Of a stretch of 64,000 nucleotides of DNA, positions 1-64,000 are shown in pieces. Below the pieces are notes generated by a model. The model saw nothing but the letters and a program-made list of their open reading frames with translations. It was not told where the DNA came from and did not search any database. Each line of letters opens with the position of its first letter. Within the stretch, counting starts at the first letter, position 1. A program made the translations under genes and the position numbers. Source of the stretch: a virus; the IMG/VR virus record IMGVR_UViG_3300014257_000015, positions 41,430 to 105,429 of that record; one strand, written 5' to 3'.

Positions 1-1197
1 GTCAGCGTGGTGAAGAAGATCGAAAAATTCGCTGAAGAGCAGAAACAAAAACTCGAAGCAGAAGAAAAAGAAGACTCTGAAGATCTTTCAGCCTCGAAGC
101 CGAGCGAAGGTGGCGATGAACAAGGGAAATCAAAGGCTGGCGGGTTGGAATCGGAAACACAGAAACAAGACGACGGCGAGTTGATAAAAATCGAAGTTGC
201 AGAAGGGGCATTAGGCGAATCGGATACAGCAGACATCAAAGATGAAACAAAAGAGCGAATCAAGGAGATGGTGCGAAGGGACATCGATCTCAACAACCGT
301 TACATCCCGCACCCTGCAGCCGTAGCGAGAGACAAAGTCATCAAACCATTAGGTGACATAGTTGATTACAACCGCTGTCGCGATATCGTTTCTGATCAGA
401 TAACAGGCCTTCGCGGAAAACTTCTTTCGCTCATTCGTTCCAGGCAACCATCGGTTGAATTGTCGGGGCGTCGTCACGGTAAATTGGACACTAGACGTCT
501 GGGAACAATTGCTTCAGGAAACACCAATGTGTTCAAGGTTGAAATTGAAGGTGAGAAGCTGGACACAGCAATCACTGTGCTGATTGACATGTCTGGTTCA
601 ATGGGCAGCGGGCATTGCCCAGGACACCCAGCACACCAAGCCAAATTGATGGCCATTGCGTTGGCAGAAACCTTTGAAGCGCTCCAAATACCTTTTGAAG
701 TGATTGGATTTGAAACTGATACACCAGAACGATGCGTTGGAAAAGAGGAAATAAGTGATGTGTATTCTCGGTATTCTCCGATGTTATACCATGAGTTCAA
801 ATCGTTCGATCAAAAGCACAGAACAGTAAAGCAACGGATGTCTGACATTGCCGGCTCTTTAGACAATGACGACGGCGAGGCGCTTCTGTACGCTGCGAAG
901 CGATTGATCCAACGTGAAGAATCGCGCAAAATCATGTTCGTTCTTTCAGACGGTTGCCCGGCCACCAGAGATGCATCGCACGAAAGGCTAAATGGACACT
1001 TAGTCGAGGCCATCCAGCAGGCAGCATCATGGGGGATTGAGATGTTTGGAATAGGTGCATGCTCTGATCACGTCGAACAGTTCTATACCAAGAAGTTCAA
1101 CAGCAGTTGTATCGTAGTCAAGGACATCAAAACATTGGCAGTCGATGTGTACAAACTGATGCGCGATCGACTCCTGTCGACGAATAGGAGTGTGTGA
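1..1197 (+). CDS. CobT-like VWA-domain protein (5' partial)
   Basis: The frame is open to the left edge, so the true start may lie outside the window; internal GTG codons sit at 7 and 10. The first ~90 residues are Lys/Glu-rich and low complexity. The C-terminal half is a von Willebrand A domain with the MIDAS motif DMSGSMGSG near residue 195 and a later FVLSDG strand. The acidic N-terminus plus C-terminal VWA resembles the CobT subunit of cobaltochelatase. In CobT the VWA partners a MoxR/CobS AAA+ ATPase, and CobS/CobT-like pairs occur in large phages, so a CobS-like gene may lie just upstream. I infer a remodelling complex rather than cobalamin synthesis, since no other cobalamin gene is present. 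It ends TGATG into the next gene. Confidence 0.75.
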   Translation, partial: VSVVKKIEKFAEEQKQKLEAEEKEDSEDLSASKPSEGGDEQGKSKAGGLESETQKQDDGELIKIEVAEGALGESDTADIKDETKERIKEMVRRDIDLNNRYIPHPAAVARDKVIKPLGDIVDYNRCRDIVSDQITGLRGKLLSLIRSRQPSVELSGRRHGKLDTRRLGTIASGNTNVFKVEIEGEKLDTAITVLIDMSGSMGSGHCPGHPAHQAKLMAIALAETFEALQIPFEVIGFETDTPERCVGKEEISDVYSRYSPMLYHEFKSFDQKHRTVKQRMSDIAGSLDNDDGEALLYAAKRLIQREESRKIMFVLSDGCPATRDASHERLNGHLVEAIQQAASWGIEMFGIGACSDHVEQFYTKKFNSSCIVVKDIKTLAVDVYKLMRDRLLSTNRSV

Positions 1198-2381
1198 TGG
1201 CAGTGAACTTCAAAGACGGCTACACAGTGCCATCGCACGTTCGTGAGATGTATCCTGATTTGGAGAAAAATTTGCTGCCATTGATTAAACGTCGAGCACA
1301 ACAAATGCGCCATGCCATACCCGGGATCGACGTGGAAGATGCAATACAAGAGGGGCGTCTTGCTTTGTTGTCTTGTTTGACTCGGTATGATGCTAACAAG
1401 TGTTCGTTTGATTTGAAACGCTACGTGTCCAAGACATTACGCAACACATATGCTATGATGTTGTACGAGGCGTTGGCTCAACGTCGCACTCCTCGGGCAC
1501 ACATACAAGACGGCGAAGGGAATTGGGGTGTTGCGCCGCGTGTCCCGATTAGTCTTGATGAAATGTTGACGTACGAACCTGTTGAAGGCGATCTCAGCCC
1601 CGAGGCGCGCATCATCGAGATGGAGCGATTGAGCTCATGCATTCGAATCAAAATGAAAATGATGGAGATGTTGACCGGGCGAGATCTTGATGTGTTCAAG
1701 TCGATGCTTGAAACGTCGTGCGAATTTCTGGAACCAGAAGAGATCCGACGCATCATAATCAGAGAGGAGCAAAGGAAACAGACGGGCGAACCGCTAAAGC
1801 ACGATGGGTGCTTAGCAGCAGTGGACGCGGCCGGCGGCGACGTAAATTCATTGTCCAATATTTTGGTTGCCAATTATCTCAACATCAACAAGAATATGAT
1901 TGATTGGTCCATCAACAAAATTCGCATGCTGTTCTCCAAATTGGTGAAACAAGAAGAAGTTGAAGCGCCCAATGTCTTGGAGGCGATGGAAAAGCGTGGC
2001 CTTCCAGCAATACAAGTGAATCGAGGAACGCACTTCAGCGCAAGTTTCGTTCGTTCCGTGATGACTGTGCGGAATTTGCGTGACGAAGAGCCGCACATAG
2101 AAATACAGAGCGCATCGCATCGGGGTTGCACAAATTATTGGATGCGGAGGATTGAGCGCCACACGTGGGGGGCGGTGTTGGTCCTGAAACGCGGCGGTGA
2201 ATTTGTTACCGCTGTGATTGAAGGTCGTTTGAATTTGTTGACTGGCGACGTATTCAGCCTTGAATTGGGCGGGGCGAGAGATAAACTGCCGGTTGAATGG
2301 TATCAACAGTTGTCCAGAAGATTGTCGGAGGTGTACGGTGGCCAGGAAAATACGGATGCCACATTGCGTCGGGCAGTATGA
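1197..2381 (+). CDS. putative phage sigma factor (region 2-like)
   Basis: 394 aa from ATG 1197, coupled to the preceding stop (TGATG). Residues ~45-100 read like sigma-70 region 2: a D-V-E-D-A-I-Q-E-G helix, then a tract with YDANK, a short helix and an RRTPR segment. A later part (about residues 215-245, INKNMIDWSINKIRML) could be a degenerate region 4. The C-terminal ~120 residues are unassigned. If real, the protein would redirect host RNA polymerase to phage promoters. A region 4-like domain is found separately at 47367-48152. The call rests on visual motif similarity; another helical DNA-binding protein is possible. Confidence 0.5.
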   Translation: MAVNFKDGYTVPSHVREMYPDLEKNLLPLIKRRAQQMRHAIPGIDVEDAIQEGRLALLSCLTRYDANKCSFDLKRYVSKTLRNTYAMMLYEALAQRRTPRAHIQDGEGNWGVAPRVPISLDEMLTYEPVEGDLSPEARIIEMERLSSCIRIKMKMMEMLTGRDLDVFKSMLETSCEFLEPEEIRRIIIREEQRKQTGEPLKHDGCLAAVDAAGGDVNSLSNILVANYLNINKNMIDWSINKIRMLFSKLVKQEEVEAPNVLEAMEKRGLPAIQVNRGTHFSASFVRSVMTVRNLRDEEPHIEIQSASHRGCTNYWMRRIERHTWGAVLVLKRGGEFVTAVIEGRLNLLTGDVFSLELGGARDKLPVEWYQQLSRRLSEVYGGQENTDATLRRAV

Positions 2382-3225
2382 GCCGAAGAATGATGTGTGC
2401 AATGGAGATCCGTCGAAATCGAAGGATACCGAAGATGGTGTGCCGTGTTGGTGTCGCGATAGATGCATAGCACTTCGGTTGTGGTGTGGTGAGCGGGGGA
2501 AAGAACCGGATCACTTTGTTGCCTTGCAAATTGTGAAAGAAAATGGTGTAGAGATGACAGCAGCCGTGCCAAAGATGAGCAACGAGATATTCGCAAACAC
2601 GCTCGATAAAACCATTGCCAATTATGGCGTAATCAACGGACGCATCACCAGACCAAACAAGGGCGGTGCACCAAAGAAGAAAATACAAGCACCCGCGCCA
2701 ACCAGAGGGAAACCTGGCCCGAAGAAGGGGAAGCGGCCTTGTGTTGAGGCAAGAGTGAAATCGCGCCGGGCAGTAATAGCACGTGCGAAAGCTCGACGAG
2801 AAGAGTGCAAGTTGTTGTTCGGCCATTTCAAGAAACATCTGGAGGTGGCCTTGCATGGACAGAAGTGGAGTGCTAGAAATTCAGCTATTGCTGCTGATAG
2901 GCTGTACATTAAAGACAGGTTTGACAATTCCGGCTACGCTACGGTGTATTGCAAAACGAGGATAGGGCGGGATACGCCAGTGGTGACAGCAAGGCTGAAA
3001 ACGGCGACGTTGACCTTGATGATAGGGTTGCCGGTGACTTTAGAACAGCTGGAATCACAGATAGGAAAGGCCACGTGCAAAAAGCTATCCCCATACAGAA
3101 TATTGGACGGATATTTCATCACAGCCGTGAACAACGTCGACAAAGAGCGTGCTGCTTTGATCGCAGAGACTATCGGCCGACTGGTGAAATCAGGTATTAT
3201 AAATTTGCCTGCCGCCGCGCAATGA
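2338..3225 (+). CDS. Cys- and Lys-rich protein of unknown function
   Basis: 295 aa. GTG 2338 is chosen because GGAGGT stands about 7 nt upstream; an earlier in-frame codon at 2260 lies deeper inside the preceding gene. The first 50 residues hold a cysteine cluster (C-x9-C then CWCRDRC), likely metal binding. A basic linker rich in PKK/GKPGPKKGK follows (about residues 95-145), suggesting nucleic acid binding. The C-terminal ~130 residues look globular. No family was recognised. It overlaps the sigma-like gene by 44 nt. Confidence 0.6.
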   Translation: MARKIRMPHCVGQYEPKNDVCNGDPSKSKDTEDGVPCWCRDRCIALRLWCGERGKEPDHFVALQIVKENGVEMTAAVPKMSNEIFANTLDKTIANYGVINGRITRPNKGGAPKKKIQAPAPTRGKPGPKKGKRPCVEARVKSRRAVIARAKARREECKLLFGHFKKHLEVALHGQKWSARNSAIAADRLYIKDRFDNSGYATVYCKTRIGRDTPVVTARLKTATLTLMIGLPVTLEQLESQIGKATCKKLSPYRILDGYFITAVNNVDKERAALIAETIGRLVKSGIINLPAAAQ

Positions 3226-3241
3226 CGCTGCAGAGCGGGCA

Positions 3242-3295
3242 GGGGCGAGCGATTGGATTCTTGGGCCTTGGCCGGTTCTCTCCAACGCTCGCCCC
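3242..3295 (+). terminator. large stem-loop between genes
   Basis: GGGGCGAGCG (3242-3251) pairs perfectly with CGCTCGCCCC (3286-3295). The inner TTGGA/TCCAA extends the stem to 15 bp with one bulged A, leaving a 23-nt GGCC-rich loop. There is no T-run after it, so a factor-independent terminator is not certain; RNA processing or stability are alternatives. Confidence 0.5.
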
Positions 3296-3313
3296 GATCC
3301 ATCGAGCAAATCC

Positions 3314-4276
3314 ATGAGAAAACGTGTTGTGATAGTTGGGGGTGGAGTCTCAGGGCTCATAGCATCGTATGTGTTCAGCGGAATCCCCGGTGTAGAAACA
3401 AGAGTATTTGAAGAGAAAACAACCGGCGGCGAATTTCTAGCTGGCGGCTTGAAGTACATCCACCACACAGAAGCAATGGTGGATATGTTTGATGAGCTAG
3501 GCCTGTGTCACTCAAATTTCATGGTGAATGGTGGCATATTGTTGAGCGACGTTGTTCAGCCGTACCCAAAGTGCTTCCAAGACATGGCACCCGAACGAGC
3601 CGCCCGCATCCAGGATGACCACTGGAGGAAGACGCGCCGATCAGAGCCGGGTTCTGATTCCAAGAAAGCAATGAATGATCCGGCGAGCACGAAGCCAAGG
3701 CAAGCCCTTCGCTGTGACTTTGTGGATATGATCAATGAGCTATCAGATTGCGCAGCGATCACCAACGCAGCCGTAGTTGAGATCAACCAAAATGATTTGC
3801 TGACCAGCCAGAAAGAACGGGTGCTGTTTGATTTCGCGGTGGTGACTTTGCCGCTGTGGGTGATTAGGGAATTGGTGAAGTGGTATGTGCCGCACGGTAT
3901 GGCTATGGCCCTCAACGTGGCAAAGGTGAATGTTCGCGGGGATCGCTTTGCGCGCTGGGATTACGTCTACACGCCCTACACGCCGTCCAATTGTGTCCAT
4001 CGATTTTCACCGGTGGCAGGCGGATATTCGGTTGAGACGAATGGTGAATTGAATCTTGGTGAAATCGAGTCTGACTTGAATTTCCTTTGGCCTGAAGGTT
4101 GGGCAATGATGGAACTGAAAGAGGGGCTAAAGGGCCACCTGCTTTCATTGGACACTAAGCCTGATTGGCCGCGTAACATAGCACCAATCGGAAGGTTTGC
4201 AAAATGGGACAGCCGGGCAACCATCGATGTAGCGTTGGAAGACTCGATAGCGTTAGCCAAGAGGTGGCTTGGATGA
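3314..4276 (+). CDS. FAD-dependent oxidoreductase
   Basis: 320 aa. The N-terminus has a clean dinucleotide-binding fold: VVIVGGGVSGLIASYVF (GxGxxG) followed by an acidic strand end (RVFEEK) and a second GG motif (GGEFLAGG) near residue 40. A later VVTLPL strand and a C-terminal AKRWLG helix fit the amine-oxidase/UDP-galactopyranose-mutase class of flavoproteins. The substrate is unknown. It is the first gene of a coupled run with a MazG/HAD fusion, aminotransferase, ThyX-like protein and kinase, which suggests a role in nucleotide or DNA-base modification. The stop overlaps the next start (ATGA). Confidence 0.7.
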   Translation: MRKRVVIVGGGVSGLIASYVFSGIPGVETRVFEEKTTGGEFLAGGLKYIHHTEAMVDMFDELGLCHSNFMVNGGILLSDVVQPYPKCFQDMAPERAARIQDDHWRKTRRSEPGSDSKKAMNDPASTKPRQALRCDFVDMINELSDCAAITNAAVVEINQNDLLTSQKERVLFDFAVVTLPLWVIRELVKWYVPHGMAMALNVAKVNVRGDRFARWDYVYTPYTPSNCVHRFSPVAGGYSVETNGELNLGEIESDLNFLWPEGWAMMELKEGLKGHLLSLDTKPDWPRNIAPIGRFAKWDSRATIDVALEDSIALAKRWLG

Positions 4277-5220
4277 ATCTTTGGTCAGAGATGTGGGAAA
4301 GGCAGAAGAAGCAACAGGAGCACTTCAACCTCGACCCCAAAGCGATGTCACCAATCGTGAAGGCTGGTGTTGCGAAGGATTTGACGCTGGGATTGCTTGA
4401 AGAGGCGGGGGAGCTTTCGAGGGCTGTGGCTCGATTCAAGGCACACCTTTTGAAAGACAGGCCTGTGGACAAGATCAATGTCTGCGAAGCTTCGGTTGAT
4501 GTGCTGAAATATCTGATAGCGATTGCGCAATTATATGGCGTCTCGTCTGAAGAGATGTTCAACACTTTCATGCGAAAAAGCGACGTTGTTGATGACAAGG
4601 CGCGTTGCGAACGGGTGGAACTGGAGCGCCACACCAAGCTGATTGTGAGTGATCTGGATGGTTGCATTGCAGACCTATCTTCGTGGCAGGACGAAATGGA
4701 TCGACAGCGCGGGAACGCTCCGATGAATGATGCCACATTGGCGATGCTCGAAAAATTGAAAGAGGAGTTTTACAGATGCGGCGGGTTTTTGAATTTGCCG
4801 CCGATACCTGGAGCAATCGAAGCAACCAAGAAGATACGTGAAGCAGGATACAAACTGGCCATCATCACAGCCAGGCCAGACTGGCAATACAAAAGAGTGT
4901 ACGCTGATACAATCCAGTGGCTTCAGAAACACGACATACAATATGATTTGATTTTGTTTCAGAAGGACAAGGCAGAAGCCGTGGTGGATCACATCTTTCC
5001 GGCGCGCCCTCTGTGTTTCGTTGAAGATAGGAGTAAACACGCCATCGAGGTCGCTAGCATTGGTGTGCAAGTGTTGTTTCTGACTTCTGGCAAAAGCGAA
5101 TTGGCGCCTCACCCTTTGATTCAGCGAGTTCAAGGCTGGGGTGAAATCGTCGAGTACATCAATGCAACACAAGATGGGAGAAGTGAATATGGGACACCCA
5201 CATTTGATGGGAACAGTTGA
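4273..5220 (+). CDS. MazG/dUTPase-like NTP pyrophosphatase fused to HAD phosphatase
   Basis: 315 aa from ATG 4273 (ATGA overlap). Residues ~30-110 are all-alpha with LLEEAGELSRAV and a helix DVLKYLIAIAQLYG, the pattern of the MazG / dimeric dUTPase superfamily. From residue ~122 a HAD fold begins: motif I VSDLDGCIAD, motif II IITARPDW, a Lys in FQKDKAE and motif IV CFVEDRS. Both halves appear to keep their catalytic residues. The pairing suggests stepwise hydrolysis, NTP to NMP and PPi, then NMP to nucleoside or another phosphomonoester. The nucleotide cannot be deduced; location in front of ThyX-like and kinase genes points to a pyrimidine deoxynucleotide. Confidence 0.75.
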   Translation: MNLWSEMWERQKKQQEHFNLDPKAMSPIVKAGVAKDLTLGLLEEAGELSRAVARFKAHLLKDRPVDKINVCEASVDVLKYLIAIAQLYGVSSEEMFNTFMRKSDVVDDKARCERVELERHTKLIVSDLDGCIADLSSWQDEMDRQRGNAPMNDATLAMLEKLKEEFYRCGGFLNLPPIPGAIEATKKIREAGYKLAIITARPDWQYKRVYADTIQWLQKHDIQYDLILFQKDKAEAVVDHIFPARPLCFVEDRSKHAIEVASIGVQVLFLTSGKSELAPHPLIQRVQGWGEIVEYINATQDGRSEYGTPTFDGNS

Positions 5221-6355
5221 GTACAGGCCGGTAACGTTTAGCAGCGGGAATGGCCCTTGGCTGTATGTTTATCATGATGGAGAAACAAAGACAGATTATC
5301 TGGACTTTTTCTGTGATGTCGGAACGTCCAGCCTTGGTTACGGCGGGAAAGAACAACAGGATGTCATTTCCAGGATGTATCATTTGCCTGCTCACGCGCC
5401 GAACATATTTGGCTTCGATGAGCGAGACCGAGCGGCACGGCGCCTTTGTGAAATGACGCAAATGGATCGCGTGTTCTTTTGCAATAGCGGAGCAGAATCA
5501 GTTGAGGCGGCAATCAAACTGGCGCGGCTTTGGTCGTACAAGAAAGGCTGTGGCGCTGATCACATCTACAGTTATGTCGGCGGATTCCATGGGCGGACAT
5601 ACGGGGCGTTGTCCGCCGGTGACGGCGCGCCATATCACTACGAAGGTTTCGGCAAGATGTTGGACGGGGTGTTTCACTTCAAAGAAGCATGGGAAATCAC
5701 AGACCCCGAAACTTGCGCCATCATTCTCGCCCCCTGCTTCGGCAACAACGACATTCGAGAGTACCCGGATGGTTGGTTGAAAGATCTCAGAGAATTCTGT
5801 GACAACAACGGGATTCTACTGATCTTTGATGAGGTGCAAACAGGCTCGGGGCGCACCGGCATGATGACGTACGCGCAACGATGCGGCGTGAAGCCAGACA
5901 TTATGACGTTGGCGAAGGGCATTGGGATGGGTGCCCCTGTAGGTGCCATGTTGGCGTCGGCTGACATCGCCGAAGTGTTCACGCCAGGAACGCATTTCAG
6001 CACATTCGGCGGGAATCCGTTGTCTTGTGCCTTCGTGAATGGGATGTTGGACTGGTTGGAACGTCCTGGAAATCTGGAGTCTGTGAATCGAAAGGGCGAG
6101 TTCATAAAAGAAACATTGCAACGATTCGGATGGGCAAAGAACATTCGCGGCCCAGGAATGCTGATTGGATTTGATATCGACATTGACACATCTGAATTCG
6201 CGGCCCGCTGCTTAGAAAATCAGTTGCTCATCGGGGCCTTTAGAAAGGGGCCTGGGGCTGTAAAAATCAGCCCGCCGCTGAACATCGAAAAAGAAGACAT
6301 CATCAAGGGATTGACCATATTGGATGAATCCTACAAGGAGCTGATCAATGGCTGA
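5189..6355 (+). CDS. class III PLP-dependent aminotransferase
   Basis: 388 aa. ATG 5189 has GGGAGAAG 6-7 nt upstream. The fold-type I aminotransferase pattern is complete: FCNSGAESVEAAIKLAR phosphate-binding loop, GGFHGRTYGALS, the Asp motif FDEVQTGSGRTG, the Schiff-base lysine in TLAKGIGMGAPVGA and the FSTFGGNPL segment. Closest known relatives by motif are ornithine/acetylornithine/GABA transaminases, which move an amino group from an omega-amino acid or amine. Such enzymes are unusual in phages. In some phages with hypermodified thymine, PLP enzymes act on side chains attached to the base (established for ViI/M6-type pathways), so a DNA-modification role is a reasonable inference here. It overlaps the ThyX-like gene by 8 nt. 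Confidence 0.9.
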   Translation: MGHPHLMGTVEYRPVTFSSGNGPWLYVYHDGETKTDYLDFFCDVGTSSLGYGGKEQQDVISRMYHLPAHAPNIFGFDERDRAARRLCEMTQMDRVFFCNSGAESVEAAIKLARLWSYKKGCGADHIYSYVGGFHGRTYGALSAGDGAPYHYEGFGKMLDGVFHFKEAWEITDPETCAIILAPCFGNNDIREYPDGWLKDLREFCDNNGILLIFDEVQTGSGRTGMMTYAQRCGVKPDIMTLAKGIGMGAPVGAMLASADIAEVFTPGTHFSTFGGNPLSCAFVNGMLDWLERPGNLESVNRKGEFIKETLQRFGWAKNIRGPGMLIGFDIDIDTSEFAARCLENQLLIGAFRKGPGAVKISPPLNIEKEDIIKGLTILDESYKELING

Positions 6356-7295
6356 GCCGAAAGTCACATTGCTGACTTGGACGAAAGACCCGTTGGAAAC
6401 TGTGTACTCTGTATGGTGGCAGTCGAAGAACGAAAAACCGTTGATGACACCGGATGAGGTGAAAGAAAATGTCCCGCCGTCTGAGGTCGAAGAGCTATTC
6501 AAAGCGGTAATAGCACAACGAATCCCTGTTGGAGAACACCTGGATTTCGTGTTTGTTATGGAGAACGTTTCTGTGTCTTGGCGTGAGCAGGCCGTTCGCC
6601 ACCGCATCGGGGTGAAAGTAGGCGGCGAACGTTTAGGGGTGGACGTAATACCGAACCTGGCTGATTCAAGCTGGTGGTCACAATCCATGCGCATCCAGAA
6701 TATGGGAAGTTTCTTCAGCAACGGCGCATACAGGATGCCAAAATCATTGGATGCTCACCCGGAAGCTAAAGCTGTTTTTTGCGACATCATGTGTGACATC
6801 GAGGCTGCGTACAATAATCTGATTGACATGGGTGTGCCGATGGAAGACGCCAGAGAGGTTATCCCACTCGGCGCGCAACATCGGATCAGCTGGAAGCTTA
6901 ACATAGGCGCTCTCCAGCACATCATGGAAAAGAGAGGTTGCTGGATACTGCAACTTGGAACGTGGGGGCCGATCATTACCGGGATGGTGGATGAGTTGGC
7001 CAACAAGGTTCACCCTGTGTTTCGCGAATTGGTGACGCCGCCTTGCATCCGAGGGGATAAATTCAACTCGTGTGTGTTCATGGAAGAGTGTCGCCGCCGT
7101 TTGACAGGTGATGATGAATTGCCACCGTGCCCACTCCACTACAACTACCACGTTCTGCCTGAATCGCAACGTGGAATGATTCCGCTGTTGGTCAAGAAAT
7201 TGGAAATCCCGATGAAGTCGGAGATGATGCGACGGTCGGAAGATTATGCGAATTTTTGGGGCCGAGATCCGTTCACAGGTGAAAAAATTGTGTGA
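6348..7295 (+). CDS. thyX: ThyX-family flavin-dependent thymidylate synthase homologue
   Basis: 315 aa, ATG 6348 with AAGGAG upstream. The ThyX signature begins with RHR at residue ~83 but carries about 20 extra residues before SSWWSQSMR, which corresponds to the usual SxxSxR part. A second conserved block follows, QHRISWKLNIGALQHIMEKR, then WILQLGTWGPI and HPVF. The C-terminal 60 residues contain several Cys, which is not usual. ThyX makes dTMP from dUMP with FAD and methylenetetrahydrofolate. The altered signature leaves open a related reaction such as dUMP hydroxymethylation; this is inference. Neighbours are the aminotransferase and a thymidylate-kinase-like gene. Confidence 0.75.
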   Translation: MAEPKVTLLTWTKDPLETVYSVWWQSKNEKPLMTPDEVKENVPPSEVEELFKAVIAQRIPVGEHLDFVFVMENVSVSWREQAVRHRIGVKVGGERLGVDVIPNLADSSWWSQSMRIQNMGSFFSNGAYRMPKSLDAHPEAKAVFCDIMCDIEAAYNNLIDMGVPMEDAREVIPLGAQHRISWKLNIGALQHIMEKRGCWILQLGTWGPIITGMVDELANKVHPVFRELVTPPCIRGDKFNSCVFMEECRRRLTGDDELPPCPLHYNYHVLPESQRGMIPLLVKKLEIPMKSEMMRRSEDYANFWGRDPFTGEKIV

Positions 7296-7872
7296 CAAGA
7301 TAATCGTGTTGGACGGGGTGAATGGGACAGGGAAATCAACGAGCGCAAAAGTTCTGCGCGAATTGACAGGGTGGCCCATCATACGGGCGTTTCGTGATGA
7401 CTCTGATTCACATCTAGGATACAACGCGCCTATGGAGGGAGAACTCAAAAAACTCGGCGTTCCTGTGAACACATACGTTGATGACTTGTACGTTGCTGAT
7501 TTTTTGCGCGCAACACGGCGAGGAGCGATATTGGATAGATCGATGCCATCGGCATTGGCATATCCGATGATGCGCGGCGAAGAGATAACACCAAAGACAG
7601 CAAAAAAATTGGTTGTTGTTTGGGAGCAGATTCTGCGCGCTGCGAAGATACCTGTGGTTTATGTTTGGATGCAAGCATCGCACGAAGTGGTGAAAGAGCG
7701 TTGTGTTGGACGGTGGCATCCAAACAAAGCACAATACGCCAAATTGGAATCGACTTTCAAGAGAGTTTTCGTGACGTTGTCGCTGTGCAAAAGAAGAGTG
7801 GTGACCACAGAGCTTAGTGAAAACGAAACGATCAAAACCGTTCGCCAGGTGGTGGATGATGCCGACGATTGA
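7288..7872 (+). CDS. thymidylate-kinase-like P-loop kinase
   Basis: 194 aa if TTG 7288 is the start (8-nt overlap with the preceding stop, AGGTGA upstream). ATG 7246 would add 14 residues and has GGAAG upstream. Walker A is IVLDGVNGTGKSTSAK at the very N-terminus, as in dTMP kinase. An LDRSMPSALAY segment resembles the DR motif of TMP/deoxynucleoside kinases, and VYVWMQASHEVVKER matches the strand and helix before the lid. Probably phosphorylates a dTMP-like nucleotide. A kinase acting on hydroxymethyl-dU in DNA is an alternative given the neighbours. Confidence 0.7.
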   Translation: MCDKIIVLDGVNGTGKSTSAKVLRELTGWPIIRAFRDDSDSHLGYNAPMEGELKKLGVPVNTYVDDLYVADFLRATRRGAILDRSMPSALAYPMMRGEEITPKTAKKLVVVWEQILRAAKIPVVYVWMQASHEVVKERCVGRWHPNKAQYAKLESTFKRVFVTLSLCKRRVVTTELSENETIKTVRQVVDDADD

Positions 7873-8191
7873 TGAAATCAGAGTTTGGTTGAGTGGCCAA
7901 GAGATCGAAGGATTGCCCGCTTTGCGTGAGCGTGAGCGTGAGCCAGAAGCGAAACATCCGCCGAAGGCAATGAAAACGCCTGCCGATATGCGCAACCAAG
8001 GGAGATATCGGCTGCACCGTGATGACTCCGGTCACGTCATCGATGCCACTTTGTATTTTGGAAAGTACAATGGGTTCTGCCTAAGTAAACTTTCAACCAA
8101 TAGAGAAGGGAAGGACTACCTGTCATGGATGTTGAAACAGGACTTCCCTGGTGAATTGGTGGAGTTGATCACCAGTATGGGATGGGCGTGA
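7859..8191 (+). CDS. small DUF3820-like protein
   Basis: 110 aa from ATG 7859 (ATG 7856 is adjacent). The N-terminal 50 residues are charged, with an RERERE run. The C-terminus, YFGKYNGFCLSKL then YLSWMLKQDFPGELVE, has the FGKYKG...YLxWL pattern of the DUF3820 family, often found beside or inside exonucleases. Function unknown. It sits directly before the polymerase gene with a TGATG overlap. Confidence 0.6.
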   Translation: MPTIDEIRVWLSGQEIEGLPALREREREPEAKHPPKAMKTPADMRNQGRYRLHRDDSGHVIDATLYFGKYNGFCLSKLSTNREGKDYLSWMLKQDFPGELVELITSMGWA

Positions 8192-11100
8192 TGGAAGACT
8201 TTGTAGGGTTGCACAACCATTCGGATGCTAGCCAACTAGACGGTGCTGGGAAAATATCCGAATACATCAAGGCCGTAGTCGAACGCAAGGCGCCTTCAAT
8301 CGCTTTCACCGAACACGGGACAATGCGCGGGTACCAGACGCAATATGATCAATGCAAAGAACACAACATCAAGCCAATTTATGGGATTGAATTCTATGTG
8401 GCCAATGACATGCGTCGAAAGGGCCTAACCGAAGACGAGCGCGCGGACATCACGAAAGGCAAACCTCGAAGCGAGCACAAAGATGCCATCAAGAAGTATG
8501 AAGAGCAACACGGCATCCGAGACAGATGGCATTTGACGTGCTGGGCGAAGAACGCAGAGGGAATGCGGAATATGATGCGCTTGGCGTCGCTTGCATACAC
8601 CGAGGGGTTCTACTACAAGCCGCGCATTGACTTGAACGAACTGTACAAGTACAAAGAGGGGTTGGTGGTGGCGACGGGATGTTGTTCCAGCGTCATCTAT
8701 GACAGGGCCGTGTTGGGGAAAAAGAAGCTTGCATTAGAAATTGCCGATGAGATGCGTGAACAATTTGGGGAAGATTTGTGGATTGAGATACAACCGCACG
8801 CAATCGAAGAGCAGGTGATCTCCAACCAGTTGGCACTGGAATTGAAGGATAGGTGGGGGAAGAAGGCGCGCCTGCTTGCAACGCAAGACGCACATTATGT
8901 CAGGCCGGAAGATTGGGAAACGCATGAAGTGATGCTCTGTATCGGAACCAATGATGTGATGAGCAACCCCGAGCGTTTTCGTTTCACCGGGAATGATTTT
9001 CATTTCAAAACCCGAAAGGAAATGTTTGCGAAGTTCAGATCAACACACGCTTACTTGACCAGAGAGCAAGTCAAAGAATCTTTGGACAACACGTTGGTGT
9101 TCATGGACACAATATCTGATGGCCTGGTTACCATCGATAAAGACAAGTGTCTCATGCCACCAATACCGGTTCCTGAGAAGTATGACGGCAATGAGTTCGC
9201 ATACTTGAAGGATTTGTGTTTGCGCGGTTGGGCATGGCGTGACATACCGGCCCGCGCCACTCTGTTGTCAAAGCGCGAGGGCGGCGACGAAGCAGAATGG
9301 CTGAAACGATACGTGGCAAGGTTGAAAAGAGAACTGACAGCAATCAAAAGCCAAAAGTTTGTTTCATATTTCCTTCTTGTTCACGATTTATACAATTGGG
9401 TGCGCCAGCAGGAAATCATGTGTGGGCCTGGACGAGGCTCAGCGGCGGGTTCGCTCGTTGCATACCTGACCGGCATCACATCGGTTGATCCGATAGAGCA
9501 CAATCTGTTGTTCGAACGATTCATAAGCCCAACGCGTGTCGACCAGCCCGATATTGATATGGACTTTGAGGATCGGCGCCGACAAGAGATCATCGAGTAT
9601 CTGCGAAACAAATACGGCAATGATAAGGTGTGTCAGATTGCCACCGTAGGCAAGCTTTCGGGGAAGGCTGTAATCAGAGACATATCGCGTGTTCTTGAAG
9701 TGCCGTATGCAGCAGTAAACCAAGTCACCAATTCCATCATCGAAAGAAGCAGCGGCGACGAGCGGGCCAGCCAGACGGTTGAGGACTCTTTCAAAGAATT
9801 CAAGGTGTGTCGCGAATTCAACGCCAAATACCCGGATGTTCTGAGATATGCGAAGAAGCTCGAAGGAATGGCCAAGACGCTTGGAATACACGCAGCAGGC
9901 GTCGTGACTTCTCCTGAACCGTTGATGAATCTTGTCCCATTGGAGACGAGAAAGCATGATGGCCGTGACGTTGTGGTGAGCGCCATCGATATGTACGGGG
10001 TGGCAGCGTGTGGGTTGCTGAAATTGGACGTTCTTGGGCTGCGAACGCTGAGTGTCATTCGTGAATGTCTAGAAGCAGTTGAACAACACACTGGTGAAAA
10101 GATCGACCTCGAACGCATTGATTTGAATTTGAAAGACGTTCTTCAAGGATTCACAGATCACGATTATTGTGGCGTGTTTCAGTATGATTCCCCGGGTGCC
10201 GACAAGATTTGCACAGGCGTTGAGTTCAAACACTTCGAGGACATCGCTGCCATGACAGCGTTGAATCGACCGGGCACCGCGCGAAGCGGCCTAGCCACGC
10301 AATATGTGGCACGAAAGCGCAACCCGAAATTGGTTGAAAAGGCATCGTTTCACCCAGCGGTGAGTGAAATCACGAAAGACACATTGGGAATCATCGTGTA
10401 TCAAGAGCACGTGATGCGTATTTTCACCGACATAGCCGGGTTTGCCCCAGCAACGGCGGACAGCTTGCGCAAGAAAATAGCCAAAAAATTTGGCGATGAG
10501 ACGATTGGAAAAGAACGCGAGAATTTCATTAAGGGTGCGATGGAAAATTGGGGTGACCGAGGGATGACCAAAGAGATCGCAGGAAAGATAATGGATGCGA
10601 TCACGTTCTTTGGATGTATACCTGGTGAATCGTTGGTTTTAGTGGTCGAGGGAAGTGATGAAGACTTGTGCGCATTGCGAGAGGAAAGTGTTGGCAAGGG
10701 GATTGTGCTCAATACACTACCAGAGGGAATACAGGAAGGAAAGAACGGTGATCGGGAATCCTGTGAGTTCAGAGCACAACAAGATAGGGGTGCTTGGGCG
10801 CGGGTGGAAGTCAGCGCCTGGGGCGAGGGTCATTGCGTCGAACAAGTTGCAATCCAAGAAGATAACAGGGGCATTAAATCCGTCTTGGAAGGGCGGACAC
10901 ATCAAAAACTTCAAACTAGCAAGGAACAGGTTGTTGAAGGAAGAGAAGGGATGTTGTCGTTGCGGCACTTCGTTGATCAAGGGATCAGGGCCGAATCAAA
11001 AGTCATTTCACATCCACCACAAGAATCGAAACAAAGCGGACAACCGAGAAGAGAACTTGGAAGTGCTGTGTCAAAGTTGCCACAGCAAAGAACACACGAA

Positions 11101-12942
11101 AGAAAAAATTGCTGGGCGACTTGGAAAGAAATCGAAACGCTAAAGGTTGGTGATTGGATAGTGTCTTTTGATGACGACATTCGCCCCGAGCTAAATAGAG
11201 TGAAAAGAATAGAGTGCACAGGGGTGAAGCCTGTCCGCAGGATGACACTCGAACAAGGCGAAATTTGGGCGACCGGATCGCATTGGTGGATGAATAGCAC
11301 AGGGGAATATATAGAGACAAAGGATTGCACGCCTGGTACAGAATTGCGTGTTGGTGATTCGATTTTCAAGGTTCTTGGTAATCGAAAAGATGGGCGATTG
11401 AAGACTTGGGACTTGGAGTGCGAATTCGAACCTAGCAACTATGCCGTCAGATTATTCAACAGCGATTCGTGTAATTACTTGATAAGCCATAATAGTTATG
11501 GATTCAACAAGTCGCATGCCACCGCATATGGAATCATCGCGTATTGGGAAATGTTCTTGAAAATACGCCACCCGATCGAATTCTATTGGGCGCTATTGAA
11601 GAACGAACCTGACCGAATACGAATCCAACAGATCGCTAAAGATGCTAAAAAACATGGCATAGAATTGTTGCCGCCGTCGGTGGTGAATAGCGGTAAGCAT
11701 TTCACAATAGACAGAGCAAATAATGCCATTCGTGGTTCGCTCGTCGACATCAAGGGCGTAGGTGATGCTGCGTCTGAATCAATCATGGTCGCCCAACCAT
11801 ACAAGGACTTCGGTGACTTGATTCAACGCGTGGACCGCCGAAAAGTACACAAGGGTGTCATTGTGGCATTGGCGAAGGCCGGGGCGTTAGATGACGTGGT
11901 GCCGAATCCTAAGTGGCTGATAGAAAACATCGAAGATTTTTGGACAGAGTTGGGGAAGAAGGGGTGGACAGAGAAAACAGAAAGATTGTTGCGAGATTCG
12001 GCTGATGCTCCGCAGTTCACCACCGAAGAGAGGCAGGTTGTGGCCTCGAAGGTTAGTCCACTCGCATTCGGGAAACATCCGCTCGATGCGTATGCGAATT
12101 TCATGGAACGTAGTGTGAAGGTTCCCATCGCGGCAATGTCTGATGAAGACTTTTTCAAAGACAATGACAATCAAGGCGTATTCATCGCTGGCGTCGTTGT
12201 TGAGGTGAAGTACAATCAAATTGGAGATTTCAACACAGGTGAGCTTCCCAGTGAGTTGGAAAGGAAACAGATGTTCTGGGGCCGCCGTTACGCCAATGTT
12301 AATGTCGAAGATCTTGGCGGGAAACAAAATAGGATCAAAGTGGATTTTGACATCTTTGATGATTATCGAGATGTGGTTGATTCTGGAATAGGAACGCCTG
12401 TTGTTCTTCATGCTTTTGTGAACGCGAGGTTTGAGAATTTACGTTGTCATTTCATGATCAATCTGGAAGAGTACAGGCTAGCAGTCGAAGCAGGACAAGA
12501 GTTGACAGTGTGGCAAAGCATAGTCGCTGGTCGCCATCCAGCCAAAGAATATGAATGGAAAGATCCGTCAAAGTTGATCAAATACAAGACCCCAGAGGGC
12601 GAAGAGCGCGAGGTGAAAAGGCGTTCCAATGCAATCAGGAACAAAGCATTTTGGGATCGCGTATCACCTTCGTTTGTTGGCGTTGTCACGCACGTTCGGC
12701 CAAAATATGACAAGAATGGAAACCGGATGGCATTCTTGGGATTGCTGGACGGTGGTTCGCGATTCATCAGCGTGATAGCATTCGCATCCAGTTGGACAAA
12801 AGAAGTGCGACGTGTTTTGAAACCCGGGGCGTTGGTGAAAATAGAATTGGACTCCAAAAGAGACAAACGCAGTTGGTCATATTTCTACAACGGCGGAAAA
12901 CTCAGGGTTCTGAGGTCAGCGCCATCAACCACATCACCATAG
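8191..12942 (+). CDS. dnaE: DNA polymerase III alpha subunit (DnaE) with intein
   Basis: 1583-aa precursor; ATG 8191 overlaps the preceding TGA. It starts with a PHP domain (GLHNHSDASQLDG, FTEHGTMRG). The C-family palm follows with PGRGSAAGSLVAYLTG and catalytic aspartates in PDIDMDFED (residue ~453), then the HhH and OB regions at the C-terminus. An intein interrupts the reading frame at 10615-11493, directly before the conserved SYGFNKSHATAYG helix. After splicing the protein would be about 1290 aa, near the usual DnaE length. This is the phage replicative polymerase, presumably acting with the gp32-like and HU-like proteins encoded just downstream. Splicing must occur for activity because the intein splits a conserved polymerase block. 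Confidence 0.95.
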   Translation: MEDFVGLHNHSDASQLDGAGKISEYIKAVVERKAPSIAFTEHGTMRGYQTQYDQCKEHNIKPIYGIEFYVANDMRRKGLTEDERADITKGKPRSEHKDAIKKYEEQHGIRDRWHLTCWAKNAEGMRNMMRLASLAYTEGFYYKPRIDLNELYKYKEGLVVATGCCSSVIYDRAVLGKKKLALEIADEMREQFGEDLWIEIQPHAIEEQVISNQLALELKDRWGKKARLLATQDAHYVRPEDWETHEVMLCIGTNDVMSNPERFRFTGNDFHFKTRKEMFAKFRSTHAYLTREQVKESLDNTLVFMDTISDGLVTIDKDKCLMPPIPVPEKYDGNEFAYLKDLCLRGWAWRDIPARATLLSKREGGDEAEWLKRYVARLKRELTAIKSQKFVSYFLLVHDLYNWVRQQEIMCGPGRGSAAGSLVAYLTGITSVDPIEHNLLFERFISPTRVDQPDIDMDFEDRRRQEIIEYLRNKYGNDKVCQIATVGKLSGKAVIRDISRVLEVPYAAVNQVTNSIIERSSGDERASQTVEDSFKEFKVCREFNAKYPDVLRYAKKLEGMAKTLGIHAAGVVTSPEPLMNLVPLETRKHDGRDVVVSAIDMYGVAACGLLKLDVLGLRTLSVIRECLEAVEQHTGEKIDLERIDLNLKDVLQGFTDHDYCGVFQYDSPGADKICTGVEFKHFEDIAAMTALNRPGTARSGLATQYVARKRNPKLVEKASFHPAVSEITKDTLGIIVYQEHVMRIFTDIAGFAPATADSLRKKIAKKFGDETIGKERENFIKGAMENWGDRGMTKEIAGKIMDAITFFGCIPGESLVLVVEGSDEDLCALREESVGKGIVLNTLPEGIQEGKNGDRESCEFRAQQDRGAWARVEVSAWGEGHCVEQVAIQEDNRGIKSVLEGRTHQKLQTSKEQVVEGREGMLSLRHFVDQGIRAESKVISHPPQESKQSGQPRRELGSAVSKLPQQRTHERKNCWATWKEIETLKVGDWIVSFDDDIRPELNRVKRIECTGVKPVRRMTLEQGEIWATGSHWWMNSTGEYIETKDCTPGTELRVGDSIFKVLGNRKDGRLKTWDLECEFEPSNYAVRLFNSDSCNYLISHNSYGFNKSHATAYGIIAYWEMFLKIRHPIEFYWALLKNEPDRIRIQQIAKDAKKHGIELLPPSVVNSGKHFTIDRANNAIRGSLVDIKGVGDAASESIMVAQPYKDFGDLIQRVDRRKVHKGVIVALAKAGALDDVVPNPKWLIENIEDFWTELGKKGWTEKTERLLRDSADAPQFTTEERQVVASKVSPLAFGKHPLDAYANFMERSVKVPIAAMSDEDFFKDNDNQGVFIAGVVVEVKYNQIGDFNTGELPSELERKQMFWGRRYANVNVEDLGGKQNRIKVDFDIFDDYRDVVDSGIGTPVVLHAFVNARFENLRCHFMINLEEYRLAVEAGQELTVWQSIVAGRHPAKEYEWKDPSKLIKYKTPEGEEREVKRRSNAIRNKAFWDRVSPSFVGVVTHVRPKYDKNGNRMAFLGLLDGGSRFISVIAFASSWTKEVRRVLKPGALVKIELDSKRDKRSWSYFYNGGKLRVLRSAPSTTSP
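10615..11493 (+). mobile_element. intein in DnaE, carrying an out-of-frame HNH gene
   Basis: 293 codons from Cys1 (CIPGESLVLV, block A) to HN (NYLISHN, block G), with Ser as +1 extein residue. TGSH in WATGSHWWM is block B (TxxH). KEIETLKVGDWIVSFDDD is the second part of the N-terminal splicing domain. Between block A and this part lie about 165 codons with no resemblance to an intein; that stretch is instead coding in the next frame for an HNH endonuclease. Without it the splicing domain would be a mini-intein of about 130 aa. The insertion point is 2 residues upstream of the known cyanobacterial split DnaE intein site (before CFNKSH). Confidence 0.88.
10658..11143 (+). CDS. HNH homing endonuclease nested in another frame inside the intein
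   Basis: 161 aa from ATG 10658, preceded by its own GAGGGAAG ribosome site. The frame is shifted +1 relative to dnaE. The N-terminus has CAHCERK...GLCSIHYQRE, a zinc finger common in phage HNH enzymes. The C-terminus holds the HNH core: CCRCGTSL, FHIHHKNRNKADNREENL, VLCQSCHSKEH. The TAA at 11141 falls inside codons for the intein's KEIETLK segment, so both frames code over this end. Likely cleaves intein-free dnaE alleles to spread the element. Alternatives are a programmed frameshift that joins it to the intein, or a decaying insertion; its own start and Shine-Dalgarno favour a separate protein. Confidence 0.88.
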   Translation: MKTCAHCERKVLARGLCSIHYQREYRKERTVIGNPVSSEHNKIGVLGRGWKSAPGARVIASNKLQSKKITGALNPSWKGGHIKNFKLARNRLLKEEKGCCRCGTSLIKGSGPNQKSFHIHHKNRNKADNREENLEVLCQSCHSKEHTKEKIAGRLGKKSKR

Positions 12943-12963
12943 GCTAAAAGCAACGAGGGTATC

Positions 12964-13305
12964 ATGTCAAGTCTATTGACGGCGGCGAAACGGGCAGGGC
13001 TTCACCCGGCGCGATGCGAAAACTGCCACCGAAAAATAAACACAAAAGCAGCAGTCAAAGAACTGTTCAACACAATCATACAGATGTGTGCCGATGGCGA
13101 GGTGGTACGCATCGACAATTTTGGCGTTTTCAGACTTCGCCTCCACCAGGGACGCACCATTGAATCTTCAGTCCTGCCTGGTGGAAGGGCAGAATTTGAA
13201 GACAGGATGGTGTTGAGTTTTAGACAGAGTGTTGGCGTGAAGAATAGGCTGTCGAAGATCATCAAGGCCAACAACAACAAGAAGGAAAGAAAGGGCAAAA
13301 AATGA
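12964..13305 (+). CDS. HU/IHF-like DNA-binding protein
   Basis: 113 aa, ATG 12964. Residues ~28-100 match the bacterial HU/IHF fold: TKAAVKELFNTIIQMCADGEVVRIDNFG broken as helix-helix-strand, then GVFRLRLHQGR, a beta-arm and LSFRQSVGVKNRL. The N-terminal CENCHRK is an added possible half zinc site, and the C-terminus is Lys-rich. Expected role is DNA bending at replication or packaging. Follows dnaE directly and overlaps the next gene by ATGA. Confidence 0.82.
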   Translation: MSSLLTAAKRAGLHPARCENCHRKINTKAAVKELFNTIIQMCADGEVVRIDNFGVFRLRLHQGRTIESSVLPGGRAEFEDRMVLSFRQSVGVKNRLSKIIKANNNKKERKGKK

Positions 13306-13829
13306 GTTTTAGCCAAGTAGAGTTGGTGGTCAACGGCGACAAGGTTCAGGTGGACCTCGAAGAAATTCTGTCCATACAAGACATCAGCCGTGACATGGAC
13401 CAAGTAGCCTCTCAGATGAGCTACTGGGGAGCGGTATGGGCGGCAGCCGACGAAGAAAGCCAGAGGGCTGACGCGCACTATCGAAAGTGGCGAGCAGAGA
13501 CTGGACAACGAATCCTATCAGCCAACGAGAAGACTGCTGAGTGGAAAGTGAAACAAGACATCGAGTCTGATGAAACGTTCCTGAAGCTCAAATCTAGTCT
13601 TGCGCAAGCAGCACACAATGTCACACTAGCCAAAGCCATCTTCGAAGCATTCAAGATCAAGGCCAACATGCTTCAGTCCAAGGGTGCCATGGCACGAGCA
13701 GAGTTGGATTCAACTGGAATGGCCACGAAAGTCGAGGCGCCGAAGCGCAGCAGCGGCGAAGACGAAGAAAGGAAGCTGCGCGAGAAAGAAGAGATCGTGA
13801 AGCGCGCCTTGAAAAACAAGAAGAAATAA
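13302..13829 (+). CDS. possible recombination mediator (UvsY-like)
   Basis: 175 aa, ATGA overlap upstream. Largely helical: a WGAVWAAADEESQRADAHYRKWR helix region, VKQDIESD, then IFEAFKIKANMLQSKGAMARAE, ending in a charged tail (REKEEIVKRALKNKKK). The AFKxKANMLQSxGAMxRAE pattern is what I associate with T4 UvsY and related early recombination proteins. Position between polymerase and the gp32-like and RecA-like genes fits a RecA loader. Assignment is by pattern and context only. Confidence 0.5.
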   Translation: MSFSQVELVVNGDKVQVDLEEILSIQDISRDMDQVASQMSYWGAVWAAADEESQRADAHYRKWRAETGQRILSANEKTAEWKVKQDIESDETFLKLKSSLAQAAHNVTLAKAIFEAFKIKANMLQSKGAMARAELDSTGMATKVEAPKRSSGEDEERKLREKEEIVKRALKNKKK

Positions 13830-13860
13830 CAGACAAATCCAACGCCAAAGGAGAAAATCA

Positions 13861-15117
13861 ATGGCTATCGACATGAAGAAGATGAAGAAACACAAAGAAG
13901 AACTGGCCACTGGCGGCGAGTTCCTCACATACCCATCGGGCGAGACGCGAATATACATCCACGGGCAATGTCGCCCTGATGATGAGACGCCACCCACCGC
14001 TGGATTCCCTTGGGTTCCTATCACTGTTCATTTCAATGTTGGCAAGAACAATGCGATGTGTGTTTGCCTTGACAAGAACAGAAACGAGATTTTGAAACAC
14101 CCGTATTTGAAGGGAATGTTGAAGGCGCGAAAGAATGCGCCGAAGCTCGATGGGACGTGCCCTGTTTGTGAAGAGATTGAAAACGGCGGGATGGATTCCG
14201 AGGAAGCCACAGAAGCTCGCCCACAGACGAAGTGGTTGTGGGGAACAACCAAAATCGCGTCGCGTGGCAAAGGTGATGATGATTGGAATGCGCAATCATT
14301 CAAGCCGGGCGTGACGATGGCTAACAAGACCATACACACCGGATTCATCGACATTTTCGACCAGGCTGGCGATGTTACGGATGTGCAAGAAGCCACGTTG
14401 GCCATTGTTGGACGAGAGGGGAAAGGGAAAAATGACACCAAGTACAAGGTGTCTGTTGATGTTCCAACGATAAAGAGTCCATTGAAATTGGACAAGAAAT
14501 GTCGTGGCGCTTTGAAAGTCGCTATGAGCGAGGGCGGCGATTGTGATTTGTTCAAGATCGCGGCAAATATGATCAAATCACCGGCCGAAATCAGAGCAAT
14601 GCTGACTGGTGTAAAAATGGAAGACCCTGATGATGACGATGACGACGAGGCTGAGTTGGAAGAGTCGTTGAAGAAGGGGAAAAAATCGCGCATCATCGAC
14701 GATGACGACGATGATGAAGACGAGCCGCCTAAGAAGTCAAAGAAAAAGGTCGTTGTCGATGAAGATGACGACGATGACGAAGACGAAGACGAGCCGCCTA
14801 AGAAGTCAAAGAAAAAAGCCGTTGTCGACGATGAAGATGACGACGAAGACGAAGACGAACCGCCGAAAAAGTCAAAGAAAAAAGCCGTTGTCGATGATGA
14901 CGATAATGATGATGAAGACGATGAAGACGATGAAGACGATGAAGACGATGATGAACCGCCGAAGAAGTCAAAGAAAAAAGCCGTTGTCGAAGACGACGAT
15001 GACGATGACGAACCACCTAAGAAGTCCAAAAAGTCAAAGAAAAAGGATGAAAGCGACGAGCTAGACGATTTGGACGACGAGCTGGAAAGAATCACGAAAT
15101 CAAAGAAGGGGAAGTGA
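13861..15117 (+). CDS. gp32-like ssDNA-binding protein with repeated acid/basic tail
   Basis: 418 aa, ATG 13861 with AAAGGAG upstream. The first ~250 residues form a globular domain with CPVCEEIENGG near residue 100, plausibly the zinc site of gp32-type proteins (an HP-Y-L segment lies before it). From residue ~255 the protein is a low-complexity tail: about five blocks of poly-Asp/Glu followed by EPPKKSKKKAVV. Acidic C-termini of SSBs bind partner proteins; alternating acidic and lysine blocks are unusual. It directly precedes recA, as expected for a phage recombination operon. The poly-Asp DNA gives a mirror poly-Ser frame on the minus strand that is not a gene. Confidence 0.72.
   Translation: MAIDMKKMKKHKEELATGGEFLTYPSGETRIYIHGQCRPDDETPPTAGFPWVPITVHFNVGKNNAMCVCLDKNRNEILKHPYLKGMLKARKNAPKLDGTCPVCEEIENGGMDSEEATEARPQTKWLWGTTKIASRGKGDDDWNAQSFKPGVTMANKTIHTGFIDIFDQAGDVTDVQEATLAIVGREGKGKNDTKYKVSVDVPTIKSPLKLDKKCRGALKVAMSEGGDCDLFKIAANMIKSPAEIRAMLTGVKMEDPDDDDDDEAELEESLKKGKKSRIIDDDDDDEDEPPKKSKKKVVVDEDDDDDEDEDEPPKKSKKKAVVDDEDDDEDEDEPPKKSKKKAVVDDDDNDDEDDEDDEDDEDDDEPPKKSKKKAVVEDDDDDDEPPKKSKKSKKKDESDELDDLDDELERITKSKKGK
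14626..15055 (+). repeat. tandem degenerate repeats coding for Asp/Glu and PPKKSKKK blocks
   Basis: GAT/GAC/GAA runs alternate with the segment for EPPKKSKKKAVV about five times, with spacer lengths varying by a few codons. In-frame length changes of this kind suggest replication slippage or recombination between copies. Confidence 0.85.
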
Positions 15118-15118
15118 A

Positions 15119-16183
15119 GTGAAAGATTCCAAGAAAAAAGCTGGCGATAGGCCTGGCGGCGCAGATATCGCCAGCGAAGTGTTGGAATCAATCAACGATA
15201 AACTTGGTGGCAAGGACGTTGCACAGATGTTAGGTAGCGAGGGCCTTGCCATCAAGATCAGGGGTGTGATATCGACAGGCTGCGCCACCATCGACGCCGC
15301 ATCAGGACGTGGTGGCGTGCCTCTCGGTAGGTTGATAATATTGCATGGGGCTGAAGCGAGCGGAAAAACAACATTGGCACTCCAGATAGTTGCACAAGCG
15401 CAACTTCAAGGCGGTGTCGCTGTATACATGGACACAGAATATAAGTTGGATCCAGATTATGCGGCAGCCCTTGGTGTGAATACCAAGAGGATGATCAATG
15501 TCCAGCCGAGCTATCTGGAGCAGGCTTTTGCTGTCTGTGAAGGGGCGATCGAGCGCGCGGCCAAGCACAGAGAAAGCACAGGGCTATCGACGCCAATCTT
15601 GATCGTTCTCGATAGCATGAACAGCACCATTTCAAAATCACAATTCGAAGGCGAGTGGGATGATCAACATTACGCTCCTCAAGCGCGCGTATTCTCCGCG
15701 CTCCTTCCCAAGCTGATGCCTAAAGTTTCACGTGAAAATGTCTGTCTGCTGTGGGTAAGCCAAGTCAGAAAGAAAATGGGGGTGATGTATGGTGATGACG
15801 AAGAGATAGCGGGCGGAAACGCACCACGATTTTACGCCAGCCAGGTGCTGAAAGTGCGACGAATCGGAACGGTGAAAAAGGGCGAAGAAAAAGTCAAGGT
15901 GGCTAACAAAATCACAGTTGAATTCGTGAAAAATCAGGTTGCGCCACCATTCAAAAAAGCCGAGTGTGAACTTGAATACGGGAAGGGATTCAACCAGCCG
16001 CTGGCCATACTCACACAGGCTGAAAAATGGGGGATTGTTGAAAGGGATGGGAACACATACCGCTATGAAGGGAAAAAGATCGGCGGTTCCATAGCATATG
16101 CTGTAGCAAAATTGGATGATGATGATGAATTGCGTGAGAAGATCTTGTGCGCCATTCGCGACGAGGGCAAATGGAAATGGTAA
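15119..16183 (+). CDS. uvsX: RecA/UvsX recombinase
   Basis: 354 aa, GTG 15119 one base after the previous stop, with GGGGAAG upstream. Walker A is GAEASGKTTLALQ near residue 75, then VYMDTEYKLDPDYAAALGV (RecA-type AED/TE region), Walker B LIVLDSMNS, and an L1/L2-like region around MGVMYGDDEEIAGGNAPRFYAS. The C-terminal part is RecA-like to the end. Catalyses strand exchange on ssDNA coated by the gp32-like protein. Placed after the possible UvsY and gp32-like genes and before the gp47/gp46 nuclease pair, a T4-like recombination set. Confidence 0.92.
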   Translation: MKDSKKKAGDRPGGADIASEVLESINDKLGGKDVAQMLGSEGLAIKIRGVISTGCATIDAASGRGGVPLGRLIILHGAEASGKTTLALQIVAQAQLQGGVAVYMDTEYKLDPDYAAALGVNTKRMINVQPSYLEQAFAVCEGAIERAAKHRESTGLSTPILIVLDSMNSTISKSQFEGEWDDQHYAPQARVFSALLPKLMPKVSRENVCLLWVSQVRKKMGVMYGDDEEIAGGNAPRFYASQVLKVRRIGTVKKGEEKVKVANKITVEFVKNQVAPPFKKAECELEYGKGFNQPLAILTQAEKWGIVERDGNTYRYEGKKIGGSIAYAVAKLDDDDELREKILCAIRDEGKWKW

Positions 16184-16482
16184 TGAAAGCTGAAGATGTA
16201 GCAAAACTATGGCGCGAGATGCTTGAACACGAGATGAGCATCAAACCAGAAGACGAAAAGCTGGTTGCTTTTTTGTCTGCTGAATTCCTTTCAAGATGGA
16301 AGAGCACAGCGATCAAAGAGTCAGAGAATGGCGGTGATGAACTGCTCAGGTTTCATTCGTTGTACATCGAAAACAAGGGCAATGCGTTGGTTGCCATTAT
16401 TGCTTTGCTAAAGGCGATGCGCATGATTAGTGTTGGTATCGGTTGCAACTTGATGGTTGCGGAGCATCCCTGTGGAACGTAG
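16183..16482 (+). CDS. small protein of unknown function
   Basis: 99 aa from ATG 16183 (TAATG overlap with recA). Helical, with AEDVAKLWREMLEHEM at the start and a hydrophobic helix ALVAIIALLKAMRMISVGIG near the C-terminus. Lies between recA and the SbcD-like gene, so probably cotranscribed with recombination genes. No family recognised. Confidence 0.6.
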   Translation: MKAEDVAKLWREMLEHEMSIKPEDEKLVAFLSAEFLSRWKSTAIKESENGGDELLRFHSLYIENKGNALVAIIALLKAMRMISVGIGCNLMVAEHPCGT

Positions 16483-17584
16483 GTATAGAGCTGCGTTCAT
16501 CGCAGACATACACGGTAGCAACAAGCTTCCATATTCCAAGCCCACAAAACAAGATCGCACCGACAGACTAGACGACCAAATAGCGCTGCTACGTCGCTTC
16601 AGAGCTTCGGCCGAAGAGTATGATGTCGATGCCATCTATGTTCTAGGCGACCTCTATGACAAGTCGCTGGTGGACCCGGTAACACTAACGCACATAGTTG
16701 AAGAGGTCGTGTCTTGGCCATTCAACACATACATCCTCCCAGGCAATCACGAAGCAAATAGTCTTCGAGGTGGACGTTTTGCTGTTGAGGCCTTTGGTGT
16801 GATGGGTCGGGATCATCTGTTTGTGATTGGCAATGATGTTGAGCCTGTGATCATTGATGATTGGTTGAATTTCTGGCCAATAGCGTTCATGCCAGTCGGG
16901 GCAACAAAGCGGCGAATCGAAGCGATACGCGGGAAAATCAACAAGAAATGCACTAATGTTCTTCTTATGCACAACAGCGTTCTGGGAGCGAATCACCAGG
17001 GCTGGACGTGTGATGACGGTCTGTTGGTAGAGGAAGTGTGCAACGGTTTCAATTGGACGTTATCAGGCCATTTCCATACACCACAGAAATTTGGTGGGAC
17101 AGGCTTGTATCTCGGCGCACCAATGCACCACCATTACGGTGATGTGGGACGAAAGGCCGGTTGGTGGATTATGGATTTCTGTGGTGGCGATCTCAAAAGG
17201 AAGTTCATCGACGGCGCTGCGCCACGATTTCACATATTGGATGGGATAGACAAAAAAACAGCATCGAAAATCAGCAAAGGTGATTATGCGCGAATTGAAA
17301 TCAACGCAACAAGCGAAGATTGGGTGAAGATGAAGCCCGAAGTCAAGGCGTATTGTGCTGCACTTGATGAAAAAGGCATCAATTCATCTTTTCGACACAT
17401 CCCGATTGCTCGTCATGGAATGCGTATGGCATCGTCGAAAACGGCGGCGATGACGCTTGACGAGGCGGTGGCCAAATACCCAGAAACAGCTAGCGTTGAA
17501 ATTGGTTCGTTGGACAAGAAAAAGTTGAAATCAATTGGGCTTGAAGCGCTTCAAGCGGCGAGAGGTGAATATGGAGTTGCTTGA
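16472..17584 (+). CDS. SbcD/gp47-like recombination nuclease subunit
   Basis: 370 aa; GTG 16472 has GGAG 7 nt upstream and gives the N-terminus ERRYRAAFIADIHG. Metallophosphoesterase motifs are in order: FIADIHG, VLGDLYD, PGNHE, LLMHNS and SGHFHTP. This is the Mre11/SbcD/T4 gp47 family: a Mn-dependent exo/endonuclease that works with the SMC-like ATPase encoded next. The C-terminal third is the family capping/accessory region. Overlaps the following gene by 14 nt. Confidence 0.92.
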   Translation: MERRYRAAFIADIHGSNKLPYSKPTKQDRTDRLDDQIALLRRFRASAEEYDVDAIYVLGDLYDKSLVDPVTLTHIVEEVVSWPFNTYILPGNHEANSLRGGRFAVEAFGVMGRDHLFVIGNDVEPVIIDDWLNFWPIAFMPVGATKRRIEAIRGKINKKCTNVLLMHNSVLGANHQGWTCDDGLLVEEVCNGFNWTLSGHFHTPQKFGGTGLYLGAPMHHHYGDVGRKAGWWIMDFCGGDLKRKFIDGAAPRFHILDGIDKKTASKISKGDYARIEINATSEDWVKMKPEVKAYCAALDEKGINSSFRHIPIARHGMRMASSKTAAMTLDEAVAKYPETASVEIGSLDKKKLKSIGLEALQAARGEYGVA

Positions 17585-19463
17585 GGTGGGTGGAAAGGAT
17601 TTTGGGCCATTCAGCGAATTCTCTCTTCAATTGCACAACCAGGGGTTGGTTTGGATTGGAGGGGTGAACAATGACTCCAAGGCTGCTAAATCAAACGGCT
17701 CGGGGAAATCACACATATTCAAAGCAATCACGTGGTGTTTGTGGGGAGAAGCGATTGACAAAGAAGTAGGCGACAAGGTCATTCGCAATGGGACCAAAGA
17801 GGCGACAGTGTATGTCAAGTTGGGTGGCGGGTGGAAGGTGTGTCGTGTGCGGCGAAAAGGTTCGCCACGCCTTTCACTCATCACACCAGAAGGGGAATCT
17901 TGGAAGGCCATAGGCAAGGATGTACAAGAGAAGATCAATGAATTGGTTGGTTTAGATTTCAAGGCTTTCAAAAATACAGTCCTGTATGGTCAAAACGATT
18001 CTCTTCGTTTTGCCAATCCTTCGACACGCGACGGCGATCGCAAGGACATGCTCCATAAGATTTTGCGCACCGAGTTGTTGAAGCATTGTCACAATTGGGT
18101 TAAGGAACAATCCAAACAATTGAATGCCAAACTATCGGATGTACAATCACAATCATCGTCCGTGAAGGCGCGCCTTGAAGAGCAGGACGTTTCAGGGCTC
18201 CAGGAAGAGCACGACGAATGGGAAGAGGAACGGCAAGAAGCAATTGAAGAGCACAAAGAGTCAGCGAGACTCAAAAAGTCATTGGCTGAAGCTGAGCTGA
18301 AAAAAACGGTTGATGTCTCGAAGTTGAAATTGGAAATCAAAAAGCTTAATGCCGTCGTTGAAGAAGGTGTAGTTGCTGAAAGGGACATTGCTGCGCTGGA
18401 CAAAAAATTGGATGTTCTTAGATTCACTAGGGAAAATTGTTCCAACGAGTTGGCTAGGATGGAGACAAAGATCGAAGGAACGATTGAAAGGTTGGAACAG
18501 ATGGATGAGGATGAGTGTCCCATCTGTAGGTCTCCAATGGGCAAAGGCGTAGCTCTTCGCACAAAAAAGAACCTGGAAAAAATCAAATCCATAATCGAGA
18601 GCGAAGCAGAGGAGAAAAAGGCCAACATCGTAGGGTTGGCTGAAGACATAAGTCGTGTTGCCGAAGAGAGGAAAGCGAAGTCCAAAATTGTTTCAGCTGC
18701 CACGGATGCCTCAGGGGAGATATCTGACTTGAACGCAAAGATAATGGCAGCGACAGCAGTCAACGATCGTGTCGATGCGTACATCGCCGCCGCTCGCGAA
18801 TCTCTCAAACAAGCGAAGGCGAAAGCAGCAGAAAAAAACCCGTACGCTGCGCGCCTAGCCACAGCAGAATCCAAGGCAAAAGCATTCCAACAACGCCTAC
18901 ATGAGCTTCAGGAAAAAGAGTCAGAAATCAGCAATGAGCTCGCACACGTGAAGTTCTGGGTGAAGGGGTTTAGCGGCGCTGGGTTGCCGTCGTTCATCCT
19001 CGACAGCGTGATGCCGTACATCACCGAGCGCGCCAATCACTATCTGGGCACATTGGCGGACGGCGACATCAAACTGAATTTTGATACGCAACGTGAATTG
19101 AAGAGCAGCCGGGGCGAATACAAAGACGAGATTGAGATCAGTTGGGAAATTGAGGGGGCAAGCGACACATACCCGGCCAGCGGTGGTCAACTGAAGAAAA
19201 TCGAAATTGCCACAGATTTGGCGCTGATGGATTTGGTGGCAACTCGGGAAGGCGGCCATGTTGATCTACTGATGCTCGATGAAGTTCTGGATGGTTTGGA
19301 TGAAGAAGGCCGACAGCGTGTGCTCATGCTCCTTCAAGAATTGAGAGCCAAAAGAGGTTCGATATTTGTAATCAGCCATGAAGTTGACATGGCCGAGATA
19401 TTCGAGAAGTCTGTGATGGTGAAGAAAGATGGTGGGGCGGCCATATTGGAGTTGGCAGCATGA
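17571..19463 (+). CDS. SbcC/gp46-like SMC-type ATPase subunit
   Basis: 630 aa from ATG 17571, GAGGTG upstream. Walker A appears as SNGSGKSHIFKAITW near residue 45, followed by a Q-loop region (LYGQNDSLRFANPSTRDGDRKD broken). A long coiled coil has a central zinc hook CPICRSPMG near residue 322. The C-terminal ATPase half has the signature-like YPASGGQLKKIEIA, Walker B LLMLDEVLDGLDEEG and an ISHE H-loop. Forms the nuclease complex with the upstream SbcD-like protein for end resection and recombination-dependent replication. Confidence 0.92.
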   Translation: MELLEVGGKDFGPFSEFSLQLHNQGLVWIGGVNNDSKAAKSNGSGKSHIFKAITWCLWGEAIDKEVGDKVIRNGTKEATVYVKLGGGWKVCRVRRKGSPRLSLITPEGESWKAIGKDVQEKINELVGLDFKAFKNTVLYGQNDSLRFANPSTRDGDRKDMLHKILRTELLKHCHNWVKEQSKQLNAKLSDVQSQSSSVKARLEEQDVSGLQEEHDEWEEERQEAIEEHKESARLKKSLAEAELKKTVDVSKLKLEIKKLNAVVEEGVVAERDIAALDKKLDVLRFTRENCSNELARMETKIEGTIERLEQMDEDECPICRSPMGKGVALRTKKNLEKIKSIIESEAEEKKANIVGLAEDISRVAEERKAKSKIVSAATDASGEISDLNAKIMAATAVNDRVDAYIAAARESLKQAKAKAAEKNPYAARLATAESKAKAFQQRLHELQEKESEISNELAHVKFWVKGFSGAGLPSFILDSVMPYITERANHYLGTLADGDIKLNFDTQRELKSSRGEYKDEIEISWEIEGASDTYPASGGQLKKIEIATDLALMDLVATREGGHVDLLMLDEVLDGLDEEGRQRVLMLLQELRAKRGSIFVISHEVDMAEIFEKSVMVKKDGGAAILELAA

Positions 19464-19633
19464 ATTGTCCCAATTGTGGAGCTACAATGGTGGCCATCAG
19501 ATCGACAAAAGTTGAAGCGGACGTCATCGATTCAACTTCCACAGAGACCACCGACGTTTTGTTACCAATTTCGAAGAGCGAAGAAGTAAATGGTCTGACG
19601 TGTGAAAACTGTGGCTATCTGGAGGAATGGTGA
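19460..19633 (+). CDS. small zinc-ribbon protein
   Basis: 57 aa, ATG 19460 in ATGA overlap with the gp46-like gene and TGATG overlap with the next. Begins MNCPNCGATM and ends CENCGYLEEW: two CxxC knuckles about 46 residues apart, a complete zinc ribbon. Linker is Ser/Thr-rich. One of many such small proteins in this genome; function unknown. Confidence 0.75.
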   Translation: MNCPNCGATMVAIRSTKVEADVIDSTSTETTDVLLPISKSEEVNGLTCENCGYLEEW

Positions 19634-20193
19634 TGGTTTCCACGAAGCTGAAGGGAAAGAACGTGTGGCTCCACGTCGAATTGGACGATGAGGAAAGAGC
19701 TGCTATGGTGTCTATCCAACGCAAAATGCGTCCATTGATGGATATCGGCGTCATATGCCCTTGTTGTCGACGCAAGTGCAAGGTGTACAAGCAGCGGATA
19801 TCGTCAACGATGGCAGCAACGTTGTATTGGATGCATAGAAGGTCAAAGAAAAACGGCGGCAAATACATTCGAATGTCTAGGGTTGCTCCAAAATGGGCAG
19901 TGGCAGCACCTGAGCGTGCGCGTCTTGCTAAGTGGGGGTTGATAAAAGCGAAGCCGCTGGGCGGGGAAAAGGGAAGACTGAAGAACAGCGGAAAGTGGAA
20001 GATAACGCAAAAGGGGATCGATTTTTGTAAGGGCAAAATAGCAGTCGAGAAATACGTTTGGCTTTTGAATAACGTTGTGATTGAAAGATCAGAAGAAACA
20101 ACAGATCTACAAAGTTGTCTTTCGAACAAATTCGATTACTCTGCGTTGATGCGTGGCGAATATGACGATCTAGAGTCGATACCAAGGAGATGA
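19633..20193 (+). CDS. putative winged-helix/zinc protein
   Basis: 186 aa, ATG 19633 with GGAGGA upstream. CPCCRRKC near residue 45 could bind metal. Residues ~60-130 (AATLYWMHRRSKKNGG, RMSRVAPKWAV, ERARLAKWGLI, GKWKITQKGIDFCKGK) read like a winged helix with a turn-and-wing end, so DNA binding is possible. Located between recombination nuclease and resolvase genes. Family not named. Confidence 0.6.
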   Translation: MVSTKLKGKNVWLHVELDDEERAAMVSIQRKMRPLMDIGVICPCCRRKCKVYKQRISSTMAATLYWMHRRSKKNGGKYIRMSRVAPKWAVAAPERARLAKWGLIKAKPLGGEKGRLKNSGKWKITQKGIDFCKGKIAVEKYVWLLNNVVIERSEETTDLQSCLSNKFDYSALMRGEYDDLESIPRR

Positions 20194-20194
20194 T

Positions 20195-20896
20195 ATGGGT
20201 TTGAAAGTCATAGGCGCCGACATTTCGCTGAATCACGGCGCCCTTGTCGAGATTACGGATGGAGAGTTGTCCAATTTTTGGTATTGGACTGACGTTGCAT
20301 CATCAGCATCCAGGAGCAAGCGTGGATATAGGATGGTTGTTCTGAACACGAAAGATCGTGGGTTGAAATCAATACACCGATTGGCCAATATCGAGAGGTA
20401 TCTGTACGGCATATTGGAGGGGGCCGAGCCGGACTACATTGGCATCGAAGACTATGCCATCAGAGAAGAACAAGGAGCGCACTACCTCGGAGAAGTGGGT
20501 GGCATTTCGAGGATGTTATGTTGGAAATTGAACATTCCGCTTCGCCTTCACGACCCGACCAGTGTGAAGATGTTCGTTGCGCATGACGGAACGTGCCAAA
20601 AGGATTCAGTCGAACGTGCTGTGTTGGATAGGTGGGGTGTCGACTTTTCAAGGTTCAACCAACCAATAGCGAAACCAAACAAAAAAGTGAAACAACCGAA
20701 ACAATCCCGCCGCACCAGCGAGGATCTGTGTGATGCATTTGGAATAGCACACATGGTTTGGACTGAAGTACAGCTGCGTCGGGGAGAAATCGCCATGTCA
20801 TCGCTTCATGAAAAGGAAATCAGAGTCTTCAATAGAGTCACCAAGACTTACCCAGTTAACTTGTTGGATAGGGAATGGATCAAAAGATGCGACTGA
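20195..20896 (+). CDS. RuvC-like Holliday junction resolvase
   Basis: 233 aa, ATG 20195 after AAGGAGA. RNase H-fold acidic residues: IGADISLNHG (first Asp), IGIEDYAIREEQGAHYLGEVGG broken at the Glu (second acid), and EDLCDAFGIAHMVW (C-terminal Asp). These positions match phage and bacterial RuvC catalytic residues. Resolves branched DNA produced by the RecA/gp46-47 system. The KKVKQPKQSRRTSE insert before the last helix is basic. TGATG overlap with the next gene. Confidence 0.85.
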   Translation: MGLKVIGADISLNHGALVEITDGELSNFWYWTDVASSASRSKRGYRMVVLNTKDRGLKSIHRLANIERYLYGILEGAEPDYIGIEDYAIREEQGAHYLGEVGGISRMLCWKLNIPLRLHDPTSVKMFVAHDGTCQKDSVERAVLDRWGVDFSRFNQPIAKPNKKVKQPKQSRRTSEDLCDAFGIAHMVWTEVQLRRGEIAMSSLHEKEIRVFNRVTKTYPVNLLDREWIKRCD

Positions 20897-21150
20897 TGGA
20901 AGCGATCGGGTGGATTGGGACGTTTTTGTATGCTGTGGCTGGGTGGCCGCAAGCTATCAATTCAATTCGTCGTGGGAATTCGGACGGCGTTCGCATTGGA
21001 TTTTTATCGATGGTGATCGTTGGAGGTTTCTTGCATGTTGCCTACAGTTTGCATTTAGACTCTTCACCCCTCGTGGTTTGTAACACATCAACCATTTTGG
21101 CGATGGGCGTGGTTATGAAATATCGATTGGCACCGAGGAGAATTTCATGA
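20896..21150 (+). CDS. PQ-loop (SemiSWEET-like) membrane protein
   Basis: 84 aa from ATG 20896 (TGATG); in-frame ATGs at 20875 and 20887 would add up to 7 residues. Three hydrophobic helices: IGWIGTFLYAVAGWPQ with the PQ motif, then GFLSMVIVGGFLHVAYSLHL and LVVCNTSTILAMGVVM. The order TM1-PQ, polar NSDGVR loop, TM2, TM3 with a conserved Asn matches SemiSWEET/PQ-loop half-transporters, which dimerise and move small sugars or amino acids. Such a protein is unexpected among replication genes. Transport is inferred from fold only. Confidence 0.7.
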   Translation: MEAIGWIGTFLYAVAGWPQAINSIRRGNSDGVRIGFLSMVIVGGFLHVAYSLHLDSSPLVVCNTSTILAMGVVMKYRLAPRRIS

Positions 21151-21374
21151 GCGAAGAATGGTCAACAGACGACATCATCGGGGCGTCTGATTACGATGGT
21201 GAGACGGTCGGTGTCAGCTACGAAGGAATCGAGTATGTAACTAATCTTGCCGCTAAAATAATCATCGATGGAGAAAAGTTTTGGGTGCCGAAGTCAGTCA
21301 TTGTGGACGCGGACGACGAAACTGTGATCGTGAAATCATGGTGGGCAGAAAAAGAAGGTTTGGAAAGCTTTTGA
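21147..21374 (+). CDS. small acidic protein of unknown function
   Basis: 75 aa, ATGA overlap and GAGGAGA upstream. Acidic and beta-rich, with alternating strands (GVSYEGIEYVTNLAAKIIIDG, KFWVPKSVIVD, TVIVKSWWAEKE). No cysteine motif. Overlaps the next gene as TTGA. Confidence 0.6.
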   Translation: MSEEWSTDDIIGASDYDGETVGVSYEGIEYVTNLAAKIIIDGEKFWVPKSVIVDADDETVIVKSWWAEKEGLESF

Positions 21375-21613
21375 CTTGTCCGTCTTGTGGATTGGATTAC
21401 AATGATTTCAAGACTGGTTACAAGTATGCAGATGTTTGGTTGTTGCTGTGGAGCGGCAGTGAAGATCCTGCGACTTGGAAGTACAAAAGGCGCAGTACGG
21501 TGCTGGGACTTTGGCACCAATTGAAGATGGAGATGTGGAATTATCACACAGAAATGTGTTCGTTGCAGGCAGAATGTGAAAGCACGCAACAGAACGACGA
21601 GGTGCCATTTTGA
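21371..21613 (+). CDS. small zinc-finger protein
   Basis: 80 aa from TTG 21371, which overlaps the previous stop as TTGA. ATG 21338 is the alternative but lies deeper in the preceding gene. The TTG start gives LTCPSCGLDYNDFKTGYKYADVW and continues with KYKRRSTVLGLWHQLKMEMW and HTEMC. Pattern CPSC plus later H/C residues suggests metal binding. The same stop/start arrangement recurs at 21610. Function unknown. Confidence 0.65.
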   Translation: MTCPSCGLDYNDFKTGYKYADVWLLLWSGSEDPATWKYKRRSTVLGLWHQLKMEMWNYHTEMCSLQAECESTQQNDEVPF

Positions 21614-22530
21614 AGGCAGACACACTTATATTCGATGGGAAACACCTGCTTTGGCGTTGTGCCGATGCATTCAATACGCTGTCGTACGAGGTTGAAGGCG
21701 AAGAAATTGGGACAGGTGCGATATACGGTTGGCTGTCGTGCGCGATGCGCGTACGGATGCGATACGGGGGCCGTGCAATCGTGGCGTGGGAAGGTTCGAA
21801 CAACTTCAGATACAAATTGTATCCCGAGTACAAAGCAAAGGATGAGCCTGACGAAGAAAAACGGCTGTTTCTCGAAGATATGAAGAAACAGGAGAAGCGT
21901 TTGAAGGCTGTTCTTCGTGCCATTGGAATGCCTCAATTTCTCGCCAACGGCGGTGAAGCGGATGACGTCATCGGGACATTAGCAGCCAGACACGAAATGG
22001 CACACCGTCGCGTTGTCATATACAGCGGTGATTCTGACTTGCGCCAACTCGTCACTAGCAAAATCTCAGTTGTTTCCCCGGGGTTCAAGGGTAAAGAAAC
22101 GATGTATGGGGATTCAGCAGCAGTCAAAGAGAAGCACGGCGTTGATCCGATGCTCATACCCGACCTGAAGGCGTTGGCTGGTGACAATTCTGACAACATT
22201 CCGGGGATGCCTGGCATAGGAGACAAACGAGCGGTCCAGGCCATACAAGAGTGTGGTGACATTGACGAGATCATCACGGCGGCAAAGAGCGGCAAACCCA
22301 TTGGCATCCCCGAACGATTCAGGGCTGTGTTGATAGACAACGAGGAATCTCTTAGGCTGTACAAGAGGCTCACAACGATCAATCTTGGCGTTGGAATGGA
22401 TGCGATTAAACCAAAACGCAGCAGAAAAAGGGTGGCGCAGTATTTCATGGCATACGGCTTTCGGTCGTTGATGGAAGCTCCTGAAATGGAAGCTGTGATG
22501 GCGCTCGGGGATGAAGACGACGAAGATTGA
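21610..22530 (+). CDS. 5'-3' exonuclease (FEN/RNase H family)
   Basis: 306 aa from TTG 21610 (TTGA overlap, GAGGTG upstream). Begins with TLIFDGKHLLWRC (first Asp), has FRYKLYPEYKAKD (helical arch), GGEADDVIGTLAA acidic cluster, YSGDSDLRQLV and the helix-hairpin-helix ALAGDNSDNIPGMPGIGDKRA. These are the standard metal-binding and DNA-binding motifs of T5 D15 / T4 RNase H / PolA N-domain nucleases. Removes RNA primers and flaps; complements a polymerase that lacks its own 5' nuclease. Confidence 0.92.
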   Translation: MKADTLIFDGKHLLWRCADAFNTLSYEVEGEEIGTGAIYGWLSCAMRVRMRYGGRAIVAWEGSNNFRYKLYPEYKAKDEPDEEKRLFLEDMKKQEKRLKAVLRAIGMPQFLANGGEADDVIGTLAARHEMAHRRVVIYSGDSDLRQLVTSKISVVSPGFKGKETMYGDSAAVKEKHGVDPMLIPDLKALAGDNSDNIPGMPGIGDKRAVQAIQECGDIDEIITAAKSGKPIGIPERFRAVLIDNEESLRLYKRLTTINLGVGMDAIKPKRSRKRVAQYFMAYGFRSLMEAPEMEAVMALGDEDDED

Positions 22531-22533
22531 TCA

Positions 22534-23130
22534 ATGTTGAATCGAAAGCTCAAGGCATTGGATAGGATTGAAGGTGTTTGGGCTGATTGCGAAGAGTGCC
22601 CGCTGTCTATGGGTCGCAACAGAATAGTGTATTGGAGGGGTTCGCCTGAGGCAAGGTTGGTGGCAATCGGCGAAGGCCCGGGGCGAGATGAAGATGAACG
22701 CGGGATTCCGTTTGTTGGCGATGCTGGAAAGACATTGGATGGGTTGCTGTCTGAGGCTGGCCTATCGGTGGTGGACGATATCTTCATCACAAACGTTGTA
22801 GGGTGTCGCCCGCCGAACAACAGACAGCCGACGTTCGATGAAATGAAATCATGCCAAGAACGTTTGGAATCTATGCTTTGGGTGGTATCGCCACGTTGTT
22901 TATTGCTCATGGGCGGAACGGCTGCCAGGTTGACTGGTGTTCAGAAGGTTGGACAATGGCGTGGAAGCGAAACGACCACCGAGATGATTCTTTTGGGGAA
23001 GAAACTTGTGAGGTACAAGACGGTGGTGACTTGGCATCCGTCGTATCTGAATCGCAAGGGTGGGGATGCGCAAATACGCGAGCAGATGATACACGACATC
23101 AAGCTCGCGTTCAATTTGGCGATGGAGTGA
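22534..23130 (+). CDS. uracil-DNA glycosylase (family 4-like)
   Basis: 198 aa. Motif A GEGPGRDEDERGIPFVGDAGKTLD, interrupted here for brevity at PFVG, matches family 4 UDGs; ITNVVGCRPPNNR follows, and the C-terminal WHPSYL is motif B. Family 4 enzymes carry a 4Fe-4S cluster; CEECPLSMG (residues ~18-26) could give two ligands, and GCRPP and SPRCLLL the others. Removes uracil from DNA. Its presence argues against a uracil-substituted phage genome, but not against 5-substituted uracils. Confidence 0.88.
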   Translation: MLNRKLKALDRIEGVWADCEECPLSMGRNRIVYWRGSPEARLVAIGEGPGRDEDERGIPFVGDAGKTLDGLLSEAGLSVVDDIFITNVVGCRPPNNRQPTFDEMKSCQERLESMLWVVSPRCLLLMGGTAARLTGVQKVGQWRGSETTTEMILLGKKLVRYKTVVTWHPSYLNRKGGDAQIREQMIHDIKLAFNLAME

Positions 23131-23616
23131 ATGATGGCTGGTGCTTTGAAGAAGTATGTGTTGGGGTTCTACTTCCGTCACCAAGGCTCTGCAAAAACAG
23201 AAGTGCTGTTGGTGTTGAAGAATAGGCCGCCTTGGCAAAACGGTAGGGTGAATGGAATTGGCGGACACATCGAGCCAGGGGAAACCCCTGAAGGCGCGAT
23301 GGAACGCGAGTTCAGAGAAGAAACCGGATTGGACTTCACCGCTATCAAGGAGTGGAGGCTGTTTGCAATTCTTCGATCGAAGGGTGATACTGAAGATGAG
23401 GATGGATTGGTGTATGCATTCAGAATAGACATCGATTACGGGCCCGCACCTGAAGGATTGGTGAATGACGTTGGGGAAAGCATTGGGTTCTATGATTTGG
23501 AGTATTTACCGCCGAACGTCTTGTCCAACATCAGGTGGCTGTTGGAGATGTCTGACATCAGATGTTCGAATGACCACCCATTCTATGTTGAAGAGAAGGC
23601 GCGAGGCGACGGATGA
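23131..23616 (+). CDS. Nudix hydrolase
   Basis: 161 aa, ATG 23131 directly after the UDG stop. The Nudix box is intact: GGHIEPGETPEGAMEREFREETGL (G-x5-E-x7-REUxEExGU). The preceding strand VLLVLKNRPPWQNG is typical of MutT-type enzymes. Hydrolyses a nucleoside diphosphate linked to X, for example an oxidised or modified dNTP. Position after UDG and before dCMP deaminase suggests dNTP pool sanitation. Confidence 0.9.
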   Translation: MMAGALKKYVLGFYFRHQGSAKTEVLLVLKNRPPWQNGRVNGIGGHIEPGETPEGAMEREFREETGLDFTAIKEWRLFAILRSKGDTEDEDGLVYAFRIDIDYGPAPEGLVNDVGESIGFYDLEYLPPNVLSNIRWLLEMSDIRCSNDHPFYVEEKARGDG

Positions 23617-24047
23617 ATAGGAAACAAGCCAAAAAACGACGCAAGAAGCCCGATGTGTCTGTGAAACAAGCCGCAGCAGCGGAAAGACAGCGGCTATTGT
23701 CCCAGCACCTTCCGACTACAAACGCAAAGATCATCAGAGAGTTGATGGTGGAATCGAAGGTGAAGGGGCACTGGAAGGATTTTGTTGTCATTGCCGGGAA
23801 AAGGTTGATGGATTGGCGTGGGTCATACGACATGACGGCGGAAGACGGCAAATCAATTGGTGTTGATGGAATGGTAATCATCCACAAATCCAAATTGGCC
23901 AAAGTAGTTGGAGAAGAGACGGCGTTGAATTTTTGGCGCCCTGGAATTGGGCGAATTGGGTTGAATGACGCTCGAAGTTTTGAAGTGCGTCGTGACGCAG
24001 CGCAAGACAAAGAGGCGCATTGCGTCGGGCAAGAAGATTGCCCCTGA
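23613..24047 (+). CDS. basic protein of unknown function
   Basis: 144 aa, ATGA overlap with the Nudix gene. The N-terminus is strongly basic (RKQAKKRRKKPDVSVKQ), probably nucleic-acid binding. The rest is mixed alpha/beta with a DMTAEDGKSIGVDGMVIIHKSK stretch. No known family seen. Confidence 0.6.
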   Translation: MNRKQAKKRRKKPDVSVKQAAAAERQRLLSQHLPTTNAKIIRELMVESKVKGHWKDFVVIAGKRLMDWRGSYDMTAEDGKSIGVDGMVIIHKSKLAKVVGEETALNFWRPGIGRIGLNDARSFEVRRDAAQDKEAHCVGQEDCP

Positions 24048-24088
24048 TTCATCGATTCGACACTAGAAACGGGTGAAAGGCAGAAAAG

Positions 24089-24535
24089 ATGCGGCCATCC
24101 AAGGATGAATATTTCATGGGAATAGCCAAAGCTGTAGCGGCGAGATCAACTTGCACTCGGCGGAAGGTCGGTGCGGTTCTTGTTCGCGATGGGCTAATTG
24201 TGTCTTCAGGGTACAATGGATCCCCAGAGGGATTGGAACATTGCGTTGACGTTGGGTGCGACGTAGTGAATGGACACTGCGTAAGAACGGTTCACGCAGA
24301 AGCCAACGCGTTGATCCAGGCCGGTCAAGTTGGTGCTCGTACGAGTGGTGCGACGCTATACACTACCGCATCACCTTGTCGAGCGTGTATGTCATTGATC
24401 ATCAATGCTCGGATAGCTCGGGTGGTGTATGCTGAACCGTACCAAGATCCAACGCATGATGGAGATGAAAGCCGTTGGGCGTTGGATACAGCAGAACGCC
24501 TGGGAATCGAAATGAAATTGGTCTGTGTGGATTAA
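24089..24535 (+). CDS. dCMP deaminase
   Basis: 148 aa. Zinc-dependent deaminase motifs HAEANAL (His and catalytic Glu) and PCRACMSLIINARI (two Cys) are intact. TCTRRKVGAVLVRDG and SSGYNGSPEG are the substrate-loop regions of the dCMP deaminase family. Converts dCMP to dUMP, the substrate for the ThyX-like enzyme encoded at 6348. Length fits single-domain phage enzymes such as T4 Cd. Confidence 0.92.
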   Translation: MRPSKDEYFMGIAKAVAARSTCTRRKVGAVLVRDGLIVSSGYNGSPEGLEHCVDVGCDVVNGHCVRTVHAEANALIQAGQVGARTSGATLYTTASPCRACMSLIINARIARVVYAEPYQDPTHDGDESRWALDTAERLGIEMKLVCVD

Positions 24536-24610
24536 AGTCTGAGAAATTGGGTGTGATCTGTGGGACTGAAGCAGACATATGGATGTAGATTTGACTGCGA
24601 GAAGCCATAC

Positions 24611-24775
24611 ATGACTGCCGCCGAGATGAGCGTGTTCAAGGACATCCGTGACAACATGTCGTTTTATCGTACGGCCATATGTGTTGTGTGCGGAGTCGAA
24701 ATCATAAAGGGCAAGCAGTTCTGTTCATTGAACTGCATGGAGAAGAAACATGGCGAAGAAGAAAATCAGCGGTAA
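24611..24775 (+). CDS. small zinc-binding protein
   Basis: 54 aa. ATG 24611 is chosen because GAGAAG lies 6 nt upstream. CVVCGVEIIKGKQFCSLNC is a four-cysteine knuckle of the kind seen in treble-clef fingers. C-terminus is charged. Overlaps the next gene by 26 nt. Confidence 0.6.
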   Translation: MTAAEMSVFKDIRDNMSFYRTAICVVCGVEIIKGKQFCSLNCMEKKHGEEENQR

Positions 24776-24986
24776 TTGGATTGATGCGTTGACCACACAA
24801 GTCGACAAATTCATCACATTGGAAACAACAGACGGCGTAGTGCGCCAGGGCCGTATGACTGGTTTTGGTACGCAGCGAATCATTCTCGATGGTTCCGTCA
24901 TCGAAGTTCTCGTTGGAATTCAATTGAATGGAGATCTTTCAGATGAGGTTCCAATCAATAGATTAGCAAAAATCACCATAGAATAA
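24750..24986 (+). CDS. small protein with Sm-like strand pattern
   Basis: 78 aa. After a short helix (WIDALTTQVDK) the chain runs FITLETTDGVVRQGRMTGFG, QRIILDGSVIEVLVGIQL and EVPINRLAKITIE. The order helix then five strands with DG..R.G.M.GFG resembles the Sm/LSm fold. If so it may bind RNA. The resemblance is by eye; any small beta-barrel could look the same. Confidence 0.6.
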   Translation: MAKKKISGNWIDALTTQVDKFITLETTDGVVRQGRMTGFGTQRIILDGSVIEVLVGIQLNGDLSDEVPINRLAKITIE

Positions 24987-25026
24987 CATCTGTTACAATT
25001 GAATGGCTAGTGCCATACGATTTTGG

Positions 25027-25055
25027 TCGACTTCCAACGGCAAATAGTTTATGAT
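25027..25055 (+). promoter_or_regulatory. promoter P1 (TCGACT-17-TATGAT)
   Basis: -35 TCGACT 25027-25032, 17-nt spacer, -10 TATGAT 25050-25055. Shares the upstream CGATTTTG and the GACTTCCAA start with four other copies. A leader GGAGAACCGGCC (25065-25076) follows but lacks a start codon; the working one is 73 nt further on. Confidence 0.7.
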
Positions 25056-25149
25056 CAACGCAAAGGAGAACCGGCCAAAATCCAATCAGCCGAAAAACCA
25101 ATCCACCAAAATACAGAAGAGCCAATTAAAGATCCAAGGAGAACCGACA

Positions 25150-25857
25150 ATGGCAAAGAAGACCAAATTGAAGACGAAAGAAGAACCGAAGAAAGCCACC
25201 AAGGCCAAGGCCGTTGAGCATAACGCGCGCGTCGAAGGCCACGTTGATCACCCTGCCCATCCGAAATGCCCAGAGTGTGGGCGTGCCATGTTCAAATGGA
25301 TGGGTGTGAATTCAGAATACGCCAACAAAACACCCAAAAAAGAAGACCCTTGGGCATATTGTCGAAACAAGGCGTGCTCGCTATTTGGTGAAGATCAGTC
25401 AGAATCGACCCCAAAAAAGGCCAAAAAAGAAGACAAAGGCGAGGAAGTTACAAAGAAAAGCAAACCCAAAGAGAAGGGCCTGGATGAAGAGCTGGAGGGC
25501 TTTGGCGCGGATGATGAAATAGACGCCATCGACGAAGACGACGAAGACGACGAGGGCGACGAAGACGATGATGAAATAGACGCCATCGACGACAACGACG
25601 AAGACGACGAGGGCGAAGAAGTCGTGCAAGACGAAGATGGCGATGAAGAAGATGAGGTTGACGATGATGCCGCGCAAATAGCGTTGGCCAATTGTCGAAA
25701 ACGCATCGTCAAAGCCATTCGAAAAGGCGGGAATAAAGCCAAGGACGCCATCCAACTCGCGCTATCTGTCCTTCATGGTGAAACGTCCATCAAACAAGTC
25801 AACGAAATGATCGATGAATTCGACCTCGAAGATGAATACGGCTTGAAGAAAAAATGA
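25150..25857 (+). CDS. zinc-ribbon protein with long acidic repeat region
   Basis: 235 aa from ATG 25150, preceded by GGAGAACCGACA. N-terminal 35 residues are Lys-rich. CPECGRAMFKWMGVNSE then YCRNKACSLFG forms a zinc ribbon. A KKAKKEDKGEE linker leads to ~60 residues of Asp/Glu in which a DDEIDAID.DDEDDEG unit is repeated. The C-terminal ~60 residues are helical (NCRKRIVKAIRKGGNKAKDA, VNEMIDEFDLEDEYG). The acidic part resembles the tail of the gp32-like protein and may mimic DNA. Driven by P1. Confidence 0.68.
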   Translation: MAKKTKLKTKEEPKKATKAKAVEHNARVEGHVDHPAHPKCPECGRAMFKWMGVNSEYANKTPKKEDPWAYCRNKACSLFGEDQSESTPKKAKKEDKGEEVTKKSKPKEKGLDEELEGFGADDEIDAIDEDDEDDEGDEDDDEIDAIDDNDEDDEGEEVVQDEDGDEEDEVDDDAAQIALANCRKRIVKAIRKGGNKAKDAIQLALSVLHGETSIKQVNEMIDEFDLEDEYGLKKK

Positions 25858-25946
25858 AAACGCGCGCCCTTGGCGCCTTGTTGTATCTGGCAATGCTGGC
25901 AATTTCATTCGGAATTGCTGTCTTGGTGAATCGCCACCCAATCTAA
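25854..25946 (+). CDS. 30-residue membrane peptide
   Basis: ATG 25854 overlaps the previous stop as ATGA. MKTRALGALLYLAMLAIS is followed by FGIAVLVNRHPI: a positive N-terminus and one transmembrane helix. No strong Shine-Dalgarno, so translation would be by coupling. Small size makes it uncertain. Confidence 0.45.
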   Translation: MKTRALGALLYLAMLAISFGIAVLVNRHPI

Positions 25947-26010
25947 AAAAGTACCTTTTCTAAAAAGTACCTTTTCTAAAAAGGTACTTCCAATCCAAAA
26001 AAAAGTACCT
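25944..26010 (+). terminator. GTACC repeat hairpins (terminator or attenuator)
   Basis: Perfect 11-bp stem AAGTACCTTTT (25965-25975) / AAAAGGTACTT (25979-25989) with loop CTA. The arm at 25982-25989 can instead pair with AAGTACCT at 26003-26010, and a further AAGTACCTTTT copy lies at 25949-25959. The two stems exclude each other. Lies between the acidic protein gene and promoter P2. Confidence 0.65.
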
Positions 26011-26027
26011 CTGCACGTCGATTTTGT

Positions 26028-26056
26028 TTGACTTCCAATTCAATTGGAGTTACAAT
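26028..26056 (+). promoter_or_regulatory. promoter P2 (TTGACT-17-TACAAT) with palindromic spacer
   Basis: -35 TTGACT 26028-26033, -10 TACAAT 26051-26056. The spacer contains TCCAATTCAATTGGA, a perfect inverted repeat around a central C, a possible operator. The same block recurs at 45641-45669 and 34868-34896. Confidence 0.75.
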
Positions 26057-26084
26057 CTATTTATACGTTGAAGGAGAACCGGCC

Positions 26085-26255
26085 ATGACATCAACGCAAG
26101 CAAATTTCGGGTTGAACGGCGTGATCACATCCAGGCACGTAGTAACCAACATGCGCGACATCGTTTCTGGGTTTGGTTGGGGTGCTTGGTTTCGGTGTTT
26201 GAAAGTAGCTGCCACAGGGAAAAGAACAACCTTCCTAGCCACAATCTGGAAGTAG
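26085..26255 (+). CDS. small protein of unknown function
   Basis: 56 aa from ATG 26085, directly after the leader GGAGAACCGGCC and downstream of P2. Sequence has FGLNGVITSRHVVTN and GFGWGAWFRCLKV with a basic C-terminus. The first gene of the leader-marked accessory series. No family recognised. Confidence 0.55.
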   Translation: MTSTQANFGLNGVITSRHVVTNMRDIVSGFGWGAWFRCLKVAATGKRTTFLATIWK

Positions 26256-26266
26256 GAGAACCGGCC

Positions 26267-26428
26267 ATGTCACAGCTAACGAAAGAATACATCGAACACC
26301 AACTTCAAGAACAGGGTTTGCGTCTCGCGACGTTGAACGACAGCGGTTGGTATCTGAAGGTGTATGACATCAACGAAGAGATTGTCACAGTTTGGGTGAC
26401 CGACATCACCAAGAACGAAAACAACTAG
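26267..26428 (+). CDS. small protein of unknown function
   Basis: 53 aa, ATG 26267 after leader GGAGAACCGGCC (26255-26266). A helix LTKEYIEHQLQEQGL is followed by two strands (GWYLKVYDI, EIVTVWVTDI). Acidic. Unknown. Confidence 0.6.
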   Translation: MSQLTKEYIEHQLQEQGLRLATLNDSGWYLKVYDINEEIVTVWVTDITKNENN

Positions 26429-26437
26429 GAACCGGCC

Positions 26438-27394
26438 ATGACAACAGAAATCAAAAACACCTATCTGATGTGGATTGGAAAAGAACATTACGCCGATATC
26501 GCAGAGTGGACAGACGAAGCGATCAAACAAGGCATATCCAAGCGACTCCCAAACATGGAGATGGGTGCTGCGCTGATGGAACCTGGTGTGGTGATTTTTG
26601 TCGCGCACGACGAAGGCGAGAGCAAGCCGTGTCCGAGCTGCGCTGGAACAATACAATGTCCAGATTGCCGAAAGCGTTGGGTAGAGGGGGATCGCCTCGA
26701 AGAGCAAGGCGAGAACGTTGTCGTTGAAAATCCACAGATGGCTTCTCGCTTGTTTCAACGCAAGACGCAATTGTACAAAGATTGCGAAAATTGTTCGACT
26801 TGTGGCGGAACAGGAAAGATTGAAGATGGGACGGGCGGCAGCGTGACTTTGATGTATGACGGGATTGTCACAGAACGGTGGGATTACCGCAGGTACAACT
26901 ACTGGCTCCATCAGCCGAAGCAATGGACGCCGAAGGATGTTGTGTCGAAAGATATGTGTTCCCATTGCGGTGGCACTGGTCGACTCCCAGAGGGGAAGGT
27001 TTTTGGGTTGTTTCTTCCCGACACAATCGAGTACATCCTGCCCGAAGGGGCTGATCCAGAACTTCAACAAGCCATCGAGGAACGAAAGATCAAGACAGTG
27101 ACGATGGAAGAGGTGCGTCACGAAGAGCGGCGACGCTGCGGCATCAGAAAATCCGGGGGCGTGTACGTCGTGGCCTCGACGAAAACGAACGAACGAGATG
27201 CAAAAGAAATCGTTGTTGAGTTGGTGAAAGAGGGGAAGATCAACGCTGATGGAGTTGAAATCAACGGCGGTCTAATTCGATTCATCGAACCAATTGGTAT
27301 TGATGTAAAGCGCTTTCGTGGGTTGAAGAAATGGAATCTAGACCCGAGGGCGGAACGTGAAGCTGAAATGATCCTGGATGCCTTGGCCGGTTGA
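26438..27394 (+). CDS. protein with DnaJ-type zinc motifs
   Basis: 318 aa, ATG 26438 after a shortened leader GGAACCGGCC. CPSCAGTIQCPDCRKRW, CENCSTCGGTGKI and CSHCGGTGRL are CxxC(x)GxG modules as in the DnaJ cysteine-rich domain, but no J domain is present. The C-terminal third (KSGGVYVVAS, FIEPIGIDVKRFRGL) is unassigned. May bind unfolded protein or nucleic acid; not determined. Followed by a strong hairpin. Confidence 0.6.
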   Translation: MTTEIKNTYLMWIGKEHYADIAEWTDEAIKQGISKRLPNMEMGAALMEPGVVIFVAHDEGESKPCPSCAGTIQCPDCRKRWVEGDRLEEQGENVVVENPQMASRLFQRKTQLYKDCENCSTCGGTGKIEDGTGGSVTLMYDGIVTERWDYRRYNYWLHQPKQWTPKDVVSKDMCSHCGGTGRLPEGKVFGLFLPDTIEYILPEGADPELQQAIEERKIKTVTMEEVRHEERRRCGIRKSGGVYVVASTKTNERDAKEIVVELVKEGKINADGVEINGGLIRFIEPIGIDVKRFRGLKKWNLDPRAEREAEMILDALAG

Positions 27395-27400
27395 AAGGAG

Positions 27401-27432
27401 GTGGCGAGGCGTCTTGATTGGCGCCTCGCCAC
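27401..27432 (+). terminator. hairpin after the zinc-motif gene
   Basis: GTGGCGAGGCG (27401-27411) pairs perfectly with CGCCTCGCCAC (27422-27432), 11 bp, 10-nt loop. No T-run follows, so factor-dependent termination or mRNA protection are alternatives. Confidence 0.55.
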
Positions 27433-27507
27433 TTACACCACAGGCCAAAATTGGAAACTAAACGGCGCGTGTAAACGAGCCGTATTGGAAGAAAAGGAGA
27501 ACCGGCT

Positions 27508-27867
27508 ATGAAAGAAAAACCAACCATATTGATTGTTGACGATGATCCAACACTCGCGCGCACTTACGCTCGGATGTTCAGGAAACAGTTCACAGTAATC
27601 ACATCCAGCGATGTGAACGAGGCAGTGGCGTTGTTACGAGGCGGTGACATCGACATCTGCACTTCGGATTGGCGGATGCCAAACGGCGGTGGCCGAGCAA
27701 TCATTGATGTGGCATCAGTGCCCGTTGTTTTGGTCACGGGAAGCTCCGAAGACCTCACATTGGAAGATAAATTGAAGGTGTCGGCAATTGTCGATAAACC
27801 GTGCAACGCAGACGAATTGATGGGTGCGGTGTTTGCGTCCTTGTTGCTTCCTCGGGATGTGGGATGA
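27508..27867 (+). CDS. stand-alone response-regulator receiver (CheY-like)
   Basis: 119 aa, ATG 27508 after leader GGAGAACCGGCT. All receiver residues are present: acidic pocket in LIVDDDP (D11-D13), phosphoacceptor D54 in TSDWRMP, T77 in VLVTGSS and K97 in VDKPC. There is no output domain. A phospho-signal could come from host histidine kinases. It overlaps a second receiver by ATGA; the pair shares about the same layout but diverges in sequence. Confidence 0.9.
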   Translation: MKEKPTILIVDDDPTLARTYARMFRKQFTVITSSDVNEAVALLRGGDIDICTSDWRMPNGGGRAIIDVASVPVVLVTGSSEDLTLEDKLKVSAIVDKPCNADELMGAVFASLLLPRDVG

Positions 27868-28256
27868 CAAGGAAGACTTGGGGCCAGTCGCTTGTTCTCC
27901 TTGTGGTTGATGATCACGAGGAGATCTTGCGAACGCAAAAGGCGTTGTTGTCCCAAGAATTCGGCCTTGTGCTGACAGCGGCGACTGTGAAAGATGCTTT
28001 GGGATTACTCGCCCGAGCGCACATCGATATCGTGTTATGTGATTGGAATTTACCGGATGGCGTTGGGGCCGAAGTTGCTGGTGCTACTGAACGCCCCGTC
28101 GTCATCCACACAGGCGGATTCGAGGCCCTCCAGCCGTCCGAGATGGATCAGATTAGGCGAGCGGCTGGAGTGGTGGAGAAACCGACATCAAGGCGCGCTA
28201 TGATTAAAGCGCTGCGTGAAGCCTACGAGCTTCGCAAAAGGAGCACAGAATGTTGA
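27864..28256 (+). CDS. second stand-alone receiver domain
   Basis: 130 aa from ATG 27864 (ATGA). Acidic pair D16-D17 in LVVDDHEE, phosphoacceptor D60 in LCDWNLP, T83 in IHTGG and K106 in VEKPT. A short helical extension (LREAYELRKRSTEC) ends the chain. No output domain, no kinase nearby. Coupled to the lipoprotein gene by a 7-nt overlap, suggesting joint expression. Confidence 0.9.
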   Translation: MTRKTWGQSLVLLVVDDHEEILRTQKALLSQEFGLVLTAATVKDALGLLARAHIDIVLCDWNLPDGVGAEVAGATERPVVIHTGGFEALQPSEMDQIRRAAGVVEKPTSRRAMIKALREAYELRKRSTEC

Positions 28257-28756
28257 CACGCTTGATCACAATTTTGATGCTAGTGGCATCCGGTTGTTCT
28301 GCTCCAGAGGGTTGGACCATCGACCCCGGCCCGTACACGGTCGACCAGTTTCTGGCAACAGCGGACATCGTCCTGTCGCGTGCTGAGGAGGAATTCCCCG
28401 GCGTGCGTGAAAAGGTTGAAGCCGAATCTCTCGACATTCGCGTTTTGCCGATGGACGAAACATTCATGCTTTGTCGCCAAGCCGCGAACACCGTAGGTTG
28501 TCGTATTCCAACACAACCCACTCCGATGTTGGTTATAGGCGTGCAACAAGATCCGTGTGGCGCCTTCACCAATTTTGCGCACGAATTGGAACACCAAATA
28601 CTCCGCACGCTCGGGAAAAACAGCGAGAGCAGCGAACACAAATACCCATATTTTGCATATTATTATTCCGATTCAATTCCATCGACAGCACCGGCTTCGA
28701 TCGATGAGTTGAATGCCGCTGATGTTACGGAACAAATCTGCGACTTCAGCGAATAA
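28250..28756 (+). CDS. lipoprotein with HExxH metalloprotease motif
   Basis: 168 aa. Signal peptide MLTRLITILMLVASGC with a lipobox and lipidation Cys at residue 16. HELEHQILRT (H111, E112, H115) is the zincin motif, and EHKYPYF about 15 residues later could provide a third ligand. Four further Cys may form disulfides, fitting an exported protein. Possibly a membrane-anchored peptidase acting in the envelope, for superinfection exclusion or lysis. Metal and activity are inferred. Confidence 0.7.
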   Translation: MLTRLITILMLVASGCSAPEGWTIDPGPYTVDQFLATADIVLSRAEEEFPGVREKVEAESLDIRVLPMDETFMLCRQAANTVGCRIPTQPTPMLVIGVQQDPCGAFTNFAHELEHQILRTLGKNSESSEHKYPYFAYYYSDSIPSTAPASIDELNAADVTEQICDFSE

Positions 28757-28797
28757 GGGTGAATTCACAAAGTACACGAAAGCAGGAGAACCGGCCC

Positions 28798-29364
28798 ATG
28801 TTTAAAGCAAACGATCACTTCCGAAGCGCAGCAACAACTGTGAGAAACGCTCCCAGCCCGAGTGCAGGGAAGTTTACGTTTGATTCAAAAAACGTGACAG
28901 GGTTGTTTGACGCCGCGCGTGCACAAGCGGGCGTTGAAAATGTTCGACCGTCCACCAGACAAGAGTTCAAGCACTCCACAGACGCATCATCTGTTTGCGA
29001 GGATAACCGCGAAACTCATTCCAAAGCAATGGCCCAACAAACCAGGATGCAAAAGCTTTTGGAATCAATTGCTGCCTCTCAAAAGCGCAAAGAAGAGGAG
29101 CAGCGACGGCGGATTGTATCGTCCACCACTCCGACTGAAGTGGCTGGAATAAAAATGGCCATCGAGCCATTGAAGAGCAAAGATCGATGCGATTTAGATG
29201 CGGACACAGAAAACGCTATTGCCTTGCTGTGTGAACTTTCTAGTGCACACTCCCAAGCATCTGAATCCATCCAGAACATCGTTGATTTGAAAAATCATCT
29301 CAATGAGGTTCTGATTGCGTTGAAAGAGATCGATGGATTGTTCAGCCTGAATCTCAAATGGTGA
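28798..29364 (+). CDS. coiled-coil protein of unknown function
   Basis: 188 aa, ATG 28798 after leader GGAGAACCGGCCC. N-terminal 70 residues look disordered (Ser/Thr/Ala). QKLLESIAASQKRKEEEQRRR is a charged helix, and the C-terminal ~60 residues form a second coiled coil (LCELSSAHSQASESIQ, HLNEVLIALKEIDGL). Unknown. Confidence 0.6.
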   Translation: MFKANDHFRSAATTVRNAPSPSAGKFTFDSKNVTGLFDAARAQAGVENVRPSTRQEFKHSTDASSVCEDNRETHSKAMAQQTRMQKLLESIAASQKRKEEEQRRRIVSSTTPTEVAGIKMAIEPLKSKDRCDLDADTENAIALLCELSSAHSQASESIQNIVDLKNHLNEVLIALKEIDGLFSLNLKW

Positions 29365-29424
29365 ATGTGAAGGGCTAAACGATTCGAGAGAAAGAGCCGT
29401 ATTGGAAGAAAAGGAGAACCGGCC

Positions 29425-29772
29425 ATGTTAACAGAGCACCAATTCATTCTTGACACCGTCCACCAAGACCCAGAAACCAAACAATCATACAAGATTGTGT
29501 GGGAAGAGAAGATTCAAGGCGGAAAAGATGTTGAACGCCGTGTGGCAGTCGAAGAGATGGTTGTAGATGAAAGCAAGGGAACTGCTAAGTATCGCGTGAT
29601 CACCGCTACGTGCTCATTGGATTGTGCAGCACCAAAATGGGCGCCAAGAACAAATTGGAAGGACACCTACGAGGCGGCGTTGGAACGCGCACAAGCTGTG
29701 TATTCTTGGAATTGTGATTACGCCCACGAACATGGATACAAGACGCCTTGCGAAATCATCGCAGGCAAATAG
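29425..29772 (+). CDS. protein of unknown function
   Basis: 115 aa, ATG 29425 after leader GGAGAACCGGCC. The 30-nt leader region 29394-29423 is identical to 27477-27506 before the first receiver gene. Mixed alpha/beta, with a Cys/Trp-containing C-terminal half (CSLDCAAPKWAP, YSWNCDYAHEHGY). Unknown. Confidence 0.62.
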   Translation: MLTEHQFILDTVHQDPETKQSYKIVWEEKIQGGKDVERRVAVEEMVVDESKGTAKYRVITATCSLDCAAPKWAPRTNWKDTYEAALERAQAVYSWNCDYAHEHGYKTPCEIIAGK

Positions 29773-29822
29773 CCAACGCCAACAGCAATAGGATATGATC
29801 AAAATAGAAAGGGGCATCAATC

Positions 29823-30026
29823 ATGAAGGGTAAATACCACACAGCGCACATTGAACACAATGGGACGACATACGAAGGGCACGGGAAGAGCGAAAAGGCT
29901 GCTTTGAAAAGTGCTTACGACAGGATGGCGAAGGCTTTAGGGGCCGATGTACCAAAGATGGAAGATTTGACTGAACATGTTGTGGAGGAGAAATTTGGCC
30001 AATTGCCTCGAACCTTGAAGCGGTAG
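29823..30026 (+). CDS. small protein, dsRBD-like C-terminal half-motif
   Basis: 67 aa, AAAGGGG upstream of ATG 29823. YHTAHIEHNGTTYEGHGKSE then KAALKSAYDRMAKALG resembles the last strands and helix of a double-stranded RNA-binding domain (GxGxSxKxA...A..AL). Shorter than a full dsRBD. A TATGAT (29794-29799) upstream lacks a good -35. Confidence 0.55.
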   Translation: MKGKYHTAHIEHNGTTYEGHGKSEKAALKSAYDRMAKALGADVPKMEDLTEHVVEEKFGQLPRTLKR

Positions 30027-30074
30027 GCGGTTGGAAGATGGATCCAAGCATCAAGATTGGAACAAGTAGTAACA

Positions 30075-30719
30075 ATGCGGTCGAACGAGTTCCGGGGTGT
30101 GAAAATTCACGAAGTGAAGAGGTTGTTGAAGGGCGGATTGCTTTTGCTCCTTGGGATTTCGTTTTCGTTGATGCTTCAAATTTGGTTGCACCCAATCTTA
30201 GTTTCATTGGGAATAGTGGCACAGATTTCGATGTATGTCGTGGCAGCATCGAAGCAATGGAGGCTGTGGTTTTTGCGCCCAACTTTTTTCACACGTCGAG
30301 GGGTTGCTGTTTGGACAAACGGGCTGCCGGTGACGAAAGGTGCGATGGAGATGGCCGAAGAACGTTTCATCTCAGTACTTACTCGCGAGGCATCGCAATT
30401 CGTGACCGAGGGCGAGCTTTGGATGATGTTGCGCCACACTGGAATCGAGTGGACGAAAAAAGCAGTCCATGTGGACACTGGCTGTCACGATGTTTGGGAT
30501 CAATATGGGATTCAGCACGGGTATCGTTTGGAAATTCGTTGGTCAGGGACGGTGTTGGAATCCCCGTTGTATCATGAGCTTCTTCACGAGGTGAACGAAA
30601 CGATCAGGCTACCAAAAATACAGCAAGCATTCGAACGTGCCTGCTTTCGAGAGCAGGATTGCCGCCACAGCGAAACAGATTGGTGGAAATTGGAGAAGAC
30701 GCTGATGGGCGTCTTTTGA
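30075..30719 (+). CDS. membrane protein with HExxH motif
   Basis: 214 aa from ATG 30075 (TTG 30057 also in frame; neither has a clear Shine-Dalgarno). Two transmembrane helices near residues 18-57 (GGLLLLLGISFSLML, ILVSLGIVAQISMYVV). The soluble part ends with SPLYHELLHEVNET: HELLH at 167-171 is a zincin-type motif. With the lipoprotein at 28250 this makes two membrane-attached HExxH proteins within 2.5 kb. Protease activity is not shown. Confidence 0.6.
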   Translation: MRSNEFRGVKIHEVKRLLKGGLLLLLGISFSLMLQIWLHPILVSLGIVAQISMYVVAASKQWRLWFLRPTFFTRRGVAVWTNGLPVTKGAMEMAEERFISVLTREASQFVTEGELWMMLRHTGIEWTKKAVHVDTGCHDVWDQYGIQHGYRLEIRWSGTVLESPLYHELLHEVNETIRLPKIQQAFERACFREQDCRHSETDWWKLEKTLMGVF

Positions 30720-30731
30720 GAGGAATCGGCC

Positions 30732-31415
30732 ATGAAATCTAGAAACAAAGACACACATCCAGCCTACGGGGCAGCAGTATTCAGCCGAGCACAAGGGCAC
30801 CCTGGGAAGCTATTTGGCAGTAATTTGAAAACACACAACAGCTTTGTGATACTCACGATCAAAGAGGCTGAGCAATACCACGACGAAGGCCGGGATTGGA
30901 TACACCCTAGAAAAGAGTTGGCGCGTGTGTATTTCAGCGCCGCCCAATTTGCGCAACTAATCACCACGATGAACGTGGGTGACGGAACCCCTTGTACAAT
31001 CAAGTACATGAACGGCGAGATTCCCGAGGCGCCAGACAACGAGACAGAGCACGAACGTTGTTATGATGGGTTCGAAGAGAAGGTGCACGAAATACACGCT
31101 GATGTTGAAGCGAATGTGAAAGAGCTTCAAGAGATGTTGGACACGAAACCAACGATTACAAAAACCGATAGGGCTAAGATCTCAGAGTTGCTTAGAACCA
31201 TCCAAAGGGAAATGAAGCTCAACATACCATACCACATCGAAGCCTTCCAGGAAGCGGTTGAGAAAACGACGCAGCAAGCCAAGGCTGAGATTGATGCCAC
31301 ATTCACAACAGCCATACAGAAGGCTGGGGTGAAGGCAATTCGCGATAGTAGCGAGGCGATAGACGCGAAGTCTGCTCGGATTTGGAAGGCATTGGATGAC
31401 GGAAAAGACGAATGA
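30732..31415 (+). CDS. protein of unknown function, helical C-terminus
   Basis: 227 aa, ATG 30732 after leader variant GGAATCGGCC. First ~95 residues are globular (FVILTIKEAEQ, ELARVYFSAAQFAQLITTM). The rest is long helix with coiled-coil character (VEANVKELQEMLD, EKTTQQAKAEIDA, DAKSARIWKALDDG). Unknown. ATGA overlap to the next gene. Confidence 0.65.
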   Translation: MKSRNKDTHPAYGAAVFSRAQGHPGKLFGSNLKTHNSFVILTIKEAEQYHDEGRDWIHPRKELARVYFSAAQFAQLITTMNVGDGTPCTIKYMNGEIPEAPDNETEHERCYDGFEEKVHEIHADVEANVKELQEMLDTKPTITKTDRAKISELLRTIQREMKLNIPYHIEAFQEAVEKTTQQAKAEIDATFTTAIQKAGVKAIRDSSEAIDAKSARIWKALDDGKDE

Positions 31416-32017
31416 TCAAGGGGAAGATCAAAGGCCGTAGCGCTACATCTGTCATCATCGATGATCCAATAGAACAACGCGGTGATGGTTTGAATTTGGC
31501 TACGTTGTCGAAGAATGGAAGACTTGTAGTTAAGGCGTGTCGAAAAATAGCCGTATCGGCGCCGGATTACTATGCGGCCTGGGCGTCAAGGGAGAAGAAA
31601 TTCATTGTTTATAGAGACCCATTCACGGAAATTCCTTCAGAAGAATACGACAAACTCAAAGACGACACTATTGATTTTGATATTTTAGAAGGTGGAAAGA
31701 GCGTTGGAAGGGATTCGGCTGGACCGACATCGGCTGACATCGTAAATCACGCGCACCTACACCTATCTGGTCAGCCGTTGCGTGGCCTAGGGTTGATAGG
31801 GAAGGTGACGAAGATTCATTCTTTAGATGCGTACAAGGCTGAATGCTTCGAAGGCATTATTAGTTGTACAATTGGTTATTTTGATCGCGATGGTGATTTT
31901 ATAGACGAGGTGTTACCATCCCACCCAATCGAAGAAGCGCCAATAACAATGACGATCGATGAATTCAGGGATTGGGTTTTCAACGGTTCATTGGCGAAAA
32001 ATGATAGAACAACATGA
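31412..32017 (+). CDS. protein of unknown function, paralogue A
   Basis: 201 aa. DGLNLATLSKNGRLVVKACRK, DPFTEIPSEEYDKLKDD, TIGYFDRDGDFIDE and APITMTIDEFRDWV recur in the same order in the next gene, so the two are a tandem duplication. No family recognised. Overlaps paralogue B by 17 nt. Confidence 0.65.
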   Translation: MIKGKIKGRSATSVIIDDPIEQRGDGLNLATLSKNGRLVVKACRKIAVSAPDYYAAWASREKKFIVYRDPFTEIPSEEYDKLKDDTIDFDILEGGKSVGRDSAGPTSADIVNHAHLHLSGQPLRGLGLIGKVTKIHSLDAYKAECFEGIISCTIGYFDRDGDFIDEVLPSHPIEEAPITMTIDEFRDWVFNGSLAKNDRTT

Positions 32018-32633
32018 CGATGGATTGAATATGGCGACGTTATCCAAGAACGAAAGGCTTGTAGTCGATGCGTGTAGAAAGATAGCAACGACCGCACCTG
32101 ATTACTACGCAACAAAGGACAACCTAGAATTCGTTTTGTTCAGAGATCCATTCACAGAAATACCTTCAGGAGAATACACAACGCTCAAGGATGGCGTCGT
32201 TGAGTTTGATGTATTGGAGGACGGGAAAAGCATTGGGAGACAGCGCGAGTTGCAACAGTGTGATATCGTGAACCACATCCCGAAACATCTTTCTGGTCGA
32301 AGCCTACGCGTATTGTCCATGATAATAGGGAAGGTGACTAAGATGCACCCATTTGGTGTATACAAAGCAGAATGCTATGAACGAGATATCCCTTGTACGA
32401 TTGGTTTTTTCGATTCCAATGGTGATTTCATGCACGAGACGCAACCGCCGGAAGTGAATGGTGAAGCGCCGTTAACGATGACAATTGAAGCGCCGTTAAC
32501 GATGACAATTGATGAGTTGAGGAATTGGGTTTCCAAAGGCGCCCTAACTACGGGTGGGGCGTCCAGGATGCTTGCTGATTCTGTGTTGGCAACTGCTGGC
32601 TGGGCAGCCAAGAAGAAAAGGATGCCAAAATGA
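32001..32633 (+). CDS. protein of unknown function, paralogue B
   Basis: 210 aa from ATG 32001. Clearly homologous to the preceding protein (DGLNMATLSKNERLVVDACRK, DPFTEIPSGEY, TIGFFDSNGDFMHE). It carries a 24-nt perfect tandem duplication at 32463-32510 that repeats EAPLTMTI, and a C-terminal addition ending in KKKRMPK. The duplication is recent. Confidence 0.65.
   Translation: MIEQHDDGLNMATLSKNERLVVDACRKIATTAPDYYATKDNLEFVLFRDPFTEIPSGEYTTLKDGVVEFDVLEDGKSIGRQRELQQCDIVNHIPKHLSGRSLRVLSMIIGKVTKMHPFGVYKAECYERDIPCTIGFFDSNGDFMHETQPPEVNGEAPLTMTIEAPLTMTIDELRNWVSKGALTTGGASRMLADSVLATAGWAAKKKRMPK
32463..32510 (+). repeat. 24-bp perfect tandem duplication in coding sequence
   Basis: Positions 32463-32486 are repeated exactly at 32487-32510, in frame, doubling the peptide EAPLTMTI in paralogue B. 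Paralogue A has a single APITMTI. Confidence 0.95.
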
Positions 32634-32923
32634 ATAATCACAGACGACCTCGGAACAGAGAAGAAGCGTTGAAGAGATTCGATGGCCAATTTGGAATGAA
32701 TACGACATCGAAAGACAACGTTGATTCAAAGTTTTTGGTCTGGTTTGAAGCCCAATTTGGGCCAGAACCTTTGCCTGGCGTAACAATTTTTGATTTGTTT
32801 GAACGGATAGCGTCTATGGCTGCCGAAGAGTTGCGTGTGAAACAGCAATTGGAGCGAAAGGAACTTTGGGAAGCGCATCGCGATGCTGCATTAAAGGCCT
32901 GGTGCGCAAAGCGCTCAGCTTGA
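32630..32923 (+). CDS. small charged protein
   Basis: 97 aa, ATGA overlap. N-terminus basic (NNHRRPRNREEALKRF), then FLVWFEAQFGPEPLPG and a helix MAAEELRVKQQLERKELWEA. Unknown. Confidence 0.6.
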   Translation: MNNHRRPRNREEALKRFDGQFGMNTTSKDNVDSKFLVWFEAQFGPEPLPGVTIFDLFERIASMAAEELRVKQQLERKELWEAHRDAALKAWCAKRSA

Positions 32924-32985
32924 ATTGGTGAATTACCAATAGAGTTATCATGGTGCTAGTAGGCACAAGAACATGGAGGGTTGGG

Positions 32986-33135
32986 ATGAAAAAGCACGTG
33001 TTGTACTATGCGCAGCAAGACGAGGAGTTGGAGCAGCGCAAGCTCGAAGCTATGACGGTGGCCGAGGCTAAGATTGTGATGTTGATTTTGGTGGTGATGG
33101 TTGCCGTCGTTGTATGGATTGGATTAGCAGTTTGA
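32986..33135 (+). CDS. small single-pass membrane protein
   Basis: 49 aa from ATG 32986, GGAGGG 5 nt upstream. Charged N-terminal helix (QQDEELEQRKLEAM) then one transmembrane helix IVMLILVVMVAVVVWIGLAV at the C-terminus. Tail-anchored topology. Function unknown; far from the endolysin, so not an obvious holin. Confidence 0.6.
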   Translation: MKKHVLYYAQQDEELEQRKLEAMTVAEAKIVMLILVVMVAVVVWIGLAV

Positions 33136-33250
33136 TGTTGCCCGCAATTCGGCGGGTAAGTCGGTGATCCGTGGAAACTTTGATGTTTATAAGGTCTCAC
33201 GCCAGCACGTTGGATAAGCGGATCGCCGACACAAACGAGGAGAACCGGCC
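33136..33250 (+). other. short non-coding gap with weak hairpin
   Basis: Contains CCCGC (33141-33145) / GCGGG (33152-33156) with a 6-nt loop and the leader for the next gene at 33239-33250. No clear -35/-10. Confidence 0.4.
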
Positions 33251-33454
33251 ATGATAGAACCAAAGCAGAAGAAAGACAGGGTGGAAAATCTCCATTATAA
33301 GGTGGTTTTGAGCGAGGAAGATCTTTTCACGCTGAGCCAATCAAAGCTTGAACCGAATGCACAATTGGTCGTGCAAAAAATACTTCAAACCGCGATTGAG
33401 ACCAAACGCATCACGCTGAAGCCGTTCAAAGAATCGGTGCTAGGCGAGAAGTGA
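33251..33454 (+). CDS. small protein of unknown function
   Basis: 67 aa, ATG 33251 after leader GGAGAACCGGCC. Strand (NLHYKVVLSEEDLFTLS) then helix (AQLVVQKILQTAIETKRI). TGATG overlap to the next gene. Confidence 0.6.
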   Translation: MIEPKQKKDRVENLHYKVVLSEEDLFTLSQSKLEPNAQLVVQKILQTAIETKRITLKPFKESVLGEK

Positions 33455-33846
33455 TGGCGCGGCGCAATTGTTGTAATGGTGATTGTTGTCGACGTTTTAC
33501 AATTCCGTATTCTCCTGATGAAATTGCTGAGAACTATCGCGCTTGGCAGGCGTGTGAATTGAATGGGGATCAAGGAGAAGACCGCCTTGGACACCGTATC
33601 GTTGAAGAGATTTGGCTGATTGCTCCGATGCTTCGATACATCGGGGAAAGAAACACAACACCGGCCGGGAAGAAACTAGATTCCCCGTGCCATTGGTACA
33701 CGTGTGTACACTTTGATGGGAAAGATTGCGGCATTTACAAGATTAGACCAAAGATGTGTCGTGATTACCCATATGGTCGAAAGTGCCAATATCCTGGATG
33801 TCGACACACGAACAGGAAACGCCGCGAAGCTCGATGCGTTGGATGA
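33454..33846 (+). CDS. YkgJ-like zinc/iron-chelating protein
   Basis: 130 aa from ATG 33454. CCNGDCCRRFTIPYSPDE, SPCHWYTC, CGIYKIRPKMCRDYPYG and a final CQYPGC follow the cysteine pattern of the YkgJ (CxxCxxCC / C-x-IYxxRPxxCRxYP) family, proposed to bind Zn or Fe-S. Role in phages is unknown. Confidence 0.8.
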   Translation: MARRNCCNGDCCRRFTIPYSPDEIAENYRAWQACELNGDQGEDRLGHRIVEEIWLIAPMLRYIGERNTTPAGKKLDSPCHWYTCVHFDGKDCGIYKIRPKMCRDYPYGRKCQYPGCRHTNRKRREARCVG

Positions 33847-33857
33847 AAGGAACGAAA

Positions 33858-34607
33858 ATGGCCTGGATCGATATTCTGGAAAAACACATCAAAGCGCTGG
33901 AGCAGGCTGATTTCCCGCCTAATTCCATCTGCCAGCACACTGGTGTAACGATAGAGGGCATGAGGCTGGAAGCGTGGGTTGGAATTGTGATTTGCGGTGC
34001 TAGTCTGACCATCACTATGTATGGTAAAAAACCACGAGCAAAAATGGTGTTTGATGATTGGAGAGAAAAGATTGAATCTAGAATAGGGAAAGTGATGCAT
34101 TCGTGGAATGGGGAAGAGGGCTGCGCTGGCGTCACTTTTGTTCTGGATAGAATAGCGCCAATTGATTTCTTCTTGGCAATAGAACGATATAGGTCGATAA
34201 AGGATGTTTTCAACCTAACACCAAAAGAGAAAGAAGGCTTCGAGGAGTTCAATAGAGCTTGGTTGGCATCGATAAAAAGGCAGGGGATTGGAATCAAATC
34301 GCCGAAGAAATCTTGCAAAATCAAATTTAAGATGAAGGTTGATGCGTTGATTGGCGAAATTTGGGATGCTGAGATGATGATAGCCGGGGACACGTGGAAG
34401 GTGTTGACGGATTCGAGGATTGCCAGGTTGGAATTCAGAGCGGGTGGTGAAAACCGTTCCGCCAAGTCATCCCTCTACAAAGCAGGCGATATGGTCCAAT
34501 TGTTGAATTTGATTGAACGTACGTTGGCAAAAATGAAGCCTAACTCGTTGACTACCGAACAATCCAAACGTCATCGCCAAGCCAAATCCAAATGGACACG
34601 TCCATGA
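33858..34607 (+). CDS. protein of unknown function
   Basis: 249 aa, ATG 33858 after AAAGGA. An N-terminal helical segment (IDILEKHIKALEQADF) leads to a beta-rich core (EAWVGIVICGASLTITMYG) and a C-terminal domain with KKSCKIKFKMKVDALIGEI and a helix DMVQLLNLIERTLAKM. No family recognised. Confidence 0.62.
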   Translation: MAWIDILEKHIKALEQADFPPNSICQHTGVTIEGMRLEAWVGIVICGASLTITMYGKKPRAKMVFDDWREKIESRIGKVMHSWNGEEGCAGVTFVLDRIAPIDFFLAIERYRSIKDVFNLTPKEKEGFEEFNRAWLASIKRQGIGIKSPKKSCKIKFKMKVDALIGEIWDAEMMIAGDTWKVLTDSRIARLEFRAGGENRSAKSSLYKAGDMVQLLNLIERTLAKMKPNSLTTEQSKRHRQAKSKWTRP

Positions 34608-34618
34608 AGGGGAAGTCG

Positions 34619-34819
34619 ATGAACAAAGCAGAAATTCGCAGATTCGCTTGGCATCTATGTGCCGCTGATTTAGAGGCGCATTATGACAACGCCGAGGGGT
34701 TTGAAGTGATTGACCAAGACGTTGAGCACACTGAAGAAGAGGAGAAAGAGTTCAGAGCAACGCTGAGGAGAATAATCAATTTGTTGTATCGTTACGCAGG
34801 CGTAAAGAGGGCGCTTTGA
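34619..34819 (+). CDS. small acidic protein
   Basis: 66 aa from ATG 34619 (GGGGAAG upstream); ATG 34604 would give an ATGA overlap and 5 more residues. DQDVEHTEEEEKEF is acidic; the C-terminus is basic and helical (RRIINLLYRYAGVKRAL). Unknown. Confidence 0.58.
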   Translation: MNKAEIRRFAWHLCAADLEAHYDNAEGFEVIDQDVEHTEEEEKEFRATLRRIINLLYRYAGVKRAL

Positions 34820-34867
34820 AAAGGTACTTTCAATCCAAAAAAAAGCACCTCTGTACGTCGATTTTGG

Positions 34868-34896
34868 TCGACTTCCAATTCAATTGGAGCTAGAAT
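34868..34896 (+). promoter_or_regulatory. promoter P3 (TCGACT-17-TAGAAT)
   Basis: -35 TCGACT 34868-34873, -10 TAGAAT 34891-34896, spacer with TCCAATTCAATTGGA. The 70-bp block 34821-34890, including the GGTACTT stem region, nearly repeats 25981-26050 with a handful of mismatches. Confidence 0.7.
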
Positions 34897-34929
34897 CATA
34901 ATATAACGAAACGAACGAAGGAACCGGCC

Positions 34930-35544
34930 ATGACAGTACGAATCGAAAAATCCAACGGTAAGTTGATTGTCAATTCCCCGTACAACCCAAATTTCGTGAA
35001 ACACGCGCGCACTCGCGGGAAATGGAACTCATCGAAGAAGGCTTGGGTGTTCGACGAGCGTGACGAAGATTGGGTGCGCGATATGTGCAAAAACGTCTAT
35101 GGCACCGACGGCTCGGACGCGAATGAACCTGGTGTAAGCGTACGCATCGAGCTTCGCGGTGAAGGCGTCGAGGCAACCGGAAACGCTGGATGGGAGTCGT
35201 TGTGCATCGACGGCATCACGCTCGTCACCAGGTCGCACCGCGATCGGCCTGTGATCTTCTCTGACAACGTCGTGTTGGTAAAGGGCGGTTTCCCGGACAG
35301 CGGCGGCTCTGTTAAGTGGCCAGCCGTCCAGCCAGATGACGGCACTGTAGTTGAGCTTCGGGACATCCCAGCTCGCAAGGCCGAGGAACTGATGGCTGCT
35401 TATCCAGAAACTGTTCGGCGTGTTGGGTCGTACCCTGGCGACGAACAGCGCGAGAAGCTGTTGGCCGAGGGGAAGCGTTGTTTGTCTCGGCTGCGCGAAA
35501 TTGAGGCGCTGTTGGGCGAGTGCATCGTGGTCGATCACGAATAG
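34930..35544 (+). CDS. HARP-like N-terminal domain protein
   Basis: 204 aa, ATG 34930 after GGAACCGGCC. Residues ~10-55 (SPYNPNFVKHARTRGKW, KKAWVFDERDEDWVRDMC) resemble the HARP domain that aids annealing in SMARCAL1-type helicases and occurs alone in phages. The C-terminal helical part (ARKAEELMAAYPETVRRVG, EGKRCLSRLREIEALLG) is unassigned. Base composition is more GC-rich than its neighbours, suggesting separate acquisition. Confidence 0.6.
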   Translation: MTVRIEKSNGKLIVNSPYNPNFVKHARTRGKWNSSKKAWVFDERDEDWVRDMCKNVYGTDGSDANEPGVSVRIELRGEGVEATGNAGWESLCIDGITLVTRSHRDRPVIFSDNVVLVKGGFPDSGGSVKWPAVQPDDGTVVELRDIPARKAEELMAAYPETVRRVGSYPGDEQREKLLAEGKRCLSRLREIEALLGECIVVDHE

Positions 35545-35594
35545 CAGATATACAATCGCTGCCACTTAGGAACCAAACTCGCACGAGGTGAAGC

Positions 35595-35954
35595 GTGAAA
35601 ACAGACGATCAACGAGCTTCCAAAAAATTCGAGGTAGGCGATGTTGTTGTGAAGTTCCACCGCCGTGATTTCGTAATCAGAAAAGTAGCCAAGTCGCTGA
35701 AGAGGTACGTTGTTCTATCCGACGGTTCGAAATACTCGCACATCGGGGAAGAATACCCTGCCGAACGCGGCACTGTATTTTCCACCTATATTATCCCTGC
35801 AACGCCCGATCACATCGCAGTTTACAAAAAGAGAATGAGATGGAGTGGCATTGAGAAGAAATTCAACGAGTTGAAAGAGCGAAGCAGCGAGTTGAAGATG
35901 GATGTCTTGAATTCACTATTTCGAGCATTGGAAAGTGCTTCAAACAAGAGGTGA
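35595..35954 (+). CDS. protein of unknown function
   Basis: 119 aa, GTG 35595 with GAGGTGAAG upstream. First half is beta-rich with KFEVGDVVVKFHRRDFVIRK and KRYVVLSDGSKYSHIG, similar to small SH3-like barrels; second half is a helix (FNELKERSSELKMDVLNS). Unknown. Confidence 0.62.
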   Translation: MKTDDQRASKKFEVGDVVVKFHRRDFVIRKVAKSLKRYVVLSDGSKYSHIGEEYPAERGTVFSTYIIPATPDHIAVYKKRMRWSGIEKKFNELKERSSELKMDVLNSLFRALESASNKR

Positions 35955-35957
35955 CGT

Positions 35958-36146
35958 ATGTCTGAAATGGCTCATACAAACGTGGCGTTAGATCGATGGG
36001 CGGTGACGACGGACAACGACCAATTGCGCATTGTGATTCGTCCAAACAACAAACCCGACTACACCATCACCAGCCGCTACACGCCTGGCGACTTGGATGC
36101 GTTGATATCATTTTTGGTGCGCGTAAAGGAACGATTAACCAAATAG
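35958..36146 (+). CDS. small protein of unknown function
   Basis: 62 aa. DNDQLRIVIRPNNKPDYTI and TPGDLDALISFLVRVKERL suggest a two-strand plus helix unit. Three bases after the previous stop. Unknown. Confidence 0.6.
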   Translation: MSEMAHTNVALDRWAVTTDNDQLRIVIRPNNKPDYTITSRYTPGDLDALISFLVRVKERLTK

Positions 36147-36168
36147 AAACACGATTCGGAGAAATCAC

Positions 36169-36993
36169 ATGAGAGATCTTGCTGTGTTGTCTGGGGGATT
36201 TGTGTTTGCTTTTCCGAGGGCGATTTTGTCAACGTTGAATGAAAAGGTCGTTAATGGCCAATCGTTGACTACGCATTACACCCGGGGGAAACACGAGATT
36301 GAATGCAATCGATTTCGCGCATTGCTGAATTCTCGACGGAAGATCGGGGTGATTTGCATCTCGATGAAGCCTGATGAAGAAGTCCTTGCTGAGCTTCGCG
36401 CCGAGGGGATATCTGTTATACTCGTGGATGAACTGATGGAAGGGGCGTCTTCAGTTGCCGTCGACAACTATCGGGGCGGGTTCATGGTCGGTGAACACTT
36501 CGCAAAGACAGGCAGAAAACGTTTTGCTGTCGTTTGTGGTGACCGAAAGAGGAATGGGGGATTCAACGCAATTCAACGCGTACAAGGCTTCGAGGATGCG
36601 TTGAAGCGCAACGGGCTGAGTCTCGAACCCAGCCACATCATCGAGGTCATTGACTACTCGTATGGCGATGGACAGCGGGCATTGTCACAAATTTTGTCAG
36701 AAAGAATGGGCGTGGATGCCATATTCTCGGCCGCTGGAGATGATTGCGCAACGGGGATGTTGAGAACGGCACAAGACAACGGCATTAAAATACCGGATGA
36801 AATTGCGCTCGTAGGGTTCGACGATTTGGCTACGTCGCCATTTGCCACACCGGCCTTGACTACCGTTCGCCAACCTCTCGTTGAATTGGCAGAGGTGGCA
36901 TATCATCTGGCCTCTGACCCGAGCGAAAAGTTGATAAGCGCTCCTGTACGGCGCACTTTGGAACCCGTTCTGATTGTGAGAGATTCGGCATGA
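36169..36993 (+). CDS. LacI-type effector-binding domain without HTH
   Basis: 274 aa, ATG 36169. The chain follows the LacI/GalR periplasmic-binding fold: LAVLSGGFVFAFPRAIL, IGVICISMKPDEEVLAEL, VILVDELMEG, VAVDNYRGGFMVGEHFAKTG, RFAVVCGDR, RVQGFEDALKRNGL, VDAIFSAAGDDCATGMLR, IPDEIALVGFDDLATSPFATP and LTTVRQPLVELAEVA. LacI repressors have an extra ~60-residue N-terminal HTH; here the protein starts at the sugar/purine-binding fold. It may sense a ligand and act on another protein or sequester the ligand. No HTH gene precedes it. ATGA overlap with the next gene. Confidence 0.85.
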   Translation: MRDLAVLSGGFVFAFPRAILSTLNEKVVNGQSLTTHYTRGKHEIECNRFRALLNSRRKIGVICISMKPDEEVLAELRAEGISVILVDELMEGASSVAVDNYRGGFMVGEHFAKTGRKRFAVVCGDRKRNGGFNAIQRVQGFEDALKRNGLSLEPSHIIEVIDYSYGDGQRALSQILSERMGVDAIFSAAGDDCATGMLRTAQDNGIKIPDEIALVGFDDLATSPFATPALTTVRQPLVELAEVAYHLASDPSEKLISAPVRRTLEPVLIVRDSA

Positions 36994-37607
36994 CAAAATT
37001 GGAATTCAAAGATGCCGGCCGAGGGCTAAAAAGGGCTGAATTCAGAGATGCCAACGGGGAATTGTGTTCAATACAGATGTCTTCATCCGCAGGCGCCCCG
37101 CACATTTGGCTTGGGTGTAACGAAGGCACGCACCTCAGAGGCGAGTGCATGGCCCGTATGCATCTCAACCAGGAACAAGTCAAATCACTTCTCCCAGCAA
37201 TGGAGAATTTTGTTGCTTCTGGTGTTTTGCAACCGAATGATCAGAAGGCGTTGCTGTCCAATGCTATTTTTGTTCTTCAGCAGATTCACGAAGATTGGAA
37301 CAAGTCATTTGATTGCAAAATAGGCGCTGATGTGATCATAAAAGCAGCGGATGTGATTGAAGAGATATTGGATTTGGGGACGCCTTTGCCGTCAATTGTT
37401 CCGTCGAATGATGGAATACAATTCGAGTGGCACTGCTGTCAAGTGGACTTTGAGATCACAATCTCTTCGACACTTACCATTTCGGCAAGCTACGAAGATC
37501 TCACGACAGGGGAAGAGTGGGATGGGTGCGGGATACTGAGTTGTGTATCGCTGCGACCTTTCATCAGCGTCATCACAAAAAGACACAAGGCGAAAGGAGA
37601 GGGGTGA
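36990..37607 (+). CDS. two-part phage protein of unknown function
   Basis: 205 aa. Residues ~1-75 have EFRDANGELCSIQMSSSAG, IWLGCNEGTHLRGECMARMHLNQEQV and LLPAMENFV, a pattern I know from many phage and prophage proteins of unknown role. The C-terminal part with FEWHCCQVDFEITI resembles a domain often found with toxin-antitoxin proteins. No function can be assigned. Confidence 0.6.
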   Translation: MTKLEFKDAGRGLKRAEFRDANGELCSIQMSSSAGAPHIWLGCNEGTHLRGECMARMHLNQEQVKSLLPAMENFVASGVLQPNDQKALLSNAIFVLQQIHEDWNKSFDCKIGADVIIKAADVIEEILDLGTPLPSIVPSNDGIQFEWHCCQVDFEITISSTLTISASYEDLTTGEEWDGCGILSCVSLRPFISVITKRHKAKGEG

Positions 37608-38581
37608 TGGAAATAGTGTCGTTGTTCAGCGGGGGTGGCGGGTTGGATCTAGGTTTTGAACAGGCCGGATTCAAGACGTTGAAATGCGTGGATAACGACC
37701 CCGAGGCTTGTAAAACGCTTCGATTGAATAGGCCGAATTGGGATGTTTTCGAGGGAAGCGTTGAAGCTTGGTTGGATTCCGATGACATTCGCAAATACAT
37801 TGGCGTTGACGGCGTAATCGGCGGGCCGCCGTGCCAGGGATTCAGCGTGGCGGGGAAGAGCGACCCGAACGACGCGCGCAACAAGTTGTGGAAACAGTAT
37901 TTTCGTGTTGTGAATTTACTTCTGCCAACGTTCATCGTGGTCGAGAATGTTCCAGGGATGGCAAGCAAAAGAAACGTGCACCAACTCGAAGAAATGGTTG
38001 AAGCATTCCAGTCCATCGGGTATTGTCTTGAATACGGAATATTGGATGCCGCTGATTTTGGCGTTCCACAACGAAGAAAACGCATAATCATGTTGGGTTG
38101 CCGAGGGGCGCGACTTTCGTTGCCGCTGCCTATGTCGTCTCAATTGGTTACCGTGGAAGAGGCCATAGGGGATATCGCTGGCTTGTATGATTTGCCCAAT
38201 CATTGTCCACCTAAGCACGCTGACAGAGTGGTCGAGAGGTGGAGGAAACTGAAACCAGGTGAATTGGATTATGAATACCGGCGCCAACGCTTGGACAAGG
38301 ATGATGTCAGCCCGACAATCCGAGCGGGCGGGAGTCTCGGCCCGAGCGGAAAGCACCTAGCTGGGTTCCATCCACCAATCCACTATTCGCTACCTCGGCA
38401 ATTGACGGTTCGAGAGGCAGCCAGGATACAAGGATTTCCAGATGATTGGGTTTTCGGAGGCTCGAAGACCGCCGCCGGCCGCCAGGTAGGAAATGCCGTT
38501 CCGCCACCATTAGCCAAAGCAATCGCTGAGTCAATATCCAACAAATTGCAATTTCGGAGAAACAACGATGATCATCGTTAA
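37607..38581 (+). CDS. DNA C5-cytosine methyltransferase
   Basis: 324 aa, ATG 37607 with AAGGAGAGG upstream. Conserved motifs are complete: I LFSGGGGLDLGFEQAG, IV GGPPCQGFS (catalytic Cys), VI VENVPG, VIII QRRKRIIMLG, a target-recognition region around VVERWRKLKPGELDYE, and IX/X TVREAARIQGFPDDW with VGNAVPPPLAKAI. Makes 5-methylcytosine in DNA, most likely to mask phage DNA from host restriction. No restriction enzyme gene lies beside it. The target site cannot be read. Confidence 0.95.
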   Translation: MEIVSLFSGGGGLDLGFEQAGFKTLKCVDNDPEACKTLRLNRPNWDVFEGSVEAWLDSDDIRKYIGVDGVIGGPPCQGFSVAGKSDPNDARNKLWKQYFRVVNLLLPTFIVVENVPGMASKRNVHQLEEMVEAFQSIGYCLEYGILDAADFGVPQRRKRIIMLGCRGARLSLPLPMSSQLVTVEEAIGDIAGLYDLPNHCPPKHADRVVERWRKLKPGELDYEYRRQRLDKDDVSPTIRAGGSLGPSGKHLAGFHPPIHYSLPRQLTVREAARIQGFPDDWVFGGSKTAAGRQVGNAVPPPLAKAIAESISNKLQFRRNNDDHR

Positions 38582-38819
38582 GCGACAAGGATTTATGCTT
38601 TGGACGCAAGGCATATTGATGGACCGAGACCGCGAAGGGAACGTGGTCATTGGGGATGACACGAAGAATGAAGAGGCAGAAAAGGCTCTCGAACGAGGCG
38701 AAGAGATTGGGCTAACTATCAATGGCCGATTGGTATCAACGATGAAGCTCGAAGACGGCGCGTTTGTGGAGAAATTGTACAGCGCCCCGAAGGTGAAGAC
38801 GAAGAAAGGGAAGAAATGA
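38568..38819 (+). CDS. small charged protein
   Basis: 83 aa, overlapping the methyltransferase by 14 nt. GDDTKNEEAEKALERGEEIG is acidic, with a Lys-rich end (KVKTKKGKK). ATGA overlap to the next gene. Unknown. Confidence 0.6.
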   Translation: MIIVKRQGFMLWTQGILMDRDREGNVVIGDDTKNEEAEKALERGEEIGLTINGRLVSTMKLEDGAFVEKLYSAPKVKTKKGKK

Positions 38820-39376
38820 CTACAACCAAAAAACACATATGGGAACCAATAGAACACGAATTCAGACGTACTGTTTCCATATGCAAAAGATGCGGAATTC
38901 GGCGCCAGACAATATCGTATGGTGGACGGTGGCCGAATGTTAGTTGGAAAACCACATACATCGTGAATGGCAGAGAAAGTCGCACAGCAGGGCGCTGCAT
39001 GGCTTTCATGGATTTTCACAAATGGAAACATCGAGAAGGCGAACCTTGGATGCATTGCGTGGTGTGTAAGGCGCAGATGATGACAACATTGGTGGCCGCT
39101 GGAAAGGAATCCAAGTCAACACTCTATTTTCGAAAGTCACCTGACGACAAGTGGTCCAAAGGGTATTTGGGCTGTGAATCAGAACGAGTCTCAGCGTTGA
39201 AAAAGATGGCACCGGGGACAACGGTTGAAGTCAGAATGGACGACGACACCACAATCAAAACAACGACCAAATCCGAGCCATGGGAAGCCTACGCAGGGCA
39301 GTGGTTGGTTCTGCTCGAAGGGTTCTCAGCCGGGTATGATCTATCAAGGGTGACACCTGTAGTTGATCAAGGGTGA
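38816..39376 (+). CDS. zinc-binding protein of unknown function
   Basis: 186 aa. CKRCGIRRQTISYGGRW and later CVVCKAQM give a possible four-Cys site with a long insert. C-terminal half contains TTVEVRMDDDTTIKTTTKSEPW and a Trp/Gly-rich GQWLVLLEG. Unknown. Confidence 0.6.
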   Translation: MTTTKKHIWEPIEHEFRRTVSICKRCGIRRQTISYGGRWPNVSWKTTYIVNGRESRTAGRCMAFMDFHKWKHREGEPWMHCVVCKAQMMTTLVAAGKESKSTLYFRKSPDDKWSKGYLGCESERVSALKKMAPGTTVEVRMDDDTTIKTTTKSEPWEAYAGQWLVLLEGFSAGYDLSRVTPVVDQG

Positions 39377-39383
39377 GGTGATC

Positions 39384-39402
39384 AAGATGAGATTGGTGAA
39401 AC
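39384..39402 (+). repeat. 19-bp repeat of the peptidase-domain start
   Basis: AAGATGAGATTGGTGAAAC here is identical to 40086-40104, where it encodes KMRLVK just before the C39-like core. At this site it opens a 10-codon frame (MRLVKRGKKH). It may be a relic of a rearrangement. Confidence 0.8.
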
Positions 39403-39415
39403 GAGGGAAGAAGCA

Positions 39416-39619
39416 TTGAAACTTCAAGTGATGATGGTTGACAAGATTGGCACCGATATTGCTCTGTTCCACCAGAACGAATGCGTTCCATTTCGTCGAA
39501 GGCAAATCACCATAGAACTCACTCCAGAACAAATTGATGAATTGAAACCTAGGCACACAGGAAATATCAACGGGGATGATTATTTCGAGGAAATAGGGAA
39601 CGTGTGGATCGAGGACTGA
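39416..39619 (+). CDS. small protein of unknown function
   Basis: 67 aa from TTG 39416 (GAGGGAAG upstream); ATG 39431 is the alternative. VMMVDKIGTDIALFHQNE and ITIELTPEQIDELKPR. Unknown. Confidence 0.55.
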   Translation: MKLQVMMVDKIGTDIALFHQNECVPFRRRQITIELTPEQIDELKPRHTGNINGDDYFEEIGNVWIED

Positions 39620-39644
39620 TAAACGAGTTGAAAGAGAGGGAGTG

Positions 39645-40490
39645 GTGATCAAATTCATAGGGATCGATTCGTCCACAGACACCAAGTCTGGATTCCAAAT
39701 AGGGCACGCTCTGATGTGGGTAGGCGACGGTTCCAAGCCAGGCGTGTTGTTTAGGTGCAAAACCGAAAGAGCGGTGTCAGAAAAAGATGCCGATGAAATG
39801 GTGTCTTCGGGAAAATTCAAAGCATTCTCGGACTTGCTCGAATTGGACGAAAACAAGATCCAAAACATCCCGAGACGAGAGTTGTATCTAGCGCAGATTA
39901 CCAGAGAGTCATTGGAGGCGTACGGCGAAGATTTCCTGTTACGTAGTGCGCTGAAAGAGATGGAACTGGAAGTGACAGCAATTCACAGTTGGTTGGATAC
40001 GTTCGGTTGGAAAACAATACTGTTGCGTGGTGTGAAAAAAGGTTCTGTCGACATCCAACCCTATGACCGAACGCCAAAGGACATGAAGATGAGATTGGTG
40101 AAACAGAAAAAGGTTGGGCAATGTGGTCCGGCGTGCCTCGCTATGGTTACGGGGATGACGTTGGAAGAGGTGATGGAAGAGGTTGGGGATGTTTCCTACG
40201 GTCTCAACGACGCACAAATGGTGGATTTCTTGATGAAGCATAACATTCCAGCCATTTCCTCTACCATATGGCCTTCGGCGGCCATTCCAGCCATCCTCAC
40301 AGTACCATCGTTGAACCATATTGGCTTGCTCCATTACGTTGTTTGGGACGGGGAGCGGTTTCTAGATCCTACGATGGGCCAAAAAGAGTACCCGGGCGAT
40401 GCTCATGTATTGGAGAATGGTCGGGAAATCATCGCTTGGGCAACGGCCATCCTGATTTGGCCCTATCCTGTAGTTGATTTCCCGAAATGA
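39645..40490 (+). CDS. fusion protein with C39-like cysteine peptidase domain
   Basis: 281 aa from GTG 39645 (GTG 39642 adjacent; GAGAGGG upstream). Residues ~1-145 are an unknown domain (FIGIDSSTDTKSGFQ, GHALMWVGDG). From ~155 a papain-like fold begins: GQCGPACLAMV (Cys ~160), VDFLMKHNIPAI, GLLHYVVWDGE (His ~230) and RFLDPTMGQ (Asp ~241), the catalytic triad order of peptidase C39 / bacteriocin-processing proteases. Possibly a protease acting on host or phage protein. An internal start at 40083/40089 could give the peptidase alone. Confidence 0.68.
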   Translation: MIKFIGIDSSTDTKSGFQIGHALMWVGDGSKPGVLFRCKTERAVSEKDADEMVSSGKFKAFSDLLELDENKIQNIPRRELYLAQITRESLEAYGEDFLLRSALKEMELEVTAIHSWLDTFGWKTILLRGVKKGSVDIQPYDRTPKDMKMRLVKQKKVGQCGPACLAMVTGMTLEEVMEEVGDVSYGLNDAQMVDFLMKHNIPAISSTIWPSAAIPAILTVPSLNHIGLLHYVVWDGERFLDPTMGQKEYPGDAHVLENGREIIAWATAILIWPYPVVDFPK

Positions 40491-40502
40491 AAGGGTGTTT
40501 TG

Positions 40503-40817
40503 ATGTCCGGTCACATGGAGACAATTGAAGGCTTTCCGATATTCATTCCAAATGATGTCGAGGAGGGAGATGGCTTTTATGTCAGTTACAACTCCCGTGA
40601 CGTTGCTGAATATGGCAGCGATACGACGGCGCTGGTGGTCGGACAGATGGAACACTTTTACATCTTGAACGGGGACCACAGAAAAGCATACGCAAAGCTC
40701 ATCCCAGAAGGGTTCGAGGCTTGTAAACGGTATTTTGATGAAAACGTGGCTTTGAAGAACAAATACAGCGAATGTGGCACCCATATTTGGGGGAAAGTAG
40801 ACCAAAAGAAGCGATGA
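40503..40817 (+). CDS. protein of unknown function
   Basis: 104 aa from ATG 40503. FPIFIPNDVEEGDGFYVSY, TTALVVGQMEHFYILNGDH and KAYAKLIPEGFEACKRYF. ATGA overlap downstream. Unknown. Confidence 0.6.
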   Translation: MSGHMETIEGFPIFIPNDVEEGDGFYVSYNSRDVAEYGSDTTALVVGQMEHFYILNGDHRKAYAKLIPEGFEACKRYFDENVALKNKYSECGTHIWGKVDQKKR

Positions 40818-40990
40818 CTTTCACAAAAGAGGTCGTGATTTGGTGCGATAATTGCTGTCATTGGGAAAGAGTAAACACCAAAAATGTGCGAAAAGCCAGA
40901 AAGGTGCTGAAAAATAGCGGTTGGAGTAAGGATTCGCACGGCCACGATTATTGTCCAAATTGTACAGACAGAGAAGGGACAGCGCGATGA
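40814..40990 (+). CDS. small zinc-ribbon protein
   Basis: 58 aa, ATG 40814 in ATGA overlap. CDNCCHWERVNTK and HDYCPNCTDREG give two CxxC pairs about 33 residues apart, with a basic helix KNVRKARKVLKNSGW between. Unknown role. Confidence 0.65.
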   Translation: MTFTKEVVIWCDNCCHWERVNTKNVRKARKVLKNSGWSKDSHGHDYCPNCTDREGTAR

Positions 40991-41400
40991 AGATGACGTT
41001 TATTGGATTGGAGGGCGGATGCCCCGATGATGTCCCTGTGGTGTTTGGAGCAGCGGCCGCAAAAATCGAAGACAGCGACCGCGTGACCAATTGCGTCACG
41101 TGGATGGAATTGTCGGAGAAGCGCTTTGATGAATTGGTGGAAGAGGGACACGCTACGCGAATCACTCCAGCAACCCTCGAAGTTCCAGAAACAGTCAAAT
41201 TGGAAAAACTCCAAGTTTTCATCGCTCGAAGATTGAAGAACGCGAAGAACTATGGGACAATCCGTTGGGAAACGCAGATGAGGTTAAACCCCACCATCAA
41301 CCGCCACATCCTCGGAGAATGGGTAGACGACCGAGGGGACAGGTTCATGGTTGTTGATTCGATTATTGCTGTTCCGCCTGACGAGAGCATGGTTAGGTAG
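40987..41400 (+). CDS. protein of unknown function
   Basis: 137 aa from ATG 40987 (ATGA overlap). VVFGAAAAKIEDSDRVTNC, ARRLKNAKNYGTIRWETQMR and RHILGEWVDDRGDRFMVVD. No family recognised. Confidence 0.6.
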   Translation: MKMTFIGLEGGCPDDVPVVFGAAAAKIEDSDRVTNCVTWMELSEKRFDELVEEGHATRITPATLEVPETVKLEKLQVFIARRLKNAKNYGTIRWETQMRLNPTINRHILGEWVDDRGDRFMVVDSIIAVPPDESMVR

Positions 41401-41485
41401 GGGAGAAGATAAGGGAGTAGAGCGCCATCGATTCTTAGGTGGAAATATTGCGAAAGAAACGTGTGAAAGAAAGAGAGAACGAACG

Positions 41486-41863
41486 ATGGAAGAGGTGAAG
41501 ATTGAATTCGGGGCGATCGCGAGAGAAATCCAACACGCAATCGACACCGGGGCGGCCTATGGGCTGGGGAAACAAATTGGAAAGGGAATCGTCGAAGAAG
41601 TGAAACCGAAGACACAGAAATTGCTCCTCAATGCTCCGAATGAAGAAGGTTGGCAAATCGACTACAGCCAATTGCAAGAGATCACAGAAAACTCCAATAG
41701 GAAGAATTGGGCGAAATTCGTATCATTGGAAGAGGTGGAAGACGTTGCGCTGGCGCTGATGGAAATGGGATTCATCGAAGGGGTTCAACTCTCGGAATCG
41801 AGCGGTGGCCCGTCTAAGCTCAAGCCAAAGAAATCCAAGAAGGGGAAGCACTCCAAACCATGA
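41486..41863 (+). CDS. small protein of unknown function
   Basis: 125 aa; ATG 41486 follows an AGAGAGAACGAACG region. Helical start (IEFGAIAREIQHAIDTG), central QLQEITENSNRKNWAKF, and a Lys/Ser-rich tail. ATGA overlap to the next gene. An 85-nt purine-rich gap precedes it. Confidence 0.58.
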   Translation: MEEVKIEFGAIAREIQHAIDTGAAYGLGKQIGKGIVEEVKPKTQKLLLNAPNEEGWQIDYSQLQEITENSNRKNWAKFVSLEEVEDVALALMEMGFIEGVQLSESSGGPSKLKPKKSKKGKHSKP

Positions 41864-42072
41864 CCACTAAGACAAGGTCAGAATTGGAGCGTGAGACGGG
41901 CATCCCATGCCTCGAATACGAAGAGGGCGAAGGATATGGAGGAGGGTTGAACTGCGAGTATTGCGACGCTAGCGTTGAAGGGGATTGCGACGAGTGTGTA
42001 TTGAACGGCGGAACGAAAGACCCCAGAACGTGGCAAGAATACACTCCAACCAATCCCGAGAACGCCAAATAA
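41860..42072 (+). CDS. small Cys-rich protein
   Basis: 70 aa. CEYCDASVEGDCDECVLNGG contains four Cys in a compact cluster. Glu/Gly-rich before it. Last gene before the 883-bp gene-free segment. Confidence 0.6.
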   Translation: MTTKTRSELERETGIPCLEYEEGEGYGGGLNCEYCDASVEGDCDECVLNGGTKDPRTWQEYTPTNPENAK

Positions 42073-42955
42073 CATAGCCGCATTACCACCCACGTAACCA
42101 CCCACATAATACACCAATTAGTACAACCTACCATTATTACAATCCACCTAGACACAACCTTATGGTATATCGGCCATATCCAATATCCATCCAATCGACA
42201 CCAATCCCAACCACCCCACACCGCGAAGAGACGAAACCACCTAACGTGTGAAAAGAAGCATAGATGATTGGAAGGACGCCATACCAATCGAAACCAATCA
42301 CCAATACCAAAACACCCACCCATCCCCGTTAAGACCATCCCGAGGCCTAAAGGATGACGTGTGAATAGAAGAGGAATTGAATGGGCTTCCGACCCCTCCA
42401 GACCTATAGGGGCAGAGGGAAGAAAGGAACGAGAGAAGGAGGGAGAAAGCCCCGTAAGGAGAAGAACGAATAACCCATATAATACAATACGAAGTAGAAC
42501 GACGATAGGAGTAGAACGTATACGTAGGAGTAGAGGAGAAGTAGGGACAGGAGAAAAGGGAATTGGAAGTTGAGGAAGAGAACGTGTGTTGTAGGGAGCG
42601 TGTGAGCGTTGTGGCGTCCCGCACACATGTGCCACACCACATCACCAATCGAAAAACCAATACAAGTAACGCGCCAACCACACATCCAGCCAATCGGCGT
42701 ATGCTCCAATCACCAATCCATAGTGCTCCAATGCTCCAATCGTTCGTACGGCGTATTGGGGCGTGTATTGGTTTACAACGAACGTTGTAACGTCGAAGTG
42801 ATGCGCCAGCGCATACGGCCGGATCGAATCTAGATCTAGATTCTTATTGCTGAGCCAACTCCAATTGGAGAGCCATCGTGACCGCTAGGCCACCGGCTCT
42901 ACTACGTAGTAGAGTACATCCCCGTACAAGTGGCTGATGGTTGGAGGGCTTGGTG
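42073..42955. other. 883-bp gene-free segment with skewed composition
   Basis: No convincing gene on either strand. 42073-42340 is A/C-rich, 42360-42600 A/G-rich and 42630-42730 A/C-rich again, so T is scarce on this strand throughout. CCAAT recurs about a dozen times (for example 42181-42207, 42283-42305, 42641-42662, 42705-42740). The right end carries a run of palindromes. A replication origin, packaging site or regulatory hub are possible readings; none is shown. Confidence 0.6.
42773..42914. promoter_or_regulatory. array of five different palindromes
   Basis: TTACAACG-AA-CGTTGTAA (42773-42790), ATGCGC-CA-GCGCAT (42801-42814), GAATCTAGATCTAGATTC (42826-42843), CTCCAATTGGAG (42859-42870) and CTCTACTACGTAGTAGAG (42897-42914). 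AGAGCC (42869-42874) and GGCTCT (42895-42900) form a further inverted pair. Starts are 25-38 nt apart. Sequences differ, so this is not a simple repeat. Confidence 0.8.
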
Positions 42956-44299
42956 ATGGGAAAGGTTGTTGTGGTGAAGAGAATGGCGCATGTAGCATCC
43001 GCGTTTCTGCGTTGGTTGATAGCATTGGGGCGTCGATTGGCCGCTAGGCCTGTGGATGAGCGTTGGAACGTGTGTGGCCCCACCCCCACTGGCAGCGAAA
43101 CCGAGGGGTGTGGTGGTCGCACTGCCATGGCTGGCACGCCCACACCGCACAACAATTTCGCCAAAAACACCAATAACCAATCAGCCAATAGTGCAAGCGT
43201 TGGAACGTCAACCAATCCAAGCGTTGGAACGTCAACCAATCCAAGCGTTGGAGCACCAACCAACCCTGCCACCGAAGAACCAACCAACCCCGCCACCTCC
43301 ACACCCCCGAACCCCATCACCCTCACATTCTCAGACCCCGAGGCCGCCACCGCTACCATCAGAGCCGCAATCACATCCATCGAAGCACTCACGAAATGGT
43401 TCAACGCCCATGACCCGAGACCGTTTACCAATGGACCGACATCCCCGCCATTTACACCATTCACACCCACACCAGAAATCGAGAAAAAGATTTGCGTGAA
43501 AGGAGAAAAACCAATGAACAAGAAACCAATACCGAAACAGTGGTCCAGTAAAGTGGACAAGACGAAGGTCCATCCAGCCCTCGTCGAGGTGGTCACACTT
43601 GCTCTCGATGAACTCGCAGCCGAAGATGTGTACTTTAAGGTGTACAGCGGACTGCGAACATTTTCGGAGCAAGACGCCCTATATGCCCAGGGGCGTACGA
43701 CTTCGGGAAATGTTGTGACGAAGGCGAAGGGCGGGCAGTCGATGCACAATTATGGATTGGCGTTGGACCTGGCGCCGTATAAGCCCGGGAGTGATTCTGA
43801 GGTTTATTGGCCTGAGCCTGATAAGAAGAACCCGGCGGGGTGTCCTTGGTATCGATTGGAGGCGGCATTGGAGAAGGCTTCGAGATACCTGGACGAGAAG
43901 GCCCGGGGTGATGGGGTGGATGGTGATGGATTGGAGTTTGAGTGGGGTGGGCGTTGGAGATTCCGTGACGTTCCCCATTGTCAGGTCCGAACGACCATTG
44001 CTGAGCTCCAATCGGGCTACTATCCTCGGTGTGCGGACATGGATTGGAGTGTACGGGCACACCTCGATTGGCTGTGGGGTGGGGATTGGATGAGCCGTCG
44101 TGTCCAATGCCTGTTAGGCCGTCTCGGGTATTATCCCGGGGCTGTCGACGGGGACATTGGCCCACGCTCCAACGCCGCAATGGCGCAGTTCCGTGAGCGC
44201 GAGAAGTTGCCGCGCGAGGGCGAGTTGTTCACGAGGGTGGCGGTGGAGGAGTTGGTGCGCGCGGAGCACCAACTAGCTGATGGCGTTGGAGGGTTGTGA
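42956..44299 (+). CDS. endolysin: L-Ala-D-Glu peptidase plus peptidoglycan-binding domain, with N-terminal extension
   Basis: The open frame from ATG 42956 (GGAGGG 7 nt upstream) gives 447 aa. An internal ATG at 43514 with AAAGGAG gives a conventional 261-aa endolysin. The core has SMHNYGLALDLAPY (His and Asp zinc ligands) and FEWGGRW...DVPHCQ (third His), the VanY/M15C peptidase set. The C-terminus CLLGRLGYYPGAVDGDIGP then AMAQFRE is a PG_binding_1 domain. The 186-residue extension starts basic and amphipathic (AFLRWLIALGRRLAARP), then is Thr/Pro/Asn-rich with 8-residue repeats (SVGTSTNP). Which start is used is open; both may be. No signal peptide at 43514, so a holin would be needed. Confidence 0.82.
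   Translation: MGKVVVVKRMAHVASAFLRWLIALGRRLAARPVDERWNVCGPTPTGSETEGCGGRTAMAGTPTPHNNFAKNTNNQSANSASVGTSTNPSVGTSTNPSVGAPTNPATEEPTNPATSTPPNPITLTFSDPEAATATIRAAITSIEALTKWFNAHDPRPFTNGPTSPPFTPFTPTPEIEKKICVKGEKPMNKKPIPKQWSSKVDKTKVHPALVEVVTLALDELAAEDVYFKVYSGLRTFSEQDALYAQGRTTSGNVVTKAKGGQSMHNYGLALDLAPYKPGSDSEVYWPEPDKKNPAGCPWYRLEAALEKASRYLDEKARGDGVDGDGLEFEWGGRWRFRDVPHCQVRTTIAELQSGYYPRCADMDWSVRAHLDWLWGGDWMSRRVQCLLGRLGYYPGAVDGDIGPRSNAAMAQFREREKLPREGELFTRVAVEELVRAEHQLADGVGGL
43195..43266 (+). repeat. 24-bp tandem repeats in the endolysin extension
   Basis: 43195-43218 is repeated exactly at 43219-43242, with a diverged third copy at 43243-43266. They encode SVGTSTNP, SVGTSTNP and SVGAPTNP. The unit contains ACCAATCC, related to the CCAAT motifs upstream. 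Confidence 0.9.
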
Positions 44300-44549
44300 C
44301 GACGAGGTGGTTGTGCTGGAGCCGGAACAGAGGGCTGCGCTGATCGAGGCGGGCTTGATGGACGTGAGGCTCCAGCGCTCGGCCACCGGCGCCACAATCC
44401 ATCGCATCAACAACACACGCCAGGTGCTTCGGTCATACTCTGAGATGTTGCGTTCTTCGGCCGACAGCGAAGAGGCGCGCCTGAACCATCGGGAATTGCT
44501 CGCTGCCATCGCCCGCGCATGGGTGTTGGTCGATTCTTCGCGTAAGTGA
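44280..44549 (+). CDS. small helical protein
   Basis: 89 aa, ATG 44280, overlapping the endolysin by 20 nt. EPEQRAALIEAGLMDVRL and INNTRQVLRSYSEMLRSS with a C-terminal helix AAIARAWVLVD. No membrane segment. Unknown; may belong to the lysis cassette by position. Confidence 0.58.
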   Translation: MALEGCDDEVVVLEPEQRAALIEAGLMDVRLQRSATGATIHRINNTRQVLRSYSEMLRSSADSEEARLNHRELLAAIARAWVLVDSSRK

Positions 44550-44598
44550 GTCAGCGTCGCTTCGCGCCGCGCGAAAGAACGAGGCGGCGAGCGGGCTG

Positions 44599-44799
44599 GT
44601 GCGAATCAAAGCCAATCCCGCTGGTCGCCAGTTCGTGCCATGGTTGACCGCTCGCCAATTTCGAAGGGACAGGCGAAAGATGGTTGTTTTGATGCTCATC
44701 GGTGCCGTGTTGGTTGTTTTAGCGATCGTCGTCATCACCTCCTTGATCTGCACCCCGTTCGCGTACTATGGTTTTTGTCAAAACTACTTGACCAATTGA
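44599..44799 (+). CDS. single-pass membrane protein, candidate holin
   Basis: 66 aa from GTG 44599; ATG 44680 gives 39 aa. Basic N-terminal part (FRRDRRK) followed by one strong transmembrane helix MVVLMLIGAVLVVLAIVVIT and a short Cys-containing tail. Lies just after the endolysin, so a lysis role is plausible. One helix only; an unrelated small membrane protein is equally possible. Confidence 0.5.
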   Translation: MRIKANPAGRQFVPWLTARQFRRDRRKMVVLMLIGAVLVVLAIVVITSLICTPFAYYGFCQNYLTN

Positions 44800-44817
44800 G
44801 TCACCAAGGAGAAAGCA

Positions 44818-44994
44818 ATGGCAAATACAGTCTATCACATATGTGCGGAGTGCGCTGACACCATTGACAATGAAACGGAAGTCGTGTGTGAGCAGTGTCA
44901 CTATGGATTCTGCGCTTCGTGCTGTGAGACCAACGGCATCTGCGGCGAATGCGTAGACCTCGAACAGCAACAGAACGAACAACAGAGCGATTGA
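44818..44994 (+). CDS. small double zinc-finger protein
   Basis: 58 aa, ATG 44818 with CAAGGAG upstream. CAECADTIDNETEVVCEQC, then HYGFCASCC and CGECVD: eight Cys and one His in RING/B-box-like spacing. Gln-rich tail. Cross-brace zinc fold is likely; partner unknown. Confidence 0.7.
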   Translation: MANTVYHICAECADTIDNETEVVCEQCHYGFCASCCETNGICGECVDLEQQQNEQQSD

Positions 44995-45041
44995 TCAATT
45001 CGAAGAGCTCATAAATTCAATACACAAAGGAGAAAAAGACC

Positions 45042-45332
45042 ATGGTTGATCTCGGAGACAAAGAGTCAGAGAGGATTGCGTTGAAATATGGGGTGAAATT
45101 CGGGTTGTTCTTCGCGGCAGCCATTGTCTCGAATGCCCCGGGCGTAGCGCCGAAGGATATGGTCATTGCTGAGTTGCTGTTGGAGCTATCGAACGACAAA
45201 GAGAAGATAGAGCCAATAATGGCCGTAGTGTTGGACGACTTGAAGAACGGGAAGTCAGACGGCAAGAAATTCATCCAGCTTGTGTTGGATATCCTGGGAA
45301 TTAAGCAAGCGCTTCCACCAGAATCCGAGTGA
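45042..45332 (+). CDS. small helical protein
   Basis: 96 aa, AAAGGAG upstream. ESERIALKYGVKFGLFFAAA, KDMVIAELLLELSND and FIQLVLDILGI. May have a hydrophobic helix but is probably soluble. Unknown. Confidence 0.6.
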   Translation: MVDLGDKESERIALKYGVKFGLFFAAAIVSNAPGVAPKDMVIAELLLELSNDKEKIEPIMAVVLDDLKNGKSDGKKFIQLVLDILGIKQALPPESE

Positions 45333-45363
45333 TTCAACTGAAACATCCAATTGGAGATTTGAC

Positions 45364-45600
45364 GTGGGAAACAAAAAGAAACAACACAAACCAAGCGGCC
45401 TTACAACGGGAAAGGTGGATTTCAAAATCGACCAAATCGAATGCACATTGTACTGTGAAGAAGGCGCGTTTTTCGTACACTTTTGCGATGAAGATAGTGG
45501 AAGCGCAGTTTCTTTCGAAAATTGTACGGAAGATATGCTGGATTTGTTGGAAGAATTCATAAAATTAGCAAAAATCATGTTTAACAAGAGGCGAGTGTGA
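45364..45600 (+). CDS. small protein of unknown function
   Basis: 78 aa from GTG 45364 (GGAG 8 nt upstream). KVDFKIDQIECTLYCEEGAFF and a helix TEDMLDLLEEFIKLAKIM. The competing frame 45329-45562 lacks protein-like character. Confidence 0.55.
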   Translation: MGNKKKQHKPSGLTTGKVDFKIDQIECTLYCEEGAFFVHFCDEDSGSAVSFENCTEDMLDLLEEFIKLAKIMFNKRRV

Positions 45601-45640
45601 ATTGTTCGGTAAAATATTTTGGTTGTTGGGTCGATTTTGC

Positions 45641-45669
45641 TTGACTTCCAATTCAATTGGAGTTACAAT
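45641..45669 (+). promoter_or_regulatory. promoter P4 (TTGACT-17-TACAAT)
   Basis: -35 45641-45646, -10 45664-45669. Apart from one base, the block from TCGATTTTG through the leader ATG is the same as at P2 (26018-26087), over about 70 nt. Confidence 0.78.
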
Positions 45670-45697
45670 CTATTTATACGTTGAAGGAGAACCGGCC

Positions 45698-45916
45698 ATG
45701 AAAAACATCGACGTCAAAGAAGAAGACATCGGCAAAAAAGTCATTCTTCCTGCTGGAACGAGATATGTTTCAAGAATAACCGCAGAAGGCACGAGTTATT
45801 CTCACACCACAAGCGAAGTTGCTGCTTTGGTGGTGGCGCCTGCCGACGCTGATGTTGAAGGTGATCTCCCGACGTTCCAATTTGGTGGCGAATTCAGACT
45901 GGTGGATTTGGGATGA
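45698..45916 (+). CDS. small protein of unknown function
   Basis: 72 aa, ATG 45698 after leader GGAGAACCGGCC and downstream of P4. IGKKVILPAGTRYVSRITAEG then SEVAALVVAPADADVEG: beta-rich. ATGA overlap downstream. Confidence 0.62.
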   Translation: MKNIDVKEEDIGKKVILPAGTRYVSRITAEGTSYSHTTSEVAALVVAPADADVEGDLPTFQFGGEFRLVDLG

Positions 45917-46275
45917 AAGTCAGACACCATACAGAAAACGTCAAGGCTGATCCGTATGGATGCCCGTACGAGGGCTATTATGTAGGCGCCATTGACCCGT
46001 GTGGTGATTTGTATCTGATGTCTGGGCCGTACTACAGCCATGAAGACGCCGCGACACGATATTGGTCAACGCACAACCAGGTTTGCAACGCAGAGCCATC
46101 GGCGCAGGTGTGGGACTGGGGCGTGACAGAATGGTACGGCGTGGATGATGAACGAGTGGCATCTATCACAGAACAAAGAAGAAAAGAAGAGGGTGTTCAA
46201 AAAGCGATAGAGCAAATTCGTGAGAAAGTTAGGTGGTTTGTTCTTGAATCAAATGGAGTCACCGTTGTTCATTAA
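45913..46275 (+). CDS. protein of unknown function
   Basis: 120 aa, ATGA overlap. GYYVGAIDPCGDLYLMSGPYY, VWDWGVTEWYGVDDERV and a C-terminal helix EEGVQKAIEQIREKVRWF. Unknown. Confidence 0.62.
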   Translation: MKVRHHTENVKADPYGCPYEGYYVGAIDPCGDLYLMSGPYYSHEDAATRYWSTHNQVCNAEPSAQVWDWGVTEWYGVDDERVASITEQRRKEEGVQKAIEQIREKVRWFVLESNGVTVVH

Positions 46276-46302
46276 CACCTAAACACAGAAGGAGAACCGG
46301 CC

Positions 46303-46524
46303 ATGACAGTAGGCGAATTGAAAGCAATCCTAGAAGACCTCGAAGACGACGTTGAAGTTGTGATGCAGTACCAACCCAATTATCCGTTGAAGTCTGAAAT
46401 CGCGGGCGCCACTTTGAAATCAGAAGTGGAAGGTGAGAAACCGGAATTCGATGAGGTTGACGTGCTGTATCTCGTCGAAGGCGAGCAAATAGGGTACGGG
46501 AACAAAGCGGCTTGGAATTTCTAG
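46303..46524 (+). CDS. small phage protein (TVGELKAIL family)
   Basis: 73 aa, ATG 46303 after leader GGAGAACCGGCC. MTVGELKAILEDLEDDVEVV is a start seen in many small phage proteins of unknown function; the rest is acidic, ending GNKAAWNF. Confidence 0.65.
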   Translation: MTVGELKAILEDLEDDVEVVMQYQPNYPLKSEIAGATLKSEVEGEKPEFDEVDVLYLVEGEQIGYGNKAAWNF

Positions 46525-46555
46525 GCCGCTGTCAAACGTCGAAGGAGAACTAGTC

Positions 46556-46741
46556 ATGAAACCATACGGCGTCAAAAGAAAAGACAGCTGGTGTTGCCCT
46601 GGGCACGACAAATTCCCTCGGGAAACCTACAGAAACAATCGAAGCAAAAGGGCGCAAACCCGTGACACCAAACTTGCGCACGGGATCGCCCGTTCTCGTG
46701 CTCGACTTGAGTTGAATCGACTTGTTTCTGAGGAAGCTTGA
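46556..46741 (+). CDS. small basic protein
   Basis: 61 aa, ATG 46556 after leader variant GGAGAACTAGTC. SWCCPGHDKFPRETYRNN then many Arg/Lys (RSKRAQTRDTK, RSRARLELNR). Probably nucleic-acid or RNA binding. Unknown. Confidence 0.62.
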   Translation: MKPYGVKRKDSWCCPGHDKFPRETYRNNRSKRAQTRDTKLAHGIARSRARLELNRLVSEEA

Positions 46742-46767
46742 AACCAACGCAGAAAGGAGAACCGGCC

Positions 46768-47370
46768 GTGAACATACCGATTACAAACATAACGCACTTG
46801 GTGGATGTCGCGAAGACCTATTTGAAAGCACAAGGCGTCGAAGAGCCGAGTGAAGATCAACTCGCGGCTGCTATACATACGATCAGAACGCTCAACCCAA
46901 TGCAGTTGAAAGGCGACTACACGCGCCCCGGTCACCACATCATTCGCATCCCAGACGGAACGCTTGCAGAGCGGATTTCGGACAGCTCTAATGAGTTGGC
47001 AGTGATGGGTCTGGCGTCCCAGTACACCCTTGGAAAGATCATTAGGGTGACTGTGAAGAATTCAGTGGTCACCGTGCACTATGACCTCGGATGCATCATG
47101 CTTTTTCATTCGACGGTGATGGAGATAGATGTTCTTTGGGGTGCCACCCATTGTATCCCTGGTGACATCGTGGATATGGCGCGCAGCCACGGGAAGTTTC
47201 GAGGAATCCACCACCCTTTCACGCATGCCAACGTTGATGTGTATAGCTATCAGCACGGGCACATCGACATCAAAGACCCAGACGTTGTGCGACCGAATGT
47301 TCCAGCATATCGCGAGGTGGCGATTTTGTTGAATGACAAGATGACCGTCGAGAAACAGTTGGTCCAATGA
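46768..47370 (+). CDS. protein of unknown function
   Basis: 200 aa from GTG 46768 after leader GGAGAACCGGCC. N-terminal helices (HLVDVAKTYLKAQGV, DQLAAAIHTIRTL), beta-rich middle (IIRVTVKNSVVTVHYDLG) and a His-rich region (GIHHPFTHANVDVYSYQHGH). ATGA overlap to the next gene. Confidence 0.62.
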   Translation: MNIPITNITHLVDVAKTYLKAQGVEEPSEDQLAAAIHTIRTLNPMQLKGDYTRPGHHIIRIPDGTLAERISDSSNELAVMGLASQYTLGKIIRVTVKNSVVTVHYDLGCIMLFHSTVMEIDVLWGATHCIPGDIVDMARSHGKFRGIHHPFTHANVDVYSYQHGHIDIKDPDVVRPNVPAYREVAILLNDKMTVEKQLVQ

Positions 47371-48152
47371 GTCGCCACATCGTACGGGTTGAACCAATTG
47401 TGTCGCGCAAATTCCAGGGCGCTTGTCGGATGCCGTACCCCGGGCGCCCTGGAGGCTGTCCCAACTTCGATCACAAACGCGGTTGCCCATCGGGGGTGCC
47501 TCTGTTCAACGAGGTATTCAGAGGGCCAGTTCACGCTGTATTCTATCGTTTCAACCTCGAAGCGTTCGGCGAACGAATGTTGGCGCGAAACCCGAAGATG
47601 ACACGGAAGCAATCGCGTTGTCTCTTGTATTGGCAACCCCGGGCGCGTAAGCATCTTCGGGAATTGGTCGCATATACGCTGGAATGGTTCAGAGAACGAA
47701 ACAAACGGCGAATGGCCTCGGTTTGCCCAGAAGCTCTTGGTGTCGATGTATTCACAACGATGCGAAACGCTGGTGTTGAGTTGGAATGGCCTGTAGAAAA
47801 GTGGGTGACACTCGTCGCCTTCGTCGCTCGCCCTAGAGATGGATACGCGGACACAGATTGGTGGCATATGATCGGGGGCGCCGAGTATCAAACAGAACCA
47901 AAGCACAATGAAAGTTCGGGTTTGATGACTTTTAGGAAGATCGGCGAAGCTCTGGATATGCACCCGGCCTATGCGCATGCGATTTACGAAAAGGCGTTGC
48001 GTAAATTGCGCCATCCTCGTAACCGTCGGGTGCTTCGTGATTTCATCGATCCTTCGCCCAACGACATCGGCCCTTCAGGCGCCGTTAAACGTCATCCGAC
48101 TTTGGAAGAGATTGAAGAGTATGTGCAGAAATTTTGGCCAAGGTTGATTTGA
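47367..48152 (+). CDS. metal-binding-like protein fused to sigma-region-4-like HTH
   Basis: 261 aa. The N-terminal ~130 residues have CRMPYPGRPGGCPNFDHKRGC (three Cys), RFNLEAFGERM and KQSRCLLYWQPRARKHL, a layout resembling DUF2284-type predicted metal-binding proteins. Residues ~185-225, GLMTFRKIGEALDM then HAIYEKALRKLRHPRN, match sigma-70 region 4.2, including the KALRKLRHP end. No region 2 is present. It may bind the RNA polymerase flap or promoter DNA, as T4 gp33 does. TGATG overlap downstream. Confidence 0.6.
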   Translation: MSRHIVRVEPIVSRKFQGACRMPYPGRPGGCPNFDHKRGCPSGVPLFNEVFRGPVHAVFYRFNLEAFGERMLARNPKMTRKQSRCLLYWQPRARKHLRELVAYTLEWFRERNKRRMASVCPEALGVDVFTTMRNAGVELEWPVEKWVTLVAFVARPRDGYADTDWWHMIGGAEYQTEPKHNESSGLMTFRKIGEALDMHPAYAHAIYEKALRKLRHPRNRRVLRDFIDPSPNDIGPSGAVKRHPTLEEIEEYVQKFWPRLI

Positions 48153-48346
48153 TGGAAGTCAAATACGACAACATCGAGATTTCATTGCCCACTGCGAAGT
48201 ACATGTTGCGCAAATTGGGCGTGAAGCTCGAAGACGCGAAGCGCCTTGGGGCATTGATGCACCGCGTTGTCCAAGAGGCCATCGAGCGCGAACGAGATGC
48301 AGAAAAGACATTCGAGGCATTCAGGGAAACGAGGCGAAAAACATGA
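48152..48346 (+). CDS. small helical protein
   Basis: 64 aa from ATG 48152 (TGATG). PTAKYMLRKLGVKLEDAKR and a long C-terminal helix VVQEAIERERDAEKTFEAF. Unknown. Confidence 0.58.
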   Translation: MEVKYDNIEISLPTAKYMLRKLGVKLEDAKRLGALMHRVVQEAIERERDAEKTFEAFRETRRKT

Positions 48347-48579
48347 AGTGCAATATTTGTGGCCGCCGCGCTCGTTCGATGGTTGACATGCACGATATCG
48401 GCGGGCCTGTTCTGGGTCTTTGTTCCGATTGCAAAGGTGCGTTGATGAAGAAAATGAATAGGCTAAGAGGGAAGAGGGGTGTTGAATTGGAAACAGAGGT
48501 TACGAGGTGGGCGCTGTCTCGCTGCCGCAAGATTCACAACGAGAGGATACGGAAAACCAGATGGTTGTTGTGGCGCTAA
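48343..48579 (+). CDS. small zinc-finger basic protein
   Basis: 78 aa, ATGA overlap. CNICGRRARSMVDMHDIGG and CSDCKGALMKK form a four-Cys zinc site; C-terminal half is Arg/Lys-rich. Possibly nucleic-acid binding. TAATG overlap downstream. Confidence 0.62.
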   Translation: MKCNICGRRARSMVDMHDIGGPVLGLCSDCKGALMKKMNRLRGKRGVELETEVTRWALSRCRKIHNERIRKTRWLLWR

Positions 48580-48773
48580 TGGAAAGGGCCTGTAGAAATA
48601 TCTCGGCGATTGAACGCCGTATGCTCGCCTTCATCACAGAGCTTCGTGGCGTTTGGCTCCCGAGGTTGAAGGGGCGCCGCGCGAAGCGAATCAAAGACAA
48701 ATTGGACGCTGTTGAAAAAGGGCTACGCGACTCACAATCCATGAGTCACGAGGATGACGTTACTGGCACGTAG
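48579..48773 (+). CDS. small basic helical protein
   Basis: 64 aa from ATG 48579 (TAATG). CRNISAIERRMLAFITELRG and LKGRRAKRIKDKLDAVEKG. Unknown. Confidence 0.55.
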   Translation: MERACRNISAIERRMLAFITELRGVWLPRLKGRRAKRIKDKLDAVEKGLRDSQSMSHEDDVTGT

Positions 48774-48807
48774 TGCGGAACCCCTGTGCAAGTACACCTA
48801 CACAATA

Positions 48808-48836
48808 TTGACACTCGTTGCTTTTGGATAGATATT
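48808..48836 (+). promoter_or_regulatory. candidate promoter (TTGACA-17-GATATT)
   Basis: Perfect -35 TTGACA 48808-48813, 17-nt spacer, -10 GATATT 48831-48836 (4 of 6 matches). Lies in a 90-nt gap before the next gene. It does not belong to the TCGATTTTG family. Confidence 0.45.
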
Positions 48837-48863
48837 GGCAACGATTGGAAGTATTATTGGAGG

Positions 48864-49157
48864 ATGGCCTTGGATATCAAAAGAATGTCATCAACCGTCA
48901 CCACACAGGCGTCGAAGGATTGGGACGGCCACCAGCGTGATATGGATTTGTTGAAGGGACGCCTAGCCAAGGCTGTAAAGCGAAATGGTGTGCTCGTTGA
49001 ATGTTGGAGTGAGACGTTGGATGCATTGATGCGCCATGGACGTCATCGCGCTGGATGCCCTCGAAAGACGAAGTCAGGAAAATGCAATTGCATCATTGGC
49101 ACCGTTGTTGAAGAGTTGCGCACCAGAGGTGTAAAGAGAATATCGAAATTGCCTTGA
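48864..49157 (+). CDS. small protein of unknown function
   Basis: 97 aa from ATG 48864; GGAGG abuts the ATG, so TTG 48870 or ATG 48891 may be used instead. GTG 48786 would precede the candidate promoter. RDMDLLKGRLAKAVKRNG, CWSETLDALMRHGRH and CPRKTKSGKCNC, a basic Cys motif. Unknown. Confidence 0.52.
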   Translation: MALDIKRMSSTVTTQASKDWDGHQRDMDLLKGRLAKAVKRNGVLVECWSETLDALMRHGRHRAGCPRKTKSGKCNCIIGTVVEELRTRGVKRISKLP

Positions 49158-49212
49158 GTCATCGTCCACCACCGCTTTTCAAAATAAAGCGCAGAGCAGA
49201 CCGGAGGTGGCA

Positions 49213-49572
49213 ATGCGGCGGATCAATACTGATATCACAAATTTCTTGAAAGACAAGACCAATGATGTTGTGGATGGTGATTTGGAAGCGCTGGCAACGA
49301 TCGTCAACGAACTCATCGACGAGAAATGGGAAAGAGACGAGCAAGGCGATAGGAAAATTGAATTTCACGTGGTAGATCGCACAACAACAGAACCCTTACC
49401 ATTCATTCCACTTCCTCGGCTTCAAGCTTCGATGAATAGCGAGGAGAAACTGAACGAATACGTAGGTTTGGCCGCCGCCAATGTTCGCCTTGCTCTCGAA
49501 AATCTCACCAACGCGTTGAAAATACGTGATGCTATGGTGAAAAATGAGTTGGAGAAGGCGGCCAACGGCTAA
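49213..49572 (+). CDS. protein of unknown function
   Basis: 119 aa, ATG 49213 with GGAGGTGG upstream. Acidic N-terminal helix (DGDLEALATIVNELIDEKW) and C-terminal helix (NVRLALENLTNALKIRDAM). Unknown. Confidence 0.62.
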   Translation: MRRINTDITNFLKDKTNDVVDGDLEALATIVNELIDEKWERDEQGDRKIEFHVVDRTTTEPLPFIPLPRLQASMNSEEKLNEYVGLAAANVRLALENLTNALKIRDAMVKNELEKAANG

Positions 49573-49604
49573 CCCCTCGTGCGTCGTTCGGGTACGATAC
49601 AATC

Positions 49605-50291
49605 ATGTTGAAATTGACCAAATCAGAAATGATGGAAGCCATCACCCGAATCTATGGGCGGCTGGCTGAAGGGGCGAAAGACGCAGAGATCATCGAGGAG
49701 ATGGGAATCAGCGCCGATGATTACGTGGCGCTGAAGACATCGATGTTTGACACGAAGGCCGACGAGATACGCACGCGGCCTATCGAACACGTGTACATCG
49801 ACTATCTTTTGAAACAGTCGGAGAACGTCAAAGATCTCACCGACATGATCAAGGAATTCAAGACTACGAAGCAATACACGGCCCTCGTAGGAGCGGTTCG
49901 AGCGCGCAGTGACATCTATGACAAGTTGATCTCAGTCGGCCAGGATTGCGGCTTGATCCATCGCCAGCCGAAACGCAAAGAGATTATGGCAGGAGTGGTT
50001 GTTGCGGACCTCACCAACCTACAGCTCAAGAAAATGATCACGAAAGAGTTGGGCGATCTGAATGCGCTGATGTCGAGGTATGGAGAGCGCAGCATCATGG
50101 AAATTGACGCTGGCGAAATCTATCACGGGAAGGCCGAAAGCTCAGTAGTTCTGGATGATGAAGACGACGAGAGAGATTTGGATGTGCCCGCGATTTTAAG
50201 CTCAGCTCTTCCGTCACACAAACCAAAGTTCAAGAGTGAACGGGATCGCAGGGGTGCCCGCCGCGCGGGCAGGAAGGTGATGAAAGAATGA
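49605..50291 (+). CDS. possible terminase small subunit-like protein
   Basis: 228 aa, ATG 49605. N-terminal KDAEIIEEMGISADDYVALK looks like a helix-turn-helix. The middle is helical (DMIKEFKTTKQYTALVGAV, ARSDIYDKLISVGQDCGLI), and the C-terminus is basic (KSERDRRGARRAGRKV). An HTH plus helical oligomerisation region upstream of the large terminase fits a small subunit, but 4 kb separates them. Tentative. Confidence 0.4.
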   Translation: MLKLTKSEMMEAITRIYGRLAEGAKDAEIIEEMGISADDYVALKTSMFDTKADEIRTRPIEHVYIDYLLKQSENVKDLTDMIKEFKTTKQYTALVGAVRARSDIYDKLISVGQDCGLIHRQPKRKEIMAGVVVADLTNLQLKKMITKELGDLNALMSRYGERSIMEIDAGEIYHGKAESSVVLDDEDDERDLDVPAILSSALPSHKPKFKSERDRRGARRAGRKVMKE

Positions 50292-50548
50292 GCGGCGAAA
50301 AGTCGTTCGACGGGGCTGAAGCCTTGTCGAAGATCAGCGGCATTCCGAAATCAGAAGTGATGAAGATTTGGGAAGAGGTGAAAGCCAATCAACTAACATT
50401 GGACAGCTGCGAAGGTCCGCACGAATTCTTGAAAGACACTTCCATTCGCGCAAACAGATACAAGTGTACAAAGTGCGGCGGATGGGCTTCGGCTGAGGGT
50501 GCCGGTTGGTACAACAAAGGGCTTCAGCACGGGCGCGACGGCAAATGA
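50288..50548 (+). CDS. small zinc-binding protein
   Basis: 86 aa, ATGA overlap. LSKISGIPKSEVMKIWEEVK is helical; CEGPHEF ... YKCTKCGGWA provides Cys/His ligands. Unknown. Confidence 0.6.
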   Translation: MSGEKSFDGAEALSKISGIPKSEVMKIWEEVKANQLTLDSCEGPHEFLKDTSIRANRYKCTKCGGWASAEGAGWYNKGLQHGRDGK

Positions 50549-51138
50549 AACTCGAAGAGTTGCGCGAGATGTTCTCGGGCAAATCACCCGAAGTAGCGCA
50601 ACATCCCAAAGTGATCCCTGCGAAGAGGATCAAAATCACATTCGACGACATCGCAAGAGCTTCTGTCGATTTCGCGAACATCCCGGATACTAGGGCTGAA
50701 ATAATCAATATGGAGGCGAGGAAGCGGTTGGATGAGAGTGTTATCGGCTCTCACTTCACAACAAGCCCGTCCAGGTTGTGGCTGCTCTCGACGCATTGCG
50801 ACGGCGTTCTTTCGCCTTGTGGCGAGATTCCCACGAATGTTGTCAAAGCATTACCGATGCACACGCCATCAGGCGAGGCAGAAAATTGGTATCTGTGCGA
50901 ACGTTGTGAAAAAGAATACAAAGAGAATTGGCTGGAAAGTTGTTCTGATTGGGACCTTCTTTCTTGCGAGAATTGCAGGACAAAACCGGCAAGGACCATC
51001 CCAGCGCTGACGCGTTATCCTTGGGATGGAACGGGTGAAGATCCCAATAGGCCGCTTGACCTCTGTTTTCGCTGTTCCCGTGATTACGTTGAACATTGGA
51101 AAAATATGTGGGGCGAGTATGCTTCAACCAGATTTTAA
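50545..51138 (+). CDS. protein with multiple CxxC motifs
   Basis: 197 aa from ATG 50545 (ATGA). CERCEKEYKENW, CENCRTKP and CFRCSRDYVEHW suggest two zinc knuckles in the C-terminal half; the N-terminal half is mixed. Unknown. Confidence 0.6.
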   Translation: MKLEELREMFSGKSPEVAQHPKVIPAKRIKITFDDIARASVDFANIPDTRAEIINMEARKRLDESVIGSHFTTSPSRLWLLSTHCDGVLSPCGEIPTNVVKALPMHTPSGEAENWYLCERCEKEYKENWLESCSDWDLLSCENCRTKPARTIPALTRYPWDGTGEDPNRPLDLCFRCSRDYVEHWKNMWGEYASTRF

Positions 51139-51157
51139 CGATTGGAGTCGATTTTGG

Positions 51158-51186
51158 TTGACTTCCAATTACAAATAGACTATGAT
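51158..51186 (+). promoter_or_regulatory. promoter P5 (TTGACT-17-TATGAT)
   Basis: -35 51158-51163, -10 51181-51186, with TCGATTTTG upstream. Spacer is TCCAATTACAAATAGAC, without the palindrome of P2-P4 and more like P1. Precedes the zinc-protein and ligase genes. Confidence 0.75.
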
Positions 51187-51216
51187 CCCCGTATAACTGA
51201 AAAAGGAGAACCGGCC

Positions 51217-51522
51217 ATGACATGTTCACGCAAACACACAGTTCCACAAATACCAGACGAATATTGGAAGTGTTCGAAATGTGGCGAGGTGGATAACTTT
51301 GTCCTTGAACCGCCTGAAGGGATGGAAGACAAGGATGAAGATTGTCCATTGCTACATGATGACGATGATTGTGTCTGCTATTCGTGTGGAAATGCGACGA
51401 CAGCCAAGCGCTTCGCCGCTTCGTTCGCGAAGAAAAATGACTTAGTCGCTTGTCCTTGTTGCGCGGGCAAGGGCCTATTGCCGTCGAAGAAAGCCGCCTC
51501 GATCAAGGAGAAGTTGAAATGA
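51217..51522 (+). CDS. zinc-ribbon protein
   Basis: 101 aa, ATG 51217 after leader GGAGAACCGGCC. CSKCGEVDNFV, CVCYSCGN and CPCCAGKGLL: at least three CxxC units, with an acidic middle (DKDEDCPLLHDDDDC). ATGA overlap with the ligase gene. Confidence 0.65.
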   Translation: MTCSRKHTVPQIPDEYWKCSKCGEVDNFVLEPPEGMEDKDEDCPLLHDDDDCVCYSCGNATTAKRFAASFAKKNDLVACPCCAGKGLLPSKKAASIKEKLK

Positions 51523-52409
51523 CAGAATCTATCATTCGCCCTATGTTGGCTGGACAAATCAAGGATGAAGAAAAACTCAAGTATCCGTTGATTGCTTCGC
51601 CGAAGCTTGACGGAATACGGTGCTTGAAGATCGAAGGGCGAGTGCTCGCGCGCTCTCTCAAACCGATCAAAAACAACTACATCAGAACTGTGTTGGAGGA
51701 GTTGCTACCCGACGGTGTGGACGGGGAGTTGATGGCTGGAGACACATTCCAGGCATGCACGTCGGCTGTGATGTCTGAAGATGGTGAACCAGAATTCAAG
51801 CTGTGGTGTTTTGACATGGTTGGCGGAGATTTGAAACAACCGTACATCGACAGACTTCGAGCGTTGAAGAAAGCCATAGTCAAAATCAATGACCCACGCG
51901 TTGAATTCGTTCCAATCAAATCCATCAACTCAAAAGAGGAATTGGACGAGTGCGAGAAGAAGTGCTTGGCCGAGGGGTTCGAGGGCGTAATGGTGCGAGA
52001 TCCGTGTGGCCCTTACAAATGTGGTCGCAGCACCGAACGGGAAGGCTGGTTGTTGAAGCTAAAGCGCTTCGTGGACTCTGAAGCTGAAATCATCGGTTTC
52101 GAAGAATTGATGCACAACAACAACGAAAAGAAAACCAACGAGCTTGGTCTGACACAGCGTTCCACGGCAAAGGCCGGGAAGGTGCCGGGCGGAACGCTCG
52201 GGAAATTTCTTGTGCGTGATCTGAAAAGTGGCGTCGAAGGAAGGATTGGTACAGGGGTTGGTCTGACGCAAAAGCTCAGGCAGGCGATTTGGGACAATCG
52301 AGACGCATATTTGGGCGCTGTTGTCAAATACAGATACCAAGAAATTGGTGTGAAAGACAAAGCACGCATCCCAGTCTTCATCGGCTTCCGCGACAAAACA
52401 GATCTGTAA
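51519..52409 (+). CDS. ATP-dependent DNA ligase
   Basis: 296 aa from ATG 51519. Motif I is ASPKLDGIRC with the adenylated Lys, then ARSLKPIKN (III-like), DGELMAGD, a LWCFDMVGGD strand, EGFEGVMVRD (motif IV) and WLLKLKRF (motif V). The C-terminal OB domain contains GGTLGKFLVRD and VKYRYQEIG. Length is like small T7-type ligases. Seals nicks left after primer removal by the 5'-3' exonuclease at 21610. Confidence 0.92.
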   Translation: MTESIIRPMLAGQIKDEEKLKYPLIASPKLDGIRCLKIEGRVLARSLKPIKNNYIRTVLEELLPDGVDGELMAGDTFQACTSAVMSEDGEPEFKLWCFDMVGGDLKQPYIDRLRALKKAIVKINDPRVEFVPIKSINSKEELDECEKKCLAEGFEGVMVRDPCGPYKCGRSTEREGWLLKLKRFVDSEAEIIGFEELMHNNNEKKTNELGLTQRSTAKAGKVPGGTLGKFLVRDLKSGVEGRIGTGVGLTQKLRQAIWDNRDAYLGAVVKYRYQEIGVKDKARIPVFIGFRDKTDL

Positions 52410-52459
52410 TCATCCTGTAGCAATCCAAACACATAGGTAACAGCGAGAGGAACGCCGCA

Positions 52460-52813
52460 ATGTCGGAAAGATATGCCAACATCCAAGAGTCATTGCAAAT
52501 GATGGCAAAATGGGCGGCGTCTGTTCGTCCGCTGTTGATGGAGTTCATACCTGGTGTGGTTGATGATGAGAATAGACAGAATCTGCTTGACTTCGTTGGT
52601 GCGATGGATAAAATATCGGCGTTACTTTCGACATTCAAAGAAATTGAACAGACGTTTTTTGACTCGATGATGGTCATTCAGCGTTGCGGCGCGCACCTTG
52701 AATCGAAGCTCAAGAGAGACTTCACAGAGAAGGCCCCTTGCCCACCGGTGCGCGTCGAACTAAACCACCCGGTACACAATCCATTTTTCCACAGGCCGGA
52801 AGACTTGAACTAA
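52460..52813 (+). CDS. helical protein of unknown function
   Basis: 117 aa, ATG 52460 after GAGAGGA. Helices RYANIQESLQMMAKWAAS, VGAMDKISALLSTFKEIEQ. TAATG overlap downstream. Unknown. Confidence 0.6.
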   Translation: MSERYANIQESLQMMAKWAASVRPLLMEFIPGVVDDENRQNLLDFVGAMDKISALLSTFKEIEQTFFDSMMVIQRCGAHLESKLKRDFTEKAPCPPVRVELNHPVHNPFFHRPEDLN

Positions 52814-53178
52814 TGGATGCAGATCAACTGATCATAGACCGTCTGCGAGAAGTGATCAGAGATCTTGAAGTGCGAGTCAAAACACAACGCGCCGAACACG
52901 AAGCGGACGCTGTCCGCCGCCTCATCGCAGCACTAAACAAACCCATCCAGAATAGCATCGCACACGGAAACACCGTTGTTCAAATTGGGCTTCTGCGTGC
53001 CATAAATGAAGAGTTCAACGACTCGATAGGTACAAAGAAACAATGCGATGGAACCGTGGTTGAGTTCGTCGTTCGAGGCGATGATGGCGGAACAACACAG
53101 CATACCAAAGGCCAAGGCGAGGATATCAGCACTTCAATTCAACGTGCGTATTCTGAAACGCAAAATGAAGGAAGCTGA
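52813..53178 (+). CDS. protein of unknown function
   Basis: 121 aa from ATG 52813 (TAATG). IIDRLREVIRDLEVRVKTQR helix, AVRRLIAALNKPIQ, then VVEFVVRGDDGG. Unknown. Confidence 0.58.
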   Translation: MDADQLIIDRLREVIRDLEVRVKTQRAEHEADAVRRLIAALNKPIQNSIAHGNTVVQIGLLRAINEEFNDSIGTKKQCDGTVVEFVVRGDDGGTTQHTKGQGEDISTSIQRAYSETQNEGS

Positions 53179-53311
53179 AAAGAAATATGAGGTTGCATTT
53201 CGCGCATGGAGACGAGTCGACGACAAGTTGATCGACGCCAAGCATGATCTAGAAGACACCCTAAGAAAGCAACGGATCGAAAAAGAAAAACCAGCGCGAC
53301 CTTGCCGCTGA
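53084..53311 (+). CDS. small coiled-coil protein
   Basis: 75 aa from ATG 53084 (GAGG 5 nt upstream), overlapping the preceding gene by about 95 nt in another frame. Nearly all helix with heptads (FNVRILKRKMKEAEKKYEV, LIDAKHDLEDTLRKQRIE). The long overlap lowers confidence. Confidence 0.5.
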   Translation: MAEQHSIPKAKARISALQFNVRILKRKMKEAEKKYEVAFRAWRRVDDKLIDAKHDLEDTLRKQRIEKEKPARPCR

Positions 53312-53376
53312 ACCTCCATACGGTTTATGCTTTGGCCTACTGTTGAAGTCGTAAACACCCATTGGAGGAAGAAACA

Positions 53377-53679
53377 ATGTCATCCGGCGTAACAAGAACA
53401 AAGACGGGTTGTGTGGTTGGTACAGGTGCTTCACTTGACGTGAAAACCGTAGGCTTCCAACCGAAGTATGTGAAGGTGGTCAGCGTTGCAGGGTTGGTCC
53501 AAGAAGAGTGGTATGAAGGGATGACCGAAGGTGATGCTGTAAAGCAGGTCACCGACGGAACGCTCAGCCACATCACAGGCGATACAGGGATCACTCCTCT
53601 CGTCAACGGCTTTACGATCGGTCTCGACGTAAACATCAACGTTGCAGGAGTGCCAGTATACTGGCTAGCTGTAGAGTAA
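53377..53679 (+). CDS. small structural-type protein
   Basis: 100 aa, ATG 53377 with GGAGGAAG. GVTRTKTGCVVGTGASLDVK, KYVKVVSVAGLVQEEWY and GFTIGLDVNINVAGVPVYW: beta-rich, like phage head decoration or small virion proteins. Position before the terminase favours a virion role. Confidence 0.58.
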   Translation: MSSGVTRTKTGCVVGTGASLDVKTVGFQPKYVKVVSVAGLVQEEWYEGMTEGDAVKQVTDGTLSHITGDTGITPLVNGFTIGLDVNINVAGVPVYWLAVE

Positions 53680-53738
53680 GGCGACTCGGGCGTGGGCAAC
53701 CGCGCCCAAACCTTTCCCGTACAACAGAGGGTTGAGTC

Positions 53739-54113
53739 ATGGCAGATACGTCCACAGCACCGAAGACGGCGCCGCAATACACACACTACAGGACGGTCAC
53801 CGGCGCCGTGGATACGCTTCCCGAGACGACCAAAGCACACGGAATGAACGCGGCCATATTCGAGCGAGCGAACATCCAGGTAGTTCCATCAGACGGGGCC
53901 AATCCAACGGTTGACGTGCTTTGGTGGAGCGATGAGGCGGATGCCTTCATCCAAGAGCACACCAATATCCAAAAGGCGGGCATTGGCGCTGACACACCGT
54001 ATGAATTCACAATCGAAAGCCTTGGCAGGATATTTTTTGTTGCAGTGACGAGCGGCGTGGCAGCGGGACAGACAGCAAAAATTTTCGTGTCTGGCTACGG
54101 GTTGGACGAGTAG
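53739..54113 (+). CDS. small structural-type protein
   Basis: 124 aa. AIFERANIQVVPSDGANPTVDV, FTIESLGRIFFVAVTSGVAAG and AKIFVSGYG: beta-sandwich-like. Probably a virion or decoration protein. The gap before it has a short GGGCG/CGCCC stem. Confidence 0.58.
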   Translation: MADTSTAPKTAPQYTHYRTVTGAVDTLPETTKAHGMNAAIFERANIQVVPSDGANPTVDVLWWSDEADAFIQEHTNIQKAGIGADTPYEFTIESLGRIFFVAVTSGVAAGQTAKIFVSGYGLDE

Positions 54114-54122
54114 GAGTTTGCG

Positions 54123-54413
54123 ATGGAAGGCCATTCGCTGGTGCGCACACGGCTGAAAAGAATGCCCGATGTTGTGACCATTTTGAACAAGAATGGCTCA
54201 AATGTCACGCTGGTTTCGGAAGGAATGCTGAAGTGTCGATGTAAATCCTGCGACACCACATTCTACATGTCCAGTGATATGGCACAAGTTTGTCCCTGCT
54301 GCATTGGCAGAGAGATTGAAAAAGTGTGGACAAGGCCGCAGACACTTCTCGTGCCTGAGAATGAATTGCCGATAGCGAAGGCTGCCGCTAAAAACAGCGC
54401 ACGAGGACGTTGA
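54123..54413 (+). CDS. small zinc-ribbon protein
   Basis: 96 aa. CRCKSCDTTFYMSSDMAQVC then PCC gives a compact C-x2-C ... C-x2-C ribbon. Directly in front of the terminase with a TTGATG overlap. Unknown. Confidence 0.62.
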   Translation: MEGHSLVRTRLKRMPDVVTILNKNGSNVTLVSEGMLKCRCKSCDTTFYMSSDMAQVCPCCIGREIEKVWTRPQTLLVPENELPIAKAAAKNSARGR

Positions 54414-55894
54414 TGTTTACGCCTTCGGCCGCTGCGAAGCTCGTGCCACTGATTGGCGAGGGGTCAAAGTCAATCGAACACGCAGAGCGCTCCCAGCTCA
54501 TACAATACTATCAGCATTGCAAAGCGATGGGATCCGAATGGATCAAGCGCCAAATCATTGACAACAATCGAATCGATATCCTTGCAATGGCTGTGTTAGG
54601 TTATGAGGTGCAGCCGTTCCACATGTCGATGATGAAGTATCAGTTTCAGCACCCTGACTCGCTACAGCTCGCTTTTCGTGGCGCTGGAAAATCGACCGTT
54701 CTTACCATCACAAAGACAATTCACTATCTTCTGAAAAATCCGAACCTGCGAGTGCTCCTGGCGTCGAAGACATCGACCAACGCCGAAGCGTTTCTGAAAG
54801 AGATCAAAGCGCATTTTGAGTCCAACGAGATGTTGACCAATCTCTTCGGTGCCTATTACGATTCCAACCGCGTCACAAAGTGGGACAACCGTGAGATTGA
54901 GGTTCTTCCACGAACGCAGCGCACGAAGGAAGCGAGTGTTACTTGTGTTGGCGTCGAGGGAACGGTTGTTGGAAAGCACTACGACATCATCATCAGCGAT
55001 GACCTCGTTGACGAGGAGAACACGCGCACGAAGTACATGCGCGATAAGACACAACAATGGTATTACCAAACACTAGATCCAACGCTTGAGCCGCCGTCAT
55101 CAACCGTTCCACATCGAGGTGAACACCATCGCCTCGGCACCCGATATCATTATGATGATTTGTACGGCCACTTGATCGCGAATGAGCTGAAGCATCACCA
55201 CAACATCATTCGCGCCCTCGACGAGCGCGGGAGAAGCCCTTGGCCGTCGAAGTATCCGTCAAAATGGTTCAAGGAGAAAAAACGCAAGTCAGGCGTAATC
55301 ATCTTCAACGCACAGTACCAATGCGACACCGAAGCGATGAAGGGCGAGGTGTTCCAATACGACGATTGCCAGAAGGTTGATGACGATCAGATCCCAGGCG
55401 GCCTTCGTATTTACATGGGAATCGATTTGGCCATCAGCGAAAAACAAGCGGCCGACCACTTTGCGATTGTAGTCGTAGGGAAAGACAGCACAGACAGATA
55501 CTACGTGCTGGATTGGTACGATGGACAACTGCGGTTTTCAAAACAGACAGCGAAAATCATCGAATACTACAACAAGTGGGACCCAATACGGGCATCTATC
55601 GAAACCAACGCATATCAAGAAGCACAATACCAACAGTTGAAAGACGGCGACAAGGATATTCGTTTGTTGCCTACGAAGCAGGACAAGGACAAGATCACCA
55701 GGGCGTGGAAATTGTCGCCAATGTTTGAAGACAAACGCGTTTTTTTCAAGAAGAATATGGACCTGATGATCGAACAACTTGTCTTGTTCCCCAACTATCG
55801 ATACAAGGATTTGTTCGATGCCTTGGATCTAGCCATCGGGGCAAGCAAGAAACGCAAAAGGAAATCACGCAACAAAGAACCCGGCGTGATTTAA
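54413..55894 (+). CDS. terL: terminase large subunit
   Basis: 493 aa from ATG 54413. The ATPase has AFRGAGKSTVLTI (Walker A) and YDIIISDDLVDEE (Walker B with catalytic Glu). The nuclease has IYMGIDLAISE (first Asp), a central ASIETNAYQ (acidic residue) and DLFDALDLAIG (third Asp), the RNase H-type triad. The basic C-terminus is KKRKRKSRNK. Packages DNA through the portal encoded next. The packaging type cannot be inferred from this alone. Confidence 0.95.
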   Translation: MFTPSAAAKLVPLIGEGSKSIEHAERSQLIQYYQHCKAMGSEWIKRQIIDNNRIDILAMAVLGYEVQPFHMSMMKYQFQHPDSLQLAFRGAGKSTVLTITKTIHYLLKNPNLRVLLASKTSTNAEAFLKEIKAHFESNEMLTNLFGAYYDSNRVTKWDNREIEVLPRTQRTKEASVTCVGVEGTVVGKHYDIIISDDLVDEENTRTKYMRDKTQQWYYQTLDPTLEPPSSTVPHRGEHHRLGTRYHYDDLYGHLIANELKHHHNIIRALDERGRSPWPSKYPSKWFKEKKRKSGVIIFNAQYQCDTEAMKGEVFQYDDCQKVDDDQIPGGLRIYMGIDLAISEKQAADHFAIVVVGKDSTDRYYVLDWYDGQLRFSKQTAKIIEYYNKWDPIRASIETNAYQEAQYQQLKDGDKDIRLLPTKQDKDKITRAWKLSPMFEDKRVFFKKNMDLMIEQLVLFPNYRYKDLFDALDLAIGASKKRKRKSRNKEPGVI

Positions 55895-55906
55895 GAGAGG
55901 TGGCTG

Positions 55907-57766
55907 ATGGAAAAAACTGTGTCTAGCGTGGTCAGCGCGGTCGCCACCAAGTCAGGGATGCACACGAATCAACAGGCTCTCGACGGCATCCGAGGGAAGC
56001 ACGGAAGCGTACGGGCGCGAATCATCGAGGTGCAAACACAGAAAGATTTCACGGCAGACCCATCGTCACCTGGAAAGTCAAAGAAGGAAAACACAGACCC
56101 TGTCACGAAGTTGGTGAAGAGCGGTCAAGCTCTCCAGCCGCCGTTTGATCTTCTCACACTCTCGATGCTCCCGGAGCACAGCACAGAGCTGGGGCAATGC
56201 ATCGAGGCCATGGAAGGTAACATTGATGGCTTTGGGCATCGCCTCGTGTCTCGGATGCGACTTGAAGACGAGGGGCTTGAGATCCCCGAAGCCATCAAGA
56301 AGGAAATCACCAAAGAACGAGTCAAGCTAATCAACTTCTTTCAGTATGCTTGTGGTGATGATTCGTTTGTGAAATTCAGAAAGAAGTTGCGCAGAGACTA
56401 CGAAACAACTGGCAATGCTTATTTTGAAGTCATTCGTGACATGGCTGGTAAAATACAGGGTTTTCGCCACATCCCGTCGCACCACATATTGATCGGCGGT
56501 CTGGAAGAGAAGGATCAGTTGGTTGATCGTCCTATCCTTGAACTCCAAGAAGATCTCAGTGTGGAGATCAAAAATGTAAAGGAGTGGCGAAAGTTCAGAC
56601 TGTATGCACAGGCTCGAACCGTCACAACCAAAAACCTATCCACATACACCGGGAAGACGCGTTGGTTCAAACAACTCGGCGACCCAAGGATGTACGATTA
56701 CGAGACGGGAGCCGTGGCAGACGAGACTCTGCCGCATGAAAGACGTGCCAACGAAATTGTTCACATTGCCAACTATTGCGCTCGAAGTCCATATGGCCTG
56801 CCCAGATACATTGGAAATCTCCTAAGCATCTTTGGCGATAGGGCCGCTGAAGAAATCAACTTCATCACATTTCGAAACAACAACATTCCATCGATGGTTG
56901 TGTGTTGTTCGAATGGACAGCTCACAGAAGGAACGATTGCGCGAATTGAATCGTTCGTTGAATCGCAAATCCAAGGCAGCGACAATTACTCTAAGTTTCT
57001 GATCCTCGAAGCTGAAACTGATTTAGAGGGTGAAGACGCGGGGCAAGTCAAGCTCGATATCAAGCCGCTCGTGAAAGAGCAGCACAAAGATGCCCTGTTC
57101 CAAAACTACTCCACCAACAACCAAGACAAGATCCGCCGCTGCTTCCGCCTTCCGCCGCTGTTCGTGGGCCGCGCCGATGATTACACACGGGCGACAGCAG
57201 ACGCCAGCCGTCGGCTCGCCGATGAGCAGGTGTTTTCCCCCGAGCGTGATGAATTTGATGAGTTGATGAATCGCATTGTGTTCCCGTACATGGGTGTTTT
57301 GTATCACAAGTACAAATCCAATAGCCCTAACACAACAGACAACGCAGAGTTGGTGAAGATATTGGCAGGCTCGGAGAAGACGGGCGGGATGACGCCGCGC
57401 ATCGCCCGTCAAATCCTCGAAGAAGTGTTGAACAGAGACCTGCCGCCGTTCCCGGCTGACTTCCCTGCCGACGTTCCTTTCAGCCTCACTATGGCCGAGG
57501 CCGTGAAAAACTTGGCGCAGCCGACAGAACCAGGGCAACAATTCACCGCTGTGAAATCACTCACAGGCGAAGACGACGAAGAAGGACCGGCGTTGGTTGA
57601 TGCGGAATGTTTGAAGTGCGGTAACAAGCAACTCGTTCACGCCATCGAGAAGTCGGATGACCCGTTGGTGGAATATCTGGTGAATACGAACAAGGCGATT
57701 GAGGCCAAATGGCAGAAAGCCCTCAAATCATCCAGCCAAGAAGAAAACGACCAGCCAGAAGATTAG
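55907..57766 (+). CDS. portal protein
   Basis: 619 aa, ATG 55907 with AGAGAGGTGG. The region DETLPHERRANEIVHIANYC then SPYGLPRYIGNLLSIFGDRAAEE, FRNNNIPSMVVCCSNG and the later FRLPPLFVGRADDYTRAT, ADEQVFSPERDEFDELMNR matches phage portal proteins of the PBSX/XkdE kind. A CLKCGNKQ near the C-terminus is extra. Forms the dodecameric DNA channel. TAGTG overlap with the MuF gene. Confidence 0.88.
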   Translation: MEKTVSSVVSAVATKSGMHTNQQALDGIRGKHGSVRARIIEVQTQKDFTADPSSPGKSKKENTDPVTKLVKSGQALQPPFDLLTLSMLPEHSTELGQCIEAMEGNIDGFGHRLVSRMRLEDEGLEIPEAIKKEITKERVKLINFFQYACGDDSFVKFRKKLRRDYETTGNAYFEVIRDMAGKIQGFRHIPSHHILIGGLEEKDQLVDRPILELQEDLSVEIKNVKEWRKFRLYAQARTVTTKNLSTYTGKTRWFKQLGDPRMYDYETGAVADETLPHERRANEIVHIANYCARSPYGLPRYIGNLLSIFGDRAAEEINFITFRNNNIPSMVVCCSNGQLTEGTIARIESFVESQIQGSDNYSKFLILEAETDLEGEDAGQVKLDIKPLVKEQHKDALFQNYSTNNQDKIRRCFRLPPLFVGRADDYTRATADASRRLADEQVFSPERDEFDELMNRIVFPYMGVLYHKYKSNSPNTTDNAELVKILAGSEKTGGMTPRIARQILEEVLNRDLPPFPADFPADVPFSLTMAEAVKNLAQPTEPGQQFTAVKSLTGEDDEEGPALVDAECLKCGNKQLVHAIEKSDDPLVEYLVNTNKAIEAKWQKALKSSSQEENDQPED

Positions 57767-59829
57767 TGGATCAATGCTCTTGTGGGCATCGGTCGATAGT
57801 GCTGGATCGGTTGATGGCAGGGTTGACGGCGGCCGATGAGATTGTGGCTAAGGCCGCCGCAGTGTCTGAGATATCGCAAATTGCTCGCATCGAAGTTTTG
57901 TTGAGAGAATACCTTTTATCCAAATGGAATGTTTTGTCATCGACAGCGTTGAAAATTGCTGTAAAGCACGCTGAATCCCTATCAAAATCTGAGAAGATCT
58001 CGAATGACATCGAGAAGGTGATGAAGCGATTCCCAGGCGAGGTGAAAGAACGTCTCGCCTTTGACGTTGGGCGCATCTACAAGCTGTCGAGGATTGCTGC
58101 TTGGAAGAAGGTGAAGACGCGGAAAGGGAGTCTGTCATATGACATGACATACTTCATCCCAACTCAAAAAGCCAAAGCAGAACTGTTACCGTCATTCGAT
58201 GTTCAGGATGTGAAGGCGGTCGAATCAATCACCAAATACCAATACTTTTGGATTGGCGATCATTACGAACGTACAGTGCGCGACGAAATACGCGACACCA
58301 CGAAGAAAGTGATGTTAGAAGCGGGGCAGGATCGAACAGCGGCCGGAAAGCTCATGTCAACCGCTGTGAAAGAAAAGCTGGATCATGTAAAGATGCCATC
58401 TGGCTGGACCGGAACCCAGAGGGCCTACTATGAAGGTCTGACCGCCAACGCAGCAACAGTGGCGAGGGCATATGGAAATCTGCGATCATTCCGCGAGGGC
58501 GGGATCACCAGGTATGAAATCAACAACCCAAATGATGATCGTACGTGCCCGGTTTGTGCGCACATGGACGGGAAGGTTTTCACCGTCGAACACGGATTTA
58601 CCCAAATTGAAAAAGAAATGGGCACCATTGTTACCAATCTAAAAACGCACACCAAAAACGTCCACCCATGGCTTAGCCCAAAACAACTAAGAGAGATCTC
58701 ACCATCGCCAGGAAGAATCGAGGGGAAGGCGGGGGAAAAAGATTCACAAGCCCTAGCCGCCGCTGGACAAGCTTGCCCGCCATACCATTTTCTGTGTCGT
58801 TGTGCGTTGGACATCAGCGAAGAGATTGGGAGCTGGTCTGAAGTTCCCGAAGAAGACGTTGTGCCAAAAACTCCAACCATCACCCCGGGTGATCTGAAAC
58901 CGTCTGCTGTTGACAAGATGTTGTTCAATATGACCACGTCTGAGGTTGAAAGCATAGAGTCAATTGGCGGGAAGAACACCAATGCGGCTAAAAAAGTCAC
59001 GTTGAAAACACAGGGCGGCGAGAAAATAGAAGGCGTATGGAAACCGGCTAGTGGCGAAGTTGATGAACTTCGGATTGGTGTGAAGGGTGGAACATACCAC
59101 CAACGCGAAACAGCAATGTACGAGATAGACAGAATGATGGGTGGTGATACGGTCATCCCGCCAACAATTTCGCGCCATATGGATGACAAATCAGGCCCAG
59201 GAAGCTACCAATTGTGGTCCAAAGGCGCTGCCACAGAATCAGAGGTGAGCAAAAAATACAAAGTGATGCCGGATTCTTGGAAAGAAATGAGGTGGCATGA
59301 ACTTCCGTCCGCCCGCCGAACGTTCTTGATGGATGTCATTGGGGCCAACGATGATAGGCACCAGAACAACGTGTTGTTCAAAGTCCTGAAGAATCCCGCT
59401 GTTAAAGATAAATTGGAAGACACAGTGAAAATGGTAGCCATTGACAACGGGCTATCCTTCCCCAACACAGAGATGGCTCGTTTTTTGTTCCCTGGCGATG
59501 CTTATGGAAAGAACGCAGCGGCGTTTTTGAACTTAGATGTGGAATCAATGAGATTAGTCAGAAATTTGAAGATCCGAGAAGTGGCAAGGACACTATCTTC
59601 ATTTGAAGACATAGACGCCAAATCAATCAAATCCACGCTGGTCAGAATAAAGGCGTTGCAAAACGACCCTGATGCAATAACCAAACTAAGCGGCAGCCAA
59701 CCCGCGCTAAAAGTGGAAAGATTCGTTGAGCAGTCCTTGCGTTATCCGGCAGATTTGGTGGATGAAAAATCGTTGAAAGAGATTGACGAAATCATGAAAG
59801 ACATCATCTCAGCCCGAGATAAACAATAG
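57766..59829 (+). CDS. MuF-type minor head protein fused to PI3K/HipA-like kinase domain
   Basis: 687 aa; GTG 57766 overlaps the portal stop as TAGTG, with a weak AGAAG upstream. Residues ~90-350 are a MuF/SPP1 gp7-type head morphogenesis domain: AYYEGLTANAATVARAYG, TCPVCAHMDGKVF (~255) and CPPYHFLCRC (~338). A Pro/Thr linker follows. Residues ~405-570 read as an atypical kinase: VTLKTQGGEKIEGVWKPAS (ATP-binding Lys in WKP), YHQRETAMYEIDRMMGGD, YQLWSKG hinge, DVIGANDDRHQNNVL (catalytic D and N, ~522-536) and VAIDNGLSFP (metal-binding Asp, ~558). The N.DRH..N and iDxGlsF order is that of PI3/4-kinase- and HipA-like families. MuF proteins with C-terminal toxin domains are known; a kinase here would be packaged in the head. 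Activity and target are inferred. Confidence 0.8.
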   Translation: MDQCSCGHRSIVLDRLMAGLTAADEIVAKAAAVSEISQIARIEVLLREYLLSKWNVLSSTALKIAVKHAESLSKSEKISNDIEKVMKRFPGEVKERLAFDVGRIYKLSRIAAWKKVKTRKGSLSYDMTYFIPTQKAKAELLPSFDVQDVKAVESITKYQYFWIGDHYERTVRDEIRDTTKKVMLEAGQDRTAAGKLMSTAVKEKLDHVKMPSGWTGTQRAYYEGLTANAATVARAYGNLRSFREGGITRYEINNPNDDRTCPVCAHMDGKVFTVEHGFTQIEKEMGTIVTNLKTHTKNVHPWLSPKQLREISPSPGRIEGKAGEKDSQALAAAGQACPPYHFLCRCALDISEEIGSWSEVPEEDVVPKTPTITPGDLKPSAVDKMLFNMTTSEVESIESIGGKNTNAAKKVTLKTQGGEKIEGVWKPASGEVDELRIGVKGGTYHQRETAMYEIDRMMGGDTVIPPTISRHMDDKSGPGSYQLWSKGAATESEVSKKYKVMPDSWKEMRWHELPSARRTFLMDVIGANDDRHQNNVLFKVLKNPAVKDKLEDTVKMVAIDNGLSFPNTEMARFLFPGDAYGKNAAAFLNLDVESMRLVRNLKIREVARTLSSFEDIDAKSIKSTLVRIKALQNDPDAITKLSGSQPALKVERFVEQSLRYPADLVDEKSLKEIDEIMKDIISARDKQ

Positions 59830-59837
59830 GTACGAGT

Positions 59838-60092
59838 ATGAAAAAGAAAATCGAATTGGTTCGCGTCAATTTGGATAACAACAAAAAAACGAGGTTAGCC
59901 ACATTCTCTCTGGATGGGGATGAGATGATTTCAGACTGGACAAAAGACGGCGAGTTGACCAAAAAGGAATTGGAACGAAATGGCATCGTTGTGAAAGGTG
60001 TTGTTTTGAAGCCTTCAGACGGAAAAAAGTTTTTCGATGCCATTCCAATAGCATACTCGCAGTCATCATTGGTTTATGCCAAAGTAATTTGA
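59838..60092 (+). CDS. small protein next to the MuF-kinase, candidate partner
   Basis: 84 aa, ATG 59838, 8 nt after the MuF-kinase stop. VRVNLDNNKKTRLATFSLDG, DWTKDGELTKKELERNGIVV and LKPSDGKKFFDAIPIAY. Mixed alpha/beta with no known domain. In polymorphic-toxin loci the gene directly downstream usually encodes immunity; that is the basis for suggesting a regulator, substrate or immunity factor. It could also be an ordinary head gene. Confidence 0.62.
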   Translation: MKKKIELVRVNLDNNKKTRLATFSLDGDEMISDWTKDGELTKKELERNGIVVKGVVLKPSDGKKFFDAIPIAYSQSSLVYAKVI

Positions 60093-60209
60093 TTGAATTC
60101 CACCCACCTATACAAATTGAGCGCACCCAAATAAGTTTTGCTTCTCGACTGATCACGCTATCTTCTAGCTCCAGGCGACGCCACACCCAACCGGCGGCGC
60201 GGAGAAGAG

Positions 60210-60767
60210 ATGAGCAAACTGCCGAGAAAAGCCATTCCAGCGTCCGAGCGATCGGCGCATGTAGCAGTGGCAAAACAAATCACCTCAAGTGACTTGGGAG
60301 AATCCGGCAAGGCCAACCCAGCGTCAATCCCAGGATCAGAAATTGACTTGGAATATGACGAAGAAGACACAGCCAAAATTTTCATCCCAATCATCAAAGC
60401 ATCCGAAGAGCAGAAAACAGTCACAGGTGTTGTCCTTCAACCCGAGACAGTAGATGCGCACGGCGACATCTATGACTCGACGGTCATCAAGAACGCCGCT
60501 TGGGACTTTCTTGAAGGCTTTCAGACCACCACTAAACTTGGCCTGATGCACAAAAAATTCAATGTGCAGTTTGGACTCCTCGAAAGCTACATCGCCCCGA
60601 ATGGTCTTGTTCTGAACAACAAGACGGTGAAGGAAGGGGCTTGGGTGATGACGGTGCGAGTCAAAGATGCCAAAATATGGAAGCTGGTGAAAGAGGGGAA
60701 GATCACCGGGTTTTCTATCGGCGGCCGGGCCAAAGTCAAACAACTGAAGTCACCGAACGCGGAGTGA
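60210..60767 (+). CDS. prohead protease (XkdF-like)
   Basis: 185 aa. VTGVVLQPETVDAHGDIYDS, AAWDFLEGF, GLMHKKFNVQFGLLESYIAP and a C-terminal GKITGFSIGGRAKV follow XkdF-type and HK97-like phage serine proteases; His in LMHKK and Ser in GFSIGG are candidate catalytic residues. Matures scaffold and capsid. Preceded by a 117-nt gap without visible signals. Confidence 0.82.
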   Translation: MSKLPRKAIPASERSAHVAVAKQITSSDLGESGKANPASIPGSEIDLEYDEEDTAKIFIPIIKASEEQKTVTGVVLQPETVDAHGDIYDSTVIKNAAWDFLEGFQTTTKLGLMHKKFNVQFGLLESYIAPNGLVLNNKTVKEGAWVMTVRVKDAKIWKLVKEGKITGFSIGGRAKVKQLKSPNAE

Positions 60768-60772
60768 ACAAG

Positions 60773-61561
60773 ATGCCCAGAGAAGCAAAGCGAAGATTTG
60801 TCTCATTGCGCGTCAACGAAGTGTCGTTGGTGGATTCCCCTGCCAACGAGCAGGAATTCATTGTCATCAAAAGTTTAGATCAGGAGGAACCGATGGCCGG
60901 AACAGATCAACAAGTGGCCAACACCGAAACATCGGCACCGGCCAACGCTGAGTCGAATGGGACACAGCAAGCCAGCACCGAACCCGTGGAGAAAATGACT
61001 GTGCATGTCGAAAAGGCAGGAAATGACTCTATGGCCGAAGCTCTGAAGCAAGTGACAGAGTTGGTGAAAAGCGTAGCTTCAGTTGCTGTCAAAGCTTCTG
61101 AAACACAACCCGCTGCTGATGTGAAGAAGGATGCCAACCAGCAGACTTCCGATCAACCAACAGACACCGAAACCGAGAAAGCTAAGGCGTTTACGCCGAA
61201 GCGCTTGGAGCAGGTGAAAAACGCAATGAGCGTTTTGGAAGGACTCGTGAAAGAAGTGTCCGGTGGCAAGTCGGAGACAACCACAAAGGTCGCAGAACCC
61301 GAAGTGCCAACCGTCGACACCGCAAAGGCCGCAGAGCAGAACAACATCCTTTCACAGCAACTCATCGACCTCACCAAAAAGCTCGGCGAGTTGGGTGAGG
61401 CCGTGAAGAATGGATTGGGTGGCGTGTCTGAAATCACGAAGTCCATCGAGTCTCGCGTTGAGGCGATCGAGAAAACTCGTGAGCCGTCGAAGTCCATTGC
61501 GGGCGAAGGCGGCACAGAATCCACCCAGACGCAGAAGAGCTTTTGGTCAGGCGTCTTGTGA
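60773..61561 (+). CDS. scaffold protein, possible dual start
   Basis: 262 aa from ATG 60773. The N-terminal RFVSLRVNEVSLVDSPANEQEF is the motif seen at the edge of XkdF-type proteases. An in-frame ATG at 60893 has GGAGG 5 nt upstream and would give a 222-aa form starting MAGTDQQ. The rest is helical, Lys/Glu/Thr-rich (EALKQVTELVKSVASVAVKA, LEQVKNAMSVLEGLVKEV), typical of scaffolds. Nested scaffold starts are known from lambda C/Nu3. Confidence 0.75.
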   Translation: MPREAKRRFVSLRVNEVSLVDSPANEQEFIVIKSLDQEEPMAGTDQQVANTETSAPANAESNGTQQASTEPVEKMTVHVEKAGNDSMAEALKQVTELVKSVASVAVKASETQPAADVKKDANQQTSDQPTDTETEKAKAFTPKRLEQVKNAMSVLEGLVKEVSGGKSETTTKVAEPEVPTVDTAKAAEQNNILSQQLIDLTKKLGELGEAVKNGLGGVSEITKSIESRVEAIEKTREPSKSIAGEGGTESTQTQKSFWSGVL

Positions 61562-61614
61562 GACCAAAACAGGAACTGCCGAAAACACTTTGGTAAAACA
61601 AAAGGAGCAAAGCA

Positions 61615-62808
61615 ATGACAGGCGTTTCCAATGAAGAACTGGTCCAGAAGGCGGTCATCACTACTGATGCTCTGGCTGCAGCTGGCAAGTTAAACCCCGC
61701 GCAAAGCGATCGTTTCATCGATTATGTGATTGATGAAACGGTTTTGAAGAACAACGCACGCGTTGTTCGATTCCGCAATGAGTCTTTGGAAATCGACAAG
61801 ATCGGCATCGGCCGACGTGTTGCCGTTCCGAAGGCCGAAGCGCGTGACCCCAACGTTCGGCGAGGTCTCACCACGTCGAAGGTAACGCTCACCCCGAGCG
61901 AAGTGATGGTGCCTTTTGAGATTGGCGACAATTTCAAAGAGATCAACATCGAAGGCGAAAACGTCGAAGACACCATCATCCGCATGATGGCGACCCAGTT
62001 TGCAAACGACCTCGAAGAAATGTACATTCTTGGCAACAAACTCGGGCCTGCTGTTCTTGAGGGTGACATCTTCGAGAATGGTTCAACCACCCACTTCATC
62101 AAGGACAGCTATTTGGCTCTCCAAGACGGTTGGCAGTTGTTGGCTGACAGCGGACACATTGTGGACGCGGCCGGCGGCAGCGTTGGGTTGAGCATCTTCA
62201 GCCAAGCCATTCGTGCCATGCCAACGAAATTCCGCCGAAACAAAGGCGCCTTGCGTTGGTTCTTGTCGCCAGACCTCTGGCAGATTTATCTTGAGAAGTT
62301 GACCACACGCGCTACGGCGCTTGGTGATGCGGTGGCAGGTGGTGCAAACCACGGTCCATTCGGCATCCCGGCCATCCCGTGTCCGTTGTGGGATTTGCAG
62401 CCGCAAGTCACCGAACACATCGTGCTCAACGGTACCACAGCTACGGCGCTCACCAACGCCCCTGTGTCTGAAGTGCACGTGCTTCCTGCCACATTGGGTT
62501 CGGCGCCTACGGCTGAGTACAGCGCAACCACTGACTATGTGTTGGACGCCAACGCTGGCACCATCGCACGCGTCGGTGGAACCACCATCGGCGATGGCGC
62601 AACTGTGAAGGTGACCTACAAGGCCAACCCACAGATGATGCTCACACACCAGAACAACTTCATCGTTGGCATTGGGCGTGACATCCGCATCGAGAAAGAT
62701 CGCGACATCTACAAGGGCACAGACCAATACGCCATCACGGCAAAAGTTTCTGTGAACTTTGAAGAAGTCGATGCTCTCGTCAAAGTGCGCAATATCGCCA
62801 CCACCTAA
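61615..62808 (+). CDS. major capsid protein (HK97 fold)
   Basis: 397 aa, ATG 61615 with AAAGGAGC. The N-terminal helix LNPAQSDRFIDYVIDET, LTPSEVMVPFEIGDNFKE, the long helix DTIIRMMATQFANDLEEMYI and FRRNKGALRWFLSPDLWQIYL are typical of HK97-type capsid proteins. A region ~270-345 (VLPATLGSAPTAEYSA, VGGTTIGDGATVKVTY) may be an inserted Ig-like or beta domain. The C-terminal strand set (FIVGIGRDIRIEKDRDIYKG) completes the fold. Confidence 0.85.
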   Translation: MTGVSNEELVQKAVITTDALAAAGKLNPAQSDRFIDYVIDETVLKNNARVVRFRNESLEIDKIGIGRRVAVPKAEARDPNVRRGLTTSKVTLTPSEVMVPFEIGDNFKEINIEGENVEDTIIRMMATQFANDLEEMYILGNKLGPAVLEGDIFENGSTTHFIKDSYLALQDGWQLLADSGHIVDAAGGSVGLSIFSQAIRAMPTKFRRNKGALRWFLSPDLWQIYLEKLTTRATALGDAVAGGANHGPFGIPAIPCPLWDLQPQVTEHIVLNGTTATALTNAPVSEVHVLPATLGSAPTAEYSATTDYVLDANAGTIARVGGTTIGDGATVKVTYKANPQMMLTHQNNFIVGIGRDIRIEKDRDIYKGTDQYAITAKVSVNFEEVDALVKVRNIATT

Positions 62809-62863
62809 CAACCCGTGGTCCGCCACAGGGAAAGTCTAGGCCATTGATTGGAGGAACTCAAAG

Positions 62864-63256
62864 ATGGCAAATGTAGCAGCTAAAGTCGAGCTGACGGGTA
62901 GTATGTCACACACGTACGCTGGTCACATCCTCAAACGAGGAACGCCACAGATAGTGACCAATCCTTCGCTGATTGCGTATTATCGCGCTCAGAAAGGGAT
63001 TTCGGTCACCATCCTCGAAAAGGCCAAAGCACCGCCACCACCCGCTATTCAACAGAAAAAGCAGGTTGAAGACGAGGATGAAAGCGGCGTTGACGGCGAA
63101 GAGAGCGGCGCACAGATTCGGCAATACGCCGAGTCAGAGCTGAAGATGATGACCAAAGCGCAGCTGACTGAAATTGCCTTGGAGTATGCTTTGGCGGTCG
63201 ATGATTCGACCAAAAAAGCAGACATCGTGGCAGCCATCATCGAATCTCAGAGTTGA
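62864..63256 (+). CDS. head-associated protein with SAP/Rho-N-like C-terminus
   Basis: 130 aa, GGAGG upstream of ATG 62864. N-terminal beta part (KRGTPQIVTNPSLIAYYRA), acidic linker, then MTKAQLTEIALEYALAVDDSTK with KADIVAAII, the helix-extended-helix pattern of SAP/LEM/Rho-N domains that bind nucleic acid. Follows the capsid gene; may be a head-completion protein. Confidence 0.65.
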   Translation: MANVAAKVELTGSMSHTYAGHILKRGTPQIVTNPSLIAYYRAQKGISVTILEKAKAPPPPAIQQKKQVEDEDESGVDGEESGAQIRQYAESELKMMTKAQLTEIALEYALAVDDSTKKADIVAAIIESQS

Positions 63257-63277
63257 TGGTCTATCAAGGAGGCAGCC

Positions 63278-63667
63278 ATGCCACTGGTTTATGTACCGCT
63301 CGGCACACCGCCAAGGCAGGTGGATGACTTCAAGGGTGATTGCGAACGCTCTGTGAAAGGGGCGCTTCACTTCCACCCAGAGTCAACCAGAATCATTTCC
63401 AAAGATGAGTTGGCGCACATCAAAGAGCACCATCGAGACTTTGGAAACCGCCTAGTGGTGATAGATGCCAACATGGCGCCAACAAAAGTTGTGAAGGCAG
63501 AAGAGAAGCCCGAGAAGCCTATGACCACCCGTCAGAAACAACTGGCAGGGCAAAAGGTTTCCCGGGCTCCTTCGGCCCCGCAGCCCAAGGCGTCATACAA
63601 CTTCAGCAGCTCTGAAGAATCGGTCATTTCATCGACCGAGGAGCCGAAGAAGAGCAAACACAAGTAG
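63278..63667 (+). CDS. head-associated protein of unknown function
   Basis: 129 aa, AAGGAGG upstream of ATG 63278. Globular first 75 residues (VKGALHFHPESTRIISKDE, EHHRDFGNRLVVID) and a low-complexity Lys/Ser tail with KQLAGQKVSRAPSAPQP. Position suggests a head gene. Confidence 0.6.
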   Translation: MPLVYVPLGTPPRQVDDFKGDCERSVKGALHFHPESTRIISKDELAHIKEHHRDFGNRLVVIDANMAPTKVVKAEEKPEKPMTTRQKQLAGQKVSRAPSAPQPKASYNFSSSEESVISSTEEPKKSKHK

Positions 63668-63717
63668 TGTTGCGGCCTTAGTCCTGCTTGGCCATTAGTG
63701 CTCAATGGGAGGCCGTT

Positions 63718-64000
63718 GTGCTCAAAATACACACATCCGATGGTCAGACTACGATTGTCGACTTGAAGGATGAAGCATCAGCCAAAGAATTTCTGAGCAA
63801 ATTACGCTCAACCGAAGAACAGCAGCGAATCACGGGAGCAACCGCGACTCGCCGCTGTTCAGGCCGTTTCTATTGTGAGACGTGCGGACGAACCGTCAAA
63901 GCAAAGTGTTCACGCTGTGGTGCAATCGATACCTCTTGTGGCAAGAGCGCGCAATTTTCGCTCAGCAGGCCTATTGGCTTCGAGCGCGTATGGTATCACA
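63718..64000 (+). CDS. zinc-ribbon protein (3' partial)
   Basis: GTG 63718 with GGGAGG upstream; open to the window end (94 codons seen). Begins LKIHTSDGQTTIVDLKDE; CETCGRTVKAKCSRCGAID is a four-Cys zinc ribbon. Continues beyond the window. Confidence 0.62.
   Translation, partial: MLKIHTSDGQTTIVDLKDEASAKEFLSKLRSTEEQQRITGATATRRCSGRFYCETCGRTVKAKCSRCGAIDTSCGKSAQFSLSRPIGFERVWYH

Follow-up and report, generated by a model that had tools for sequence, protein, structure and literature searches.

The dnaE gene of the window and its intein

The window, that is, the whole stretch of 64,000 nucleotides that was analysed, belongs to a virus record of 105,429 bases. All of the features described in it below lie on the plus strand. 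Positions 8182..12942 hold a phage dnaE gene, coding for the DNA polymerase III alpha precursor. Its product matches the Pfam models of DNA_pol3_alpha (1.5e-82), the finger domain (1.2e-40) and PHP (2.1e-38), as well as the HHH domain. The first-pass annotation had stated that the dnaE frame stays open across an intein, and this is correct: frame 1 is uninterrupted from 8182 to 12942 and encodes 1586 aa.

The intein itself comprises 293 aa in frame 1 (10615..11493, dnaE residues 812-1104) and splits the conserved polymerase motif ITFFG|SYGFNKSHA. Its residues 1-14 (CIPGESLVLVVEGS, 10615..10656) form the block A strand, as seen in an alignment to mini-inteins from the same site. The remaining splicing domain runs from WKEIETLKVGD onward (11122..11493); it was assigned by its motifs and by a model confidence (pLDDT) mostly above 90, and contains block B (TGSH, residues 220-223), block F (WDLE, 265-268) and block G (NYLISHN). 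The codon of the S+1 nucleophile (11494..11496) is the first codon of the C-extein SYGFNKSHA. Thus, the residues of a class 1 intein are present, namely the N-terminal C1, the TxxH of block B (T220-G-S-H223), H292-N293 and S+1. The insert is a class 1-type intein and would be self-splicing. The raw 293-aa intein gave no match to the Pfam intein models; with the loop described below removed, it matches the Hint model with an E of 8e-5, which is below the gathering cut-off.

Empty alleles of the site exist. In 13 related phage dnaE genes (L004, L005, L008, L010-L015, L018, L021-L023) the sequence is contiguous at the point of insertion.

A second contig, L002, is otherwise near-identical to the window, and its dnaE differs only by 9 bases within window positions 11525-11536. 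At these bases L002 carries an inverted copy of a sequence located about 50 nt downstream, so that EFDRVAYW replaces AYGIIAYW. This is either a templated inversion or an assembly fold-back.

An HNH gene nested in the next frame

Inside the intein, in the +1 frame relative to dnaE, there is an open reading frame for an HNH endonuclease (10658..11143; 161 aa plus TAA). It is preceded by a ribosome-binding-site-like sequence, GAGGGAAG (10648..10655), with a GAGG core 6 nt before the ATG at 10658; a GTG at 10655 is an alternative start. The Shine-Dalgarno (SD) sequence, the ATG and the TAA that had been proposed for this gene are hence all found. The product matches the Pfam models HNH (PF01844, E 5.6e-6) and HNH_3 (E 6.5e-6). 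Its catalytic and zinc domain (10952..11098, HNH residues 99-147, PF01844) shows a CxxC, HIHHKNR, NLEVLCQSCH and EH, and the catalytic and zinc-binding C, H and N residues are invariant in an alignment of the five members of its family (alignment A1, see below). The last 22 nt of the reading frame overlap codons of the splicing domain (WKEIETL, from 11122).

Since phage group I introns commonly carry HNH genes, one could think of an intron within the intein that is removed from the RNA. There is, however, no Rfam intron match in 10000-12000, the codons of the splicing domain run on without interruption to either side, the end of the HNH gene overlapping some of them, and the host frame has been kept free of stops, for which an intron has no requirement. 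We consider an intron extremely improbable.

The virus record of the window holds no other PF01844 HNH. A search of the "phages" collection with the window HNH returned no close relatives, and a scan of genome contigs with the same query gave short partial matches only, mostly to the N-terminal zinc motif. The AlphaFold2 (AF2) model of the HNH alone was poor (pLDDT 66), and Foldseek with this poor model returned nothing at E <= 0.001. Streptomyces phage Goby was considered as a further nested case and rejected, as its annotated HNH is located upstream of dnaE, not within it.

The frame-1 loop

What the HNH gene spells in frame 1 is a stretch of residues 15-169 of the intein (10657..11121), a by-product of the HNH reading frame that is largely disordered in the model. 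An intein loop of about 165 residues had been predicted; with one boundary adjusted, its length is 155 aa. In the AF2 model of the intein, residues 1-20 and 171-293 are placed with high confidence (mostly above 90 as block means), and the pLDDT is below 50 at residues 36-51, 53-149 and 157-160. Foldseek matched this model to gp41-1, DnaB, NpuDnaE and other inteins with an E of about 1e-6. Because of this confidence profile and these matches, the HNH-derived peptide is predicted to be a disordered loop after block A. The frame-0 product would then combine an intact intein fold of the class 1 type with a disordered stretch of about 125 residues.

The same DnaE site in other phages

We found further inteins at the same DnaE site that carry an HNH in the +1 frame while frame 0 remains open, namely in L003 (identical to L017), L006, L009, L019 and L024. 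The HNH of the window, L006, L009, L019 and L024 belong to one family, with 40-50% identity to the window HNH. This family occupies two slots, always in the +1 frame: just after block A in the window, and between blocks B and F in the other four. The location just after block A, which the first-pass annotation had pointed out, is real and is not unique, since L003 and the identical L017 use the same slot, with an HNH of a different type. The usual slot for a nested HNH is between blocks B and F, and the slot after block A is a variant. There is an in-frame version as well: L030 has a small in-frame HNH at the same DnaE site and served as an ordinary control.

In several cases an intein-bearing dnaE is closest to an intein-free one. 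For example, the nearest relative of the L019 dnaE is the intein-free L021 (81%), and that of the L006 dnaE is the intein-free L004 (72%). As this is often so, it fits with mobility of the element.

We noted two further features of these genes. In L007 (around 7406-8265) and L044 (around 7235-8007), inteins with an in-frame HNH are found at a second DnaE site, FNK|SHA, a few residues downstream; the first residue of the L007 insert is apparently Thr, not Cys. Furthermore, the C-terminus of the L003 HNH (7504-8064; CIYLGCGRVTYSKNMCSMHYSRSYRLKR) resembles the N-terminal zinc motif of the window HNH, as if a DNA-binding module had been shuffled between the ends of the HNH in L003 and the window.

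Within the family, we compared how the two frames have diverged. The HNH frame shows 40-52% amino acid identity between members, as against 32-43% identity at its third codon positions. For the host-frame loop the identity is 19-31%, compared with 17-23% expected for a mere by-product of the HNH gene (z 0.6 to 3.0). Since these values are mostly near the by-product expectation, the loop is constrained mainly against stops. An additional constraint on its sequence is possible, with z up to 3.0 in some pairs, and would be weak at most. Note that the intein alignment (A3) was built from pieces, because a whole-length alignment pairs loop to loop via the HNH homology in the other frame. We found no close pairs for a dN/dS analysis in two frames, L002 being identical across the intein.

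Stop avoidance in the host frame

The overlap had been called maintained on the grounds that 162 stop-free codons would be expected at roughly 4 in 10,000. The arithmetic is right, as (61/64)^162 is about 4e-4; the null model is wrong. We therefore calculated the probability of an open host frame, P(open), with the HNH protein sequence held fixed and its codons drawn synonymously. For the window this gives 2.1e-6 with the codon usage of dnaE and 7.5e-5 with the codon usage of the HNH gene itself, so that the claim of a maintained overlap stands on a different calculation. The third frame of the window contains 9 stops, which matches the chance expectation. For the other five DnaE loci, P(open) lies between 1e-13 and 5e-3. 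For 83 non-redundant loci of the survey described below, its median is 3.5e-5 with the codon usage of the host gene and 4e-4 with that of the HNH gene; the third frame, with a mean of 16 stops, is not open in any of them.

The codons reveal how the stops are avoided. In the +1 register, an HNH codon ending in T has to precede AA, AG or GA for a stop to arise in the host frame. Ahead of these stop-forming codons, the ratio of NNT to NNC is 0:98 in the DnaE set, compared with 174:130 elsewhere, and 0:962 in the +1 nestings of the survey, compared with 2235:1627 elsewhere. While the zero counts of NNT follow from the host frame being open, the many NNC codons indicate that silent replacement has taken place, without avoidance of the respective amino acids. 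In +2 nestings, a codon that begins with A comes after methionine in 0 of 47 cases. Seven free-standing relatives of the terminase-type HNH (see next section) have between 1 and 14 stops in the equivalent frame, and hence an open host frame is no by-product of the HNH protein sequence. This supports the reading that the host frame is kept open by selection against stops.

On the other hand, inteins frequently lose their endonuclease, and the HNH might be a decaying relic whose frame is open by chance. Its catalytic and zinc residues are intact, its amino acids are conserved where third positions have diverged, and a host frame as open as this one is far below the chance expectation. We regard decay as very improbable.

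Recurrence beyond dnaE

Several relatives of the HNH in viral contigs are also nested out of frame in inteins of other genes, namely of the terminase large subunit (L089, L105, L107, L120, L122, L125) and of the portal protein (L110, L113). The portal gene of L113 (1209-4553) apparently has two inteins, of which the second has the nested out-of-frame HNH. Out-of-frame HNH genes are moreover found in C5 DNA methylase genes without an intein (L087 2755-4467, L088 2752-4458, L106 2932-4263). These three, from environmental viral contigs, resemble the published ShiLan case (see below).

To survey the layout, we scanned viral contigs with two alignments of HNH genes from terminase and portal inteins and took the best 160 loci. 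In 145 of these, a longer host frame encloses the HNH gene in a different register, mostly in inteins of the terminase gene terL; this fraction is no unbiased frequency, since the seeds of the survey were themselves nested genes. The remaining 15 are free-standing or ended by a contig edge, and none of the 160 was classed as an in-frame HNH fusion. An intein block F/G pattern was matched in 134 of the 145 nested loci, and the other 11 show block G by eye. Terminase and portal inteins thus provide at least 83 non-redundant loci with a nested HNH. Among sequenced phages, Acinetobacter phage Highwayman, Tetrasphaera phage TJE1, Rhodobacteraceae phage LS06-2018-MD07, Synechococcus phage S-EIVl and Gordonia phage Clown each have an unannotated nested HNH in terL. 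With these five named phages included, the double-coding layout occurs in about 100 distinct phage inteins; it is therefore a widespread and largely unannotated design, and no single curiosity.

The recurrence bears on a technical explanation. The window is a metagenomic contig, and frameshift errors in sequencing or assembly could hide an ordinary intein with its HNH in frame. Yet the intein sequence is identical in L002, which is listed as a contig of its own, and the same pattern with conserved frames is seen in six divergent DnaE loci, in at least 83 non-redundant others and in the five named sequenced phages. Compensating indels that would put the HNH in frame, which the first-pass annotation had named as a possible refutation, are excluded as a general explanation by this recurrence in divergent loci, and for the window we give errors of this kind a negligible probability.

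Free-standing relatives of the terminase-type HNH adjoin terL or the terminase gene terS (L141, L143, L308, L309, L310, L312; the named phages are BP10, CL2, Shemara, PAE1, EauM-23 and SN1). This suggests an exchange between free-standing and intein-nested HNH genes around the same target gene.

A related question is whether the HNH belongs to the intein at all. It could be an independent mobile gene that targets intein DNA, a nested parasite and not the homing enzyme of the intein. The two slots used by one HNH family, the different HNH type found in the same slot in L003 and the free-standing relatives beside terL in several named phages speak for this possibility. However, among the 79 loci examined there is no intein at the DnaE site without an HNH, and therefore intein and HNH appear to travel together. 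An independent parasite is thus unlikely in our judgement.

Expression and proposed mechanism

How might the HNH be produced? All six nested reading frames at the DnaE site have a start that is preceded by an SD match of at least 4 nt. For the terminase-type nested HNH starts there is no significant enrichment of SD sequences (11 of 39 and 16 of 44; p 0.07 in a per-start comparison), and internal initiation is for this reason well supported only in the DnaE group. The missing enrichment in the terminase families, together with the fixed frame of the nested genes in most families, speaks for programmed ribosomal frameshifting from the dnaE frame, which would produce a fusion of N-extein and HNH with no internal initiation. 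In the window, however, a stop in the HNH frame about 15 nt before the ATG leaves a very short stretch for slippage, and precisely this stretch holds the SD and the ATG; the SD-preceded starts in all six DnaE cases point the same way. Such a fusion is not needed for the window HNH, which has an SD and an ATG of its own, and we think frameshifting improbable.

We propose that the element is very probably a homing mini-intein that consists of two overlapping genes, the HNH being translated separately and intein and HNH being copied together. From frame 1, DnaE would be made with a class 1-type mini-intein inside it, which would splice in cis and excise itself, so that the polymerase is rejoined. 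The +1 frame would encode a separate HNH homing endonuclease, made from its own internal start and not fused to the intein. This enzyme would most likely cut intein-free dnaE alleles at ITFFG|SYGFNKSHA, whereupon intein and HNH would be copied together. The analysis itself shows how the two genes are arranged, that this arrangement recurs, that stops are avoided, that a Hint fold is predicted and that the HNH residues are conserved; we infer from this that the intein splices, that translation of the HNH starts internally, and that the HNH cleaves the empty site and brings about homing. The host frame would be kept free of stops by selection, since the host gene is presumably essential, and the encoded loop may drift. 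Avoiding stops is easy in the +1 register, as every codon ending in T has a synonymous counterpart ending in C.

Beyond the window, we are somewhat inclined to see a widespread and unrecognised class of phage inteins that consist of two genes in overlapping frames, yield separate proteins and home as one unit. Such a class would have arisen several times, in two frame registers and in at least two slots of the intein, with stop avoidance shaping the codons of the endonuclease.

Since intein surveys read the endonuclease in frame, inteins of this kind would be scored as lacking an endonuclease despite a complete one in the other frame. This would bias counts of the homing cycle (invasion, loss and re-invasion) and hide both gene overlaps and the diversity of homing enzymes. 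The layout separates expression of the splicing protein from that of the nuclease. Furthermore, the approximately 100 distinct overlapping gene pairs are a natural set for studying how one strand codes for two proteins, and the nested HNH are new enzymes whose target sites in the terL, portal and dnaE genes can be predicted.

Comparison with known systems

In fractured genes, reportedly described by Dassa and colleagues in 2009, split inteins are said to flank a free-standing homing endonuclease gene. The window shares with them a separate endonuclease gene between the halves of an intein. In contrast to a fractured gene or a split intein, the intein of the window is one continuous frame that overlaps the endonuclease gene, and dnaE is a single open reading frame (8182-12942) with neither a stop nor a restart.

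Canonical full-length inteins, such as the VMA inteins (PMC8966425), have an endonuclease that is read in the same frame and belongs to the intein protein itself; the dCTP deaminase of cyanophage CL131 likewise has an in-frame HNH intein (PMC6293099). Common to these and the window are a Hint splicing domain and a homing endonuclease inserted at a conserved site. The difference is that the endonuclease of a canonical intein is an in-frame domain located between blocks B and F, whereas that of the window is encoded by a separate, overlapping gene in the +1 frame, directly after block A.

In the literature covered by our search, which excludes the preprint by Gosselin et al. (bioRxiv 10.1101/2025.01.02.630785) and Gorbalenya 1998, we found no publication on an out-of-frame endonuclease inside an intein. 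The preprint deals with actinobacteriophage inteins of "non-canonical architecture" and is cited in PMC11855218 for overlapping frames in actinobacteriophages; its inteins may include similar cases.

The closest published precedent that we found is the ShiLan element, together with the Pacc40 insertion, where an out-of-frame HNH lies in phage DNA methylases (Arsenault et al. 2025, PMC11855218). As in the window, an HNH in a shifted frame sits in an open host gene, is distributed sporadically and is hidden from annotation. The ShiLan authors detected neither an intein or intron splicing domain nor a ribosome-binding site (PMC11855218), whereas the window HNH has an SD-ATG and lies within a splicing element. 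Consequently, the host protein of ShiLan and Pacc40 would keep the insert, while the HNH of the window is placed inside an intein that is predicted to be able to remove itself.
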